NCBI GenBank assembly: GCA_029778235.1
Contig: JAKOQS010000350.1
Location: 1-64,000, forward strand
DNA length: 64,000 bases
Origin: Chloroflexota bacterium
GTDB taxonomy: Bacteria; Chloroflexota; Limnocylindria; Limnocylindrales; CSP1-4
Direction: 5' to 3'
Shown: positions 1 to 64,000 of the stretch, in pieces
Layout: every line of letters starts with the position of its first letter
How positions within the stretch are numbered: the first letter of the stretch is position 1
Position numbers and translations under genes: made by a program
The notes under the pieces: generated by a model
The model's database searches: none
What the model was told of the DNA's origin: nothing
What the model saw: the letters and a program-made list of their open reading frames with translations, nothing else

Positions 1-420
1 AGAGGGGCGGCACGCGCGATGAGCCTCGCCATGCGCAACGCCGGCGTGACCTCCGACGAGATCGACTACGTCGTCGCGCACGGCACCTCGACGTCGCTCA
101 ACGACGTGACCGAGACGCGCGCCATCAAGAGCGCGTTCGGGCCAGCGGCGTACCGGGTCGCGATCAGCTCCCCGAAGTCGATGGTGGGCCACCTCGTGGG
201 CGCGGCCGGGATGGCCAGCGTGCTCGCCGCGGTCGGCGCCATCCGCGACCAGGTGATCCCGCCGACGGCGAACCTGGAGAACCCCGACGACGAGTGCGAC
301 CTCGACTACGTCCCGCTCGTCGCCCGCCGCGCGAAGGTCGAGACCGCCATGGTCAACGGCTTCGGCTTCGGCGGCCAGAACGCGGTGGTGGTCTTCCGGC
401 GGGTCGCCGACGGGGGCTGA
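1..420 (+). CDS. fabF: Beta-ketoacyl-ACP synthase II C-terminal part (5' end outside window)
   Basis: In-frame from base 1 (RGAARAMSLAMRNAG...); VAHGTSTSLND, SPKSMVGHLVGAAG and NGFGFGGQN motifs. Confidence 0.9.
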   Translation, partial: RGAARAMSLAMRNAGVTSDEIDYVVAHGTSTSLNDVTETRAIKSAFGPAAYRVAISSPKSMVGHLVGAAGMASVLAAVGAIRDQVIPPTANLENPDDECDLDYVPLVARRAKVETAMVNGFGFGGQNAVVVFRRVADGG

Positions 421-435
421 CGGCGCGGCCCTTCC

Positions 436-3222
436 CTACCGGACCACGAAGATCGCGGCCGTGCGGGGCACGACGCCCATCCCGCCCATGCCGTCGTCGG
501 CGGCGGCCATCGCGGTGGTGCAGCTGAGCTCGTAGGTCCCCGGCCCCGGCAGGCCGAAGCGGACCTTCTGCGTCGCGCCACCACGCGGGTTCAGCTCCAC
601 GTTCGGGACGCCCGGGACGCTGCACGCGACCAGGTCGGGCCCGTCGTTGCGGAACCGCACGAGGAGAGTCGTCCCGGCATCGACCTCGATCGTGGGCGGT
701 GGGGCGAGCAGGCCGGTCGCGGTCAGCTCGACGTGGCGGGCGTTCGCGTCGAACCATCGGTCGACCGCGACCACGCCGACCACGAGCGCGACCCCGGCGA
801 GGGCGATGAGCAGCAGGTACGAGGCGTCGCGGACGCGCGCGACCATCCCCGTGCGGCGCGACGCCGAGCCGCCCGGCCGGGGGTCGAACGACCGCAGGCG
901 CAGCGAGTTGGTCACGACGCTCACCGAGGAGAGGGCCATCGCGCCCGCCGCCATCACCGGCGTGAGGGTGATCCCCCAGATCGGATAGAGCACGCCCATG
1001 GCGACCGGGATGAGGACGACGTTGTACGCGAAGGCCCAGAAGAGGTTCTGGCGGATGACGGACATCGTCCGTCGCGAGAGGGCGATGGCCGAGGCGACGC
1101 CGCGCGGGTCGCCGCCGACGAGCGTGACATCGCTCGCCTCGATCGCCACGTCCGCCCCCGTCCCGATCGCGATCCCGAGGTCGGCCGCCGCGAGAGCGGG
1201 CGCGTCATTCACGCCGTCCCCGACCATCGCGACCACGAGCCCCCGCGCCTGCAGCTCGGCGACCTTCGCGGACTTCTCGCCCGGGAGGACCTGCGCCATC
1301 ACGCGGTCGGCCGGGATCCCCACGCGGCGGGCCACGGCCTCCGCGGTCGCACGGTGATCGCCGGTCACCATCCAGACCTCGATCCCCTGCGAGGCGAGCT
1401 CGCGCACCGCCTCGGCGGCCTCGGCCTTCACCGGGTCCGCGATGAGGAGGAGCGCGGCGAGCGACCCGTCCACCGCGACGTAGGTCGGCGTCGCGCCGTC
1501 GGCGGCGGCGGCCTCCGCGCGCTCGCGGAGCGGCTCGGGGTCCGCGCCGGACTCGGCGAGGAAGGCGGCGCTGCCCACGAGGACGGCCCTGCCGTCCACC
1601 GTCGCCCGCACGCCGCGACCGGCAACCGCCTCGAACCCCGAGACGGCCAGGTCCGCGAGGCCCAGGGAGCGGGCGCGGTCCACGACCGCCGCCGCGAGCG
1701 GATGCTCGCTGCCCACCTCGGCGGCTGCCGCCAGCGCGAGAGCCTCACGCGCGTCCACGCCGTCGGCCGCGACGACGTCCGTCACCGCCGGCTTCCCGCG
1801 GGTGAGAGTGCCGGTCTTGTCGAGCACGACCGCGGTCACCCGGTGCGCCTGCTCGAGCGCCTCGCCGCCGCGGATGAGGATGCCGGCCTCCGCGCCGCGC
1901 CCGGTCCCGACCATGATCGCGGTGGGCGTCGCGAGCCCCATCGCGCACGGGCAGGCGATGACCACGACCGTGATGAACGCCGCCAGCGCGAGGGTGATCT
2001 TCGGCTCGGGCCCGAGCAGGTACCAGAGCGCGAACGTGAGTGCGCCGAACGCCAGGACGATGGGCACGAAGACGCCGCTGATCCGGTCGGCCAGTCGCTG
2101 GATGGGCGCCTTGCTGCCCTGCGCACGCCGGACCATCTCCACGATCTGCGCGAGCGCGGTGTCCTTGCCGACCTTGGTCGCCCGGAAGACGAACGAGCCG
2201 GTGGTGTTGAGCGTGGCGCCGATGACCTCGTCGCCGGCCGCCTTCGCGACCGGGATCGACTCACCGGTGAGCATCGACTCGTCGACGGCGCTCGCGCCCT
2301 CGACCACGACGCCGTCCACCGGGACCTTCTCGCCGGGGCGGACCCGGAGCAGGTCGCCGGGCTGGACATCGGCGAGCGGGACCTCGACCTCGACGCCGTC
2401 GCGGACGACCCGCGCGGACTTCGCCTGCAGCCCCATCAGGGCCCGCACGGCGCCCGCCGTCCGGCCCTTGGCGCGGGCCTCCAGCCAGCGGCCCAGGAGG
2501 ATGAGCCCGATGATCGCGGCAGAGCTGTCGAAGTAGGTCTCGGGCCGCAGGCCCGCCTCGTGCACCCACGCCGGCCACATCGTCACGATGACGCTGTAAC
2601 CCCACGCGGCGGTCGTGCCCACCACGACCAGCGTGTTCATGTTCATGCCGAACCCGTGGCGGAACGCGCGCCACGCGGACGTGTAGAAGCGCCTGCCGGC
2701 CCAGAACTGGACGAACGTCGCCGGCCACAGGACGACCTTGTTCAGCTCCTCCATCGGCCACGGCAGCTGCGGCCACAGCATGAGGAACATGATCCCGACG
2801 GCCACCGCGATCGAGACCGCGGCTTGGACGCCCAGCTCGTGCGTCTCGCGCGCCCGGGCCTTCTCGACCTCGTCCTCTTCCTCGGCGACCGTCGAGACCG
2901 AGCCGGCAGGGCCGGCCTGCGCCGCGACGAGCGCGGACGGGCGCACGTCGTAGCCGGCCGCCCGGATCGCCCCGACGATCTCGTCGCGCCCCACCGCCGA
3001 CGGGTCGTAGCGGACCGTGGCGGTCTCGGTCGCGAGGTTGACGGCGGCCTCGCCCACGCCCTCGGTCTTGTTGAGGAAGCGCTCGATGCGGTTGACGCAC
3101 GAGGCGCACGTCATCCCCTCCACGGGGAGCGAGAGCTCCGCGAAGCGGATGGCGCCGGGCGCGGGGACGCCGGGAGGGTCGCCGGAGGGTGTGCCCGAGG
3201 TGGGCGGGGACGCGGTCGTCAT
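436..3222 (-). CDS. copA: Copper-translocating P1B-type ATPase with N-terminal HMA domain and C-terminal TM + cupredoxin-like extension
   Basis: [13 protein letters not shown] motif, [32 protein letters not shown]; about 130 aa tail after the last canonical TM. Confidence 0.93.
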
Positions 3223-3374
3223 ACTCCCATGGAGTATATACCCCCGGTCATCGGCGCCAGGGGCGGCCGGTGCCGGGCGATGCGCGGACGCACCCGCGAC
3301 CGGCGGTCCGATGCCGGTGAGGCGCGCGGCTGCGGCGCGGCCGTCGCGATCAGCAGGCGGCGGGGCCGTCCCGC

Positions 3375-5504
3375 TCAGCGGGCGGCGGGGTCGCCCGCGA
3401 GGCCGAGACCGGGGAACGGCTCCAGCAGGCCGAGCTCGATCGCGCGTTCCACCGCCTCGCTGCGGCTGGACGCATCGAGCTTGGCGTAGATGGATCGCGC
3501 CTGCGTCTTCACGGTGTGCGTGGAGACGTCGAGCCGCTCGGCGATCTCCTCGAAGCGGAGGTGCGTGGAGAGGATCGGGAGCAGGCGCAGCTCCGCCGGC
3601 GTCAGGGTGGACGAGCCGGCGAGCGCGCGCGACGCCGCACCGAGGCGCTCGCGCATCTCCACGAGCGCAGCGTCGAGGATCCCCAGGCCCGGGCGGAGGC
3701 GGGCGATCTCCACGGCCTCATGGAGCGCGGTCCGGGCGCCGGCCGGATCCGACACCGCGAGGTACGCGCGGGCCACCTCGAGAAGCGCCATGACCGAGAA
3801 CCACGGTGCCGCCGGGGAGGCGAGCGGGCGGACGAGCTGAGCGTGCACGAGCTCGGCGCGCGCGCGGGCGACGTCCCCGCGGCGGATCGCCACGCGAGCC
3901 GCGACCGCGTATGTGGGCAGCGCGGCCACGATGTCCCCGAAGCGCGCCCGCTCGAGGACGGCGTACGAGCGGCGCGCGAGATCCTCGGCCGTGCGCCAGT
4001 CCGCACGGGCGATCGCGAGGGCGGCCAGGCAGGCGAGCGCGACCATCGCGGTCGCATGGGCGCCGCCGGCATCCGCGACGGCCTCCTCCAGCGTCGCGCG
4101 GGCGGCGGGGATGTCGCCCGCGAGGAGGTGCGCGCTGCCCAGGAGCCAGAGGGCGTTCACGTGCCAGGGGCTGGCCGGGCCTTCCTGGGCGGCGGCGAAG
4201 GCCGCGTCGGCGAGCACGCCGTCCGCGCCGCCCGCGCCCATGACGGCCCGGAGCATCGCCTTGCCGGACGCATAGGACGCCGTTCCATCGCCGGGTGGGC
4301 CGTCGAACGACGCGTGCTCGGCGATCGCGGCCATCCGCTCCGCCGCGTCCGGCCGTCCGTTGAGGAGGTGGACCCACGCCGCGATGACGGCGAGCTGCGG
4401 CCGGCGGACGAAGGCGTCGTCGTCGAGGGCGCCGAGCCACCGGTCCAGGGTGTCGCCGTGCCCGCCGTAGAACGTGGGGAGCGCGACCGCGGCGATCAGC
4501 GCGGCGGCCGCGTCGGCGTCGCCGGAGCGCAGGGCATGCTCGACCGCCAGCTCGGGTCGTCCGGCCGCAAGGTACCAGGCCGACACGCGCGCATGAAGGA
4601 TGGCGGCGGCACCCGGCTCCCGACGATCGAGCTCGGCCTCGAGGAACTCGCGGAGCAGGTTGTGGTAGCGGTAGGTCGGCGCCGCACCTCCCGCCCGCAC
4701 CACGAGCTGGACCGACCCGGCGAGCCGCTCGAGGCGGCCAGCCGCGCCGGGGACGTCGGAGATCGCCTCGGCGACGGGGGGCTCCACGACCTCGAGGACC
4801 GACGTGCGGGTGAGGAACGTGGCGTCATCCGCGCCGACGACGTCCCAGAGCTCGGAACGCAGGTACTCGGCGACGTATCCCTCGCGGCCGGAGACGGCCG
4901 TGGCCGTCAGTGCGACGTCGTCGGGCGTGCTCGCCACGAGCGTGGCGAGGTACACGCCCGCCGCCCACCCCTCGGTGCGGTCGGCGAGCGACCGGACGTC
5001 AGAGCGCGTCATCGGCCGGCCGGCCGCCGCGACCAGGGCCGCGGTCTCGTCGAGGTCGAGCGCGAGGTCCGCGCTCTGGAGCTCCAGGAGGTCACGCTGG
5101 GCCCGGAGGCGGGCGAACGGCAGGTCCGGCCGGGTCCGTCCGGCCATCGCGACCTGGACGTGCGGGGGCAGGTACTCGAGCAGTGTCGCCAGCGCGTCGA
5201 GGCAGTCGCGGTCGGCGAGTCGGTGGACGTCGTCCAGGACGAGGAGCGTCGGCCGCGGCAGCCGATGCAGCTCACGTGCCAGGCGAGGCACGGCCGTGGA
5301 CAGCGCGCGGGGGCCCCGCGCGACCGCCGCGAGGGTCGTCGAGTCCACCGGCTCGATCCGGTCGATCATGGCGGCCAGGTAGGTGAACAGGACCGTGGGG
5401 ACATTGTCGAAGTCGTCGAGCGTGAGCCAGCCGACCGCGCGGCCCGCGTGGACATCTGCATCCGCCAGCAGGATGGTCTTGCCGTACCCCGGGGGCGCGA
5501 ACAC
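3375..5504 (-). CDS. LuxR-family ATP-dependent (MalT/LAL-type) transcriptional regulator; N-terminus extends upstream in frame without a standard start codon
   Basis: Walker [20 protein letters not shown]-terminal Lux[47 protein letters not shown]. Confidence 0.85.
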
Positions 5505-5833
5505 GGCGACGACCGGAGGCCGCGGCTCTGCCGAGAGTCGCCGGGCGAGCCTCGGGCGCGCGATCAGGCCCGGGCGCGGCGCCGGCGGGTCGAGCTTGGC
5601 CTCGACGAGCGGGAAGTCCGCCTGGAACCGCGGCCGTCCCGAGCCGGCCTGCGGCCGGTCCGTCGGTTCCGTCGCGCGATCTCGGCCGACGCCGTCGGTC
5701 CCCGTGGCGAGCCCTCCCCCGCTGCGCGGCCGGACCCTCGGTCGGCCGTGGCAAGGTCAGAACCTACCACCCCGCATGCGGATCATGCAGCGGCGGCTCG
5801 GGCCGGGCCGGGAAACGGGCCGGGAGCCGCGCG

Positions 5834-6187
5834 TCAGGGATCGGCGCGGTCGAGGTCCGCCTCGACGTCGTACCCGGCCGCCAGCGCGATGCGGGGGGCA
5901 GCGGAGGTGACGCGCGCGGAGCCCACCTGCCCGGCGACGGCCGCCAGGACCGCGACCAGGTCGTCGAGCGACGCGCCCGCGCGGATCGCCGCGTCAACGA
6001 CGGTGCGGAAGCTCGACTCGGGGGCGTCGAGCGCGATCAGGGCAGCGACCCGCAGCAGGCTCTCCGTGCGGACGTCGAGGCGCACCGGGACCGCCGCGTC
6101 GGAGTCCGGCGATGCGACGGCGGCGAGCGTCCGCGGCTCGCCGATCGTCAGGCGGCGGAAGAGCTCCTCGGCAGTCACCGCGGTCAT
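5834..6187 (-). CDS. Carboxymuconolactone decarboxylase / AhpD-like family protein
   Basis: 117 aa MTAVTAEELFRRL...TESLLRVAALIALDAPESSFRTVVDAAIRAGASLDDLVAVLAAVAGQVG; SD-like gagggagtcc upstream of ATG. Confidence 0.6.
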   Translation of the reverse strand: MTAVTAEELFRRLTIGEPRTLAAVASPDSDAAVPVRLDVRTESLLRVAALIALDAPESSFRTVVDAAIRAGASLDDLVAVLAAVAGQVGSARVTSAAPRIALAAGYDVEADLDRADP

Positions 6188-6423
6188 CAGGACTCCCTCG
6201 CGCGAAGGAGCCCGCGGACGCGGGGCACCTTCATCTGTGCATTGGACCCGGGGGGCGATCCCGCCCGCATCAGCCGTTCGGAGCGATGCCCGGCCCGGCA
6301 GCCGGGCGCACAGTGCGGTCGCGCATGCACGCGGGACCGGCCGTGCCCGGCCCGGTCGGCGGCCGCGGGCCGCCCGATCCCCCGACCACGATCCACCACG
6401 GCTGCCACGAAGGGAGCGAGACG

Positions 6424-9333
6424 ATGGCTGAGGCCACGACGAACGTCCTCGTCGCCGGCTACCAGGACGCCGAGCTGGCGGCCCGGGAGTTCGACGGGCT
6501 CCTCGAGCTCGTGCGGACGAAGGCCGTTCGGATCGAGGGTGCCATCCTCGTCGCCCACAAGGCCGACGGCGACGTCGTCGTCCAGCGGACGGGCGACCAC
6601 CTGGGCAGGACCGGCGCCAAGTGGGGTGGCGCCGTCGGGTTCCTGGTCGGCCTGGCCGCACCCCCGCTCCTCGCCGCCACGGTGGTCGGCGCCGCGGCCG
6701 GCGGGGTCCTCGGGAAGGTCGCCGGGCACAAGGTCGAGACCGGCCTGCACGACACGCTCGGCGAGGCACTGAAGCCGGGGACCGCGGCGGTCATCGCGAT
6801 GTTCGACGCCGACCAGCGGCTCGCGGTCGAGCAGGCGCTCGCAGGCTCGCCCGCGAAGTCGGTCGTCGAGTCCGACAAGACGGGGACCGCCGCGCTCAGG
6901 GATTCCCTCGCGGAGGCGATGGGCAAGTTCCAGCAGCCCCGCACGCACCTCCCGATCCCCGACCGGACCTTCGGCGGCGTGGCGAGGCGGACGCTCAGGG
7001 ACTCCGTCGCGGACTGGCTCATGATCCCCGGCCCCAAGGCCCCGGAGGGCGCCCCCAACGTCCTCCTCGTGATCATCGACGATGCCGGGTACGGCGCACC
7101 CGACACGTTCGGGGGCCCGGTCCGCACGCCGGCGTTCACGCGCATCGGGCAGACGGGCCTCACGTACAACCGCTTCCACGTGACCGCCGTCTGCTCCCCG
7201 ACCCGCGCGGCGCTCCTGACCGGGCGCAACCAGCACCGGGTCGGCTTCGGGTCGATCGCCGAGTACCCCGGGCCGTTCCCCGGCTACACCGCGAGCAAGC
7301 CGAAGAGCTGCGCAGGGCTTCCGCGCATCCTCAAGGAGAACGGCTACGTCACCGGCGGCTTCGGCAAATGGCACCTCACGCCGGACAACGTGCAGGGCGC
7401 GGCCGGGCCGTTCGACCACTGGCCCAAGTCGTGGGGCTTCGACCACTGGTGGGGCTTCCTCTCCGGGGCCGCGGGCCAGTACGACCCGATCATCACGCAG
7501 GACGACTGGGTCCAGGGCGTCCCCGAGGGGACCGACGGGAAGCCCTACTACTTCCCCGACGACATCACGGACAAGTCGATCGACTGGCTCAAGCGCGTGC
7601 GCGCGCAGGATCCCGACAAGCCGTGGTTCCTCTTCTACTCGACCGGATGCGCCCACGCGCCGCACCACGTCCCGAAGGAGTGGGCGGACCGGTATCGGGG
7701 CGTGTTCGACGATGGCTGGGACGCGCTGCGCGAGCGGACGCTCGCCCGCCAGAAGGAGCTCGGCATCGTCCCGCAGGACGCCGAGCTCACGCCCCGGCCG
7801 GACGCCTTCCCGGCGTGGGACTCCCTCGACGAGGCGTCGAAGCAGCTCTACGTCCGCCAGGCCGAGGTCTACGCCGGCTACCAGGAGAACGCCGACTGGA
7901 ACGTCGGGCGCCTCCTCGACGCGGTGGACGAGCTCGGCGACCTCGAGGACACCCTCGTCATCTACATCTGGGGCGACAACGGCGCGAGCCTCGAGGGGAC
8001 GATCACCGGCTCGTTCAATGAGACGACCTTCCTCAACGGGATCGTGCTCGACCCTGCGCACCAGCTCCAGCTCATCGACGAGTACGGCGGGATCGAGGCC
8101 CTGGGCGGCGACCACACGGCCCCGCACATCGCGGCGGCGTGGGCGCACGCGTTCAACACGCCGTTCCAGTGGGGCAAGCAGACCGCCAGCCATCTCGGCG
8201 GCACGCGCGACCCGATGGTCGTCGCGTGGCCGAGCCGGGTCAAGGCCGACGCGGCCCCGCGGAGCCAGTTCACGCACGTCATCGACGTGGGGCCCACGAT
8301 CCTCGAGGCAGCCGGCATCCCCGAGCCCGAGACGGTGGACGGGATCGCCCAGGAGCCGATGGACGGGACCAGCTTCCTCTACACGTTCGACGACGGGGCG
8401 GCGGCGGAACGCCACACGACACAGTACTTCGAGATGTTCGCGAGCCGCGCCATGTACAAGGACGGCTGGTGGGCCGCGTCGCGGCCGGACCGCCTGCCGT
8501 GGGACCTCTCGCCGGCCTCCGTCGCGCGGTTCGGGCCGGACGCCGACTGGGACGCGGACCGCGACGTGGGCTGGGAGCTCTACGACCTCACGACGGACTT
8601 CACGCAGGCGCACGACGTGGCTGCGCAGCACCCGGAGAAGGTCAGGGAGCTCCAGGAGCTGTGGTGGCGAGAGGCGGAGCGGAACCGCGTCCTCCCGCTC
8701 ATGGCCGGCTTCGCGGTGCTCTTCGGGATGCTCCCGCCGCTGCCGACGCAGACGCGCTTCCCCATCGCGGGCGGCGTGGACAACATCCAGCGCGGGATGG
8801 TGCCGCGCATCTACGGCCGGTCCTACGCGATCGAGGCCGACCTCCGCGTGCCCGACGGCGGGGCCGAGGGCGTCATCGTCGCCTTCGCCGACTTCATCGG
8901 CGGGTTCGGCCTGTGGGTGGACGAGAAGGGCCTGCTGACGCACACCTACTCGCTCCTCGGCGTCGAGACCTACCGACAGACCGCCGCGACCCCCATCCCG
9001 ACCGGCGACGTCAGCGTCCGCATGCTCTTCGAGTCCACGGAGCAGAAGCCCGGCAGCGGCGGCCACGTCACGCTCTTCGTGAACGACGAGAAGGTCGGCG
9101 AGGGCGACATGCCCCGCACCGTCCCGATCGCCTTCACGACCTACTCGGGCCTGGACGTCGGCCGCGACAACGGCCTTGTCGTCGACCTGGCGTACGAGGA
9201 CCGGGCGCCGTACGCGTTCACCGGCACCGTGAAGCAGGTCGTCTTCGACCTGCACCCGGCGGGGCACGAGGACGAGGTCGAGCTCCACGCCCACGCTGCG
9301 CTCCAGTCGGTCGCGGCCGGCGCGGCCGGCTGA
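6424..9333 (+). CDS. Arylsulfatase with N-terminal DUF1269-like glycine-zipper domain
   Basis: Sulfatase signature CSPTRAALLTGR (Cys-type), VLLVIIDDAGYG, GKWHLTPD; N-terminal about 170 aa with GGAVGFLVGLAAPPLLAATVVGAAAGGVLGKVAG. Confidence 0.9.
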   Translation: MAEATTNVLVAGYQDAELAAREFDGLLELVRTKAVRIEGAILVAHKADGDVVVQRTGDHLGRTGAKWGGAVGFLVGLAAPPLLAATVVGAAAGGVLGKVAGHKVETGLHDTLGEALKPGTAAVIAMFDADQRLAVEQALAGSPAKSVVESDKTGTAALRDSLAEAMGKFQQPRTHLPIPDRTFGGVARRTLRDSVADWLMIPGPKAPEGAPNVLLVIIDDAGYGAPDTFGGPVRTPAFTRIGQTGLTYNRFHVTAVCSPTRAALLTGRNQHRVGFGSIAEYPGPFPGYTASKPKSCAGLPRILKENGYVTGGFGKWHLTPDNVQGAAGPFDHWPKSWGFDHWWGFLSGAAGQYDPIITQDDWVQGVPEGTDGKPYYFPDDITDKSIDWLKRVRAQDPDKPWFLFYSTGCAHAPHHVPKEWADRYRGVFDDGWDALRERTLARQKELGIVPQDAELTPRPDAFPAWDSLDEASKQLYVRQAEVYAGYQENADWNVGRLLDAVDELGDLEDTLVIYIWGDNGASLEGTITGSFNETTFLNGIVLDPAHQLQLIDEYGGIEALGGDHTAPHIAAAWAHAFNTPFQWGKQTASHLGGTRDPMVVAWPSRVKADAAPRSQFTHVIDVGPTILEAAGIPEPETVDGIAQEPMDGTSFLYTFDDGAAAERHTTQYFEMFASRAMYKDGWWAASRPDRLPWDLSPASVARFGPDADWDADRDVGWELYDLTTDFTQAHDVAAQHPEKVRELQELWWREAERNRVLPLMAGFAVLFGMLPPLPTQTRFPIAGGVDNIQRGMVPRIYGRSYAIEADLRVPDGGAEGVIVAFADFIGGFGLWVDEKGLLTHTYSLLGVETYRQTAATPIPTGDVSVRMLFESTEQKPGSGGHVTLFVNDEKVGEGDMPRTVPIAFTTYSGLDVGRDNGLVVDLAYEDRAPYAFTGTVKQVVFDLHPAGHEDEVELHAHAALQSVAAGAAG

Positions 9334-9531
9334 GGGACTTGCGGCGCGGCCGCGCGCTCGACATCATCGGGGCCGACCGGCCTTCGAGGCGCGGCCGCGC
9401 ATCCGCGGGACCGCCGGCGCGAGCCCGGCGGCGATCGACCGACCGGCGCGCGGCGCCGGCCCGCCGTGGCGGCACCGGGCGCCCGGCGACACGAGCACGC
9501 GCGGACGCGCGACGGATCGGAGGTTCCACGC

Positions 9532-10080
9532 ATGGCCAAGGAAGTGGTCCTGGCGTTCTTCCCCGACGAGGCGGCGGCCGACGCAGCCGTCGCCGCGATG
9601 CGGGACTGGGAGAAGCTCCAGCACGAAGCGACGCTCCGCGCCGTCGGCGTGCTCGTCCTCGACGAGAAGGGCGAGGTCAAGCAGCATCGCCTCGGGCGGC
9701 ACGACACAGGGAAGGGAGCCGGGGTGGGCTTCGTCCTGGGGCTCATCGCGGTCGCGCTCACGCCGATCGCGGGCGTCGGCCTGGTCGGCTGGACGATCGG
9801 CGGCGCGGTCGTCGGTCGCCTGGTGCACAAGCACCTCGGGCTGAACGACGAGGATCTCCAGCGGATCGGATACGAGCTCAAGGGCGGCAAGGCGGCGGTG
9901 GGCGTCCTGGTGGATCAGGGCGAGTCCCCGGACGTCGTCGCCAAGCTCGAGGATCTCGGCGGGGTCGCGGAGTCGCACCTCGTCGAGGACGACGATGAGC
10001 TGGCGGAGGCGGCCGCCGACGCTCAGGCCGCGGCGGACGCGACGGCACCGTCGGACGCGTCGGGCGCCACCGCCGAGTGA
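9532..10080 (+). CDS. DUF1269-like glycine-zipper protein
   Basis: MAKEVVLAFFPDEAAADAAVAAMRDWEK..., GKGAGVGFVLGLIAVALTPIAGVGLVGWTIGGAVVGRL. Confidence 0.65.
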   Translation: MAKEVVLAFFPDEAAADAAVAAMRDWEKLQHEATLRAVGVLVLDEKGEVKQHRLGRHDTGKGAGVGFVLGLIAVALTPIAGVGLVGWTIGGAVVGRLVHKHLGLNDEDLQRIGYELKGGKAAVGVLVDQGESPDVVAKLEDLGGVAESHLVEDDDELAEAAADAQAAADATAPSDASGATAE

Positions 10081-10108
10081 CCGGCACGGCGCGAGGCGCT
10101 GCACGCCG

Positions 10109-11512
10109 ATGACGATCCCGGCCACGGGCCGGGCGGGTGGGGCGGCCCCCGGGCCGCCCGCCTTCCACCTGCTCGCGAAGCCGACCGGCGCGACCTGCAA
10201 CCTCGACTGCGCCTACTGCTTCTTCCTCTCGAAGGAGATGCTCTACCCGGGCAGCCGCTTCCGGATGGCGGACGAGCTGCTCGAGGCGTACATCCGCCAG
10301 CTCATCGAGGCCCACCGGGTCCCCGAGGTGACGATCGCCTGGCAGGGCGGGGAGCCGACCCTGATGGGCGTGGACTTCTTCCGCCGCTCCGTCGCGTACG
10401 TGGAGAAGCACCGGCGCCCCGGGATGCGCGTCGAGTACACGATCCAGACGAACGGCACCCTGATCGACGACGAGCTGGCGGCCTTCTTCCGCGAGCACGA
10501 CTTCCTCGTGGGCATCAGCATCGACGGCCCCCGCGCGATGCACGACGCCTATCGCGTGGACAAGGGCGGTGCCCCGACGTTCGACCGCGTGATGCGGGGC
10601 CTCGAGCTCCTGCGGAAGCACGGCGTCGAGTACAACGCGCTGACCACGCTCCACCACGCGAACGCCGATCACCCGGTCGAGGTGTACCGGTTCCTGCGCG
10701 ACGACTGCGGCGTCCGGTTCATGCAGTTCATCCCCATCATCGAGCGGCTGCCGGCCCCGTCGATCGACGTGCCGCTCGAGGACCTGGAGCTCGCACCGGG
10801 TCTCGCCGTCCGGGCTCCCTGGACGTCCTGGCGCGACCGGCCGCTCTACCGGCAGGAGGGTGAGCTGGTCACGGACCGCTCGATCACCGCCGAGCAGTAC
10901 GGGGCGTTCCTCGTCGGGGTCTTCGAGGAGTGGGTCCGCCGCGACGTCGGCGAGGTCTACGTGCAGATGTTCGACGTCGCCCTGGCGGCCTGGTACGGCG
11001 AGCCGCACGGGCTGTGCATCCACTCGGAGACCTGCGGGAGTGCGCTCGCCCTCGAGCACACGGGCGACCTCTACAGCTGCGACCACTTCGTCGAGGAGGC
11101 CCACCGGCTCGGGAACATCACCGAGACGCCGCTCGCGGAGCTGGTCGCGTCCGAGCAGCAGCGCGCGTTCGGGCTGGCGAAGCGCGAGACGCTGCCCCGC
11201 CACTGTCGCGAATGCGACGTACGCTTCGCCTGCCACGGCGGGTGCCCCAAGGATCGATTCATCCGGACGCCGGACGGCGAGGCGGGCCTCAACTACCTCT
11301 GCGCGGGGTACAAGGCCTTCTTCCACCACGTGGACGGCCCCATGCGGGCGATGTCCGAGCTGCTCCGGCGCGGTCGTGCCCCGGCGGAGCTGATGGCCCG
11401 CTACGCTGCCGAGGACGTGCGGCTCCGCGACGCGGCCGCACGCGCGGGCCGGAACGACCTCTGTCCATGCGGGAGTGGCCGGAAGGTGAAGCAGTGCCAC
11501 GGGCGGACGTGA
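10109..11512 (+). CDS. Anaerobic sulfatase maturase-type radical SAM/SPASM protein with C-terminal SEC-C zinc motif
   Basis: CNLDCAYCFF radical SAM CX3CX2C, WQGGEPTLMG, ISIDGPRAMHD, SPASM cysteines CGSALALEHTGDLYSCDHFVE / CRECDVRFACHGGCPKDR; C-terminal NDLCPCGSGRKVKQCHG. Confidence 0.9.
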   Translation: MTIPATGRAGGAAPGPPAFHLLAKPTGATCNLDCAYCFFLSKEMLYPGSRFRMADELLEAYIRQLIEAHRVPEVTIAWQGGEPTLMGVDFFRRSVAYVEKHRRPGMRVEYTIQTNGTLIDDELAAFFREHDFLVGISIDGPRAMHDAYRVDKGGAPTFDRVMRGLELLRKHGVEYNALTTLHHANADHPVEVYRFLRDDCGVRFMQFIPIIERLPAPSIDVPLEDLELAPGLAVRAPWTSWRDRPLYRQEGELVTDRSITAEQYGAFLVGVFEEWVRRDVGEVYVQMFDVALAAWYGEPHGLCIHSETCGSALALEHTGDLYSCDHFVEEAHRLGNITETPLAELVASEQQRAFGLAKRETLPRHCRECDVRFACHGGCPKDRFIRTPDGEAGLNYLCAGYKAFFHHVDGPMRAMSELLRRGRAPAELMARYAAEDVRLRDAAARAGRNDLCPCGSGRKVKQCHGRT

Positions 11513-13362
11513 GCGGTTCCGTCCCGGCCGGGGCGCCGGCAGCCGCTCCGGGCGCGCCCGAGGCGGTCGAGAGCCCGCCCGGCGCAGGAGGCGCGCCCGT
11601 CCGTCCCACGCTCCGCGAGCGGGCACCGGTCCTGGTCCGACGGTACGTCCCGATCGTATCGTGGCTGCCGTCGTACCGGCGCGACGACCTGCGGCCCGAC
11701 GTCGTCGCCGGCCTCACGTCGTGGGGCGTCATGGTCCCGGTCGCGCTCGCGTATGCGGGCCTCGCCGGAGTCCCGCCCGAGCTGGGCCTCGCGACCGCGT
11801 TCGCAGCGCTCGCGGCCTACGCCGTCTTCGGCACCAGCCGCCACGTCAAGGTGACGGTCAGCTCGACGATGGCGATCACGTCGGCCTCGATCGTGCTCGA
11901 CATCGCCAGCGGAGACCCGGCCAGGTTCATCGCCGAGACCGCCGCGCTCGCGATCATCGTCGGGGTGATCCTGTTCGCGGGTGGGATCGCGCGCCTCGGC
12001 TTCATCTCTGACTTCCTGTCCAAGGCCGTCATCACCGGCTTCATCTTCGGGGTCGCGATCACGATCGTGGTCGGGCAGATCCCGAAGATCCTGGGGATCC
12101 CGTCCACGTCGGGCTCCGTCCCCCAGCAGGTCGAGGGGATCCTGCGGGGTATCGACGAGACCGACCCGGCGACGCTCGCGGTAGGCCTCGCGGCCCTGGC
12201 GATCATCTTCGGCCTGCGGCTGGTCTCACCGAGGATCCCGGGCGCGCTGGTCGTCCTCGTCGTCGGGATCCTCGCCTCCAAGGCCGTCGGCCTCGAGGAG
12301 CACGGGGTCAGCCTCGTCGGGGACATCGCCACCGGCATCGGCCGACCCGGCCTGCCGGTGATCCCGATCGGGGACATCGCGCCGCTCGTGCTCGGCGCCG
12401 CCGGGATCGTCTTCCTCGCGGTCGGCGAGACGGTGGGGGTCGGGCGCTCGTTCGCCGACCGGCACCGCTATGAGATCGACCCGGACCAGGAGCTCGTCGC
12501 CCTGGGCGCGTCGAACGTCGCCTCCGGCCTGTTCGGCGGCTTCGCGGCGGATGCGAGCCTCTCCCAGACGGCGACGGCGGACGCCGCCGGCGCACGGACG
12601 CAGCTGTCGTCGCTTCTCACGTCGGCGCTCATCCTCGCGACGGCGCTGGTCCTCGCGCCGATCTTCACGGACCTCCCCAACGCCGTGCTCGGCGCGATCG
12701 TGATCGCCGCCGCCGTCGGACTGATGGACTGGCGCGAGATGCGCCGCTTCTGGCGGTGGCGCCGGACGGACTTCGTGGTGGCCGTGGCCGCGCTCGCCGG
12801 CGTGGTGGCCTTCGGCGTCCTGCCCGGGCTCCTCGTGGCGGTGGTCCTCTCCGTGTCGTTCCTCCTCTATCGCGCCAGCCGGCCGTACGTGGCGGTGCTC
12901 GGCGCGCTGCCCGGTGGCGATCGGACGTTCGGCGACGTCGCGCGGCATCCGGCGGCGACGCAGGTGCCGGGCGTCGTCGCGCTCCGCATCGACGCGCCGC
13001 TGTACTTCTTCAACGCGAACGTCGCCCACGTGCAGGTGCTCCGGCTCGTCGGCACCCCCCAGCCGCCAGCTCGTGCGGTCGTCCTGGACCTCGCGGCGAC
13101 CGGCGACCTGGACGTGACGACGACGGACATGCTGGCGGGGCTCGTCCGCGACATGCGCGAGCGGGAGGTCACGCTCGCGTTCGCCCAGGTGCGCGGTCCC
13201 GTGCGCGACCGGCTCCGACGCACGGGACTCATGGCCGAGATCGGCGAGGACCGGCTTTTCGCCTCGATCGCCGCGGCCGTGGAGGTCCTGGAGCGCGAGC
13301 TCGGGTCAGATGGCGCAGCGTGGGGCGACGAGCGCGGGTCCGGGCCCCCTCCCAGCGCGTGA
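11509..13362 (+). CDS. SulP family inorganic anion transporter with C-terminal STAS domain
   Basis: RRDDLRPDVVAGLTSWGVMVPVALAYAGLAGVPPELGL; STAS-like VVALRIDAPLYFFNANV; GTG start overlaps the TGA of the upstream gene (start uncertain). Confidence 0.88.
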   Translation: MSGSVPAGAPAAAPGAPEAVESPPGAGGAPVRPTLRERAPVLVRRYVPIVSWLPSYRRDDLRPDVVAGLTSWGVMVPVALAYAGLAGVPPELGLATAFAALAAYAVFGTSRHVKVTVSSTMAITSASIVLDIASGDPARFIAETAALAIIVGVILFAGGIARLGFISDFLSKAVITGFIFGVAITIVVGQIPKILGIPSTSGSVPQQVEGILRGIDETDPATLAVGLAALAIIFGLRLVSPRIPGALVVLVVGILASKAVGLEEHGVSLVGDIATGIGRPGLPVIPIGDIAPLVLGAAGIVFLAVGETVGVGRSFADRHRYEIDPDQELVALGASNVASGLFGGFAADASLSQTATADAAGARTQLSSLLTSALILATALVLAPIFTDLPNAVLGAIVIAAAVGLMDWREMRRFWRWRRTDFVVAVAALAGVVAFGVLPGLLVAVVLSVSFLLYRASRPYVAVLGALPGGDRTFGDVARHPAATQVPGVVALRIDAPLYFFNANVAHVQVLRLVGTPQPPARAVVLDLAATGDLDVTTTDMLAGLVRDMREREVTLAFAQVRGPVRDRLRRTGLMAEIGEDRLFASIAAAVEVLERELGSDGAAWGDERGSGPPPSA

Positions 13363-13419
13363 CGGCCCCGGGGGCGCGCGGAGGCACCCGGCGGCGGACG
13401 AGTCCCCCGCCGTGCCGCC

Positions 13420-14619
13420 CTATGCGCCGCTCGCCTTCTCCCGGAGCTCCGCCGTCGTCGGCAGCATCGACCTCCCGCGCCTCGCCACCTTGAGGAGGAT
13501 CCACGCGAGCGGGATCGGCAGGAACCAGAAGTAGAGCCGGTAGAGGAACACACCGGCCGTGATCGCCGCGTTGTACTGCTCGCCCGCGATCGCCGTGAGG
13601 CCGGTGATGAAGAGGAGTTCGGGGACGCCGGCGCCGCCCGGGGAGAGCGGGATGATCGTGATGACCATCACGAGCCCGTAGACGGCGAAGACCGCGGCCG
13701 GGCTCAGCGCCGACTCCGGGACGCCGCACGTCCGGAGCGCCACGACGAGGACGACGGCCCAGGCGAACTGAGACACGATCGCCACCCCGATGGAGGCGAG
13801 GCCGCGGCGCCGGATGACCTCGCCGAGCTGGTCTCGGAAGCGATGGATGGCGCCTTCCACGTTCGGCGCCTCTTTGCGTCCGAGCCGGTGCATCGCCCAG
13901 GAGACGAGCGATTGGCCCTTGGCGCCGAGCCAGTCGGCGACCCGCTGCGACCGGACGATGGCGACGATGAGGCCGGTCGCCACGAAGAAGGCGGCGATGC
14001 TGATGAGGGCGATCGCCCAGGCCCGGCTGGCGTTGTCGGTGTCCGGCATGCCCTGAACCAGCGCGAGCGCGCCGACCGCGATGACCGGCAGCGCGAGCCG
14101 GCTCAGGATGTTGACGATCCCGTACAGGGCGATCCCGGACGTGGCCGGGATGTTCGCCACACCCCAGCCGCGCACGATGACCCACAGGACGCCCATGTTC
14201 CACGGGCCGAACGGGACGCTCGCGCCGATGCCGGCGAGGATCAGCCATGACTGGGTCCCGCGGAGCGGCCCGAGGTACGGGATCAGCGCGGTGAAGACCT
14301 GTCCGCTGACGATCCAGGCGACGATCCCGAGTGCCGAGATCACGACGATCTGCTGCGGGGTGAGGGCCTTGAAGGCCGCCAGGACCTCGTCGTAGTCGAT
14401 GTACCTGGGGAGGATGATGCCGAAGACGACGACGAGGATCCCGACGATGAGCCCCGACCGCATGATCGCGGCGCGGCGGCTGGGGGGCGCGGCGGCGGAC
14501 GCGGGGTCCGTCCCGGGCTCGGAGCCCCCGTCGGCGGGTGCGGTCTCGACAGGCACGGCATCCGCCGACGGCCCCGGTGTCATGGGGCTCGCAGCCGCCC
14601 GATCGTCCGTGTCGCTCAT
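13420..14619 (-). CDS. Lysylphosphatidylglycerol synthase TM region / UPF0104-type flippase-like membrane protein
   Basis: Multiple TMs, IIPLSPGGAGVPE motif; ATG at 14619 with ggaggg SD. Confidence 0.75.
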   Translation of the reverse strand: MSDTDDRAAASPMTPGPSADAVPVETAPADGGSEPGTDPASAAAPPSRRAAIMRSGLIVGILVVVFGIILPRYIDYDEVLAAFKALTPQQIVVISALGIVAWIVSGQVFTALIPYLGPLRGTQSWLILAGIGASVPFGPWNMGVLWVIVRGWGVANIPATSGIALYGIVNILSRLALPVIAVGALALVQGMPDTDNASRAWAIALISIAAFFVATGLIVAIVRSQRVADWLGAKGQSLVSWAMHRLGRKEAPNVEGAIHRFRDQLGEVIRRRGLASIGVAIVSQFAWAVVLVVALRTCGVPESALSPAAVFAVYGLVMVITIIPLSPGGAGVPELLFITGLTAIAGEQYNAAITAGVFLYRLYFWFLPIPLAWILLKVARRGRSMLPTTAELREKASGA

Positions 14620-14873
14620 CGGTCCCTCCACGTGTGACGTGAGACTACCGGCGCGGGGCGCCCGGCGTGCGGCCGTCGGACCGGGGGCTCCGGGTGGCCG
14701 CCGCCCGCGGGTGGCGCGGGGCCGCGTCGCCAACCCGGAGGCGGCGGGGCCGCCCGAGGGCGGCGGGACCCGCCCGGCGGCCGGGGCCAGGCCGGGTGGG
14801 ACCGGAGGGGCGGGCGTCGCGGAATCGTCGGGCCGGGATGTCACGGATCCGCGTTCGATGCGTCACAGTGGGC

Positions 14874-15605
14874 ATGATGACCTTCCGCGATCCGCGTCCC
14901 GGGGTCTCGGCACGCCGTGACGCGTCTCCGCCAGTGCCGGCAGGCACACCCGCTTCGGACCTCGGTCCCGCGCCTGCCGTCGCGCGCGCGGGCGACGTCC
15001 CCGCGGTGTCGATCGTCGACCTCCTGGACCGCCACGGGCCGGAGATCTACCGACACCTGCGCCGCCTGTCGCCGACCGCCGAGGACGCGGCCGACATGCA
15101 TCAGGAGACGTTCCTCCGCGCGTATCGCGCGTGGCGGCGGCTCCCGCCGGACGCGCAGCACCGGGCATGGCTGCACCGGATCGCAGCCAACGTCGCTGTC
15201 GATGCGCACCGCCGGCGGCTGGCGCGCGGCGGATCGACGGCCGCCCGGGCAGACGCCCTGGCGCCGGGCAGCCACGCCGCGGGAGCAGAGGGCCGTATCG
15301 CACTCGACCGATCCACGACCGCGACCCGGGCGGAGGAGCCGGTCCTGCGGGTGCGCGCGGGCGCGGGGACGGACCCGGTCGCGCGCCTTGAGGCGGCGGA
15401 GCTGCGTGCCGCGGTGCGCTCCGCGCTCGATGGGCTCCCGCCGCGGGAGTGCATCGCCGTCACCGCCCGGGTCCTCGACGGCGCCCCGTACGCGGACGTC
15501 GCGGCGATGCTCGACTGCACCGACGAGAACGCGCGTCAGATCGTGAGCCGCGGGCTCCGCCGCCTTCGTGCGGCGCTGGCACCCCACCTGGAGAACGACC
15601 GATGA
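14874..15605 (+). CDS. ECF-like RNA polymerase sigma-70 factor
   Basis: VDLLDRHGPEIYRHLRRLSPTAEDAADMHQETFLRAYRAWRRLPPDAQHRAWLHRIAANVAVDAHRRR; region 4 LPPRECIAVTARVLDGAPYADVAAMLDCTDENARQIVSRGLRRLR. Confidence 0.85.
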   Translation: MMTFRDPRPGVSARRDASPPVPAGTPASDLGPAPAVARAGDVPAVSIVDLLDRHGPEIYRHLRRLSPTAEDAADMHQETFLRAYRAWRRLPPDAQHRAWLHRIAANVAVDAHRRRLARGGSTAARADALAPGSHAAGAEGRIALDRSTTATRAEEPVLRVRAGAGTDPVARLEAAELRAAVRSALDGLPPRECIAVTARVLDGAPYADVAAMLDCTDENARQIVSRGLRRLRAALAPHLENDR

Positions 15606-16399
15606 CCCCTCACACCCGCTCGACCGGCACGGCCGCAGTGGAGGCGCTGGTCCGCGCCGGCGATCCGCTCCCCGACCCGGCGATCCTGACGACGGAGACG
15701 GCGGCCGCCCAGGCACGCACGCGCGCGGCCCTCGGTGCGGCCGGTGCCGGCCGGACGGAGACGTCCCCCGGGGCGACCGCCGCGACCGCCGAAGTGCATC
15801 GACTGCCCGGCCGCCCCGCCGATCGCGTCGTCGCGGTCCACGCCGTGTACGCGGCCCCATGGGGCCCCGTCCATCTCGCCGCGGGCGCGCGCGGCCTCGC
15901 CGCCGTGAGCCTCCGCCAGCCCGAGCCCGAGTTCGTCGCGGACGTCGAGAAGCGCCTCCACGGGCGCGTCGTCGCGATGGCGGACGCAGAGGCGCCGGCT
16001 GCGTGGCGCGAGACGATCGACCGCACGGTCGCCGAGCTCGACGAGTACTTCGCCGGGGGTCGCACGTCGTTCGACATCCCGGTCGATCTCGCCGGCATGT
16101 CCGACTGGGACCGCGCCGTCCTCGGCGGCGCGGCGCGGCTTCGCTACGGCGAGGTGACGTCCTACGGTCGCCTCGCCCGGATGATCGGGCGGCCGGGGGC
16201 GGCCCGAGCCGTCGGGGGCGCGCTCGGGCGCAACCCCGTCCCGATCGTGGTCCCGTGCCATCGCATCCTCGCCGGGGACGGGACGCTCGGCGGGTACGGC
16301 GGTGGCTGGACCGGCGCCCGCGAGGACATGCTGGCGATCAAGTCGTCGCTGCTCGCCCGCGAGGGCGTGCGGATGCCGGCTGCGTCGCTGGCGGGCTGA
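15602..16399 (+). CDS. Methylated-DNA--protein-cysteine S-methyltransferase with N-terminal extension
   Basis: PIVVPCHRILAGDGTLGGYGGG active-site motif; ATGA overlap with the sigma gene. Confidence 0.9.
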   Translation: MTPHTRSTGTAAVEALVRAGDPLPDPAILTTETAAAQARTRAALGAAGAGRTETSPGATAATAEVHRLPGRPADRVVAVHAVYAAPWGPVHLAAGARGLAAVSLRQPEPEFVADVEKRLHGRVVAMADAEAPAAWRETIDRTVAELDEYFAGGRTSFDIPVDLAGMSDWDRAVLGGAARLRYGEVTSYGRLARMIGRPGAARAVGGALGRNPVPIVVPCHRILAGDGTLGGYGGGWTGAREDMLAIKSSLLAREGVRMPAASLAG

Positions 16400-16501
16400 G
16401 GACGCGCGGTCGCACGAGGCTAGACTCGGACTGCGCGACGAGAGCGCGGGCACGGCGGGGGCACGGCGTGGCGCGTCGCTCACCCTGCGGGAGGAGGTCC
16501 G

Positions 16502-17554
16502 ATGCTCGGGGTCTGGCGTCTGCAGCTCCTCCGGGAGGTGGGCCGCCGGGGGACGATCCGCGCCGCCGCGTCGGCGATGTCGATCACCCCTTCCGCCGTC
16601 TCCCAACAGCTCAAGATCCTGGAGGCCGAGGCAGGCGTCCCACTCCTGGAGCCGCATGGACGGCTCGTCCGGCTGACGGAGGCGGGCGAGATGCTCGCCC
16701 GCCACGCCGACACGATCACGGCCGCGATCGTCACGGCCGAGTCGGAGCTGGCGGCGACGCGTGCGGAGGTCGTGGGGACGCTGCGCGTGGCCGCATTCCC
16801 CACGGCCGCCCGGGCGATCGTCCCCGGGGTGATCGCGGACCTGGGCCGCGCCCACCCCAGACTGCGGCTCGCGCTGCGCGACCTGGAGACGGACGAGAGC
16901 CTCGCCGCGTTGCGACTCGACGAGGTGGACCTCGCGATCGTCGACGAGTACGACGAGATCACGCGGGTGCGGGAGCCGGGCATCGACCTGCTGGACCTGA
17001 TGGAGGACCCGCTCTACGTCGCCGTGCCGCCGGGCCTCGTGCCGCCGGGCATCCTGTCGGAGCGCCTCGCGGAAGAAGGCCCCGTGGGGGAGGTCGCGCC
17101 GGCGGCCCTCGCGGCGGCGGCCCGCGCGCCGGGGGTCTCCGCGACCGTCGTTGCAGCAGGCGATGTCACGGCCGGCCGACCGGGTACTTCGCTGCCCCTC
17201 CCACTCCTCGCGGGAGTCCCGTGGATCATGGACACGGAGGCCAGCAACATCTATCGGGCGGTCGCCCGCCACTTCCTGCGCGCGGGCGTGGTGCCACAGG
17301 TCCGCTCCAACTGCCGCGACTACGGGGTGATCATCGCCCTCGTGGAGGCCGGCCTGGGCGCCGCCGTCCTCCCCGGCCTGGCGCTGCGTGAGCGTGACGT
17401 CCGGGCGCTCGTCACGCCCCTGGACCCGCCGCTCCATCGTCGCGTGATGGTCGCGGTGAAGCCGGAGCGGCGTGCCCACCCCGCCGTGGCGGCCATGCTC
17501 GCCGCCCTGCGACCTCCGGCCGGCGCACCCGGGGCATCGCCTGGATCCGTGTAG
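16502..17554 (+). CDS. LysR-family transcriptional regulator
   Basis: N-terminal HTH LQLLREVGRRGTIRAAASAMSITPSAVSQQLKILEAEAGVPLLEPHGRLVRLTEAG. Confidence 0.9.
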   Translation: MLGVWRLQLLREVGRRGTIRAAASAMSITPSAVSQQLKILEAEAGVPLLEPHGRLVRLTEAGEMLARHADTITAAIVTAESELAATRAEVVGTLRVAAFPTAARAIVPGVIADLGRAHPRLRLALRDLETDESLAALRLDEVDLAIVDEYDEITRVREPGIDLLDLMEDPLYVAVPPGLVPPGILSERLAEEGPVGEVAPAALAAAARAPGVSATVVAAGDVTAGRPGTSLPLPLLAGVPWIMDTEASNIYRAVARHFLRAGVVPQVRSNCRDYGVIIALVEAGLGAAVLPGLALRERDVRALVTPLDPPLHRRVMVAVKPERRAHPAVAAMLAALRPPAGAPGASPGSV

Positions 17555-17685
17555 CGTTACTGAACGATACCGGTAGGAAGATGCGCTTGACGTGATCGGT
17601 CGCGGGAGGCGATGGTCTCTCCGGCGCCGATCGAGAGCGCGCGACGCGGGTCGCGCCGGTCCCGCCGACCCGGAGGGACCGGCAC

Positions 17686-18876
17686 ATGCGACTCGCGGGC
17701 AGGATGGAGTCGATCGGGACGGAGACGGCCTTCGAGGCTGCGGCTCGCGCGCGGGCGCTCGAGGCGACCGGCAGGAGCGTCATCCACCTCGAGATCGGCG
17801 AGCCCGACTTCGACACTCCGGCCAACATCCGCGAGGCTGCGAAGCAGGCCCTCGATCGCGGGCGGACGCACTACCCGCCGTTCCCGGGGATCCCCGAGCT
17901 GCGCCAGGCGATCGCGGCGGACACGGCGCTCCGGCGCGGCTTCGAGCCCGATCCGGCGAACGTCTTCGTGACCGTCGGCGGCAAGGGCGTCATGTACTAC
18001 GCGATCCTCGCCCTGGTGGACCCCGGCGACGAGGTGATCGTCCCCGATCCCGGATACCCCATCTACGAGTCCGTCACGCGGTTCGTGGGCGGGACCGCGG
18101 TCCCGATCCCGATCCGGCAGGAGAACGACTTCCGCCTCGACACGGACGAGCTGGCGTCCCTGGTCACCCCGCGCACGAGGATGATCGTCATCAACTCGCC
18201 GGCGAACCCGACGGGCGGTGTGCTGACCGCGGACGACCTGCGCCGGATCGCCGAGATCGCGGTCGAGCGAGACCTCGTCGTCCTCTCGGACGAGATCTAC
18301 TCGCGGATCCTCTACGACGGCGAGGAGCACTCGTCGATCGCCGCGCTCCCGGGGATGCTCGACCGGACGATCGTCCTCGACGGCTTCAGCAAGACCTACG
18401 CGATGACCGGCTGGCGGCTCGGGTACGGGATCGTCCCCGGGTGGCTGGCGCACGGGTTCGGGCGGCTGCTCATCAACTCCGTCTCCGGCGCCACGACGTT
18501 CGCGCAGGACGGTGCGGTGGAGGCGCTGACGGGACCGCAGGACGCGGTGGACGCGATGGTCGAGGAGTTCCGCGCCCGGCGCGACCTGGTCGTGGATGGC
18601 CTGAACGCCATCCCCGGTGTGTCCTGTCTCCGGCCGAAGGGCGCGTTCTACGTCTTCCCGGAGATCTCGGGGACGGGCCTCGACGGGGCGACGCTGGCCG
18701 ACCGCCTGCTCCAGGAGGCGGGTGTCTCCGTCCTGGCGGGCACGGCCTTCGGGACCGTGGGAGCCGACCACATCCGCCTCTCGTACGCCAACTCGCGCGA
18801 GAACATCGCCGAGGCGCTGCGGCGCATGCGGACCGTCATCGAGCCGCTCGTCGCGAGCGGGGCGGCCGCCCGATGA
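17686..18876 (+). CDS. Pyridoxal-phosphate-dependent aminotransferase (class I/II, aspartate aminotransferase-like)
   Basis: INSPANPTGGVL, DGFSKTYAMTGWRLGYG, EIGEPDFDTP. Confidence 0.92.
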   Translation: MRLAGRMESIGTETAFEAAARARALEATGRSVIHLEIGEPDFDTPANIREAAKQALDRGRTHYPPFPGIPELRQAIAADTALRRGFEPDPANVFVTVGGKGVMYYAILALVDPGDEVIVPDPGYPIYESVTRFVGGTAVPIPIRQENDFRLDTDELASLVTPRTRMIVINSPANPTGGVLTADDLRRIAEIAVERDLVVLSDEIYSRILYDGEEHSSIAALPGMLDRTIVLDGFSKTYAMTGWRLGYGIVPGWLAHGFGRLLINSVSGATTFAQDGAVEALTGPQDAVDAMVEEFRARRDLVVDGLNAIPGVSCLRPKGAFYVFPEISGTGLDGATLADRLLQEAGVSVLAGTAFGTVGADHIRLSYANSRENIAEALRRMRTVIEPLVASGAAAR

Positions 18877-21290
18877 GCGGGATCGCGCGGGCCGGCGGGA
18901 TCGCGGCGCTCCCCGGAGCAGCGGAGCCGCCGGCCCGGCACCCGGTGGACCGTCTCTACGCCGAGGCCGCAGCGGACTTCGACCGCTGGGAGATCCTCAA
19001 GGACGTCGTCGACGAGTGCATGGACCTCGCCCTCAACGACCGCCAGTCCGGGCATCCGGGCGGTTCGCACTCGAAGGTCCACATGCTCCTCGGGCTCATG
19101 CTCTCGGGGGCCATGCGGTGGGACATCCGCCGGCCGTGGCTGCGGTTCGCCGACAGGTTCGTCCTCTCCGCCGGGCACACGGTCCCGGCCGTGTACGCGC
19201 TGCTCGCGGTCCTCAACGAGGGGATGCGCGCACGCGTGGCCCTCGATGGGGACGAGCGCTTCGCGTTCCCCGACGACGGCCGGTGGGCGCTGACGGCGGA
19301 GTGGCTGCTCAAGCTCCGCCGCCGGGACGGCCTGCCCGGCCACGCCGAGATGGCCGGCCGGACGCTCTTCTTCAAGGCGAACACGGGCCCGTCGGGGCAT
19401 GGCATGCCCGTCGCCGCCGGCGAGGCGCTCGCGCTCCGGATGTCCGGCGCGGGCGAGGTGAAGGTCTTCGTGGTCGAGGGCGAGGGCGGCCTCACCCCCG
19501 GGGCCACGCACGAGACGAAGAACACCGCGTGGGGCCTCGGACTCTCCAACCTCGTGTTCCTCGTGGACTGGAACGACTTCGGGATCGACGGGCGACCCGC
19601 TTCGAGCGTCGTCCCCGGCTCGCCCACCGACTGGTTCGCCCCGTACGGGTGGCGGGTCACCGGGACGGAGGACGGCATGGCCTGGGGTCCCGTCACGCGC
19701 GCCCTCCTCGAGGTCACGCGCGGGGAGGACCCCGGGGTCCCCTCCATCGCCTGGTTCCGCACGCAGAAGGGCCGCGGCTACGGGAAGTCCGGGGCGGCGA
19801 GCCACGGGACGCCCTGGCCGCGCCACGCCGCGGAGTTCTGGGCCGTCCGCAAGGACTTCATGGCGCGCCACGGGGTGACCTACGAGGGCGTGGACGAGCC
19901 GGCGCCCACGGACATGGCCGAGCGCAGCGCACAGGCGGCGCGCAACCTCGACGTGGCGCTCTCCGTCCTGCGTCGCGATCCCGCCCTCGTGCGCTGGCTC
20001 TCGGACCGCCTCCTCGCGATCGCGGAGAGCGTCCCGGAGCGGATCGAGGGGTTCCGGCTGGGCGCCCGGTCGCAGGCGGTCTTCTCGGATCGCCGCCTCT
20101 TCGACCCGGCGGCCTATCCCTCTTCCTTGTGGAAGAAGCCGGGTGAGGCCGCGCCGAACCGCGCGGGCCTGGCGGCCTGGGCCGGCTGGGTGAACGCCAC
20201 CGCGTTGCGCGACCATGGGCGGCCGCTCTTCGTCGCCGCCTCCGCCGACCTCGCGGAGTCCACGAACCTCGCCGGGTTCGGCCACGGGTTCGCCGGGGAG
20301 TCCGGCGGCGGCTGGTACGAGCGGGACGAGAACCCCACCGGGTCTCTCCTGCCGACCGAGATCACCGAGTTCACCAATGCCGGCATGCTCGCCGGACTCG
20401 CCTCGGTCAACCTCGCCGAGGATCCCTTTGCGGAGTTCGACGGCTACTGGGGCGCGATGAGCACGTATGGCTCGTTCAGCTACCTCAAGTACGGCCCGCT
20501 CCGCCTGTTCAGCCAGATGGCCCAGGACGCGGACCTGCACATGGGCCGCCTCCTGTACGTGGCGGGGCACTCCGGCCCGGAGACCGCGGAGGACAGCCGG
20601 ACGCACTTCGGGATCTTCGAGCCGGGCGTGATGCAGCTGTTCCCGACGGGCCACGTGATCGAGCTGCACCCGTGGGAGTACAACGAGGTGCCCGTCCTCC
20701 TGGCGGCGGCATTCTCGACCGACGTGCCGATCGTGGTCCTGCATCTCACCCGCCCCCCGATCGCGATCCCCGACCGCGAGGCGCTCGGGATGCCGTCCCA
20801 CCTCGACGCGGCCCGGGGCGCGTACGTCCTCCGCGACTTCCGGCCGGGCGAGCCGCGAGGCGGCGTGGTCTTCGTCCGGGGGACGATGTCCACACAGAAC
20901 CTCGTCTCGATCCTGCCCGAGATCGACCGCCTGGGCCTCAACGTCCGGATCGTGGCGGCCCTCAGCGAGGAGCTGTTCCGTCGCCAGGACCGGGGATACC
21001 GCGAGGCCGTCGCCTCCGAGGCTGACCGCCTCGACGCGATGGTCGTGACCAACGGCGCGGTCCGCCTCATGCGCGACTGGGCATCCGGCCCGGTCGTCGA
21101 GGACTACTCGCTCGGCGCCGACTGGGACGATCGATGGCGCACGGGCGGGTCCGTCGACGAGGTCATCGAGGAGGCGCACCTCGACGCCGGCCACATCCTG
21201 GAGGCGATCGAGCGGTTCGTGCGTGAGCGCCCCCGACGGCTGGAACGGGTCCGGTCGGCGCTGGCGGCGATCGGCGGGACGACCGCCTGA
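18873..21290 (+). CDS. Transketolase-family protein
   Basis: RQSGHPGGSHSKVHML, GEGGLTPGATHETKNTAWGLGLSNLVFLVDWND, ATGA overlap with the aminotransferase. Confidence 0.8.
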   Translation: MSGIARAGGIAALPGAAEPPARHPVDRLYAEAAADFDRWEILKDVVDECMDLALNDRQSGHPGGSHSKVHMLLGLMLSGAMRWDIRRPWLRFADRFVLSAGHTVPAVYALLAVLNEGMRARVALDGDERFAFPDDGRWALTAEWLLKLRRRDGLPGHAEMAGRTLFFKANTGPSGHGMPVAAGEALALRMSGAGEVKVFVVEGEGGLTPGATHETKNTAWGLGLSNLVFLVDWNDFGIDGRPASSVVPGSPTDWFAPYGWRVTGTEDGMAWGPVTRALLEVTRGEDPGVPSIAWFRTQKGRGYGKSGAASHGTPWPRHAAEFWAVRKDFMARHGVTYEGVDEPAPTDMAERSAQAARNLDVALSVLRRDPALVRWLSDRLLAIAESVPERIEGFRLGARSQAVFSDRRLFDPAAYPSSLWKKPGEAAPNRAGLAAWAGWVNATALRDHGRPLFVAASADLAESTNLAGFGHGFAGESGGGWYERDENPTGSLLPTEITEFTNAGMLAGLASVNLAEDPFAEFDGYWGAMSTYGSFSYLKYGPLRLFSQMAQDADLHMGRLLYVAGHSGPETAEDSRTHFGIFEPGVMQLFPTGHVIELHPWEYNEVPVLLAAAFSTDVPIVVLHLTRPPIAIPDREALGMPSHLDAARGAYVLRDFRPGEPRGGVVFVRGTMSTQNLVSILPEIDRLGLNVRIVAALSEELFRRQDRGYREAVASEADRLDAMVVTNGAVRLMRDWASGPVVEDYSLGADWDDRWRTGGSVDEVIEEAHLDAGHILEAIERFVRERPRRLERVRSALAAIGGTTA

Positions 21291-21295
21291 GAAGG

Positions 21296-21333
21296 CGTCG
21301 TCGCGTGCCCCGAGCCTGGGTCGCGCGACGACG
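21296..21333 (+). terminator. Hairpin 6 nt after the transketolase stop (10-bp perfect stem, no U-tract)
   Basis: CGTCGTCGCG (21296-21305) pairs with CGCGACGACG (21324-21333). Confidence 0.4.
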
Positions 21334-21470
21334 AGGGCGGGAGGCCCACGCGGTCACCGCGAGCTCGCATCGCCCGCACGGACGGATGCCGCACCCCCCT
21401 CCGGGGGCGTAAGGTTCGGCTGCCCGCGGCAGGGGGGATCGCTGGGCGCCACAGCCGAGGGAACCGATCG

Positions 21471-23669
21471 ATGATGGAGCAGCGGGCCGCGCCGCCGCCG
21501 ACCGTGCCGACGTGGCTCATGAACCTCGCCGCGATCGGGTGGCGGGTGCTCGTCGTGGTCGCGTTCTGCATCGTGGCGGTCTACGTCGCGTCGATCGTGG
21601 CGACCGTGACGGCGACCGTCCTCGTCTCGGTGATCTTCGCGGCCGCGTTCGCGCCGGTCGTCCGGCGGCTCCGCGCCCGCGGATGGGCGCGGACGCGCTC
21701 GGCGGCGATCGTGACGGCAGGCGTGGTGCTCCTCGTCGTCGCCACGCTCACGCTCATCGTGCTCGCCTTCGTCCCGTACGTGGGCCAGCTCCGGGACACG
21801 ATCCAGGCCGCGCAGGCCTCGCTCCAGTCCTCACTCGCATCGATCTCGGTGCCACCGGAGCTCACCAAGGCGGTGGACGCCGCGATCACTGCCGCGAAGG
21901 CATGGGTCGAGGCCCAGGCCTCGGAGCTCGCGGGCTCGCTGGCGCAGGCGGGCACGGTGGGCATCCTGTCGATCTTCACCGTCTTCTTCCTGCTCCAGGA
22001 CGGGGACCGGGCGTGGCGATGGGCGCTGCAGGCCGGCGCGGAGTGGCAGCAGGAGCGGGTGTCCGACGCGGGCCGCGACGCCCTCGAGCGGGTCGGCGGC
22101 TACCTGCGCGGCCTCGCGGTCCTCGCGGCGGTCAACGCGGTCCGCGACTTCGTGCTCATGTGGATCCTGGGCGTCCCGCTCGCGGGGCCGCTGGCGGTCC
22201 TGGTGTTCGTCCTGAGCTTCATCCCCTACTTCGGCGGGATGATCGCCACGCTCCTGATCGTCTCCATCACGTGGGCGACCGTCGGCCTGAACGCCGCCGT
22301 GGTGTTCCTGGTCGTGATCACCGCCCTCAACCTCATCGAGGGCAACGTGATGATGCCGCTCGTCTACGGCAAGACCGTGGACATCCACCCGGCCGTCGCG
22401 CTCGTGGCGATCCTCGCGGGCGGCGCGGTCGGCGGCATCCTGGGGATCTTCGCAGCCATCCCGATCGTCGCGTTCGTGGTCGCGATCTGGAGCTCGCTCA
22501 TCGCGGTGATCGACACCGGGCCGGCCCCGGGCGGCGTCGTCCCCGGGTGGCTCGACAGGGTCGCGCAGTGGAGCTGGCGCCTGCTGGTCGGGATCGCGCT
22601 CCTGGGCCTCGTCCTGTTCGTCGCGGATTCGGCGCCGAGCGTCGTGGCGCCCCTCGTCTTCTCGCTCATCCTCGCCGCGACCTTCCTGCCCGCGGTCGAG
22701 CGGCTCGTGGCGCGCGGCTGGCGGAGAGCGGTGGCGTCGATCGCTGTCACCTTCGCCGGGATCGGGGCGATCGTCCTGTTGGGGTTCTTCAGCGTCGTCG
22801 TGATGATCCCGCAGCTCCAGGAGATCGCCGACCGGAGCACCGCCGGCGCGGGGTCGGCCGGCACGGGCACCGACGGCGTGCTCGCGGGGCTCGCAGACAT
22901 CGTGCAGGCGTACGGCCTGGCCGCGGTGGCGACGGCGGCGGCGGCCGTGGCCGCGATCGCGCTCCTGACGCTCCTGCTCATCATCTCGACCGTCCTCTGC
23001 TTCTACTTCCTCAAGGACGGACGGCGCGCCTGGGCGGCGTTCCTGCAGCGCGTCCCCGTCGGTCGGCGAGAGGAGATCGGGACCGCCGGCCAGAAGGCCG
23101 TTGGCGTTCTGGGCGGGTACATGGTCGCCACAGGCGTGATCTCCGCCTTCGCGGCGGCGACACAGTTCGCGATCATGGCGCTGCTCGGGATCCCGCTCGC
23201 GCTGCCGCTGGCCGTCCTCGCCTTCTTCGGCGGGTTCATCCCGTACATCGGGAGCCTGCTCACGACGCTCGCCGCGTTCCTGGTGACCGTGGCGGTGGGG
23301 ACGCCCCAGCAGATCGCGATCATGGCCGCGTGGACGCTCGTGTTCAACATCGTGCAGGGGAACGTCGTCGCGCCCCTCGTCTACGGCAGGGCCGTGAACA
23401 TCCACCCCGCCGTGGTCCTGCTGGCGCTGCCGGCGGGGATGGCCGTGGCCGGGATCATCGGCATGTTCCTCGCCGTCCCGTTCATCGGCGTGGTGGCCGC
23501 GACCTGGCGGATCCTCCTGCGGGTCTTCGGTCCGCCGACCGCCGGGGCGGCGGCCGGACCGGGCGGGCCGGCGGACGAGACGTCGGGTCGAGCCGCGGGC
23601 CCCGTGGGCGACGACGCGTCGCCCGGTCCGCCCGGCGCGGTCGCAGGCCCGGAGCCGGCCGGCGCCTGA
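21471..23669 (+). CDS. AI-2E-type transporter, tandem duplicated domains in a single polypeptide
   Basis: Two repeats: LNLIEGNVMMPLVYGKTVDIHPAVALVAILAGGAVGGILGIFAAIPI and FNIVQGNVVAPLVYGRAVNIHPAVVLLALPAGMAVAGIIGMFLAVPF. Confidence 0.88.
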   Translation: MMEQRAAPPPTVPTWLMNLAAIGWRVLVVVAFCIVAVYVASIVATVTATVLVSVIFAAAFAPVVRRLRARGWARTRSAAIVTAGVVLLVVATLTLIVLAFVPYVGQLRDTIQAAQASLQSSLASISVPPELTKAVDAAITAAKAWVEAQASELAGSLAQAGTVGILSIFTVFFLLQDGDRAWRWALQAGAEWQQERVSDAGRDALERVGGYLRGLAVLAAVNAVRDFVLMWILGVPLAGPLAVLVFVLSFIPYFGGMIATLLIVSITWATVGLNAAVVFLVVITALNLIEGNVMMPLVYGKTVDIHPAVALVAILAGGAVGGILGIFAAIPIVAFVVAIWSSLIAVIDTGPAPGGVVPGWLDRVAQWSWRLLVGIALLGLVLFVADSAPSVVAPLVFSLILAATFLPAVERLVARGWRRAVASIAVTFAGIGAIVLLGFFSVVVMIPQLQEIADRSTAGAGSAGTGTDGVLAGLADIVQAYGLAAVATAAAAVAAIALLTLLLIISTVLCFYFLKDGRRAWAAFLQRVPVGRREEIGTAGQKAVGVLGGYMVATGVISAFAAATQFAIMALLGIPLALPLAVLAFFGGFIPYIGSLLTTLAAFLVTVAVGTPQQIAIMAAWTLVFNIVQGNVVAPLVYGRAVNIHPAVVLLALPAGMAVAGIIGMFLAVPFIGVVAATWRILLRVFGPPTAGAAAGPGGPADETSGRAAGPVGDDASPGPPGAVAGPEPAGA

Positions 23670-23699
23670 TGCCGGGAGCCGCCCGGCGCCTGATGCCGG
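23652..23699. repeat. 24-bp tandem duplication (2 copies, 1 mismatch) spanning the stop codon of the AI-2E gene
   Basis: gagccggccggcgcctgatgccgg / gagccgcccggcgcctgatgccgg. Confidence 0.85.
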
Positions 23700-23702
23700 C
23701 GG

Positions 23703-24350
23703 TCAGCTCCGGACGACCGGTCGCATCGGGTAGACGCCGGCGACCGCCGGGCAGTCCGGGTCGTGCACCAGCTCGTACCCGACGTCGCCCTGGCGGATGA
23801 GGTCGGCCAGGAGGCCGGCCTCGCGGGCGGGGAGGCCGACGAACACGCGGCCGTCCGGCACGTCCATCGGCGCCATCTCGTCCTCGGGGCCCTCGATCCC
23901 GAAGCGACGCCGCAGCTCGTGCATGGGGACCCATGGGCGGCTCTTGATGAAGCGGCGAAGCTGCGAGGCCGTCGCCCCGGACCCGCCGGCCGATGGCCCG
24001 GGGCCGTCCGCCATGACCATCGGCCCCGGGCCCGTGGGTCCCGGCCCGCCCGCGGCCTCCGGCGCGGATCCCGACTCGAGGGGGACGGGCTCGCTGGCGC
24101 CGAGGAGCACCTCCTGCGGGACGGCTGTGCCCCCGGCCGGCGGCCGCCCCTCCGGGCGTCCGGCCGTCACGTCCGACGCAGCCACACCGGGCTGGGCGGC
24201 TGCCGTCGCCGCGTCGGGGGGCGCGGGCGGCGTGGGGCGCGGCTGTGCGAGGTGGTCGTCCACGAGGTCCCAAGGTCGGGCGGCGGGCGCCGCGGTCGGT
24301 CGAGGTGGTGTGGCCGGCATCACGCCGAGCCATGCCCTTGAAGGGTACAC
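23703..24350 (-). CDS. Hypothetical protein, Pro/Ala-rich N-terminus and compact C-terminal domain
   Basis: C-terminal SQLRRFIKSRPWVPMHELRRRFGIEG...VFVGLPAREAGLLADLIRQGDVGYELVHDPDCPAVAGVYPMRPVVRS looks folded; no family recognised. Confidence 0.5.
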   Translation of the reverse strand: MYPSRAWLGVMPATPPRPTAAPAARPWDLVDDHLAQPRPTPPAPPDAATAAAQPGVAASDVTAGRPEGRPPAGGTAVPQEVLLGASEPVPLESGSAPEAAGGPGPTGPGPMVMADGPGPSAGGSGATASQLRRFIKSRPWVPMHELRRRFGIEGPEDEMAPMDVPDGRVFVGLPAREAGLLADLIRQGDVGYELVHDPDCPAVAGVYPMRPVVRS

Positions 24351-24410
24351 CGTGCGCCCGGCGGCCTGTCCCCGTGCGCCCGGCGGCCTGCCCCCGTGCG
24401 CCCGGCGACC
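24351..24410. repeat. 22-bp tandem repeat, about 2.7 copies
   Basis: cgtgcgcccggcggcctg(t/c)ccc repeated at 24351, 24373 and partially at 24395. Confidence 0.8.
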
Positions 24411-24438
24411 GTCGGCCCCCGCGTCGGGCCGGGGGCTT

Positions 24439-25623
24439 CTAGCCGTGCACCACGAGCAGGTCGCGCGTGACGGTGTCGAGGACGATCGGGCCGTCCTCGC
24501 CGCAGACGACGATGTCCTCGATCCGGGCGCCGTACCGCCCCTCGAGGTAGATGCCGGGCTCGATGGAGAAGGCCATCCCCGGTCGCAGCGGCGTGGGGTT
24601 CCCGGCCACGAGGTACGGGTCCTCGTGCTCCTCGAGGCCGATCCCGTGGCCGGTCCGGTGGATGAACGCGTGGCCGTAGCCGGCGGCCGAGATGATCTCG
24701 CGCGCGACGGCGTCGATGTGCTCCGCCGGGACGTCGGGGCGGACCTCGCGCGTCGCGGCGGCCTGCGCCTCGCGGAGGACCGCGTACATCGCGAGGAAGT
24801 CGGCGTCCGGGCCGTTCGCAGGGTCGCCGCCCGTCACCCAGAGCGTGCGGGTGATATCGCTGCCGTACCCGCCGAGCGACCCACCGATGTCGAGGACGAT
24901 CGGCTCGCCGGCGCGGATGACCCTGTCCGAAGCCTGGTGGTGCGGCGAGGCCGACCAGGCGCCACTGGCGACGATCGCGAACGAGGCCTCGTCGTGGCCC
25001 TCGGAGACGAGCCGGTCCCGCACCTCGCGACTCACGTCGACCTCGGTGCGGCCGATGAGACGCCCGTGTGCGATCCCCTCGACGACGCGGTCCGCCGCGC
25101 GGGCGGCGGCGCGCAGCAGCTCCACCTCGTCGGGGTCCTTGACGATGCGCTCGTCGCGAAGGACGCCGGACAGGAGCGAGAACCGCGCCGCCGGGAGCGC
25201 TCCCTGGAGATGGAGCACGAAGGTCGCCCACAGCCGGTCCGAGACGGCGACGGCCGCGACCGGACGCCCGCCGTCGCCGGCGCCGCGCTCGACGAGCCCC
25301 GCGACCAGAGCGAACGGATCGTCGGTCTCGTCCCACGGCACGACGGCGACCGTCTCTGCCTCCACGACCGGGATCGCGCGTGCCGCCATCGCCTCGAGGC
25401 GCGGCACCACAAGCGACGGCCGGCCGTGAGCGGGCACGACGAGCATCGTCAGCCGCTCGAGCGGCAGCGCGCGGTACCCGGAGAGGTAGACGAGGTCCGC
25501 GCCGACGCCGACGAGGAGGGCGTCGAGGCCGGCCTCGACCGCGAGGTGGCGGGCGCGAGAGAGCCGGTGCGCGAGCCGACCGGCCCCGATGGAGGGCCGG
25601 CCGGCGCCGGTGGCCTGCGTCAC
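24439..25623 (-). CDS. M24-family metallopeptidase (Xaa-Pro dipeptidase-like)
   Basis: IVLDIGGSLGGYGSDITRTLWV, HRTGHGIGLEEHEDPYLVAGN, FSIEPGIYLEGRYGARIEDIVV; GTG start proposed. Confidence 0.9.
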   Translation of the reverse strand: MTQATGAGRPSIGAGRLAHRLSRARHLAVEAGLDALLVGVGADLVYLSGYRALPLERLTMLVVPAHGRPSLVVPRLEAMAARAIPVVEAETVAVVPWDETDDPFALVAGLVERGAGDGGRPVAAVAVSDRLWATFVLHLQGALPAARFSLLSGVLRDERIVKDPDEVELLRAAARAADRVVEGIAHGRLIGRTEVDVSREVRDRLVSEGHDEASFAIVASGAWSASPHHQASDRVIRAGEPIVLDIGGSLGGYGSDITRTLWVTGGDPANGPDADFLAMYAVLREAQAAATREVRPDVPAEHIDAVAREIISAAGYGHAFIHRTGHGIGLEEHEDPYLVAGNPTPLRPGMAFSIEPGIYLEGRYGARIEDIVVCGEDGPIVLDTVTRDLLVVHG

Positions 25624-25648
25624 GCGCCGCGATCCGGGTGCGCGGGGC

Positions 25649-26698
25649 TCAGGATTCCACGGTCCAGGTCTCGCCCCCGCCGAGCGCCGCGCGCAGGTCG
25701 CCTCGGCCCTCGCGCCGGATCGCGTCGTCCACCTGGCCCTGCAGCAGCGCGTCGTGCGTCGTGCGCGAGACGTTGCGGATGACGCCCACCGGGACCGGGA
25801 ACTCCGGCCAGTAGATGCGGCCGAGCATGAAGTGGACGGTCGGGTCCTCGGACGCCTCGTCGTGGACGAGCAGGTCCTCCTCCGTGATCCCGTTCCCCAG
25901 TCGGACGACCTCGGGCCGCAGGCCGTTGAGCCGGATCCCCCGGTCGCGATCCTTGCCGAACACCATCGGCTCGCCGTGCTTGAGGAAGAGCATCCGGTCG
26001 TCGCGGACGTCCTTGTCCGTGAACTCCCGGTGCGCCCCATCGTTGAAGATGTTGCAGTTCTGCAGCACCTCGACGAACGTCGAGCCCTTGTGGTGGCCCG
26101 CCCGCGAGATGGTCTCCTGCAGGTGGTCGGGGAACGTGTCCACGGACCGGGCGACGAAGCTCGCCTCCGCGGCGAGCGCCACGACGAGCGGGTGGATCGG
26201 GTAGTTGATGGAGCCGCCAGGCGTCGTCTTCGTCTTCTGGCCGTACTCGGAGGTGGGCGAGACCTGGCCCTTGGTCAGTCCGTAGATGCGGTTGTTGAAC
26301 ATCACGACCTTGATGTCCACGTTCTTGCGCATCGAGTGGAGGATGTGGTTGCCGCCGATCGAGAGCGCGTCGCCGTCGCCGGTGATGACCCACACCATCA
26401 GCTCCGGGCGCGAGGCCTTCAGGCCGGTGGCGAGCGTGGGGGCGCGGCCGTGGATGCTGTGGAACCCGTACGTGTTCATGTAGTACGGGAACCGGCCGGA
26501 GCAGCCGATGCCCGAGATGAACACGATGTCCTCCCGCGCGTAGCCGAAGTCCGGCATGGCCTTCTGGGCCTGCGCCAGGATCGAGTAGTCGCCGCATCCC
26601 GGGCACCACCGCGGGTCGACCTCGGAGACGAAGTCCTTCTTGGTCAGTTGGATCGGCCCGCCGGCGGGAGCGGCGGCCGGGGTCTGCTGGTCCGTCAT
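25649..26698 (-). CDS. korB: 2-oxoacid:ferredoxin oxidoreductase beta subunit
   Basis: WCPGCGDYSILAQAQKAM, GIGCSGRFPYYMNTYGFHSIHGRAPTLATGLK, VITGDGDALSIGGNH. Confidence 0.92.
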   Translation of the reverse strand: MTDQQTPAAAPAGGPIQLTKKDFVSEVDPRWCPGCGDYSILAQAQKAMPDFGYAREDIVFISGIGCSGRFPYYMNTYGFHSIHGRAPTLATGLKASRPELMVWVITGDGDALSIGGNHILHSMRKNVDIKVVMFNNRIYGLTKGQVSPTSEYGQKTKTTPGGSINYPIHPLVVALAAEASFVARSVDTFPDHLQETISRAGHHKGSTFVEVLQNCNIFNDGAHREFTDKDVRDDRMLFLKHGEPMVFGKDRDRGIRLNGLRPEVVRLGNGITEEDLLVHDEASEDPTVHFMLGRIYWPEFPVPVGVIRNVSRTTHDALLQGQVDDAIRREGRGDLRAALGGGETWTVES

Positions 26699-26708
26699 CG
26701 CTCCGGCC

Positions 26709-28595
26709 TCACAGGTCGCCGAGCATCTGCTCGGCCTTCATCTGGATCTCGCTGATCTGGAACGGCTTGCCCCGCACGAGGTTGAAGCCGACCGCGTCCA
26801 CCAGGTACGTGCCCCGGATCATGAACAGGAGCTGCCCCATGTTCACCTCGGGCACGAGGACCGTCCGGTAGGCCCGGACCACGTCGCACGTGTTCGACGG
26901 GAACGGGTTGAGGTGGCGCAGGTGGGCGTGGGCCACCGACCTGCCCCTGGCCTGGAGGCGCTCCACGGCGCTCCGGATGGCGCCGTACGTGGAGCCCCAC
27001 CCGAGGATCAGGAGCTCGCCCTCGGGCGGCCCGAAGACCTCGAGCGGCGGGATGTCGTTCGCGATCCGGGCGACCTTCTCGGCCCGGAGCAGGGACATCC
27101 GGTGGTGGTTGTCCGGGTCGTAGCTGACGGAGCCGAGGACGTCGAGCTTCTCGAGCCCGCCGATCCTGTGCTCCAGGCCCGGCGTGCCCGGGACCACCCA
27201 GGGGCGCGCGAGCGTGCCCGGGTCGCGCATGTACGGATAGAAGCCCTCCGGGTCAGTCCGGTTCGGCACCTTCAGGTCGGGGAGCTCGTCCATCTCGGGG
27301 ATCCGCCAGGGCTCGGAGCCCGTGGCGAGGAACGCGTCCGAGAGGTAGACCACCGGCGTCATGTGACGGATGGCGAGCCGCCACGCCTCGACCGCGTAGG
27401 CGAAGCACTCGCCCGGGCTGGCGGGGGCGACGACCGGGATCGGGGCATCGCCGTTCCGGCCGAAGACCGCCTGGAAGAGGTCCGCCTGCTCGGTCTTGGT
27501 GGGCATGCCCGTGGAGGGTCCGGCGCGCTGCACGTTCACGATGACGAGAGGCAGCTCCGTGATGACAGCCAGCCCGATCATCTCCGACTTGAGCGCCATG
27601 CCCGGGCCGGAGGTGCCCGTGAGCCCGAGGCCGCCACCGTAGCTGGCGCCGATCGCGGCACCGATCGCGGCGATCTCGTCCTCCGCCTGGAACGTCTTCA
27701 CGCCGAAGTTCTTGTAGAGCGAGAGCTGCTGGAGGATCTCGCTCGCCGGCGTGATCGGGTAGCTGCTGTAGAAGAGGTTCCGCTCCGCGAGCTGCGAGGC
27801 CGTGAGGAACCCGAGGGCCGTCGCCTCGTTGCCCGTGATGTTGCGGTAGGTCCCCGGGGCGAGCTTCGCCGGCGCCACGCGGTAATGCGTGTGGAAGATC
27901 TCGGTCGTCTCGCCGAACGCGTAGCCGGCCATGAGGGCCCGCTTGTTCGCCTCGATGAAGATCGGCCGCTTGGCGTACTTGTCCTCGAGCCAGCGGAGGG
28001 TGGGCTCCATGCTCCGCTCGAACAGCCAGAACATGACGCCCAGCGCGAAGAAGTTCTTCGTCAGGTCGACCTGCTTTGCCGTCATCTCCAGGCCCTCGAG
28101 CGCGCGCGCGTTGAGGGTGGTGATGGGGATCTCGTGGACGTTGTACTCCTTGAGTGAGCCGTCCTCGAGCGGGTTGGTCGCGTACCCGGCCTTCGCGAGG
28201 TTGGTCGGGGTGAAGGCGTCGGCGTTGACGATGATCGCCCCGCCCGGCACCAGGTCCGGGAGATTGCGCTTGAGGGCGGCGGGGTTCATCGCGACGAGGA
28301 CGTCCGGGGCGTCCCCGGGCGTATAGATCGGGCTCGAGCTGAGGCTGATCTGGAAGCCCGAGACGCCGGGCAGCGAGCCCGCGGGGGCGCGGATCTCGGC
28401 CGGGTAATCCGGCAGCGTGCTGATGTCGTTCCCGAAGACGGCCGTGCTCTGCGAGAACTGGCTGCCGGTCACCTGCATGCCATCGCCGGAGTCCCCGGCG
28501 AACCTGACCGTGACCCGATCCAGCTCCTGGATCTCGACGTCGTGCTCGGTGGTGGGATCTGTGGTGGACACCTGCGCTCCGGTTCCTCCTGGCAT
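26709..28595 (-). CDS. korA: 2-oxoacid:ferredoxin oxidoreductase alpha subunit (fused gamma/alpha)
   Basis: VRFAGDSGDGMQVTGSQF, YPITPASEILQQLS, FQAEDEIAAIGAAIGASYGG, TSGPGMALKSE. Confidence 0.92.
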   Translation of the reverse strand: MPGGTGAQVSTTDPTTEHDVEIQELDRVTVRFAGDSGDGMQVTGSQFSQSTAVFGNDISTLPDYPAEIRAPAGSLPGVSGFQISLSSSPIYTPGDAPDVLVAMNPAALKRNLPDLVPGGAIIVNADAFTPTNLAKAGYATNPLEDGSLKEYNVHEIPITTLNARALEGLEMTAKQVDLTKNFFALGVMFWLFERSMEPTLRWLEDKYAKRPIFIEANKRALMAGYAFGETTEIFHTHYRVAPAKLAPGTYRNITGNEATALGFLTASQLAERNLFYSSYPITPASEILQQLSLYKNFGVKTFQAEDEIAAIGAAIGASYGGGLGLTGTSGPGMALKSEMIGLAVITELPLVIVNVQRAGPSTGMPTKTEQADLFQAVFGRNGDAPIPVVAPASPGECFAYAVEAWRLAIRHMTPVVYLSDAFLATGSEPWRIPEMDELPDLKVPNRTDPEGFYPYMRDPGTLARPWVVPGTPGLEHRIGGLEKLDVLGSVSYDPDNHHRMSLLRAEKVARIANDIPPLEVFGPPEGELLILGWGSTYGAIRSAVERLQARGRSVAHAHLRHLNPFPSNTCDVVRAYRTVLVPEVNMGQLLFMIRGTYLVDAVGFNLVRGKPFQISEIQMKAEQMLGDL

Positions 28596-28768
28596 CCGCC
28601 GGACGGCGGGCGCGGCCGGGCGCGACGCGGGATCTGGGGCGCCGCGGGCCGACCCCGACAGAGTACCCCGAACGCGCCCCTCGGGGGCGCCGGCGACCCG
28701 GGACGCCGGCGGCCGGCCGTGCCGGGACGGTCCCCGGGACGGGCCCCGCCTTGCTAGGCTCGGGTGCC

Positions 28769-29734
28769 ATGGACCGCCGCCGGCTCGAGGGGATCGCGCT
28801 CGTCGCGATCTCCGCCTGCTCGTTCGGGTCCGGCGGGCTGTTCGCCGCGCCGGTCTACGCGGCCGGCGTGGACTGGATGACGCTGCTGGCGTGGCGATTC
28901 GTCTTCGGCGCCGCCCTGCTCTGGGCCTGGGTGCTCGTCTCGGGCGGGCGGCGGCGGCTCCTCCGGACGCTGACCCGGCGCGAGGTGCTCGTCACCCTGG
29001 CGCTCGGGCTGCTGTACGTGGGGAACTCGGGGACGTACTTCTGGGCGCTCGAGACCGTCCCGGTCAGCCTTGCCGCGCTGATCATCTACATCTACCCGGC
29101 GGTCGTCGCGGTGCTGTCGATCCGGTGGGCGCGCCGGCTCCCGGGACGGCGCCCGTGGGTCGCCCTGGCGGTCGCCCTCGCCGGCGTGGTCCTCGCGATC
29201 GGCGGGATCCCCTCGACCGAGATCCCGCCGCTGACCGGGCTCGTGCTCATCGTCGTGTCGCCGCTCATCTACTCCGTGTGGATCGTCATGGCGGCCCGGT
29301 TCTCGGGCGAGCACCGGCGCACGGGGCCGGCGACCGGGGGCGACGATGCATCGGTGGTCGCGATGCCGGTGATGCTGCTCGCGACCCTGGCGGCGTACTG
29401 GGTGATGGCGCTCGGGACCGGGCGGCCGGTGCTCCCGGCGCAGATCCCTGCTGAGGCGTGGCCAGGGATGCTGGGCGTGGGGGTCGTCTCGACGGCCGTC
29501 GCGGTCCAGACGTTCTACGCTGGTGCGCGCAGGATCGGCGCCGCGCAGGCGTCGCTGGTCAGCACGATCGAGCCGGTGTGGACGATCACGCTCGCCGCGC
29601 TGCTCCTGGGTCAGGCGCTGACCGCGACGCAGCTGGTGGGCGCGGTCCTCGTGATCGCCGGCGTGGTCATCGCGCAGACCGCGCCGCCCGGCGAGGGCCC
29701 GGAGCCGCTCGAGGTGCGGCTCGCAGACGAATGA
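28769..29734 (+). CDS. EamA/DMT family transporter
   Basis: Two EamA-like halves, about 10 TM; ALGLLYVGNSGTYFWALETVPVSLAALIIYIYPAVVAVLS. Confidence 0.85.
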   Translation: MDRRRLEGIALVAISACSFGSGGLFAAPVYAAGVDWMTLLAWRFVFGAALLWAWVLVSGGRRRLLRTLTRREVLVTLALGLLYVGNSGTYFWALETVPVSLAALIIYIYPAVVAVLSIRWARRLPGRRPWVALAVALAGVVLAIGGIPSTEIPPLTGLVLIVVSPLIYSVWIVMAARFSGEHRRTGPATGGDDASVVAMPVMLLATLAAYWVMALGTGRPVLPAQIPAEAWPGMLGVGVVSTAVAVQTFYAGARRIGAAQASLVSTIEPVWTITLAALLLGQALTATQLVGAVLVIAGVVIAQTAPPGEGPEPLEVRLADE

Positions 29735-29754
29735 CGCACGGCGAGGGAGAGGGG

Positions 29755-30588
29755 ATGACGATCACGTCCACGACAGAGACGGTCGCCGCGCGCGACGGCA
29801 CGCGGCTCCTCGTCCGGCGCTGGGCGCCCGATCGATCGCCGTGGGCCACGGCCCTGATCGTCCACGGCCTCGGCGAGCATTCGGGGCGCTGGGAGGCGGT
29901 GGGAGGCCGGATGGCGGCCGCAGGGATCGCCGTCTCGGCGTTCGACCATCGCGGCCACGGTCGCTCCGAGGGACGCCGGGCGTACACGGAGACGTGGGAC
30001 CACATGCTCGACGACGTGGAGGACCGGCTGGCCGCGAGCCGTCTCGACGGCGTGACGGCCGTGCTCTACGGGCACTCCATGGGTGGCCTCGTGTGCGCCG
30101 ACTACCTCCTCGCGGCGCGCCCCACGCCAGACCTCGCGGTGCTCTCGGCGCCGGCGGTCGGCGACACTCTCAACCCGGTCCTGCGGTCGCTCACCCCGCT
30201 GCTGGGGCGCGTGGCCGGCACGGTCGAGCTGACGAACCCCTTCACCGTGGACCAGTTGTCGCGTGACCCCGCCGTGGGGGCCGCGTACGCCGCCGACCCG
30301 CTCACCCTGTCGAAGTCCACGCTCCGCCTGGGGGCCGGGATCGTGACGGCCGCCGACCGGGTGAACGCGAAGGTCGCCGCCGGGGCCACCCCTCCGTGCC
30401 CCACGCTCCTCATCCACGGCGAGGACGACACGCTCGTCCCGACCGCCTCCAGCGAGAAGCTCGGCGCGACGAAGAACGTGGAGCGCCGGACGTACCCCGG
30501 GGTCCGGCACGAGCCGCACAACGATCCAAGCGGAGACGCGATCGTGGATGCGGCGATCGTGTGGCTCCGGGAGCGGGCCCGCGCATGA
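29755..30588 (+). CDS. Alpha/beta hydrolase (monoacylglycerol lipase-like)
   Basis: IVHGLGEHSGRWEAVGGRM, FDHRGHGRSEG, YGHSMGGLVCADY. Confidence 0.88.
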   Translation: MTITSTTETVAARDGTRLLVRRWAPDRSPWATALIVHGLGEHSGRWEAVGGRMAAAGIAVSAFDHRGHGRSEGRRAYTETWDHMLDDVEDRLAASRLDGVTAVLYGHSMGGLVCADYLLAARPTPDLAVLSAPAVGDTLNPVLRSLTPLLGRVAGTVELTNPFTVDQLSRDPAVGAAYAADPLTLSKSTLRLGAGIVTAADRVNAKVAAGATPPCPTLLIHGEDDTLVPTASSEKLGATKNVERRTYPGVRHEPHNDPSGDAIVDAAIVWLRERARA

Positions 30589-31241
30589 CCCACCCCCTCT
30601 GGCCACTGTACGACCTGCGCGTCACGACGCCACGCCTCGTCCTGCGGCTCCCGGCCGAGGCAGAGCTCGCCGGTCTCGCAGCGGTCGCCCGGGCCGGGGT
30701 CCACGACGGCGACGAGATGCCGTTCGCGGTCCCCTGGACGGCTCTCCCCAGCCCGGAGTTCGAGTGGGGCTTCGTCCGGTTCCACTGGCGGACGCGCGGC
30801 GAGTGGTCGCCCGACCACTGGGGCCTCGAGCTCGCAGCGTTCCTCGACGGTGTCGTGATCGGGGCGCAGGGCCTCTACGCCGACGAGTTCGCCCGGCTGC
30901 GGACGGTGCGCAGCGGGTCGTGGCTCGGCCGCGAGCACCAGGGCCGTGGGCTGGGGAAGGAGATGCGGGTCGCGATCCTCGCGCTCGCGTTCGACGGCCT
31001 GGGCGCCGAGGTGGCGGAGACCCAGGCGTTCGCGGACAACGCGGCCTCGATCGGCGTCTCGCGTGCGGTCGGGTACCAGGAGAACGGGGTCGGCCGGATG
31101 GCGCCCCAGGGGGTGGCGCGTGACACGATCCGCTTCCGGCTCACCCGTGAGCGGTGGCTGCGGGAGCGGGCCGCGCGCGGCTTCCCGCACGTCGGGATCG
31201 ACGGCCTGGAGCCGTCTCTCCCGCTCTTCGGGATCGGCTGA
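30585..31241 (+). CDS. GNAT-family N-acetyltransferase
   Basis: TPRLVLRLP..., LGREHQGRGLGKEMRVAILALAFDGLGAEVAETQAFADNAASIGVSRAVGYQENG; ATGA overlap. Confidence 0.85.
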   Translation: MTHPLWPLYDLRVTTPRLVLRLPAEAELAGLAAVARAGVHDGDEMPFAVPWTALPSPEFEWGFVRFHWRTRGEWSPDHWGLELAAFLDGVVIGAQGLYADEFARLRTVRSGSWLGREHQGRGLGKEMRVAILALAFDGLGAEVAETQAFADNAASIGVSRAVGYQENGVGRMAPQGVARDTIRFRLTRERWLRERAARGFPHVGIDGLEPSLPLFGIG

Positions 31242-31256
31242 GCGGGTCGCGGACCG

Positions 31257-31790
31257 GTGTTCATCCTCTACGGCGTGGTCGCGGGGCTCGTCGCCGGCCT
31301 GCTCCTGGGGGGCAGGATCGAGCGGCTCGGGGACCTCGGGATCCGCTGGGCCTGGCTGGCGGTCGCCGGGCTCGTGGTGCAGCTGGTCATCTTCCTGACG
31401 CCCGCCGGGGATGCGCTCGGGCCGCTCGCGCCGTGGGTGTACGCGCTCTCCACGGCGGCGATCCTCGCCGTGATCCTGGTGAACCTTCGCGTGCCCGGGC
31501 TGGCCCTGGTCGCACTGGGAGCGGCGGGCAACCTCGCGGCGATCGTCGCGAACGGCGGCTACATGCCCGTGAGCCCCCAGGCGCTGGCGTCGCTCGGCTG
31601 GGAGGAGGCGCCGGGCTACTCGAACAGTGCCGCGACGGCGGACCCGGTGCTCGCGCCGCTCACCGACATCTTCGCGATGCCGTCGTGGCTGCCGTTCGCG
31701 AACGTCTTCAGCGTCGGTGACGTGCTCATCGCGATCGGCATCGCCGTGACGATCGCGCTCGCCATGCGACGAGATCCCGCCTCGGCCTGA
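31257..31790 (+). CDS. DUF5317-like membrane protein
   Basis: VFILYGVVAGLVAGLLLGGRIERLGDLGIRWAWLAVAGLVVQLVIF; NGGYMPVSPQAL; GTG start. Confidence 0.6.
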   Translation: MFILYGVVAGLVAGLLLGGRIERLGDLGIRWAWLAVAGLVVQLVIFLTPAGDALGPLAPWVYALSTAAILAVILVNLRVPGLALVALGAAGNLAAIVANGGYMPVSPQALASLGWEEAPGYSNSAATADPVLAPLTDIFAMPSWLPFANVFSVGDVLIAIGIAVTIALAMRRDPASA

Positions 31791-31847
31791 AGGCGGCGCC
31801 GCGGCGGCCGGCCCCGGCGGATCGGCGTGGCCGATGCGGCCGCCGGC

Positions 31848-32819
31848 TCAGCCCCGGCCGTCCCGCCCGAAGCCCTCGCGCGTCATCGCGCGGAGCATGA
31901 ACAGGACGTTGGCGGGGCGCTCCGCAAGGCGGCGCATGTAGTACGGGTACCACTGGGTGCCGTACGGCACGTACAGCCGCACCCGGTAGCCGGCGCGCAT
32001 GAGCCGCTCCTGCAGGTCGCGGCGCACGCCGTACAGCATCTGGAACTCGAACCGGTCCCGGTCGATCCTCTCGGCGCGGGCGAAGCGGATGACGTGGTTG
32101 ATCATCGCGGTGTCGTGCGTCGCGAACGCCGGTTGGTCGCCGTCGCGGAGCAGCTTCTCCGCGATCCGCGCGTAGGCGCGATCCACGTCGGCCTTGTCCG
32201 GGTACGCGACCGACGCGGGCTCGTTGTATGCGCCCTTGCAGAGGCGGACGCGTCCTCGCTCCGCGTTGATCGCGTCCACGTCGGCCTCGGTCCGCCGCAG
32301 GGCCGACTGCACGACGATGCCGGTCGCCGGATGGATCGGCCGGACCTCACGCCAGAGCGCGAGGGTGGCGTCCGTCTTGGTGTGGTCCTCCATGTCGATC
32401 CGGACGAACGCGTCGAGCTCCTCGGCCTTCCGCAGGATCCGGGCCACGTTGTCGCGCGCGACATCGTGCCCGATGTCCAGGCCCATCTGCGTCAGCTTCA
32501 TGCTCACGTTGCGCTCGAGCCCGCGGGCCGCGAGCGCGTCGAGGGTCTCGAGGTAGCGCCCGGCGGCCGCCTCCGCGGCGTCGACGGACGAGACGGACTC
32601 GCCCAGCACGTCGACGGTCGCGACGAACCCCTCGTCGCGGATCCGCTCCAGGACCTCGAGGGCCTCGGGAAGCGACTGACCGGCCACGAAGCGCCCGACC
32701 ATCGGCCGGGTGACGGGGATCCGCACCGCGGCCTCGCCGAGCGCGCGCTGGTGCGAGAGCGCGAGAAGGAGCGTCCGGAGCGCGTGCTCGGGGATCTCGC
32801 GGGTGGACGTCGACGGCAT
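31848..32819 (-). CDS. Proline dehydrogenase family protein
   Basis: SMKLTQMGLDIGHDVARDN, VRIDMEDHTKTDATL, LCKGAYNEPASVAYPDK, FATHD, FEFQMLYGVRRDLQ, YVPYGTQWYPYYMRRLAERPAN. Confidence 0.92.
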   Translation of the reverse strand: MPSTSTREIPEHALRTLLLALSHQRALGEAAVRIPVTRPMVGRFVAGQSLPEALEVLERIRDEGFVATVDVLGESVSSVDAAEAAAGRYLETLDALAARGLERNVSMKLTQMGLDIGHDVARDNVARILRKAEELDAFVRIDMEDHTKTDATLALWREVRPIHPATGIVVQSALRRTEADVDAINAERGRVRLCKGAYNEPASVAYPDKADVDRAYARIAEKLLRDGDQPAFATHDTAMINHVIRFARAERIDRDRFEFQMLYGVRRDLQERLMRAGYRVRLYVPYGTQWYPYYMRRLAERPANVLFMLRAMTREGFGRDGRG

Positions 32820-32835
32820 GGAGCCTCCTGGCGCG

Positions 32836-33837
32836 TCAGTGGGCGTCCGGACGGGCGCCGGAGGCGCCGCCGGAGGCATCGGTGGTGGAGCGGGCGGGGT
32901 CGGGCGGGGCCGGCGGCGGGCTCGCGGCCGTCCCAGGCGGCTCGGTCGCCGGCGCGTGCGGCCCCGCGGCCGCGAGCGGCACGCGATACGCCCCGGCGAG
33001 GACCCGGAGCAGGCGATCCTCGTCCCGGCGGAACAGCGAGTAGCCGACCAGCCAGGCCGCGATCGCGCCCGTCCAGAGGATCTGGGCAGGCACGACGAGC
33101 CACAGCAGGCCCCCGGCCGGCTGGCCGGCGACGAAGTCGATCGTGGAGACGACGCCGGCGACCCACAGGAGCGCGGCCCCCACCGTATAGCCGGCGGTCA
33201 TCGCGGAGGCCATGCCGAGCGGGTTGCCGAAGGAGAGGAACGCGACCTTCGGTCGGTCCGGTGGGTAGAAGTACGCGGCCTCCGTCCGGTGGGCGGCGAG
33301 GACCTCGTGGCCCAGCCGCTCGTTGAGCGCCTGCTCCAGCCGTTCGGCATGTCGTCGCGCGTAGACGGTGTAGTAGAAGAGGTACGCGGTCTCGAGGAAG
33401 GCGAACGGGACGACGAAGGGGACCGTGAGCGCCGCCGCGCGCCAGCCGTCCACGGTGCCTGCCACGAGCAGCGCGATGGAGACGACCGCCCAGAGGTGGA
33501 TCGTCCGGAAGAACTCCGCCGTGAACTTGTAGAGCATCCCGCGCATGCGTCCGAGCTGGTCGCGCAGGATCTCGATCTCGAGGCGCTCTGCGACGGCGTC
33601 CCGGTCGTCCGGCGGCCCGGCAGGCGGCGTGGCGCCGAGCTCGAAGAAGGCCCTCAAGCGTGGGTCCCCCCGTGTGAGGTCGTCCGACCCATCGTACCGG
33701 CGGGACGGGCCGGAGGAGATGCCTCGTGGCCCGGCGTCCGCGGGCGATACGTCATGAAGGCGGCCGGGTCGCGGGGCGGGTGACGCCGACGTCGGACGCC
33801 GAACGGCGTCACGGGGCGTGGCGCCGACCCCGGGCAT
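32836..33837 (-). CDS. Hypothetical polytopic membrane protein (true start probably inside this ORF, near 33650-33700)
   Basis: Hydrophobic segments FFRTIHLWAVVSIALLVAGTV, AALTVPFVVPFAFLETAYLFYYTVYARR, GLLWLVVPAQILWTGAIAAWLVGYSLF. Confidence 0.55.
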   Translation of the reverse strand: MPGVGATPRDAVRRPTSASPAPRPGRLHDVSPADAGPRGISSGPSRRYDGSDDLTRGDPRLRAFFELGATPPAGPPDDRDAVAERLEIEILRDQLGRMRGMLYKFTAEFFRTIHLWAVVSIALLVAGTVDGWRAAALTVPFVVPFAFLETAYLFYYTVYARRHAERLEQALNERLGHEVLAAHRTEAAYFYPPDRPKVAFLSFGNPLGMASAMTAGYTVGAALLWVAGVVSTIDFVAGQPAGGLLWLVVPAQILWTGAIAAWLVGYSLFRRDEDRLLRVLAGAYRVPLAAAGPHAPATEPPGTAASPPPAPPDPARSTTDASGGASGARPDAH

Positions 33838-33897
33838 GGTGCGCCAGGCCGTGGTGCGCCAGGCCCTGGTAGGCCGAGCCGCGACCGGCCCGGCCTC

Positions 33898-34395
33898 TCA
33901 GACGGCCGCGAGGGCCGAGCGCGGAATCACCGAGATCCGGCCGTCCGACTCGAGCAGGACCCGCTCTGCCAGGCTCACGTCGGGCAGCTGCGCCTGCCGC
34001 ACCGCCTCCTCGGCCTCGTCGAGCGAGATCCCCTCCTTGCGAAGGTTGCGCCGGATCCAGGCGCCGTCCTCCGCGAGGACCGTCGGTGGCGGGGTGATGA
34101 GGCGCTCGATGCGCGCCGAGCGGGCGCGGGCCTGGGTGACCGCCCAGTTGAGGATGAACATCGTGACGATGATCACGACCGCCCCGGTGACCGATGAGTC
34201 CGGGCCCGTCATGGCGGGCTGGAGGGCGTTCGCGGCGAGGAGGACGAGCACGAGGTCGGGCAGCGTCAGCTGGCCCACCTCGCGCTTGCCGAAGATGCGC
34301 ATGGCGACGAGGAACGCGGCGTACACCAGCACGGTGCGAGCCACGAGCTCCAGCACGGGGATATCGGGCTGGAACATGGCGTCAAGACCGAACAT
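33898..34395 (-). CDS. DUF421 / YetF-like membrane protein
   Basis: VLELVARTVLVYAAFLVAMRIFGKREVGQLTLPDLVLVLLAANALQPAM; VLAEDGAWIRRNLRKEGIS. Confidence 0.85.
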   Translation of the reverse strand: MFGLDAMFQPDIPVLELVARTVLVYAAFLVAMRIFGKREVGQLTLPDLVLVLLAANALQPAMTGPDSSVTGAVVIIVTMFILNWAVTQARARSARIERLITPPPTVLAEDGAWIRRNLRKEGISLDEAEEAVRQAQLPDVSLAERVLLESDGRISVIPRSALAAV

Positions 34396-34440
34396 CGCAG
34401 CTCCTCGAGCACTGCCGCCGCGACGCGAACGGTGCCGGAC

Positions 34441-36504
34441 CTAGCTCTTCGGCGGCTCCTCGAGCAGGTGGCGACGCAGGAACGCGAGGATCCGCTCGGC
34501 CACGTCGCGCTGGTTCTCGCGCCGCTGCCAGCCGTGCGCCTCGTCGTCGTACCAGCGGACCTCGTGGAACTTCCCCTCGATCTCGAGCGCCTCGATCATC
34601 TTCTCGGACATGAGCGGGACGACCCGCTTGTCGCGGCGCCCGTGGAGGATCAGGAGGGGCGCCTGGATGCGCTCGGCGGCGTAGACCGGCGAGCCCCGAC
34701 GGTAGCGCTCGGCCGCGTCGGGATCGTCGGGGCTGCCCATCTGGCGCTGAAGGTCCAGCCGCCCGGGCCGGTCGCCATGGCGGAAGCTCTCGGCGATCTC
34801 GCTGTCGCCGTACATGTCGATGCCCGCCTTCCACATCGACGGCTCCGTGGTCAGCGCCCCGAGGACGAGGTACCCGCCGTATGAGCCGCCGAGGACCGCC
34901 AGTCGGCCGTCGCACCACGGCTGGGTCTCGGCCCATCGGGCCGCGTCAACGATGTCGTGGACGTCCGCGTGACCCCACTCGTCGCGATTGGCGAGGCGGA
35001 ACGCCGCCCCGTATCCCGTGGAGCCGCGGAAGTCCACCGTGAGCACGGCCATCCCCGCCGCGACGAGCAGCTGGCGGACGGGCTGCCAGTCGCGCAGCGT
35101 GTGCGAGTTGGGGCCGCCGTGCGCATGGACGACGACGGCGACGCGGCGCGCTCCGCGCCTGCCGGTGGCCTCGACGGGCCGGTAGAGAGTGGCCTCGAGG
35201 CGGAGGCCATCCCGCGCATCGAACCCCACCCGCTCCCCGTCCACGAGCCGGTCCGCATCGACCGTCGCCGGGAGGGAGATCGTGATCCGGCGCGCCCGGT
35301 CGGCCGCGTCGGCGCCGGTCGGCCCGACGGCGGGGAGCAGCCAGAGGTCCTTGGGCGTGCGGTCGCCGTCCGCCATCGCGAGGACGGCGCTGCCGTCCGG
35401 CAGCCACGCGAACGGGCGCCAGACGCCCGGCCACGGGCTGATGACGGCCCCGGACCGCGCCGAGACCGCCGGCCGCGGCACCTTCGGCGGCCGGCCGCGC
35501 GGCCGCTTCGCCGGTGCCGCCCCATCGAGGGGCGCCACGATGGCGTCCACGCACCCGTCGTGCATCGAGACGTGGACGAAGCGCGACCCGTCCGGCGACG
35601 GCAGCGCGACCCAGCCCTCGCTCCCGCCGTAGTCGGCGTTCTCCACCCTGCCGCCGGTGAGGACCGTCCGACCCGAGCCGTCGGCGGCGATCCGGACGAC
35701 CTGGAGCCAGCCATCCACCTCCACGCCGCAGAGCAGGCCGGTCCCGTCGGGCAGCCAGCGCGGCCCGGCCGCCCACTCCCCCGTCCCCGCGACGACCTGC
35801 TCGTCGCCCGTGGCCAGGTCGACGACCCAGATCTGGGAGGTCAGCAGGTCGGGCGTCCGCTGGCCGGAGACGGCGAGATGGGTCCCGTCGGGCGACCACA
35901 CGGCCTCCTCGACGTCGATGCCGGCGGGGGTCAGGGCACGCGGCTGCGGCGGTCGCGGGTCGATCGGGGGCCGGCCTCGGCGAGCCACCGGCGCATCCAC
36001 GGCCCAGACCTGCGCCCAGCCGCGCCGGCGCGAGATGAAGGCGATCGAACGACCGTCGGGCGACCAGCGCGGGGCGGTGTTGCCGGCCGGGTGCTCCGTC
36101 ACGACGACCTCGCGCCGGCCGCTGACGTCGACGACGACGATCGATCCGTCCCGGACGAAGGCGATCGAGCGGCCGTCGGGCGACCAGCGCGGATCCGTCA
36201 CGGGCGACGTTCCCGCGGTGATCGGGCGGGGCCAGCCGCCGCGGACCGGGATGGTGCACAGCTGTCGCGCCCCGGCGTACTCGATCGTGAGCGCGATCGT
36301 GCGGCCGTCCGGCGACAGGCGGGCATCGCGCGGCGAGTCGACGGCGACGAGGCGTTCGGCCGTCAGCGCGGGTGCGTCCCGACGCGGCGCCGGGCGGCCC
36401 TGCCCGCGGCCGGCGCCGGGGCGAGGGGCGCCGGGGAGCCTGGTCCGCGATCCCCGGGGCCGGCCGGGGCGGCGGGGCGGCGGGGCGGCGGCGTCGTCGG
36501 TCAT
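34441..36504 (-). CDS. S9-family prolyl oligopeptidase (TolB-like propeller + alpha/beta hydrolase)
   Basis: Repeated WSPDGRSIAF motifs; GGSYGGYLVLGALT nucleophile, LLILHGRRDKRVV. Confidence 0.9.
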   Translation of the reverse strand: MTDDAAAPPPRRPGRPRGSRTRLPGAPRPGAGRGQGRPAPRRDAPALTAERLVAVDSPRDARLSPDGRTIALTIEYAGARQLCTIPVRGGWPRPITAGTSPVTDPRWSPDGRSIAFVRDGSIVVVDVSGRREVVVTEHPAGNTAPRWSPDGRSIAFISRRRGWAQVWAVDAPVARRGRPPIDPRPPQPRALTPAGIDVEEAVWSPDGTHLAVSGQRTPDLLTSQIWVVDLATGDEQVVAGTGEWAAGPRWLPDGTGLLCGVEVDGWLQVVRIAADGSGRTVLTGGRVENADYGGSEGWVALPSPDGSRFVHVSMHDGCVDAIVAPLDGAAPAKRPRGRPPKVPRPAVSARSGAVISPWPGVWRPFAWLPDGSAVLAMADGDRTPKDLWLLPAVGPTGADAADRARRITISLPATVDADRLVDGERVGFDARDGLRLEATLYRPVEATGRRGARRVAVVVHAHGGPNSHTLRDWQPVRQLLVAAGMAVLTVDFRGSTGYGAAFRLANRDEWGHADVHDIVDAARWAETQPWCDGRLAVLGGSYGGYLVLGALTTEPSMWKAGIDMYGDSEIAESFRHGDRPGRLDLQRQMGSPDDPDAAERYRRGSPVYAAERIQAPLLILHGRRDKRVVPLMSEKMIEALEIEGKFHEVRWYDDEAHGWQRRENQRDVAERILAFLRRHLLEEPPKS

Positions 36505-37514
36505 GCGCGGGTCCCTCGGGCACCCTGCCCGCCCCTGCCGGTCCGGCCCGCGGACGAGCGTCGCGGCGGCGAGCCTGGCGACGTGGAGGCGCGCCCGGCC
36601 GGGGAGCCGCCACGCCCCGCGTCGGCGGCAGCTGCCGCCGACGGGCCGTCCGTCGCCGCGGCCGGTGCGCGCGATGCAGCGAGGCTCGCCTCGAGCTGGT
36701 CGCCGAGCTCCTGGGTCCGGCCGTAGGCCGCCCAGACCGCCTCGGAGAGCACGGTGCGCAGGCGGCCGGCCTCCAGCTCGTGAAGCGCCGCCGCACTGGT
36801 GCCGCCCGGCGAGGTGACCATGTTCCGGAGCATCGCCGGATGCGTCGCGCTCTGCTTCGCGAAGAGCGCGCTGCCCTCGAGCGTCTCCACGACGAGGTCG
36901 TGGGCCACGTGACGCGCGAACCCGAGGTGCACTGCCGCGTCGATGAGCGCCTCCATGACGAGGAAGACGTACGTCGGGCCCGTCCCGGAGACGGCCGTCG
37001 CCATGGCGACCAGCTTCTCGTCGTCCACCTCGACCTGGGTCCCGAGCGCCCGGAGGATCGCGGCCGTCTGCCGGCGTTGCTCGGCGGTCACGTCGGGTGT
37101 CGCGTACCACACCGTCACGCCCCTGCCGATCTGCGCAGGAGTGTTGGGCATGCTCCGGACCACCCGCGGATGATCGAGGATCCCGGTCAGCGCGGCGGTC
37201 GTGGCGCCGGCGATCACCGAGAGCACGAGCTGCTCGTCACGGAGCGCGGGGCCGATCTCCCGCCCGACCTTGGCGAGCATCTGCGGCTTGATCCCCAGCA
37301 GCACGATGTCGGCGCCGCGGACCGCCTCCACGTTCTTCGCGACAGTGCGGATGCCGTGGGCCCGCTCCAGCTCGTGCCGTCGCTCCGGCCGCGGATGGCT
37401 CGCGACGACGCGATCCGGGGTGACGAGGCCGTCGCGGATGAGGCCGGCGATCATGGCCTCCGCCATCACGCCCGATCCGACGGTGGCGATGGTGCGCCCG
37501 GTGAGAGCGGTCAT
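36501..37514 (-). CDS. proC: Pyrroline-5-carboxylate reductase
   Basis: VGSGVMAEAMIAGLI, LGIKPQM, VRSMPNTPAQIG, AVSGTGPTYVFLVMEALIDAAVHLG, VTSPGGTSAAALHELE. Confidence 0.93.
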   Translation of the reverse strand: MTALTGRTIATVGSGVMAEAMIAGLIRDGLVTPDRVVASHPRPERRHELERAHGIRTVAKNVEAVRGADIVLLGIKPQMLAKVGREIGPALRDEQLVLSVIAGATTAALTGILDHPRVVRSMPNTPAQIGRGVTVWYATPDVTAEQRRQTAAILRALGTQVEVDDEKLVAMATAVSGTGPTYVFLVMEALIDAAVHLGFARHVAHDLVVETLEGSALFAKQSATHPAMLRNMVTSPGGTSAAALHELEAGRLRTVLSEAVWAAYGRTQELGDQLEASLAASRAPAAATDGPSAAAAADAGRGGSPAGRASTSPGSPPRRSSAGRTGRGGQGARGTRA

Positions 37515-37570
37515 GCCGGCGAGTATAGGGCCCGGTCATGGGGCGGACCGGCCCCTGCGCGGGCGGCGGG

Positions 37571-37743
37571 CGGCGCGTGGGCCGGGGCACGATGCCGGGC
37601 CCGAGTGCGGGTGGGGGCGGCGCGCGGGCCGGGGCACGAAGACGGGCCCGAGTGCGGGTGGGGGCGGCGCGCGGGCCGGGGCACGAAGACGGGCCCGACT
37701 GCGAGTGAGGGCGGCGCGTGGGCCGGGGCACGAAGACGGGCCC
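37571..37743. repeat. 47-bp tandem repeat, about 3.7 copies
   Basis: Units begin at 37571, 37618, 37665, 37712: cggcgcgYgggccggggcacgaagacgggcccgagtgcgggtggggg. Confidence 0.9.
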
Positions 37744-37762
37744 GCGCGGAGCGCGGGCCCGT
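37736..37762 (-). terminator. Terminator-like hairpin downstream of ferredoxin (12-bp perfect stem, 3-nt loop, no U-tract)
   Basis: ACGGGCCCGCGC-GGA-GCGCGGGCCCGT. Confidence 0.55.
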
Positions 37763-37784
37763 AGGGTGCGGGCGGGTGCGGATG

Positions 37785-38078
37785 TCAGGCCGGCTTGGCA
37801 GCGTCCACCATCGCGCGGGCCGCGGCCTTGTCGGAGTACCAGGTCGCGTTGATCTGCGTGTACTGCGCCCACTCCGGCGGGAGCGACTCCTGCGGGAAGA
37901 TCGCGTTCACTGGGCACTCGGGCTCGCACGCGCCGCAGTCGATGCACTCATCCGGGTCGATGTAGAGGGTGCGGTCGGTGCCCTCCTCGTGATGGATGCA
38001 GTCGACCGGGCAGACCGAGACGCACGCCTGGTCCATCACATCGACGCACGGCTCGGCGATCACGTATGTCACGTCCAC
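37785..38078 (-). CDS. 7Fe/8Fe-type ferredoxin
   Basis: CVDVMDQACVSVCPVDCI and CIDCGACEPECPVNAI cluster motifs. Confidence 0.93.
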   Translation of the reverse strand: MDVTYVIAEPCVDVMDQACVSVCPVDCIHHEEGTDRTLYIDPDECIDCGACEPECPVNAIFPQESLPPEWAQYTQINATWYSDKAAARAMVDAAKPA

Positions 38079-38223
38079 ATCCTCCAGGCGAAGCGCGGCG
38101 GCGAGCCGGCCGGTGCGCGCGATGACGTTCCATCCGGGACGCCGGAACGTCCCGGACGCGACGATAGCACCTCGCGAGCATGCTCGCGGCCCCGGAAGCG
38201 GCCCTGCCGGGGCGCGGTCATCG

Positions 38224-38877
38224 CTACGGCGCCGCCTGCGATGGAAGCTCGCCCGAGCCGGGCGGCGAGGCGGTGGTCATCGGCGGCGCCGGCGTCGGCG
38301 TCGTGGTCGTGTAGGCCGGGCTCGCCCCGGGGGTGACCAGGCGGATCGGCGCCTGCATGCCGCGCTCCCAGTGGCCGGGGATGTGGCAGCCGAGGATCAG
38401 GGGCGCGGCGACGACGCCGGGCACGGTCCACCGCACGTCCTTGCGCTCGCCCGAGGCCACGACGACGCGGAACCCCTCCATGCCGGCCGGGACGGTCACG
38501 GCCGGCGTCGGGCCGGGAGGCGGGTCGGCGTGTGCGGCCTCGGCCGCCTCCCACGCATCCTGGATGGGCATGTCGCCGATGATCGCCTCGTGGACCGCGA
38601 GCCCGCCGTTCACGAAGTGGAAGAGGACGGTCTCCCCGGGCACGAGGTCGACCACGTCGGGGATGAACTGGTAGTCCTTCATCACCACGTTCACCTCGCG
38701 CGGCGAGGTCCCGGTCCCCGGCGAGACCGGGGGCGTGGGCGGGGCGTCGCCGACGGCGCAGCCGGCGACAAGGATCGCGACGCCCGCGGCCAGGGCGGCG
38801 CGCGCGGCGAGCGTGGCGCCGCGGGCAGCCGCATGACGCAAGCCGGCGGGCGGGCGGATGAGACGGGAGGGGAGCAC
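38224..38877 (-). CDS. Cupredoxin-domain lipoprotein (type-1 copper)
   Basis: Lipobox-like VAILVAGC; MKDYQFIPDVVDLVPGETVLFHFVNGGLAVHE and LGCHIPGHWERGM ligands; GTG start. Confidence 0.8.
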   Translation of the reverse strand: MLPSRLIRPPAGLRHAAARGATLAARAALAAGVAILVAGCAVGDAPPTPPVSPGTGTSPREVNVVMKDYQFIPDVVDLVPGETVLFHFVNGGLAVHEAIIGDMPIQDAWEAAEAAHADPPPGPTPAVTVPAGMEGFRVVVASGERKDVRWTVPGVVAAPLILGCHIPGHWERGMQAPIRLVTPGASPAYTTTTPTPAPPMTTASPPGSGELPSQAAP

Positions 38878-39089
38878 GGCCGCACAGTGTAGCCGCGGTC
38901 GGCGCCGAGGCACGCCGACGACCCAGCGGACCGTCTTGACAGCGGGGGGTCGCGTGACCAGAGTAGCGGCACCCCGACGCGCCCCCGAGGGAGGCCAGCT
39001 CGCGCGCGACGGGTCCCCGGAGCGTCCCGGCGGACGAACGCGCGCCACGAGGAGGTCGACGTGCGACGAACAGTCCCGGGACGGCGCGG

Positions 39090-40163
39090 GTGACCGGCCT
39101 CGCGACGGGTCCGCGGTCGGCGTCGTCCGCGACGACGAGCGCGGCCGCTGCTGTCCGCCTCGACGGGGTGGTCCGCCGCTTCGGCGACGTCACCGCCGTG
39201 GACGGGATCGACCTCGAGGTGCGGGACGGCGAGTTCTTCTCGATGCTCGGGCCATCGGGTTCCGGCAAGACCACGACCCTGCGGATGATCGCGGGGTTCG
39301 AGCTGCCCGACGCCGGTCGGATCGAGCTCCATGGGCGCGACGTCACGACCGTGCCGCCCTATGACCGCGACGTGAACACCGTCTTCCAGGACTACGCGCT
39401 GTTCCCGCACATGTCGGTCGGCGAGAACGTGGGGTATGGGCTGCTCGTCCGCAAGGTCCCGAAGGACGAGCGGGCCCGCCGGGTCGCCGACGCGCTGCGG
39501 ATGGTCCGGCTGGAGGCGTTCGAATCGCGCAAGCCGAACCAACTGTCCGGCGGCCAGCGCCAGCGGGTCGCGCTCGCGCGGGCCCTCGTGAATCGACCCG
39601 CCGTCCTCCTGCTCGACGAGCCGCTCGGGGCTCTCGACCTGAAGCTTCGCCAGGAGATGCAGATCGAGCTCAAGGCGATCCAGCAGGAAGTGGGGATCAC
39701 CTTCGTCTACGTCACCCACGACCAGGAGGAGGCGCTCACCATGAGCGACCGCCTCGCGGTCTTCAACCACGGGCGGATCGAGCAGCTCGGGACGCCGGCC
39801 GACGTCTACGAGCGCCCGTCGACACCGTTCGTGGCGGGGTTCGTCGGCACCTCGAACCTGCTGCGCGACGACGTCGCGCGTGCCGTGGTCGGCGGCGAGG
39901 GGACCTTCACGGTCCGGCCGGAGAAGATCCGCATCGCGGACCCGGCCGAGCAGCCCGGCGCGGACGAGATCTCCGCGCTCGGCCACGTGGCGGAGGTGGT
40001 CTACCTCGGGCCGGACACGCGGTACATCGTCCGGCTCGACGCGGGCGCGGACCTGGTCGTCACGCAGCAGAACCTCGCGACGTCCTCGATGGAGGCGCTC
40101 GCGGCGCAGGGGCGCGCTGTCCGCCTCATCTGGAAGCGACAGCACACGCTGGCCCTCGGGTAG
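39090..40163 (+). CDS. potA: ABC transporter ATP-binding protein, spermidine/putrescine type
   Basis: [38 protein letters not shown]-like C-terminus. Confidence 0.9.
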
Positions 40164-40193
40164 GGAGCTCGGGGCGGAAGGGGAGGAGAAGGC

Positions 40194-41459
40194 ATGCACA
40201 TCCGGCGGATCGGAGCAGTCACGGCGGCCGCGGCGTTCGTCGTCGCGGCGTGCTCCAGCGGAGGCGGCGCCACGACCGCGCCGAGCACGGACGCGTCGGC
40301 GGTGCCGTCCGAGAGCGCGGCGCCGATCGAGCTGCTCGTGCCCAAGATCGACCTGACGAGCGTCGGCGGCCCGGGCGAGGGCGAGCTCGATCTCATCATC
40401 TGGCCCGGCTACGCGGAATCCGGCGCGAACGTCCCGGAGTACGACTGGGTCAACCCGTTCATCGAGGCGACCGGCTGCCAGGTCAACGTCAAGGACGCCG
40501 CGTCCTCGGACGAGATGGTCACGCTGATGCGCCAGGGTGGCGGGACGGTCTACGACGGCGTCTCCGCGTCGGGCGACGCGTCCAACCGCCTGATCGCCAA
40601 CGGCGACGTGGCCGCCATCGACGTCGCCAAGATCCCCGGGTTCAGCGACGTGGCCGGGTTCCTGCAGGACGCGCCGCACTACGTCGTGGACGGCAAGCAC
40701 TACGGCGTCCCGCACGGGTGGGGCGGGAACCTGCTCATGTACCGCACCGACCAGGTGACCCCGGCGCCCACGAGCTGGGACGTCGTCTTCGACGCGGCCA
40801 AGGCGGGCCCGTACAGCGGGAAGATCACGGCGTACGACAGCCCGATCTACATCGCAGACGCGGCCCTCTACCTCAAGACGCACAAGCCGGAGCTCGGCAT
40901 CACCGACCCGTACGAGCTGACGCAGCCGCAATTCGACGCGGCCGTCGAGCTGCTCAAGCAGCAGCGGCCGTGGGTGGGCAAGTACTGGGCCCTGTTCACC
41001 GACGAGATCGACAACTTCAAGAACGGCACGACGATCGTCGGCACGACCTGGCCGTACCAGTACAACGTCCTCAAGGGCGAGGGCGTCCCGGTCGATGCGG
41101 TCGTCCCGTCCGAGGGGATGACCGGCTGGGCGGACACCTGGATGATGTCCGCGAAGGCCAAGCACCCCAACTGCATGATGAAGTGGATGGCGTGGATGCT
41201 GACGCCCGAGGTCCAGACGCAGGTGGCCGAGTACTTCGGCGAGGCGCCCGCCAACCCGAAGGCATGCGAGTACCTGGACAAGGGCTACGGCTCGTACGGC
41301 GTGCCGGACTTCTGCACGGCCTACAGCGTCAACGACAAGAACTTCTACGACAGCATCTCGTTCTGGAAGACCCCGCTCGCCGACTGCGGCGACGTGCGCG
41401 GGAACAGCTGCGTGGACTACTCGGTCTGGTCCCAGAAGTGGACCGAGATCAAGGGCTGA
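40194..41459 (+). CDS. Extracellular substrate-binding lipoprotein, polyamine-type
   Basis: Lipobox VVAACSSGG; GELDLIIWPGYAESGANVPEYDWVNPFIEATGCQVNVKDAASSDEMVTLMRQGG. Confidence 0.88.
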   Translation: MHIRRIGAVTAAAAFVVAACSSGGGATTAPSTDASAVPSESAAPIELLVPKIDLTSVGGPGEGELDLIIWPGYAESGANVPEYDWVNPFIEATGCQVNVKDAASSDEMVTLMRQGGGTVYDGVSASGDASNRLIANGDVAAIDVAKIPGFSDVAGFLQDAPHYVVDGKHYGVPHGWGGNLLMYRTDQVTPAPTSWDVVFDAAKAGPYSGKITAYDSPIYIADAALYLKTHKPELGITDPYELTQPQFDAAVELLKQQRPWVGKYWALFTDEIDNFKNGTTIVGTTWPYQYNVLKGEGVPVDAVVPSEGMTGWADTWMMSAKAKHPNCMMKWMAWMLTPEVQTQVAEYFGEAPANPKACEYLDKGYGSYGVPDFCTAYSVNDKNFYDSISFWKTPLADCGDVRGNSCVDYSVWSQKWTEIKG

Positions 41460-41538
41460 CCGGACGACCGTCCGCTTGGGCGCCGCGGGCCTCGGATGAG
41501 GCCCCGGCGCCCGGGCATCGGTCCCGCGCCCGCGCCCG

Positions 41539-42450
41539 ATGACGCGATCCACCCGCACGATGGAGGCCCGCCCCACGGCGGGTCCGCTTCGCCGGCTGCA
41601 GGCGGCCCTCTATCGGCACCGCACGACGCAGGTGACAGCCCTGCTGGCCCCACCGTTCGGGTGGTTCGGGATCGTCTACCTCGGGTCGCTGGTCGTCCTG
41701 TTCATCTCCGCGTTCTGGTACCTGGACCCCCAGACGTCGGCCGTCGTCCGCGAGCCGACGCTCGCGAACTTCCAGCGGATCCTGAGCGATCCGGTCTATC
41801 GCGTGGTCACGCTCCGCACAGTGGGCATCGCGGCGATCGTGACCATCCTCGACATCCTTCTCGCGCTGCCCATCGGCTACTTCATGGCGCGGGTGGCCGG
41901 GGGCAGGACGAAGGCGCTCCTGTACGCGGCCGTCCTCCTGCCTCTCTGGGCGAGCTACCTGGTCCGCGTCTACGCCTGGCGAGTGATCCTCAGCCAGGGC
42001 GGGTTCGTGGACTGGTTGTTCGGGCTCGTCGGGCTCAAGGGGGTCGCACTGGGCTACTCGGACCTCTCGATGGTCATCGTCTTCACCTATCTCTGGCTCC
42101 CGTACATGATCCTGCCCGTCTACGCCGGCTTCGAGAGGATCCCGACCTCGCTGCTCGAGGCCTCGTCCGACCTGGGCGCGAAGGGGGCGACCACGATCCG
42201 GCGCGTCATCCTGCCGCTGGCGTTGCCGGCCATCGCCGCCGGTTCGATCTTCACGTTCTCGCTCACCCTCGGCGACTACATCACGCCAGCCCTCGTCTCC
42301 AACACCCAGTTCATCGGCAACGTGGTGTACGAGAGCCAGGGCGTCGCCGGCAACGTCCCGTTCGCGGCCGCGTACGCGCTGGTGCCGGTGCTCGTGATGG
42401 CGATCTACCTGCTCGTGATGCGGCGCCTCGGCGCCTTCGAGGCGGTGTGA
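41539..42450 (+). CDS. ABC transporter permease (PotB-like)
   Basis: LPLWASYLVRVYAWRVILSQGG; EASSDLGAKGATTIRRVILPLALPAI. Confidence 0.9.
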   Translation: MTRSTRTMEARPTAGPLRRLQAALYRHRTTQVTALLAPPFGWFGIVYLGSLVVLFISAFWYLDPQTSAVVREPTLANFQRILSDPVYRVVTLRTVGIAAIVTILDILLALPIGYFMARVAGGRTKALLYAAVLLPLWASYLVRVYAWRVILSQGGFVDWLFGLVGLKGVALGYSDLSMVIVFTYLWLPYMILPVYAGFERIPTSLLEASSDLGAKGATTIRRVILPLALPAIAAGSIFTFSLTLGDYITPALVSNTQFIGNVVYESQGVAGNVPFAAAYALVPVLVMAIYLLVMRRLGAFEAV

Positions 42451-43244
42451 TGGGCGGCAGGGGCGGCAGGATCGCGCTGCGGCTCGCGACGGCCGGCGTC
42501 CTCGTCTTCCTCTACGTGCCGATCGTGGTCATCGGCCTCTACGCGTTCAACGGGGACCGGGGCCAGTCGTGGCCGATCCAGAACTGGACGCTCAAGTGGT
42601 TCGGCGCGGCCCTGGAGAACGCGAAGTTGCACGACGCCGTGATCCTCTCCGTCCAGGCGGCCCTCGGCGCCACGATCATCGCCCTCGTGCTCGGCACCCT
42701 CGCGGCGCTCGCGGTGCATCGGTTCCGGTTCTTCGGCCGCGAGACCGTCTCGTTCATCCTGCTGCTCCCGATCGCGCTGCCCGGCATCGTCACCGGCATG
42801 GCGCTCAACGCGACGTTCAACACGGTGGGGATCCCGTTCACGATCTTCACGATCGTCGTCGGCCACGCGACGTTCTGCGTGGTGACCGTCTACAACAACG
42901 CGATCGCGCGGATGCGGCGGTCGTCGCGGTCGATCGAAGAGGCGTCCATGGACCTGGGCGCCGACACGATCCAGACGTTCCGTCGGGTCACGCTGCCGGT
43001 CCTCCGGACCGCGCTCGTGGCCGGTGGCCTGCTGGCGTTCGCGCTGTCGTTCGACGAGGTGATCGTCACGACGTTCACGGCGGGCACGGAGCAGACGCTG
43101 CCGATCTGGATCCTCTCCAACCTCCGCCTGCCGAACCAGCGGCCGATCGTGAACGTGGTGGCGCTCGTCCTGATCCTCCTGTCGCTCATCCCGGTCTACC
43201 TCGCCCAGCGGATGACGCGCGACACGACCACCGCCGCACGCTGA
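42450..43244 (+). CDS. ABC transporter permease (PotC-like)
   Basis: EEASMDLGADTIQTFRRVTLPVLRTAL EAA loop; overlaps the stop of the upstream permease. Confidence 0.9.
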   Translation: MGGRGGRIALRLATAGVLVFLYVPIVVIGLYAFNGDRGQSWPIQNWTLKWFGAALENAKLHDAVILSVQAALGATIIALVLGTLAALAVHRFRFFGRETVSFILLLPIALPGIVTGMALNATFNTVGIPFTIFTIVVGHATFCVVTVYNNAIARMRRSSRSIEEASMDLGADTIQTFRRVTLPVLRTALVAGGLLAFALSFDEVIVTTFTAGTEQTLPIWILSNLRLPNQRPIVNVVALVLILLSLIPVYLAQRMTRDTTTAAR

Positions 43245-43503
43245 CGGCCGGTGCCGGCGCCGAGGGACCCGGCGTGCGGTCCCCGGCGCCGCCTCGGCGT
43301 CCCGAGCGCAGCCGGGCGTGGTGGTGCGCATCCAGGGGCGCGGCGAACGCCCTCTCGCAGGCGCACGGCGTGCGCCCCTCCTACGTGCGGAGGCGGCCCC
43401 CCATCGTGCGAAGGGCCGCGGCCGGCGGCGGCCGGACCCGCACGCCGCGACTCGCGGGTACCGGCCGGCCGTGGTGCTCGGCGCGCGGCGCGCCCGCGGC
43501 CGG

Positions 43504-43689
43504 TCACGCCCAGCGGCGGCCCGAGATGTCATCCCGCGCAGGATCGTGCACGGCGACGCGGCCAGGATCGGAGGGCCGGGCCGCCGTCCGCCCGGATGGC
43601 GCCACACGACCGGGTCCGCCGACGGCGGCCGCCGCGGTCGACGCGATGATCGCCGCGACAAGGAGCATGCGTGCCAGCCGTCCATCCAT
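43504..43689 (-). CDS. Possible small secreted protein (61 aa)
   Basis: Signal-peptide-like MDGRLARMLLVAAIIASTAAAAVG; gaggtga about 6-8 nt before ATG; only plausible coding in a 725-bp gap. Confidence 0.3.
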   Translation of the reverse strand: MDGRLARMLLVAAIIASTAAAAVGGPGRVAPSGRTAARPSDPGRVAVHDPARDDISGRRWA

Positions 43690-43969
43690 GGTGCGTCACC
43701 TCACTGCCGTCGGTCATCCGGGCGGGGCACCGACCCGGGAGGACGATCCTGACGGACGGGGCTCCTCTGGCGATCGGCGCCGGCTGGCACCGGGATCCAC
43801 CGGCGATCACCACCCGATCATCCGGACCGCGGTGCGGCCGACGTCCCCGATGGAGACGGCCTCCAGGGGCCTCGTCGGCCCCTGCCGCCCCCACCGTCCC
43901 CGGCCTCCTCGGATCGCGGCCGCCCGGCGGCCCGTCGCGACCGCCCGCGGCGGGCGTACCATCGAACAC

Positions 43970-44308
43970 ATGGACGCCACCCGGCTCGACGAGGCGCGCG
44001 CAGCGCTGGTCGCCGAGCGCGCCAGGATGCTCACCGAGCTCGGCGATGCGATCGACGCGCCCGAGCAGATGACGTACGGCTCGCAGGCGGCCGCAGCGAG
44101 CCAGGTGTTCGCGCAGCAGCGCGACCTCGCCCTCCGCGAAGCCGCGGAGCGACGGGTCCGCGAGGTCGACGCGGCGCTCGCGCGACTCGACGCGGGCACC
44201 TTCGGGCTGTGCGGGTCGTGCGGGGCGCCGATCGCGGCGGCACGCCTGGATGCGCTGCCGTGGGCGGCCCTGTGCATCGACTGCCAGCGGCGGACTGGCG
44301 GTCGGTGA
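43970..44308 (+). CDS. TraR/DksA-type C4 zinc-finger protein
   Basis: DAGTFGLCGSCGAPIAAARLDALPWAALCIDCQRR. Confidence 0.88.
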   Translation: MDATRLDEARAALVAERARMLTELGDAIDAPEQMTYGSQAAAASQVFAQQRDLALREAAERRVREVDAALARLDAGTFGLCGSCGAPIAAARLDALPWAALCIDCQRRTGGR

Positions 44309-45291
44309 GCGCGTCCGCGCCGCTCGTCGGCATCGACGCGATCCGGGCCGCGGCCGCGATCCTCGACGGCGTGGCCGCGCGGACGCCGCTCGTCGGCTTC
44401 GGGCGGCCCGAGGACCGCGTCCTGCTGAAGGCCGAGTCGCTGCAGCCGATCGGGGCGTTCAAGATCCGCGGCGCATACAACGCGCTGGCGGGCCTGGACC
44501 CCGACGACCGGGCCGGCGGCGTCATCACCTACTCCAGCGGCAATCACGCGCAGGGCGTTGCGCGGGCGGCCCTGCTGTTCGGCGTGCCCGCGGTCATCGT
44601 GATGCCCTCCGACTCGCCGGCCGTCAAGCGCGCTCGCGTCGCCGCCGACGGCGCGGAGATCGTCGTGGTGGGCACGGCGAGCGAGGAGCGGCGCGTCGTG
44701 GCGGAGCGGATCGCCGCGGAGCGCGGGCTCGCCATCATCCCGCCGTACGACGACGACCGGGTCATCGCGGGCCAGGGGACGTGCGGCCTCGAGATCGCCG
44801 AGGCGGTCCCCGACCTTGCCGCCGTCCTCGTGCCGATCGGCGGCGGCGGCCTGGCGAGCGGCGTCGCGGCGGCCGTCAAGGCCCTCCAGCCCCGCGCGCG
44901 CGTCGTGGGCGTGGAGCCCGAGCTCGCGGCCGACGCGCGCGAGTCGCTGGCCCTCGGCCGCGTCGTGGCCTGGCCGGCCGAGCTGGTGAGCCGGACGATC
45001 GCCGATGGGACCCGCACGCAGTCGCTGGGTCCGCGGACGTTCGCCCACCTCTCCGCGCTCATGGACGACGTCGTGACCGTGACCGAGGAGGAGATCGCGG
45101 CCGCGGTCCGGCTCGCGGCCGAGGAGAGCCGCCTCGTCGTGGAGCCGTCCGGCGCCCTGACCGTGGCGGCGGCCCGCTTCCATCGCCGCGCCCTGGGCGC
45201 GGCGGACGGGCCGATCGTCGCCGTCGTCAGCGGCGGCAACGTGGATCCGGACGCGTACCTGCGCTACCTGGCGGCGCCCATCCCGGCCTGA
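44305..45291 (+). CDS. Threonine/serine dehydratase (PLP)
   Basis: LKAESLQPIGAFKIRGAYNA, YSSGNHAQGVARAA, PIGGGGLASGVAA; GTGA overlap. Confidence 0.9.
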   Translation: MSASAPLVGIDAIRAAAAILDGVAARTPLVGFGRPEDRVLLKAESLQPIGAFKIRGAYNALAGLDPDDRAGGVITYSSGNHAQGVARAALLFGVPAVIVMPSDSPAVKRARVAADGAEIVVVGTASEERRVVAERIAAERGLAIIPPYDDDRVIAGQGTCGLEIAEAVPDLAAVLVPIGGGGLASGVAAAVKALQPRARVVGVEPELAADARESLALGRVVAWPAELVSRTIADGTRTQSLGPRTFAHLSALMDDVVTVTEEEIAAAVRLAAEESRLVVEPSGALTVAAARFHRRALGAADGPIVAVVSGGNVDPDAYLRYLAAPIPA

Positions 45292-45408
45292 GAGCCGGGC
45301 AGGAGCCCCCGCGGGACGGCCCGCCCGGCGTCCGGGCCGTCGGCGGGAGATGGTGCCGGGACTCCCGCTCCTCCGGGGCGCGACCCTGCCGAATGGCCCC
45401 CTTCGAAA

Positions 45409-45445
45409 ATGACCTCTGTCATGGTCCGCTCGAATCCCGTATCAT
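45409..45445 (+). promoter_or_regulatory. Candidate cox operon promoter with dyad operator
   Basis: ATGAC-ctct-GTCAT inverted repeat (45409-45422) and TATCAT -10-like box (45440-45445). Confidence 0.35.
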
Positions 45446-45539
45446 CTCCGCCGTCTTGTCCCCAGACGGCCGGCCGGGAAGTGCCCCCTGCTTCCCCGCT
45501 CGCCCGGGACGGGCACGAGAGAGGAGTCGAGGGCTCGGG

Positions 45540-46649
45540 ATGACGAGGATCGTCAAGGGGATCCCGCGGGGGGCGTCGATCGTCGCGCTGGCGGCGGTCG
45601 CCCTGCTGCTCGTGGCAGCCTGCGGGACGGGTGTCTCGGTGCTCCAGCCGCCGCCCGCGGCGACGGAGCAGGGCAAGGCGACCGAGTGGCTGTACCAGGT
45701 CGTCTTCATCGTCGCCGTCGTGGTCTTCTTCCTGGTCGAGGGCCTGATCGTCTACGCCGCGGTCCGATACCGCCGGCGCAAGGGCGACGAGTCTCTCCCG
45801 CCCCAGATCCACGGGAACAACGTCCTCGAGGTCATCTGGACGGCGATCCCGGTGGCGATCGTCGCGATCCTCTTCGTCATCTCGTGGCAGACGCTCAACA
45901 CCGTGGACGCCGTGTCGGCGAAGCCGAACCTGCGGATCGACGTCACGGGCTTCCAGTGGCAGTGGCAGTTCACCTACCCCGAGCAGGGCATCACGCTCAT
46001 CGGCCTGCCCGACAAGGAGCCCGAGCTGGTCGTGCCGGTGGACGAGACCGTGCAGGTCAAGCTCGAGAGCCGGGACGTCAACCACGGCTTCTACGTGCCG
46101 GCGTTCCTCTTCAAGCGGGACGTCATCCCCGGCAAGACGAACGTCTTCGACTTCAAGGCGACAGAGACGGGGACCTTCGACGGGCACTGCACGCAGTTCT
46201 GCGGCCTGCTGCACTCGAAGATGCTGTTCAAGGTCCGCGTGGTCACGCGCGCCGAGTTCGACGCCTGGGTGGCCGGCGCCAAGGCCACGCCCACGCCGGC
46301 GCCGTCGGCCACCGCGGCGCCGTCAGCGAGCGCCGGGACCGGCGGCGGGGGCGGGAGCGGACAGCCCGTGGCGCTGCAGCTGACCGCCCAGAACATCGCG
46401 TACGACAAGTCGGAGCTGACCGCCCCCGCGAACACCCCGATCCAGCTGACGTTCGTGAACAACGACAACGGCATCCCGCACGACGTGGCGATCCGCAAGG
46501 GCTCGCCCACCGGGGAGGACGTGTTCACGGGCGAGATCTTCCCCGGCGTCGCCACCAAGGTCTACGACGTCCCGGCGCTCCCGGCCGGCACGTACGCGTT
46601 CGTGTGCACGGTGCACCCGAACATGACCGGCACGCTGACGGTCCAGTAA
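45540..46649 (+). CDS. ctaC: Cytochrome c oxidase subunit II with additional C-terminal type-1 cupredoxin domain
   Basis: CuA motif GHCTQFCGLLHSKM; Gly/Ala linker; second cupredoxin GIPHDV...CTVHPNM. Confidence 0.92.
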   Translation: MTRIVKGIPRGASIVALAAVALLLVAACGTGVSVLQPPPAATEQGKATEWLYQVVFIVAVVVFFLVEGLIVYAAVRYRRRKGDESLPPQIHGNNVLEVIWTAIPVAIVAILFVISWQTLNTVDAVSAKPNLRIDVTGFQWQWQFTYPEQGITLIGLPDKEPELVVPVDETVQVKLESRDVNHGFYVPAFLFKRDVIPGKTNVFDFKATETGTFDGHCTQFCGLLHSKMLFKVRVVTRAEFDAWVAGAKATPTPAPSATAAPSASAGTGGGGGSGQPVALQLTAQNIAYDKSELTAPANTPIQLTFVNNDNGIPHDVAIRKGSPTGEDVFTGEIFPGVATKVYDVPALPAGTYAFVCTVHPNMTGTLTVQ

Positions 46650-46658
46650 GGAGCGACG

Positions 46659-48290
46659 ATGGCGACCACCGTCCTCACGCCGAGCACCGCCCGCGCCCGC
46701 TCCGGGCTGTACGACTGGCTGACGACCACCGACCACAAGAAGATCGGGATCCTCTACCTCGGGAGCTCGTTCGCCTTCTTCCTCGTCGGCGGGGTCCTGG
46801 CGCTGCTCGTCCGTGCCGAGCTCGCGCAGCCCGGCCTCCAGTACATGGGCGAGTCCGCCTACAACCAGTTCTTCACGATGCACGCGTCGGTGATGCTCTT
46901 CCTCTTCGTCATCCCGATGCTGGCCGGGTTCGGCAACTACGTCGTGCCCCTGATGATCGGCGCGCCGGACATGGCCTTCCCGCGCATCAACGCGCTGAGC
47001 TTCTGGCTGCTCCCCCTCGCCGGCATCATCATGATGCTCGGCTTCGTGCTCGGCGGGGCCGCGGCGGAGGGCTGGACCAGCTACAGCCCCCTCGCCAACT
47101 CCAAGTACTCGCCCGGCGTGGGCACCGACCTGTGGATCGTGGGCCTGATCCTGATCGGGACCAGCTCGATCCTCGGCGGCATCAACTTCCTGGTGACGAT
47201 CTTCAAGATGCGCGCGCCGGGGATGACGATGTTCCGCCTGCCGATCCTCGTCTGGACGGTGCTCGTGACGAGCGTCCTCGTGGTCCTGGGCACCCCGGTG
47301 CTCACGAGCGCGCTGATCATGCTGTTCATCGACCGCAACTACGGCGGCGCGTTCTTCGACCCGGCGAGCGGCGGCAGCGCGGTGCTCTGGCAGAACGTGT
47401 TCTGGTTCTACTCGCACCCGGCCGTCTACATCATGATCCTGCCCGCGATGGGGATCGTCAGCGAGATCATCCCGGTCTTCAGCCGCAAGCCGCTCTTCGG
47501 CTACAAGGCGTTCGTCTTCGCGACCGCGGCGATCGGCGCCCTCGGATTCTCCGTCTGGGCGCACCACATGTTCACGACCGGGTCGGTCTACCTGCCGTTC
47601 TTCAGCTTCATGACCTTCCTGATCGCGGTGCCGACCGGCGTGAAGATGTTCAACTGGATCGCGACCATGTGGAAGGGGAGCATCCAGTTCTCGTCGGCGA
47701 TGCTGTTCGTCCTCGGCTTCCTGACGATGTTCCTCATCGGCGGCATCAACGGCGCCTTCAGCGCGTCGGTCCCGGTGGACTTCGCCATCCACGACACCTA
47801 CTGGATCGTGGCGCACATCCACTACGTGCTCTTCGGCGGATCGGTCTTCGCGGTCTTCGGCGGGCTCTTCTACTGGTTCCCGAAGATGTTCGGCGTCAAG
47901 CTCAACGAGACGCTCGGCAAGATCCAGTTCGTGATCATGTTCATCGGGTTCAACCTGACGTTCTTCCCGATGCACGAACTGGGCATCGCCGGGATGCCGC
48001 GCCGCATCGCGGACTACAGCCCCATGGCCGGCTGGAACGACCTGAACCTGCTCGCGACGATCGGCAGCCTCCTGGTGGCCGTCTCCGTGCTCCCGTTCCT
48101 GTGGAACGTCTTCGTGTCGCTCCGCAGCGGCGAGCGCGTCGGCGACGACCCGTGGGAGGGGAACACGCTCGAGTGGGCGACCACCAGCCCGCCGCCGCCG
48201 TACAACTTCGACCGGCTGCCCGAGATCCGCTCCGAGCGGCCGGTGTTCGACCAGCGCCACGGGCTCTCGGGCTCGGCGGCCGGCCACTGA
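46659..48290 (+). CDS. ctaD: Cytochrome c oxidase subunit I
   Basis: YDWLTTTDHKKIGILYL, WFYSHPAVYIMILPAMG, WAHHMFTTG, HDTYWIVAHIHYVLFGG. Confidence 0.97.
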   Translation: MATTVLTPSTARARSGLYDWLTTTDHKKIGILYLGSSFAFFLVGGVLALLVRAELAQPGLQYMGESAYNQFFTMHASVMLFLFVIPMLAGFGNYVVPLMIGAPDMAFPRINALSFWLLPLAGIIMMLGFVLGGAAAEGWTSYSPLANSKYSPGVGTDLWIVGLILIGTSSILGGINFLVTIFKMRAPGMTMFRLPILVWTVLVTSVLVVLGTPVLTSALIMLFIDRNYGGAFFDPASGGSAVLWQNVFWFYSHPAVYIMILPAMGIVSEIIPVFSRKPLFGYKAFVFATAAIGALGFSVWAHHMFTTGSVYLPFFSFMTFLIAVPTGVKMFNWIATMWKGSIQFSSAMLFVLGFLTMFLIGGINGAFSASVPVDFAIHDTYWIVAHIHYVLFGGSVFAVFGGLFYWFPKMFGVKLNETLGKIQFVIMFIGFNLTFFPMHELGIAGMPRRIADYSPMAGWNDLNLLATIGSLLVAVSVLPFLWNVFVSLRSGERVGDDPWEGNTLEWATTSPPPPYNFDRLPEIRSERPVFDQRHGLSGSAAGH

Positions 48291-48306
48291 GCGGGGAGAC
48301 GACGCC

Positions 48307-48951
48307 ATGACCGCCAGCGCCGACGTCCTCGTCCCCGCCGACCGAGGCGAGACGCTCGAGGAGCTCGTCCACATCGCGGAGGAGCACTCCAAGGGCGGGA
48401 TCAGCAACCCCGTCCTGGGGATGATCCTGTTCATCGCCTCGGAGGTGATGTTCTTCGCGGGGCTCTTCGCGGCCTACTTCAGCCTCCGCTCCAACGCGCC
48501 CGTGTGGCCCCCGACCGGGAACCCCGAGTTCGACCTCCGCGCGCACATCGCGCTGCCGGCCGTGCTCACGCTCATGCTCATCACGAGCTCCATCACGTGC
48601 CAGATCGGGATCTGGGCCATCCGGCGGGGCGACCGGAAGGGCCTGATGCGCGCCTTCACGATCACGATCGTCCTCGGGATCCTCTTCCTCGCGGGCCAGC
48701 TGTACGACTACTCGCAGCTGGGCTTCGGGGTGAACGACGGCGTCTTCGGGTCCACCTTCTACACGCTCACCGGCTTCCACGGCGCCCACGTCTTCGCCGG
48801 GGTGCTGATGCTCGGCGTCATCCTCTACCGCGGCGCGGCCGGCCAGTTCTCCGGGCGTCACCACGATGCCGTCGAGGCGACGAGCCTCTACTGGCACTTC
48901 GTGGACGTGGTCTGGATCTGCCTGTTCACCCTCCTGTACATCCTCAACTAG
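48307..48951 (+). CDS. ctaE: Cytochrome c oxidase subunit III
   Basis: IASEVMFFAGLFAAYF, TGFHGAHVFAGV, YWHFVDVVWICLFTLLYI. Confidence 0.95.
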   Translation: MTASADVLVPADRGETLEELVHIAEEHSKGGISNPVLGMILFIASEVMFFAGLFAAYFSLRSNAPVWPPTGNPEFDLRAHIALPAVLTLMLITSSITCQIGIWAIRRGDRKGLMRAFTITIVLGILFLAGQLYDYSQLGFGVNDGVFGSTFYTLTGFHGAHVFAGVLMLGVILYRGAAGQFSGRHHDAVEATSLYWHFVDVVWICLFTLLYILN

Positions 48952-48968
48952 GGACCGGGAGAAGCGCC

Positions 48969-49136
48969 GTGATCCGACCTCGCACCACGCTCCTCGTCGC
49001 GGTCCTCTTCCTCGCGGTCGCGGCGGTCTACTACGCCCTCAGCCAGGACGCGGGCGGCACGACGATGCTGGTCGCGCTGGCCATCGGGATGGGCCTGCTT
49101 TCGTATACCCTCGCGCTGGGCTCGCCGAAGGGCTGA
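48969..49136 (+). CDS. Short two-TM protein in the subunit IV position of the cox operon
   Basis: VIRPRTTLLVAVLFLAVAAVYYALSQDAGGTTMLVALAIGMGLLSYTLALGSPKG; GTG start. Confidence 0.5.
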   Translation: MIRPRTTLLVAVLFLAVAAVYYALSQDAGGTTMLVALAIGMGLLSYTLALGSPKG

Positions 49137-49200
49137 GCATGCGCACGGCGCGCCCGTCGATCCCGGCGGCGGCCACAGCAGGGAGCGGACCCGACCGTCC

Positions 49201-50436
49201 ATGACCGATCTCTGGAACACGATCGTCAACGACTACCTCGGGCGGCTGGTCTCGCCCGACTGGGGCGCGCTCGTGGGCCTCATCCCGGTCGCGCTGCTTG
49301 GTGTCGTGGCGCTCTACGTCGGCTGGATCCTGGTGCGGTTCGCCACGGCGGGGCCCCGCACGCGGGGCGGCCCGGTCGTGCCGCGCACGCCGGCCGGCGT
49401 GCACATGCCGGGCCCCAGCCTCTCGCCGCTCTACCTGGCGGCCGCGGCGACGGTGCTGTTCCTCGGGCTCGCGGCGATGAACGCGGACCCCACGATCCTC
49501 GTGCTCGGCGCGATCCCGCTCCGCGACATCGGGCCGTGGATCTTCGCCCTCGGCGTCCTCCTGACGATCGGCGCCGGCCTCTACTGGGGCCGCGAGGTGA
49601 TGCGCGAGTCCGGTCGCCCGGCCGGCCGGGGCGTCGTCGCCGGCGCATTCGACGCGCGACGGCCGCCGGAAGGCGTCCACGTCCCCGGGCCGTCCTTCCG
49701 CCCGGTGCTCATCGCCGTGGCGGCCACGGTGCTGTTCCTCGGGCTCGGCCTCTCGACGAACCAGCAGATCGTCAAGGACCACGGCGACGTGGGGCTGCCC
49801 ATCCTCCTCGCCGGGCTCGTGATGATCGCGATCGTGGGGCTCCAGTGGCTGCGCGACGCCGTCGTGGAGTACCGGCTCGCCGTCAAGGCGGACCGGACCG
49901 GCCACCTGGAGAACCCGCCCGCTCCGCACTTCCCGTGGGTCACGCTCGGCTTCTTCGCGCTGCTGTTCGTCGGCGCGGTCCTGGTGGGCACCGGCACGCT
50001 GCCGCCCAGCTCGGGTGGCGGCACGGCGGGCGGCGGCGCCGCCCCCACGTCGGCACCGGGCGGCGGGGGCACGGCGGCGACGTCCGCGCCGGCCGCGACG
50101 CCTGCCGGATCGGGCGCCGCCACCTCGGCGCCGGGTGGCGGAACACCGTCGGGTCCGGTGATCAAGATCGTCGCGCAGAACATCGCGTTCGACGTCTCGG
50201 AGATCACGGCACCAGCGGACACCGCGTTCACGATCTCGTTCGACAACCAGGACGCGGGGATCCCGCACAACGTGGCGATCCACAAGGACTCGCCGACGGG
50301 CGACGTGGTCTTCATGGGCGAGATCATCACCGGCGTCGCGCAGAAGGACTACGCTGTCCCGGCCCTCCCGGCCGGCACCTACGCCTTCGTCTGCACGGTG
50401 CACCCGAACATGGTCGGGACGCTCACCGTCCAGTAA
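49201..50436 (+). CDS. Membrane protein with internal duplicated module and C-terminal type-1 cupredoxin domain
   Basis: Repeats TPAGVHMPGPSLSPLYLAAAATVLFLGLA / [30 protein letters not shown]-terminal AQNIAFDVSEITAP...GIPHNV...CTVHPNM. Confidence 0.8.
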   Translation: MTDLWNTIVNDYLGRLVSPDWGALVGLIPVALLGVVALYVGWILVRFATAGPRTRGGPVVPRTPAGVHMPGPSLSPLYLAAAATVLFLGLAAMNADPTILVLGAIPLRDIGPWIFALGVLLTIGAGLYWGREVMRESGRPAGRGVVAGAFDARRPPEGVHVPGPSFRPVLIAVAATVLFLGLGLSTNQQIVKDHGDVGLPILLAGLVMIAIVGLQWLRDAVVEYRLAVKADRTGHLENPPAPHFPWVTLGFFALLFVGAVLVGTGTLPPSSGGGTAGGGAAPTSAPGGGGTAATSAPAATPAGSGAATSAPGGGTPSGPVIKIVAQNIAFDVSEITAPADTAFTISFDNQDAGIPHNVAIHKDSPTGDVVFMGEIITGVAQKDYAVPALPAGTYAFVCTVHPNMVGTLTVQ

Positions 50437-50451
50437 GGAAGCGCTCCGCTC

Positions 50452-51038
50452 GTGCTCCTCCGCCGCTCCCCGGTCGCGGGCCTGCGCGGCCGTTCCGCCG
50501 CCGTCGGCTCGATCGCCCTCGTCGCCGCCGTCCTCCTCGGCGCGTGCTCCGGCCCGAGTGGCTCGGCGCCCGCGGGGACCTCACCCGCGGGGTCGATGCC
50601 CGCATCGAGCGTCGCCGTCGGGCCGGAGGTGGGCGCGCTCGCGCCGGACCTCGTCCTCACGGACCTCGACGGGAAGCCGTTCCGCCTCTCCGACCTGCGC
50701 GGGCGGCCGGTCGTGCTCAACTACTGGGCATCGTGGTGCGGACCGTGCCGCGATGAGTTCCCCGAGCTGAAGGCCGCGCTCGAGGCGCACGGGACAGCCG
50801 CGCTGGCGGTCGTCGGCGTCCTCTTCAAGGACGATCCCGGGCCCGCCCGGGACTTCATGGCGAAGGAGGGAGCCACCTGGACCTCGCTCGCCGACCCCGA
50901 CGGCACGGGTGCCGCGGCATACCGCGTCGTCGCCCCGCCGACCACCTTCTTCATCGACGCGGAGGGCGTGGTCCGCGACATGCAGATCGGCGGGATGACG
51001 GGCGAGCAGCTCGACCGCCACCTCGAGACGATCCTGCG

Positions 51039-51042
<4 letters not shown>
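50452..51042 (+). CDS. TlpA/ResA-like thiol-disulfide oxidoreductase lipoprotein
   Basis: Lipobox VLLGACSG; WASWCGPCRDEFPELKAAL. Confidence 0.9.
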
Positions 51043-52093
<1,051 letters not shown>

Positions 52094-52097
<4 letters not shown>

Positions 52098-52837
52098 GCG
52101 CCCCCGCGCCGCTCCCGCGCATGATCGCCGCCCAGGCCGGGATGGAGCTCCGGCTCACCGCGCGCCGCGGCGAGAACCTGTTCGTCACGCTCGTCCTGCC
52201 GGCGGCCCTGCTCCTCTTCTTCGCGTCGGTGCCGGTGTTCCCGGCGGACTCGGACCGGCCGGTCGCGTTCCTCCTGCCCGGAGCGCTCGGGCTCGCCATC
52301 ATCGCGACCGCGTTCGTGAACCTCGGGATCTCGACCGCGTTCGAGCGCGGCTACGGCGTGCTGAAGCGACTCGGCGGGTCGCCGCTGCCGCGCTCGGGCC
52401 TCCTGGCCGCCAAGGTGGCCGCGGTCGCCGCGGTGGAGGCCGCGAGCGTCGTGGTCCTGTTCGCGGTCGCCGCCATCCTCGGCTGGGGGCCCGGCAGCGC
52501 GTTCTCGGTCCCCGTCGTGGCCGCGGCCGTGCTCCTGGGGACCTTCGCGTTCGCGAGCCTCGGGCTCCTCCTCGCAGGCGCACTCCGGCCGGAGGCCACG
52601 CTGGCCCTGGCGAACGCGATCTTCGTTCTGTTCCTCCTGGTGGGCGGCGTCATCCTGCCCATCGCGCGGCTGCCGGAGCCGCTCGCCGCCCTCGCCCGGC
52701 TCCTGCCGTCCGGCGCGCTCACGGACGCGCTGCGCGCCGGGTTCGACGGTGGCGATGCCGTGCTGCCGTTCCTGGTCCTCGGGGCCTGGGGCGTCGTGGC
52801 CGCGCTCCTCACGGCGCGGACCTTCCGCTGGGAGTGA
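52094..52837 (+). CDS. ABC-2 type transporter permease
   Basis: About 6 TM; FERGYGVLKRLGGSPLPRSGLLAAK; GTGA overlap with the ATPase gene. Confidence 0.85.
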
Positions 52838-52880
52838 ACGGCGGGCCTCGGCGACGCGCGCCTTCGGCGCTCCCCCGGCC

Positions 52881-54779
52881 CTAGGCCCTCCCCTGCTCCG
52901 CCACCATCCGCTGTGCCGTGCGCCGCGCCAGCGCGAGGATCGACAGCATCGGGTTCACCCCGCTCGCCGTCGGGAACGCGCTCGCGTCGGTCACCCAGAG
53001 GCCGCGGAGGCCTCGCACCCGGCCGTCGGGGTCGGCCGTGGAGTCCCGTGGGTCCGTCCCGATCCTGCAGCTCGACATCTGGTGTGCCGTGAACAGCAGG
53101 ACCCGGTTGGGGGAGACGCCCCGGCGCTCGATCCCTGCGAGCAGGTCGGCCATCGACCCGCCCGGCTCGCGCGCCAGCGGCGGCGTGTGCAGCGTGAAGA
53201 TCCGGCCCGCGCCGGCGGCCTCCTGGAGGCGCGCGAGCTCGAGCATCGCGCGCAGCAGGAGGCGACGCTCCGGGGCCCCGACCCCGTACCGGATCCGCGG
53301 CGCGCCGTCACGATCCACGTCGATCCGGCCGGGGGTCCGGTCCCGGACGATCGCGAGGAAGGCGGCGGTCCTCGCGGACTGCGCGAGCGATGCCGCGTGC
53401 TGCGCACCGGACCACCACGGCAGCGCCGTCCCGATGATCCCCGGGTGCATGGGCGACGCCTCGATGCGGAACCCGTGCCGTCCGTCGATCTCGGCGAACG
53501 CGTCGCTCATCACCGACTGCGGGACGCCCGACCACGCATCGATGCGCTCCGGGTAGACGCCGGCGACGGCCGCCACGGGATGCAGCCGGAGCGTGCGGCC
53601 GGCCACCCCGTCGCCGATGCCGGACCGCTGGAGCAGGACGGGCGAGAGCAGCGATCCGCCGGCGAGGGCGACCTGCCGTGCCCGGATCGTCACCTCGCCG
53701 CCGGGCACCGCGGCCACGACCCCCTCCACCCGGCCGCCCCGGACGACGACCCTGCGCGCCTCGGACCGGTCCAGCACCGCGGCGCCGTGCGCGCAGGCGT
53801 CGGCGAGGTAGGTGCGCAGGGCCGAGCGCTTCGCGCCGGTTCGGCATCCCACCGAGCACGGACCGCAGTCCGTGCATCCGCGGACGTTGCGCGGGATGAC
53901 CTGGCGCGGGAGGCCCAGCGCGTCGAGGCCGCGCGCGAGCGCCCCGTTGGGGCCGTTGGGCTCGCTCTCGGCGGCGGTCACCGAGATGTCGGCCTCGACC
54001 GCGTCGTAGTGGGGATCCAGGTCGTCGATGCCGGCGGCCCGCCACTCCTCGCGGACGGCGTCCGGCAGCCGGAGCGAGGAGCTCCAGTTGATGACCGTGC
54101 CGCCGCCGACCGCGCTGCCTGCGCGGATGCTGATCCAGCGGTCGTCCGTCGCCGTGAGGCCACGGTCCAGGAAGAGCCGGGCGAGACCCTGCAGCTCCGG
54201 GCCGCCGAAGTCGTGCTCGGTCACGTTCGCCGCGCGCTCGAGGACGACCACGCGCCTGCCCGCGGCGGCGAGGACGGCCGCCGCGACGCTCCCGCCCGCG
54301 CCCGACCCGACGACGCAGACGTCGGCGTCGATCACCTCGCCCGGTGACGGCGTGCGCACGTGCACGGAGCTCGGATCGGGCTCGTCGGGGATCGGCGGCA
54401 CGAAGCCCGTGGCGGCGCGGTATGGCGAGCCCTCGATCCCATAGAGGAGGAGGAAAGTGAGGCGCTTGAGGTCCTGGAACGCGGTCCGGGTCAGCGGGAC
54501 GGGACTCGTCGCCATCCGGCGCAGGTACCGCTCACGCTCGGCGAGCGGGGCGCGCGAGAAGCGTCGCGGCATCCCCGTCAGGGCGAGGCTGGCGATCGGG
54601 TTCTCGACCGCGCGCAGGAAGAGGCGCAGCTGCGACTCGAGCGACGGGCGGCCCAGCGCGTGCACCTCGCCCAGCAGCGCGCGATGGATGCCCAGCTCGC
54701 TGGCCGGCGGCAGGCCCGCGCCGTCACCCGGCGCGAATGTGTCGACGATCGCGGCAAGGGTGTCGAGACGCGCGGACAT
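52881..54779 (-). CDS. GMC-family FAD oxidoreductase with N-terminal extension
   Basis: VCVVGSGAGGSVAAAVLAAAGRRVVVLE, AVGGGTVINWSSSLRLPDAVREEW, TDCGPCSVGCRTGAKRS, C-terminal HQMSSCRIGTDPRDSTADPDGRVRGLRGLWVTDASAFPTASGVNPMLSILALA. Confidence 0.92.
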   Translation of the reverse strand: MSARLDTLAAIVDTFAPGDGAGLPPASELGIHRALLGEVHALGRPSLESQLRLFLRAVENPIASLALTGMPRRFSRAPLAERERYLRRMATSPVPLTRTAFQDLKRLTFLLLYGIEGSPYRAATGFVPPIPDEPDPSSVHVRTPSPGEVIDADVCVVGSGAGGSVAAAVLAAAGRRVVVLERAANVTEHDFGGPELQGLARLFLDRGLTATDDRWISIRAGSAVGGGTVINWSSSLRLPDAVREEWRAAGIDDLDPHYDAVEADISVTAAESEPNGPNGALARGLDALGLPRQVIPRNVRGCTDCGPCSVGCRTGAKRSALRTYLADACAHGAAVLDRSEARRVVVRGGRVEGVVAAVPGGEVTIRARQVALAGGSLLSPVLLQRSGIGDGVAGRTLRLHPVAAVAGVYPERIDAWSGVPQSVMSDAFAEIDGRHGFRIEASPMHPGIIGTALPWWSGAQHAASLAQSARTAAFLAIVRDRTPGRIDVDRDGAPRIRYGVGAPERRLLLRAMLELARLQEAAGAGRIFTLHTPPLAREPGGSMADLLAGIERRGVSPNRVLLFTAHQMSSCRIGTDPRDSTADPDGRVRGLRGLWVTDASAFPTASGVNPMLSILALARRTAQRMVAEQGRA

Positions 54780-54968
54780 GGGGCGGAGAGTAGCAGGGGC
54801 GGGTGTGGCGACGGAGGCTCGGTCGGGGTGTCACGCCCGGGGACGGGTGGCCGCGCACGGGCCGCCGGGTCCTGCCCCGGGACGAGGGATGCCCGCGGGG
54901 GCGCCGACCGCACGTCCAGCGGCGGGCGTCAGGCCCGGGAGCGGACGGTCACGCCCGGGCGGGCGAAG

Positions 54969-55006
54969 CCGGCAGGGCCGGCCGCTCGCGCGGCCGGCCC
55001 TGCCGG
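54969..55006 (-). terminator. Very strong hairpin downstream of the liv-type operon (17-bp perfect stem, TCGC loop)
   Basis: CCGGCAGGGCCGGCCGC-TCGC-GCGGCCGGCCCTGCCGG. Confidence 0.6.
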
Positions 55007-55076
55007 TGGGAGGAGGAGGAGCCGCGTCCCTCGCCGGACGCGACTTCGGACCTCTGTTCTCAGCGAAGCTCGTCGG

Positions 55077-56507
55077 TCACCACTCGCACTTGTTCGGCGG
55101 GTTCTCCGGGTCGCACTTCGCTTCCGTCTTGATCTGGTCGAGGATGTCGAGATAGAGGTTCGCGTCGAGGAGGACCGGCGCGCCCGCCTTCCCGTCCGCG
55201 CCGTACGGCGTATAGGACGGGGTGATGGCGTTGACGCCGCCCTCGGTGTACGAGCCGGGGCCGGTGACGCCCTCGTAGTCGATGTCCTTGCCGGCCCGGA
55301 TGAGCGCCAGGCAGTCCGCGTACGTGTAGCAGATCTCGCCGGGCCCGTCGCCGACCTTGAACATCGCCGGCGCCCATGCGCTCGCCTTGTACGAGCCCGC
55401 CGCCTCGACGGCAAGGGCCGTCTGGACGAGGAGGTCGTACGTCGAGTACGCGTACGGGTTGTCGGCGCCGTAGTACGTGGTCGGATCGACGCCCGACTTC
55501 GCGACCCAGTCGTCGCGGAGCGGCTGGTAGAAGGTCCACGCCGGGGTGTCGGTGTTGGGGGAGAAGTTCGTGTACCCGATGCCCTTCTGGGAGGCGATCG
55601 GAGCGGTGCCGAGGGTGTTCATGAACTCAGCCTGGCTCCAGCCGGTCTCGCCGATCCAGTTGAGCGAGATGCCCTTCTCCGCCGCCTGCTTGATGAGGGT
55701 CGCGGACTCGACCGAGCCCGCCTGCACGATGACGGCGTCAGGGTTCAGGTCGGCGATCTTCTGGGCGACCGCCGCGTAGGACGGCTGCTCCGGCTGCTCG
55801 TCGATCCGCGCGAGGACCTCGAGGCCCAGCAGCTTGGCGGAGTCCTCGGCCGCGTCGGCGGCGGCCTGGAAGCCCTCCACCTGGGTGGCGAAGATCACGA
55901 CCTTCTTCGCGCCGATCGAGTTCGCGTACAGGCTTCCGAACGTCCCGAGGCCCTGGTCGAGGCCCTGGGCGCGGAAGATCGGCTCGGCGCCCTTGCCGCC
56001 GAGGTTGCCGGGGATCGCGCCGCCGTGGACGGACGGACCGAGCGGGGAGTCGTTCTCCTGCCAGTAGTCCATCATGAAGTCACGGTAGGTGCGATACCCG
56101 TGGGCGATGCTGACGACGATCTCCGCCCCGTGCTTCTCGAGGCAGGTGCGCGCGGCCTGTGCCTCGCCGACCGTCCCGAGGTCCTCGTGGTACGTCTCCC
56201 ACGTCCGGCCGAGCGGCGGATCGAGGTTGATGACCTCCTTGATCGGGAACACCACGTCCGCCGTCAGCGCGGGCCCGTACGGGGCGAACTCGCCCGTGTA
56301 GTAGGCGAGCTCGCACACGGCCACCGGTTCACCCGACGGCGGCGCCTGTGTCGCGCCTCCTGCCTCGGTCGCCGCGGGCGCCTCGGTCGCGGCGGTCGTC
56401 CCCTCCGGCGCCGCGGTGCCCCCGCTGCTGGAGCATGCCCCGGCGACGATCGCGACCACCGCGAGCGCGCCGAGCATGCGCTTCGTCCTGCCGATCCCGG
56501 CACTCAT
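55077..56507 (-). CDS. ABC transporter substrate-binding lipoprotein (branched-chain amino acid/amide type)
   Basis: Lipobox VAIVAGACSSSGG; periplasmic-binding fold ELAYYTGEFAPYGPAL...GAKKVVIFATQVEGFQ. Confidence 0.88.
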   Translation of the reverse strand: MSAGIGRTKRMLGALAVVAIVAGACSSSGGTAAPEGTTAATEAPAATEAGGATQAPPSGEPVAVCELAYYTGEFAPYGPALTADVVFPIKEVINLDPPLGRTWETYHEDLGTVGEAQAARTCLEKHGAEIVVSIAHGYRTYRDFMMDYWQENDSPLGPSVHGGAIPGNLGGKGAEPIFRAQGLDQGLGTFGSLYANSIGAKKVVIFATQVEGFQAAADAAEDSAKLLGLEVLARIDEQPEQPSYAAVAQKIADLNPDAVIVQAGSVESATLIKQAAEKGISLNWIGETGWSQAEFMNTLGTAPIASQKGIGYTNFSPNTDTPAWTFYQPLRDDWVAKSGVDPTTYYGADNPYAYSTYDLLVQTALAVEAAGSYKASAWAPAMFKVGDGPGEICYTYADCLALIRAGKDIDYEGVTGPGSYTEGGVNAITPSYTPYGADGKAGAPVLLDANLYLDILDQIKTEAKCDPENPPNKCEW

Positions 56508-56548
56508 CGTGCACGTCCTCCTCTGTGCTGCCCTGGCTGTTGGGCGGG

Positions 56549-57265
56549 TCAGATCCGGTATCCCTCCTTCAGTTGCTGGGTCGTCACCTCCGAGGCGTCC
56601 ACGACCGCGTACGCCTCGCCGAGGCTCAGGACCATCACCCGGTCGGCGACCTGGAGCGCCTTCGTGGCGTTCTGCTCGGCCAGGACGATGGCGACGCCCC
56701 TCGTCTCGTGGATCTCCTTCACCTTGTCGAAGAACATGTCGACGTAGAGCGGCGAGAGGCCCGCCGTGGGCTCGTCGAGGAGCAGCACCCTCGGGTCCTG
56801 CATGAGAGCCCGGCCGCACGCGACCATCCGCGACTCGCCGCCGCTCAGCGTCCCTGCCGACTGGCGCTGGAGTGGCCTGAGCGCCGGGAAGAGCGCGAGC
56901 ACCTCGTCGACGCGATCGGCGACCGGCCGGTCGCCGATCATGCCGCCGACCCTGAGGTTCTCGAGGACCGTGAGCTTCGGGAACGTCCCGCTCTCCTGCG
57001 GCACGTACCCGATGCCGCGGCGGGCGGTCTCGTACGGTGGGGCCGAGGAGACGTCCGCGCCGAGGAAGCGGATCGAGCCGCCCATGAGCGGGATGAGACG
57101 GGCGAGAGTGGCGAGCAGCGTGGTCTTGCCCGCGCCGTTCGCGCCGAGGACCGCGAAGATCTCGTTCCCGACGGCGAAGTCGAGGCCCTTGAGGACCGTC
57201 ACGCCGTGGTAGCCGCTGCGCAGCCCCTCGACCTCGAGGGTGGCGGATCGGGCCGCGTCAGACAT
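56549..57265 (-). CDS. livF: ABC transporter ATP-binding protein (LivF-like)
   Basis: LGANGAGKTTLLATLARL, LSGGESRMVACGRALMQDPRVLLLDEPTAGLSP. Confidence 0.9.
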   Translation of the reverse strand: MSDAARSATLEVEGLRSGYHGVTVLKGLDFAVGNEIFAVLGANGAGKTTLLATLARLIPLMGGSIRFLGADVSSAPPYETARRGIGYVPQESGTFPKLTVLENLRVGGMIGDRPVADRVDEVLALFPALRPLQRQSAGTLSGGESRMVACGRALMQDPRVLLLDEPTAGLSPLYVDMFFDKVKEIHETRGVAIVLAEQNATKALQVADRVMVLSLGEAYAVVDASEVTTQQLKEGYRI

Positions 57266-58073
57266 GGCCCTCTCCCAGGTACTTCTCCACGACCGTCCGG
57301 TTCTCGCGGATCGACCGCGGGTCGCCCCGCAGGACCACCCGGCCCTCGGCCATGAAGAGGACCTCGTCGCAGAGGTTCCAGATGAGGTTCAGGTCGTGCT
57401 CCACGATCACCACCGCCGTCCCGGCGGCCGCGAGGTCCCGCACGACGGTCATCACCTTCTCCGTCAGGTCCTCCGGAAGACCGGCGGTCGGCTCGTCGAG
57501 CAGCAGGAACGTGGGCTTGAGCAGGAGACAGCGGACGATGTCGAGGACCTTCTTGTCGCCGGCGGACATCGCGAACGCCGTGGGGTCGGCGAACCCGAAG
57601 TAGTCGAGCCAGTGGCGCATCTCGGCCTCGTGCCGCCGGAAGGTCGCCCGCTCGCTCAGGATCCGCTGCGGCTGCTCGTACGCGGCCTCGGTGACCGCGA
57701 GGAGAAGCGAGTCCCAGATCGTCAGCTTGTCGAAGTCGGTGATGACCTGGTTCGACTTCACGACCCCGTGACGCGCCATCCGATGGGCGGGCAGCCGCGA
57801 CAGGACGACCGAGCCCCCCTCGGACGGGAGGAGCGAGATCGTCCCCCGGTCGAGCGAGGTGGAGTGCATGACCATCCGCATGAGCGTCGTCTTCCCGGCG
57901 CCGTTCGGACCGATGAGGCCCTCGATCGGGCGCTCGCCCAGGACGAGGTCGTCGACGTCCACGACGACGCGGCCGGCGAAGCTCTTCACCGCTCCCTGCA
58001 CGCGGATCCGCGGCCACGCGATCGCGCCGGTGGCCTCCGCGGGTGCTGCCGTCATGGCGGCGTCACTTGCCAT
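57258..58073 (-). CDS. livG: ABC transporter ATP-binding protein (LivG-like)
   Basis: IGPNGAGKTTLMRMVMHS, MSAGDKKVLDIVRCLLLKPTFLLLDEPTAGLPE. Confidence 0.9.
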   Translation of the reverse strand: MASDAAMTAAPAEATGAIAWPRIRVQGAVKSFAGRVVVDVDDLVLGERPIEGLIGPNGAGKTTLMRMVMHSTSLDRGTISLLPSEGGSVVLSRLPAHRMARHGVVKSNQVITDFDKLTIWDSLLLAVTEAAYEQPQRILSERATFRRHEAEMRHWLDYFGFADPTAFAMSAGDKKVLDIVRCLLLKPTFLLLDEPTAGLPEDLTEKVMTVVRDLAAAGTAVVIVEHDLNLIWNLCDEVLFMAEGRVVLRGDPRSIRENRTVVEKYLGEGHV

Positions 58074-59001
58074 GGAGCTTCCTCATCAGCCGGTCCCGGC
58101 GCATGTCGCCGAGGACGCCGAGCGGCCGGAACAGGAGGACGACGATGAGGGCGAGGCCGAAGACGGCCTCCCGCAGGACGGGGATCGCCTGGTTGTACCA
58201 GTCCTTCGGGAGCGGCAGGTAGAACTGGATGACGATGTCGAAGAGGCCGACGGTGAGGAGCACGCCGACGACGGCGCCCCACGCGCGGGCGGTCCCCCCG
58301 AGGATCAGGCCGACCATCGCCGCGAGCGTGATGTCGATCCCGATGTTCGCGGGGTCGAGGAACCGGACCATGACGGCGTTCATCGCGCCGAGGAGGCCCA
58401 TCCCCGCCGACGCGACGCAGAAGAGCCAGATCTTCGTCCGGTACGACGCCTTGCCCAGGCTGCGGGCGAGCGGCTCGTTCCCGCCGATGCCGATGAGCAG
58501 GCGCCCGTACGGAGCACGGTGCACCTGCCAGACGTACGCGAGGATCCCGACGACCACGGCCGCGGTGATGAGGAGCCAGAGGAACTCGTTGTCCTTCGTC
58601 CTCCCGATGTCGAACGGGAACGAGAGGCCGCCGAGGCCCTCCGCGCCGCCGGTGATGTCCGCCTGGGTCGTCGCGAGGATCGCGACGACCGATGCGAAGC
58701 CGAGGGTGCTGACGAGGACCCCGTCCGTGTCGAGGTCGCCGATGATCCACCCGACGAGGATGCCCGCGAGCCCGGAGACGACCGTCGCCGCCGCGGCGCA
58801 CACGAAGAACTGCCACGGCTCGCCGAACGGCCAGTCCACCTGTACGTAGAGGACGCCGAAGACGTACATCCCGAGGCCGAAGAACCCCGCGACGCCGAAG
58901 TTGGCGATGCGGACGAGCCCGAGCTGGAGGTGGAGCAGGAGTGCGAGGCCGGTGACGATCACGACCCCGTAGAGGCCGGAGATCAGGAAGGCGTCGAGCA
59001 T
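58063..59001 (-). CDS. livM: Branched-chain amino acid-type ABC permease (LivM-like)
   Basis: LVRIANFGVAGFFGLGMYVFG, GMGLLGAMNAVMVRFLDPANIGIDITLAAMVGLILGGTARAWGAVVG. Confidence 0.9.
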   Translation of the reverse strand: MLDAFLISGLYGVVIVTGLALLLHLQLGLVRIANFGVAGFFGLGMYVFGVLYVQVDWPFGEPWQFFVCAAAATVVSGLAGILVGWIIGDLDTDGVLVSTLGFASVVAILATTQADITGGAEGLGGLSFPFDIGRTKDNEFLWLLITAAVVVGILAYVWQVHRAPYGRLLIGIGGNEPLARSLGKASYRTKIWLFCVASAGMGLLGAMNAVMVRFLDPANIGIDITLAAMVGLILGGTARAWGAVVGVLLTVGLFDIVIQFYLPLPKDWYNQAIPVLREAVFGLALIVVLLFRPLGVLGDMRRDRLMRKLHGK

Positions 59002-59005
59002 CGCG

Positions 59006-59878
59006 CTACACCTTCGCCGTCTCTGTCAGCCGCGTGCCGCGGATCTTCAGGATGACGATGAACGCGATGATGAGGATCAGCTGCGCGTACAGGACCTGTC
59101 CGAACTGGATCGTCATCGCCGCGACCGCGACCCCCGCGACCACGCCTGCCACGATGACGCCACCGAGGCCCCAGCTCCCGCCGACGAGCACGACGAGGAG
59201 GATGAAGAGGAACTGGCGCCAGCCGAGGAGCGGCGCCACGGCCGAGCCGACGCCGAGGAAGGCGCCGGCGAGCCCGCCGGCGACGCCGGCGATGAACCAG
59301 ATGAGCACGGTGACGACGAGCGGATGGATCCCGCTCACCTTGGCGAGCGCCTCGTCGCTCGCGAGGGCGCGCACCTTCAGGCCGTAGCTCGTCCGCTGGA
59401 TGAACAGGTAGAGGACCAGGGAGAGGACGGCGACGCTCGCGAGCGCGAGGAGGCGGAACGACCCAACGCCCACGCCGAGGACGTCCACGGTGTCCGGCGG
59501 CGGCACGTCGAAGTAGCGGACCGGGTAGCCGAAGACGAACTGGAGCCCGTAGCGAAGGAAGATCGACAGGCCGAACGAGATGATGATCATCTCGAGCGCG
59601 CCCACGTTCCGCCGATGGGCCGGTCGGAACACGATCAGGTAGGTCGCCACGCTCAGGAGCCCGGACATGATCCCGACGGGGATGAGGACCGCGTAGAAGT
59701 CGAGCCCGAACGAGTTGTTCAGCCAGACGCCGAAGTAGGCGCCCAGCGTGAGCGTCTCCGCGTACGCGACGTTGATCAGGCCGGTCAGGCGGTACAGGAG
59801 GGCGAAGCCCACCGCCGCGAGGACGAGCGGGGCGTACTCCGTGAGGCCGATGACCAGGGACTGGGTCACGAACTCCAT
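59006..59878 (-). CDS. livH: Branched-chain amino acid-type ABC permease (LivH-like)
   Basis: LLYRLTGLINVAYAETLTLGAYFGVW, KVRALASDEALAKVSGIHPL, GGSWGLGGVIVAGVVAG. Confidence 0.9.
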   Translation of the reverse strand: MEFVTQSLVIGLTEYAPLVLAAVGFALLYRLTGLINVAYAETLTLGAYFGVWLNNSFGLDFYAVLIPVGIMSGLLSVATYLIVFRPAHRRNVGALEMIIISFGLSIFLRYGLQFVFGYPVRYFDVPPPDTVDVLGVGVGSFRLLALASVAVLSLVLYLFIQRTSYGLKVRALASDEALAKVSGIHPLVVTVLIWFIAGVAGGLAGAFLGVGSAVAPLLGWRQFLFILLVVLVGGSWGLGGVIVAGVVAGVAVAAMTIQFGQVLYAQLILIIAFIVILKIRGTRLTETAKV

Positions 59879-60282
59879 CAGCGACGGCCCTCGACCCGCG
59901 ACGCGGGGAGCCCGCCCTGCCGTCGACGGTGGGCGTCCCTGGCCTGGGGCCGCCCGTACGTGCGGATCGTGCGTCGCTCAGCCAACGAAGATCACCGTGT
60001 CGATCCCTCCCAGGATCGCTCCCGGCCGGTCCGGCCGGACCTCCTCCTCCGTCCGCGCGCGGCGGGGACGCATCGAGACCGCACAGGACAATCGATTATC
60101 GAGAAAGTAGTGGGCGCGACCCGGCGGGCCATCCGGACGGTCCCTGACGCCGGTACGGAAACGCCGCTCCGTACCCGTCCAGCACGCGACGTCGCTGCGT
60201 ACGGACCCGAAGTCGCGAACCCGTACCGAGGTCGGTGGAAGCACCGATGGAGGACGGCCCGGATGGGGTCTAGGCTCGGGCG

Positions 60283-60801
60283 ATGGAGCAGCACGGCCGC
60301 GGCGCGGCCGGGTCGCCGTCCGCGTCCACCGGTGCGCACGCCGGGCCCGGTGTCCCCTCGGGGTCGCCCGCCGGCGCGTCCGCCCGTGCCGACGAGGTGG
60401 ATGCGTCCATCGCCCGCGAGCGCTTCCGCACCGAGGGGATCGTGCCGGCTGCACCCGACCCCCGGATCGAGCAGCTGCTCGAGCCGGGGGAGACCCTCGT
60501 CTCGGTCCACCCGGCGGTCGTCGCGGACACGCGCGCCTTCGCGGACGGCTCCGCGTTCGGTGCCGGCGCGGCCGGCGACCTCTACCTCACGTCGGAGCGA
60601 CTGGTGTTCGCGGGCGGGGTCCTGGTCACCTACCGTCTCGGCGACGTCGAGGAGGCGGTCGTGGCGGGCGACGACGTGCTTCTCGTCATGCGGGACGGCG
60701 TGGGGCTGCGCGTCGCCGTCGCGGAGCCTCGGCTGCTTCGGGTGCAGATCGCGGCGGCCCGCGCCGCCCGGCGCGGCCAGGTGGCGGACCAGGGAGCCTA
60801 G
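60283..60801 (+). CDS. Hypothetical protein, possible PH/GRAM-like domain
   Basis: [35 protein letters not shown]...[30 protein letters not shown] pattern; disordered N-terminus. Confidence 0.55.
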
Positions 60802-61460
60802 GGCCCCTCGCGGTAGCGGCGCGCCGCCTCGGCGCGGTTCCGCACGTCCAGCTTGGCGAGGATGCTCCCGACGTGGCTCTCGACGGTGCGCGGGGAGATC
60901 GTGAGCGCCTCCGCGATCTCGCGGTCCGTCAGCCCCTCGGCGAGCAGCCGCAGCACCTCCGCCTCCCGCCCACTGAGCGTCGCGAGCGCCGGGTCGCCGT
61001 CGAGGGCCGGGGCACGGCGCGACGTCTCGACGAGGCGGCTCACCAGGCGCGCGGCCATCCGCCGCGGCATGGCCAGCTCCCCGCCGGCGACGCCGCGGAC
61101 GGTCCGCAGCAGCGCCTCCGGGCTCAGGTCCTTCGTGAGGTAGCCGCGGGCTCCGTGCCGCATCGCGTCGAGGACATCCCGGTCGGACGTGGAGACGGTG
61201 AGCATCACGATGGCGGTCTCGGGGAGCCGCGCCCCGAGCTCGCGCACCAGACGCAGGCCGTCCATCCCGGGCAGGTCGATGTCCACGAGCAGCACCTGCG
61301 GCTCCGCCCGGTGCGCGATGGCGAGAGCTTCTTCCGCGGTCGCCGCCTCGGCCACGACCTCGACATCCGGCGCGTCGAGCGCCTGGCGGATCGCCGCGCG
61401 GACCAGCGCGTGGTCGTCGACCAGCATCACCCGGAGCCGGCCGTGCTCGGGGGCGCTCAC
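60798..61460 (-). CDS. NarL/FixJ-type response regulator
   Basis: [75 protein letters not shown]. Confidence 0.95.
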
Positions 61461-63169
61461 GCGGAGATCCCGGTGGCGCCGCCGGAGGCGGCCGGGCGCG
61501 ACGGGACCTCGACGATCACGGTGGTCCCGTCGCGAGGCCGCGACTCGATCGAGAGGCGTCCGCCGATGAGAGCAGCGCGCTCGCTCATGCTCGTCAGCCC
61601 GAACCCGCGGCCGGCGATCGCGGCCGGGTCGAATCCCCGGCCGTTGTCGCGCACGGTCAGCCGGACGAGACCGTCCGTGGCGCCCAGGTCCACGCGGACG
61701 ACCGTCGCGTCGGCATGGCGTCGGACGTTGGAGAGCGCCTCCTGCGCGATCCGCAGCAGCTCTGCCTCGGCCCGCGTCCCCAGCGGCGGTATGTCCGCCG
61801 CACACGTGAACTCCGTCCGGATGCCGAACCGGTCGCCGTAGTCGTCCACGTAGCGGCGCATCAGGTCGCGTGGGTCGGCGTCCGGGTCGTCCACGGTCCG
61901 GAGGGCCATGACCGCCTGCCGAGCCTCCGTGAGCCCTGCGTCGATCGCTTCGTCGAGCTCCTCGCACAGCGTGTGCGCCTCGGGTCCCAGGTCCGGCAGG
62001 GCGGCGAGCCGGCCCACCTTGAGCTTCGCGAACCAGAGATCCTGCGCGAGCCCGTCGTGCAGCTCACGGGAGAGCCGGGCGCGTTCCTCGACCGCCGCAC
62101 GGCCCACCTCAGCGTCGCGCAGCCGCTCCAGCCCGACGTTCGCCCGGCGCAGCTCCACGACGTAGGCGCGGGTCTCCGCCTGGATCCCCAGGAGGAGGAT
62201 GACGTCGAACGCCAGGAAGAGCAGGTCCCCGCTGGTCATCATCCCGGCCGAGGCGCTCGGCGTGAACGCGAGCTGGAGCTGGGCGAATCCCGCGACGACG
62301 AGGCCGACCGCCAGGTAGCGGTCCGTCACCGCCCCGCCCCGCCGCGCCCGCCTCCGGGCGAGCAGGGCGGCCACGAAGAAGAGAACAGCCCCGGCGGCCT
62401 GGAGCAGGACGTTCGCGGGGGTCGTGGCCGGGAGCGCCGGGGCGGCGGGTCCGTCGGGGATCGCGACGAGTGAGGGGAGTGCATCCACCCACGCCGGGCC
62501 GAGCAGCGCGATCGCCACCAGGACCGCCGCGGGCCCGAGCGCCACGAGGAGCGGCCGGCGGGTCCCCGAGCCGCGGATCGCGGGCGCCTCGCCGATCACG
62601 AGGAGGACGGCCGCGGTGAGCCGAGCCGCGGTGGCGAGGTACATCGGGCCCTGCCCGAGCGGGGCCGTCCCGATCCCGGGAACGCGGTCGATGCCGAGCA
62701 GGGCCTCGGCGGCGAGGACCAGGTTCGACGCGGAGAGCACGAGGAACGCGGCCGTCTCGTAGAGCGCGGTCCGCTGCCCGCGGTCCCGGTACCGCTGCCA
62801 GGCAAGGCCTGCGACGGCGAGCGTCACGAGCGTCGTGACCGTGTCGAACGCCACGTCCAGCCCGGGCGCCACGATCCGGACCTGCGCGGAGGTCGCCACC
62901 GAGACGAGCGATGCGGCCACGAGGACGAGGGCGGCGACGCCCATCGCCGTGTCGAGGCGGTCGAGGCTGCGGACGCGGCCGACCAGCGTCGTCGCGCGGT
63001 CGGGCCGGCCCTCGACGCTCGACGCCGGCGTGCTCGCGCTCACCGGACCGGGGCCGGCGCTGTCGCCGGGACGGCGGTCGGATCCGGTGGGTCGTCCATC
63101 TTCGAGCTCGTGCCGGCGTGGTCGCCGGGCCATGCCCCCGGTCGCCGTCATCGCCCCGCTCCCGTTCAT
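61457..63169 (-). CDS. NarX-type sensor histidine kinase (HisKA_3)
   Basis: [28 protein letters not shown]-box; [32 protein letters not shown]. Confidence 0.93.
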
Positions 63170-63345
63170 GCCGCGGTGAGGTGGCGCGCCGACTCTACCA
63201 TCTGCCGGCTGGGGCTCGGCCGGCGTTCGCCCGTTCCGGGCGATGCGCCGAGGCCCGTCCCCTGCCGCACAATCCCGGGTGGACGGTCAGTCCTGTCGTC
63301 CACGCGCGCCCGCCGCCCGGCGGGACGGAGGAGGGTGAGAAGAAG

Positions 63346-63615
63346 ATGATGGAGCAGGTCCTGAAGGATGCCCGCCGCCTGGCGAGCATCGGCACATTCT
63401 TCATCGTGATCGGGTGGGTGTTCGTCATCTACGCCCTGATCGCGGGGGTCATCTGGTGGATCGACCTCGCCCAGCGTGAGGCGTTCAACATCATCGAGGC
63501 CTTCGCGATCTCGGCCAGCGCGATCGGCATCCCGATCTTCATCGCGTTCGTCCTCGCGGGCTTCGGCTACTTCCTTCGGCTCTTCGCGCTCTACGTCGCG
63601 TCGAAGTCGCAGTAG
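63346..63615 (+). CDS. Small two-TM protein (DUF4282-like)
   Basis: MMEQVLKDARRLASIGTFFIVIGWVFVIYALIAGVIWWIDLAQ...AFVLAGFGYFLRLFALYVASKSQ; SD ggaggagg. Confidence 0.6.
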   Translation: MMEQVLKDARRLASIGTFFIVIGWVFVIYALIAGVIWWIDLAQREAFNIIEAFAISASAIGIPIFIAFVLAGFGYFLRLFALYVASKSQ

Positions 63616-63636
63616 CGGCCGCCAGGGGAGGCCGAC

Positions 63637-64000
63637 ATGATCATCCGGCGGATCGCAGCGCTCGCCGCGCTCGCGCTCGTCGTCGCCGCGTGCTCGACGG
63701 GGCCGGGCGCGGGCGGGCAGCTCGAGGGGACCCAGTGGGTCGTCAGGTCGTTCGACCAGGGCGGCCTCATGACGCTCGTCCCGACGAGCGTGTTCGCAGA
63801 TGCCCGGTTCGGCGCCGACCGCGTGAGCGGCACTGCCGGCTGCAATACGTACGACGCGCTCTACCAGGCGGGCGGGCGCACGCTCATCGTCTCGCAGCCG
63901 ACCGCGACCCTGATGGCCTGCGACGAGACGACCATGGCCTTCGAGCAGACGTACCTGACGCTGCTCCAGGAGAGCCGCTTCTACACCGTCCGCAACAACG
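63637..64000 (+). CDS. META/HslJ-like domain lipoprotein (runs off window end)
   Basis: Lipobox ALVVAACSTG; QLEGTQWVVRSFDQGG...VSGTAGCNTYDALYQ...LMACDETTMAFEQTYLTLLQ. Confidence 0.85.
   Translation, partial: MIIRRIAALAALALVVAACSTGPGAGGQLEGTQWVVRSFDQGGLMTLVPTSVFADARFGADRVSGTAGCNTYDALYQAGGRTLIVSQPTATLMACDETTMAFEQTYLTLLQESRFYTVRNN

Follow-up and report, generated by a model that had tools for sequence, protein, structure and literature searches.

A predicted CtaF-derived subunit with a doubled helix pair and a cupredoxin domain in the cytochrome c oxidase operon of Limnocylindrales

What does a membrane protein that joins two copies of a helical module to a copper domain contribute to a respiratory oxidase? 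The question is raised by an open reading frame (ORF) of a Chloroflexota bacterium from the order Limnocylindrales (49201-50436, + strand, ATG start, 411 amino acids; positions refer to the window, i.e., the 64,000-nucleotide stretch of contig JAKOQS010000350.1 that was analyzed). The gene lies within the series ctaC-ctaD-ctaE-small ORF-ORF 49201-50436-tlpA-like gene-ABC pair. We consider it likely that this gene encodes a CtaF-derived subunit of an aa3 (A-type) cytochrome c oxidase, with both a structural role and one in electron transfer. A first-pass annotation of the sequence had guessed at a duplicated accessory oxidase subunit bearing its own copper domain, a guess that the present data support and to which they add a second cupredoxin on CtaC. 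In the open full-text literature we found neither a description of this architecture nor a studied member of the family.

The genes from ctaC to the TlpA/ResA-like gene are all located on the + strand. Subunit II, encoded by ctaC (45540-46649), matches PF02790, PF00116, and PF13473 and scores above the TIGR02866 cut-off; its COX2 transmembrane (TM) part and CuA domain precede a cupredoxin at the C-terminus (about 46350-46646). Subunit I is encoded by ctaD (46659-48290; PF00115, E 2.5e-162; above the TIGR02891 cut-off). The product of ctaE (48307-48951), subunit III, is short: its PF00510 match covers only positions 77-255 of the 258-position profile, and positions 1-76, which correspond to helices I-II, are absent. 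The ORF under study is thus encoded together with ctaC, ctaD, and a ctaE that lacks the first two helices, as in a CtaF-type context. The small ORF that precedes it (48969-49136) encodes two TM segments in 55 amino acids when counted from GTG, a start that is inferred. Downstream, a TlpA/ResA-like thiol-disulfide protein (50452-51042; PF00578, E 1.7e-26, and synteny) is a likely helper in the maturation of CuA or cytochrome c.

An AlphaFold2 model built from 50 relatives (mean pLDDT 79, pTM 0.49) contains helices at residues 21-49, 75-93, 107-138, 167-186, 198-233, and 246-264. Its linker is disordered, and the cupredoxin reaches a pLDDT of ~97. Read from the N-terminus, the protein begins with TM1 and its PDWGxLIxLIP anchor (residues 21-49, 49261-49347), in which P19 and W21 are invariant in 50/50 relatives. 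Profiles and repeat alignment then delimit module 1, consisting of a GVHMPGPSxxP motif with TM2 and TM3 (residues 62-140, 49384-49620), and module 2, consisting of GVHVPGPSFRP with TM4 and TM5 (residues 154-225, 49660-49875). TM6, identified from the model and from hydropathy (residues 246-264, 49936-49992), leads into a low-complexity Gly/Ala/Pro/Ser/Thr linker and the cupredoxin domain (residues 320-411, 50158-50433; PF13473). The earlier reading of two TM pairs therefore holds, with two further helices (21-49 and 246-264) bringing the count to six. The most consistent topology would place both GVHxPGPS motifs in the cytoplasm and the cupredoxin outside; charges favor this orientation weakly, the loop preceding TM6 containing no Lys or Arg.

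Both helix-pair modules share the motif H-x-P-x-P-S-x2-P, and the repeats occupy residues 62-91 and 154-183. They had been described as preceding each TM pair; the repeats are real, but their FLGL part lies inside the first helix of the pair. Aligned with BLOSUM62, modules 1 and 2 of the window protein score 126, a value reached by 0/5000 shuffled controls (mean 27.3, sd 5.3, maximum 59), which rules out a repeat arising by chance. When profiles of the two modules were compared across 23 genomes of the order, they matched with 99.6% probability (E 6e-25). In each module, the core His and Pro residues are invariant in 50/50 full-length relatives. The duplication and its fusion to a cupredoxin in the cox operon, both proposed in the first-pass annotation, are thereby confirmed.

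The identity of the module becomes apparent only from relatives. The window protein's N-terminus on its own has no significant match in Pfam, NCBIfam, PHROG, or PDB, and an NCBIfam scan of 48 relatives returned nothing consistent. Among weak matches, Prestin, Frizzled, and Trp_oprn_chp fit no context and were rejected, as was the subunit IV family COX4_pro (PF03626), which had no match in Pfam scans of the protein and its relatives. A module-only profile searched against PDB, by contrast, retrieved COX3 helices I-II (1m56_C, E 5.6e-8; bovine 1v54_C, 1.2e-5; many further COX3 chains around 1e-5). It also retrieved the COX3 part of the Thermus caa3 I+III fusion (2yev_A 543-600, 4e-6), the C-terminus of QoxB from aa3-600 (2e-5), and, weakly, residues 93-129 of CtaF (7q21_F, E 0.027). 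In these COX3, QoxB, and Thermus proteins the homologous helix pair occurs once, within COX3 or at the end of COX1, whereas here it occurs twice on a separate chain. Foldseek searches with the N-terminal model placed COX3 chains in the first twelve positions (best E 5.6e-3), a result that adds little beyond sequence because the global superposition is poor (TM ~0.2; ~0.23).

The Pfam family of CtaF, PF12270 (Cyt_c_ox_IV), was matched at E <= 1 by 24/25 order members scanned (best 6e-10). Several of these exceed the curated cut-off (e.g., L026 with 38.2 bits versus 26.9), and most matches cover profile positions ~76-125 of 132, i.e., the C-terminal half of CtaF. No PF12270 match was found for the window protein or elsewhere in its genome, and its putative assignment to this family rests on relatives and profiles. 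The resemblance to CtaF originally noticed by eye is borne out by these matches, but for one half of CtaF only, the half equivalent to COX3 helices I-II. By homology, the module represents COX3 helices I-II, the pair that also makes up the second half of CtaF in actinobacteria. No unrelated transporter or enzyme family, the outcome that the first-pass annotation had named as refuting its guess, competes with COX3 and CtaF. In Mycobacterium smegmatis, CtaE and CtaF together correspond to COX3, with helices 1-2 supplied by CtaF (PMC8361435). Since the CtaE of the window lacks helices I-II and the module represents that very pair, the two parts are complementary.

Where, then, is the other half of CtaF? 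The 55-amino-acid ORF has no Pfam match by itself and is conserved directly upstream of the six-TM subunit gene among loci of the order. A profile of its homologues has a modest best PDB match to residues 8-51 of CtaF (8hcr_H, E 0.0023), and we regard it as probably the N-terminal half of a split CtaF. In the window the two halves thus lie on separate chains (48969-49136 and 49201-50436). Among order members they are fused only in a small-genome family (Aquidulcis-type, freshwater), in which a single gene after ctaE combines the small ORF, one module, a TM segment, and a cupredoxin (L193:4456-5307 and L194:2433-3275); in the L194 protein, PF12270 spans profile positions 17-126 of 132. This family also keeps the two-module form elsewhere in the genome, beside the bc operon. 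That orthologue does not adjoin ctaD and lies between the bc operon and a gene that, by eye, reads as caa3 CtaG-type. In G009, a relative without the duplicated form, a full-length PF12270 protein is encoded right after COX1 (G009:C59:15686-16042); a Rieske/cytochrome b pair lies upstream of COX1 at this locus (G009/L195). From the fused genes of the small-genome family and the full-length CtaF of G009 we conclude that CtaF was probably split and that its second half was doubled and equipped with a type-1 copper domain in most of the order. Compared with actinobacterial CtaF, the system retains the C-half helix pair, the position after ctaE, the five-helix CtaE partner, and, in the upstream small ORF, probably the N-half; it differs in comprising two genes, in the duplication of the second half, in an extra TM segment at each end, and in the fused periplasmic cupredoxin. 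To our knowledge, CtaF itself contains no metal site.

A search across the order matched 86/126 genomes at E <= 0.001, and 77 were left after dropping those judged to match by the N-terminal anchor alone. Matches of residues ~3-77 elsewhere were rejected as orthologues, as this anchor is shared with a zinc-ribbon protein. The latter is a 160-amino-acid protein conserved in the order (L032:3243-3722; G000:C279:23242-23721), whose first helix carries a PDWGALxxLIP anchor like that of the six-TM subunit, with a zinc ribbon and then a PPGPPxGGAA tail behind it; it adjoins a gene read by eye as CcsA-like. Genome-contig records name the relatives, nearly all of them metagenome-assembled genomes (MAGs), as Chloroflexi, Candidatus Limnocylindrales, or Candidatus Aquidulcis, and the few listed under other names are taken to be mislabelled MAGs. 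No relative out of 50 lacks either module or any of the four copper ligands, which rules out an artifact of a mis-assembled MAG. Across loci of the order, the gene is usually flanked upstream by ctaC-ctaD-ctaE-small ORF and downstream by tlpA and the ABC pair. The architecture had been called novel; the duplication and the cupredoxin stand, but they are conserved throughout the order and are no peculiarity of this genome.

In a tree of 112 modules, the copies sort by position, with 2 changes for module 1 and 4 for module 2 as compared to about 37 after shuffling. This separation across the order excludes a recent duplication and is explained most simply by a single event that preceded the radiation of the order. 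The layout of two modules and a cupredoxin is ancestral to the order and common to its uncultured Chloroflexota. In genomes of another family of the phylum (f69), a different protein has two modules and no cupredoxin, and its copies are each other's closest relatives, pointing to an independent duplication. Proteins of this type carry a soluble N-terminal domain ahead of the modules (L127:3586-4782, L128:4734-5900, L139:2835-3974). Elsewhere in the phylum, the same HxPxPSxxP helix pair occurs as a single module without a cupredoxin, either as subunits of 70-117 amino acids or at the C-terminus of CtaD (L129-L138). The first COX3 helix pair thus proves to be a part that can be moved and duplicated: it sits within COX3 itself, closes the COX1 chain, forms half of CtaF, stands by itself, and here appears twice on a chain with a copper domain.

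The C-terminal ~92 residues of the subunit match the cupredoxin family PF13473 above its cut-off (E 8.9e-12). H356, C398, H401, and M404, a full His-Cys-His-Met set, are invariant in 50/50 relatives and lie within a cupredoxin fold, so that sequence and model agree with a type-1 (blue) copper site. The best fold match of the model is auracyanin. Fold and ligands are shared with auracyanin and amicyanin/plastocyanin-type cupredoxins, which are separate soluble or membrane-anchored carriers, whereas the domain here is part of a predicted oxidase subunit. The idea of tethering a donor domain to the oxidase is also realized in caa3-type enzymes, in which cytochrome c is fused to subunit II; here, both CtaC and the subunit-IV-like protein carry a putative blue-copper donor, and CtaC has no CXXCH heme c motif. 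The sole match in the window genome to the single-domain cytochrome c models PF00034 and PF13442 is a TM-cytochrome c-cupredoxin fusion, in an assembly that is 91% complete with 7.8% contamination and in which the absence of a soluble cytochrome c therefore cannot be proven. This fusion (G000:C340) is encoded in an operon with cytochrome b, in two parts, and a Rieske protein. It was found in 88/126 genomes; by raw counts, uncorrected for relatedness, 72 genomes have both the subunit and the bc fusion and 33 have neither. Both are also missing from a sampled genus without COX1 (0/7).

We propose that CtaE acts as a five-helix subunit III whose missing helices I-II are supplied by modules of the six-TM subunit, with the 55-amino-acid product as the other half of CtaF beside it. 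One module would probably fill the canonical COX3 helix I-II site next to subunit I, where, like COX3, it may stabilize subunit I and the entrance of the D-pathway. The second would be an additional copy that lies either peripherally or where the oxidase meets the bc complex. TM6 is predicted to exit to the periplasm, from where the flexible linker would hold a type-1 copper cupredoxin close to CuA. In this scheme, the cytochrome c-cupredoxin fusion of the bc complex probably gives up electrons by cupredoxin docking; subunit IV and CtaC would receive them on their copper domains and deliver them to CuA. Linkage of a helix pair to a cupredoxin does not by itself demonstrate electron transfer.

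The copper domain could instead serve assembly, delivering copper for CuA or CuB insertion while the modules merely dock on nascent subunit I. Such a factor would suit the tlpA-like gene that comes next in most loci, and also the small-genome family, in which the gene is apart from ctaD and beside the caa3 CtaG-type gene, as judged by eye, and a tlpA-like gene. We nevertheless consider this role unlikely, as the domain retains a complete set of electron-transfer ligands with the His, Cys, His, and Met residues invariant in all 50 relatives, and both CtaC and the cytochrome c of the bc operon carry closely similar cupredoxins. The copper motif of Sco is CxxxC. The ligands observed here resemble neither that motif nor the H(M)X10MX21HXM of PCuAC (PMC9145763). 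Slightly less probable still is a protein that acts mainly as a supercomplex linker, in which TM1 and the additional module would bind the bc complex, leaving the copper domain a secondary role. Two helix-pair copies where one fits, the proximity of the gene to the bc operon in the small-genome family, and the complex III contact mediated by CtaE and CtaF in M. smegmatis (PMC8361435) all speak for it, while copper ligands conserved as strictly as the modules speak against copper being secondary; the two roles are compatible, and the protein may both link complexes and serve as an oxidase subunit. An unrelated membrane protein, such as a transporter or an anchor, that carries a cupredoxin and lies in the cox operon by chance, a reading that draws on the lack of significant family matches for the N-terminus, is very improbable and largely refuted by the relatives' profiles, which convincingly match only COX3 helices I-II and Cyt_c_ox_IV, and by the conserved linkage to ctaE in most loci.

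If the protein is an oxidase subunit, a cupredoxin relay from the bc complex via subunit IV and CtaC to CuA would, as proposed, need no soluble cytochrome c. More tentatively, and with less than even confidence, we suggest that tethered blue-copper domains, located on the cytochrome c of the bc operon, on CtaC, and on the split, duplicated CtaF, connect the bc complex with the aa3 oxidase without free cytochrome c, and that these domains are interchangeable and have taken each other's place repeatedly. In uncultured Chloroflexota of soil and freshwater, one would then expect respiration to rely on cupredoxins tethered at both complexes in place of a mobile cytochrome c. Type-1 ligands are present in 110/110 CtaC, subunit-IV, and bc cupredoxins checked. 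As the cupredoxin tree comprises only 94 columns, we relied on AU tests instead of individual branches: the cupredoxins of subunit IV do not form one clade (p 0.002), nor do those of CtaC (p 0.001), and for the bc domain a single clade is not clearly rejected (p 0.08). Domains that do not sort by protein suggest copying or conversion between oxidase subunits, and the phylogeny indicates that cupredoxins have moved between proteins within the order.

Further cupredoxins were observed in the course of the analysis. A probable lipoprotein (L154:1725-2261) carries one that is very close to that of the window subunit, and the window contains a weak cupredoxin-like match, below cut-off, in a long open frame (505-753, - strand). 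A bc-operon protein that combines a TM segment, cytochrome c, and a cupredoxin (L152:6567-7625, - strand) is followed by a kelch-repeat-like membrane protein (5057-6493).
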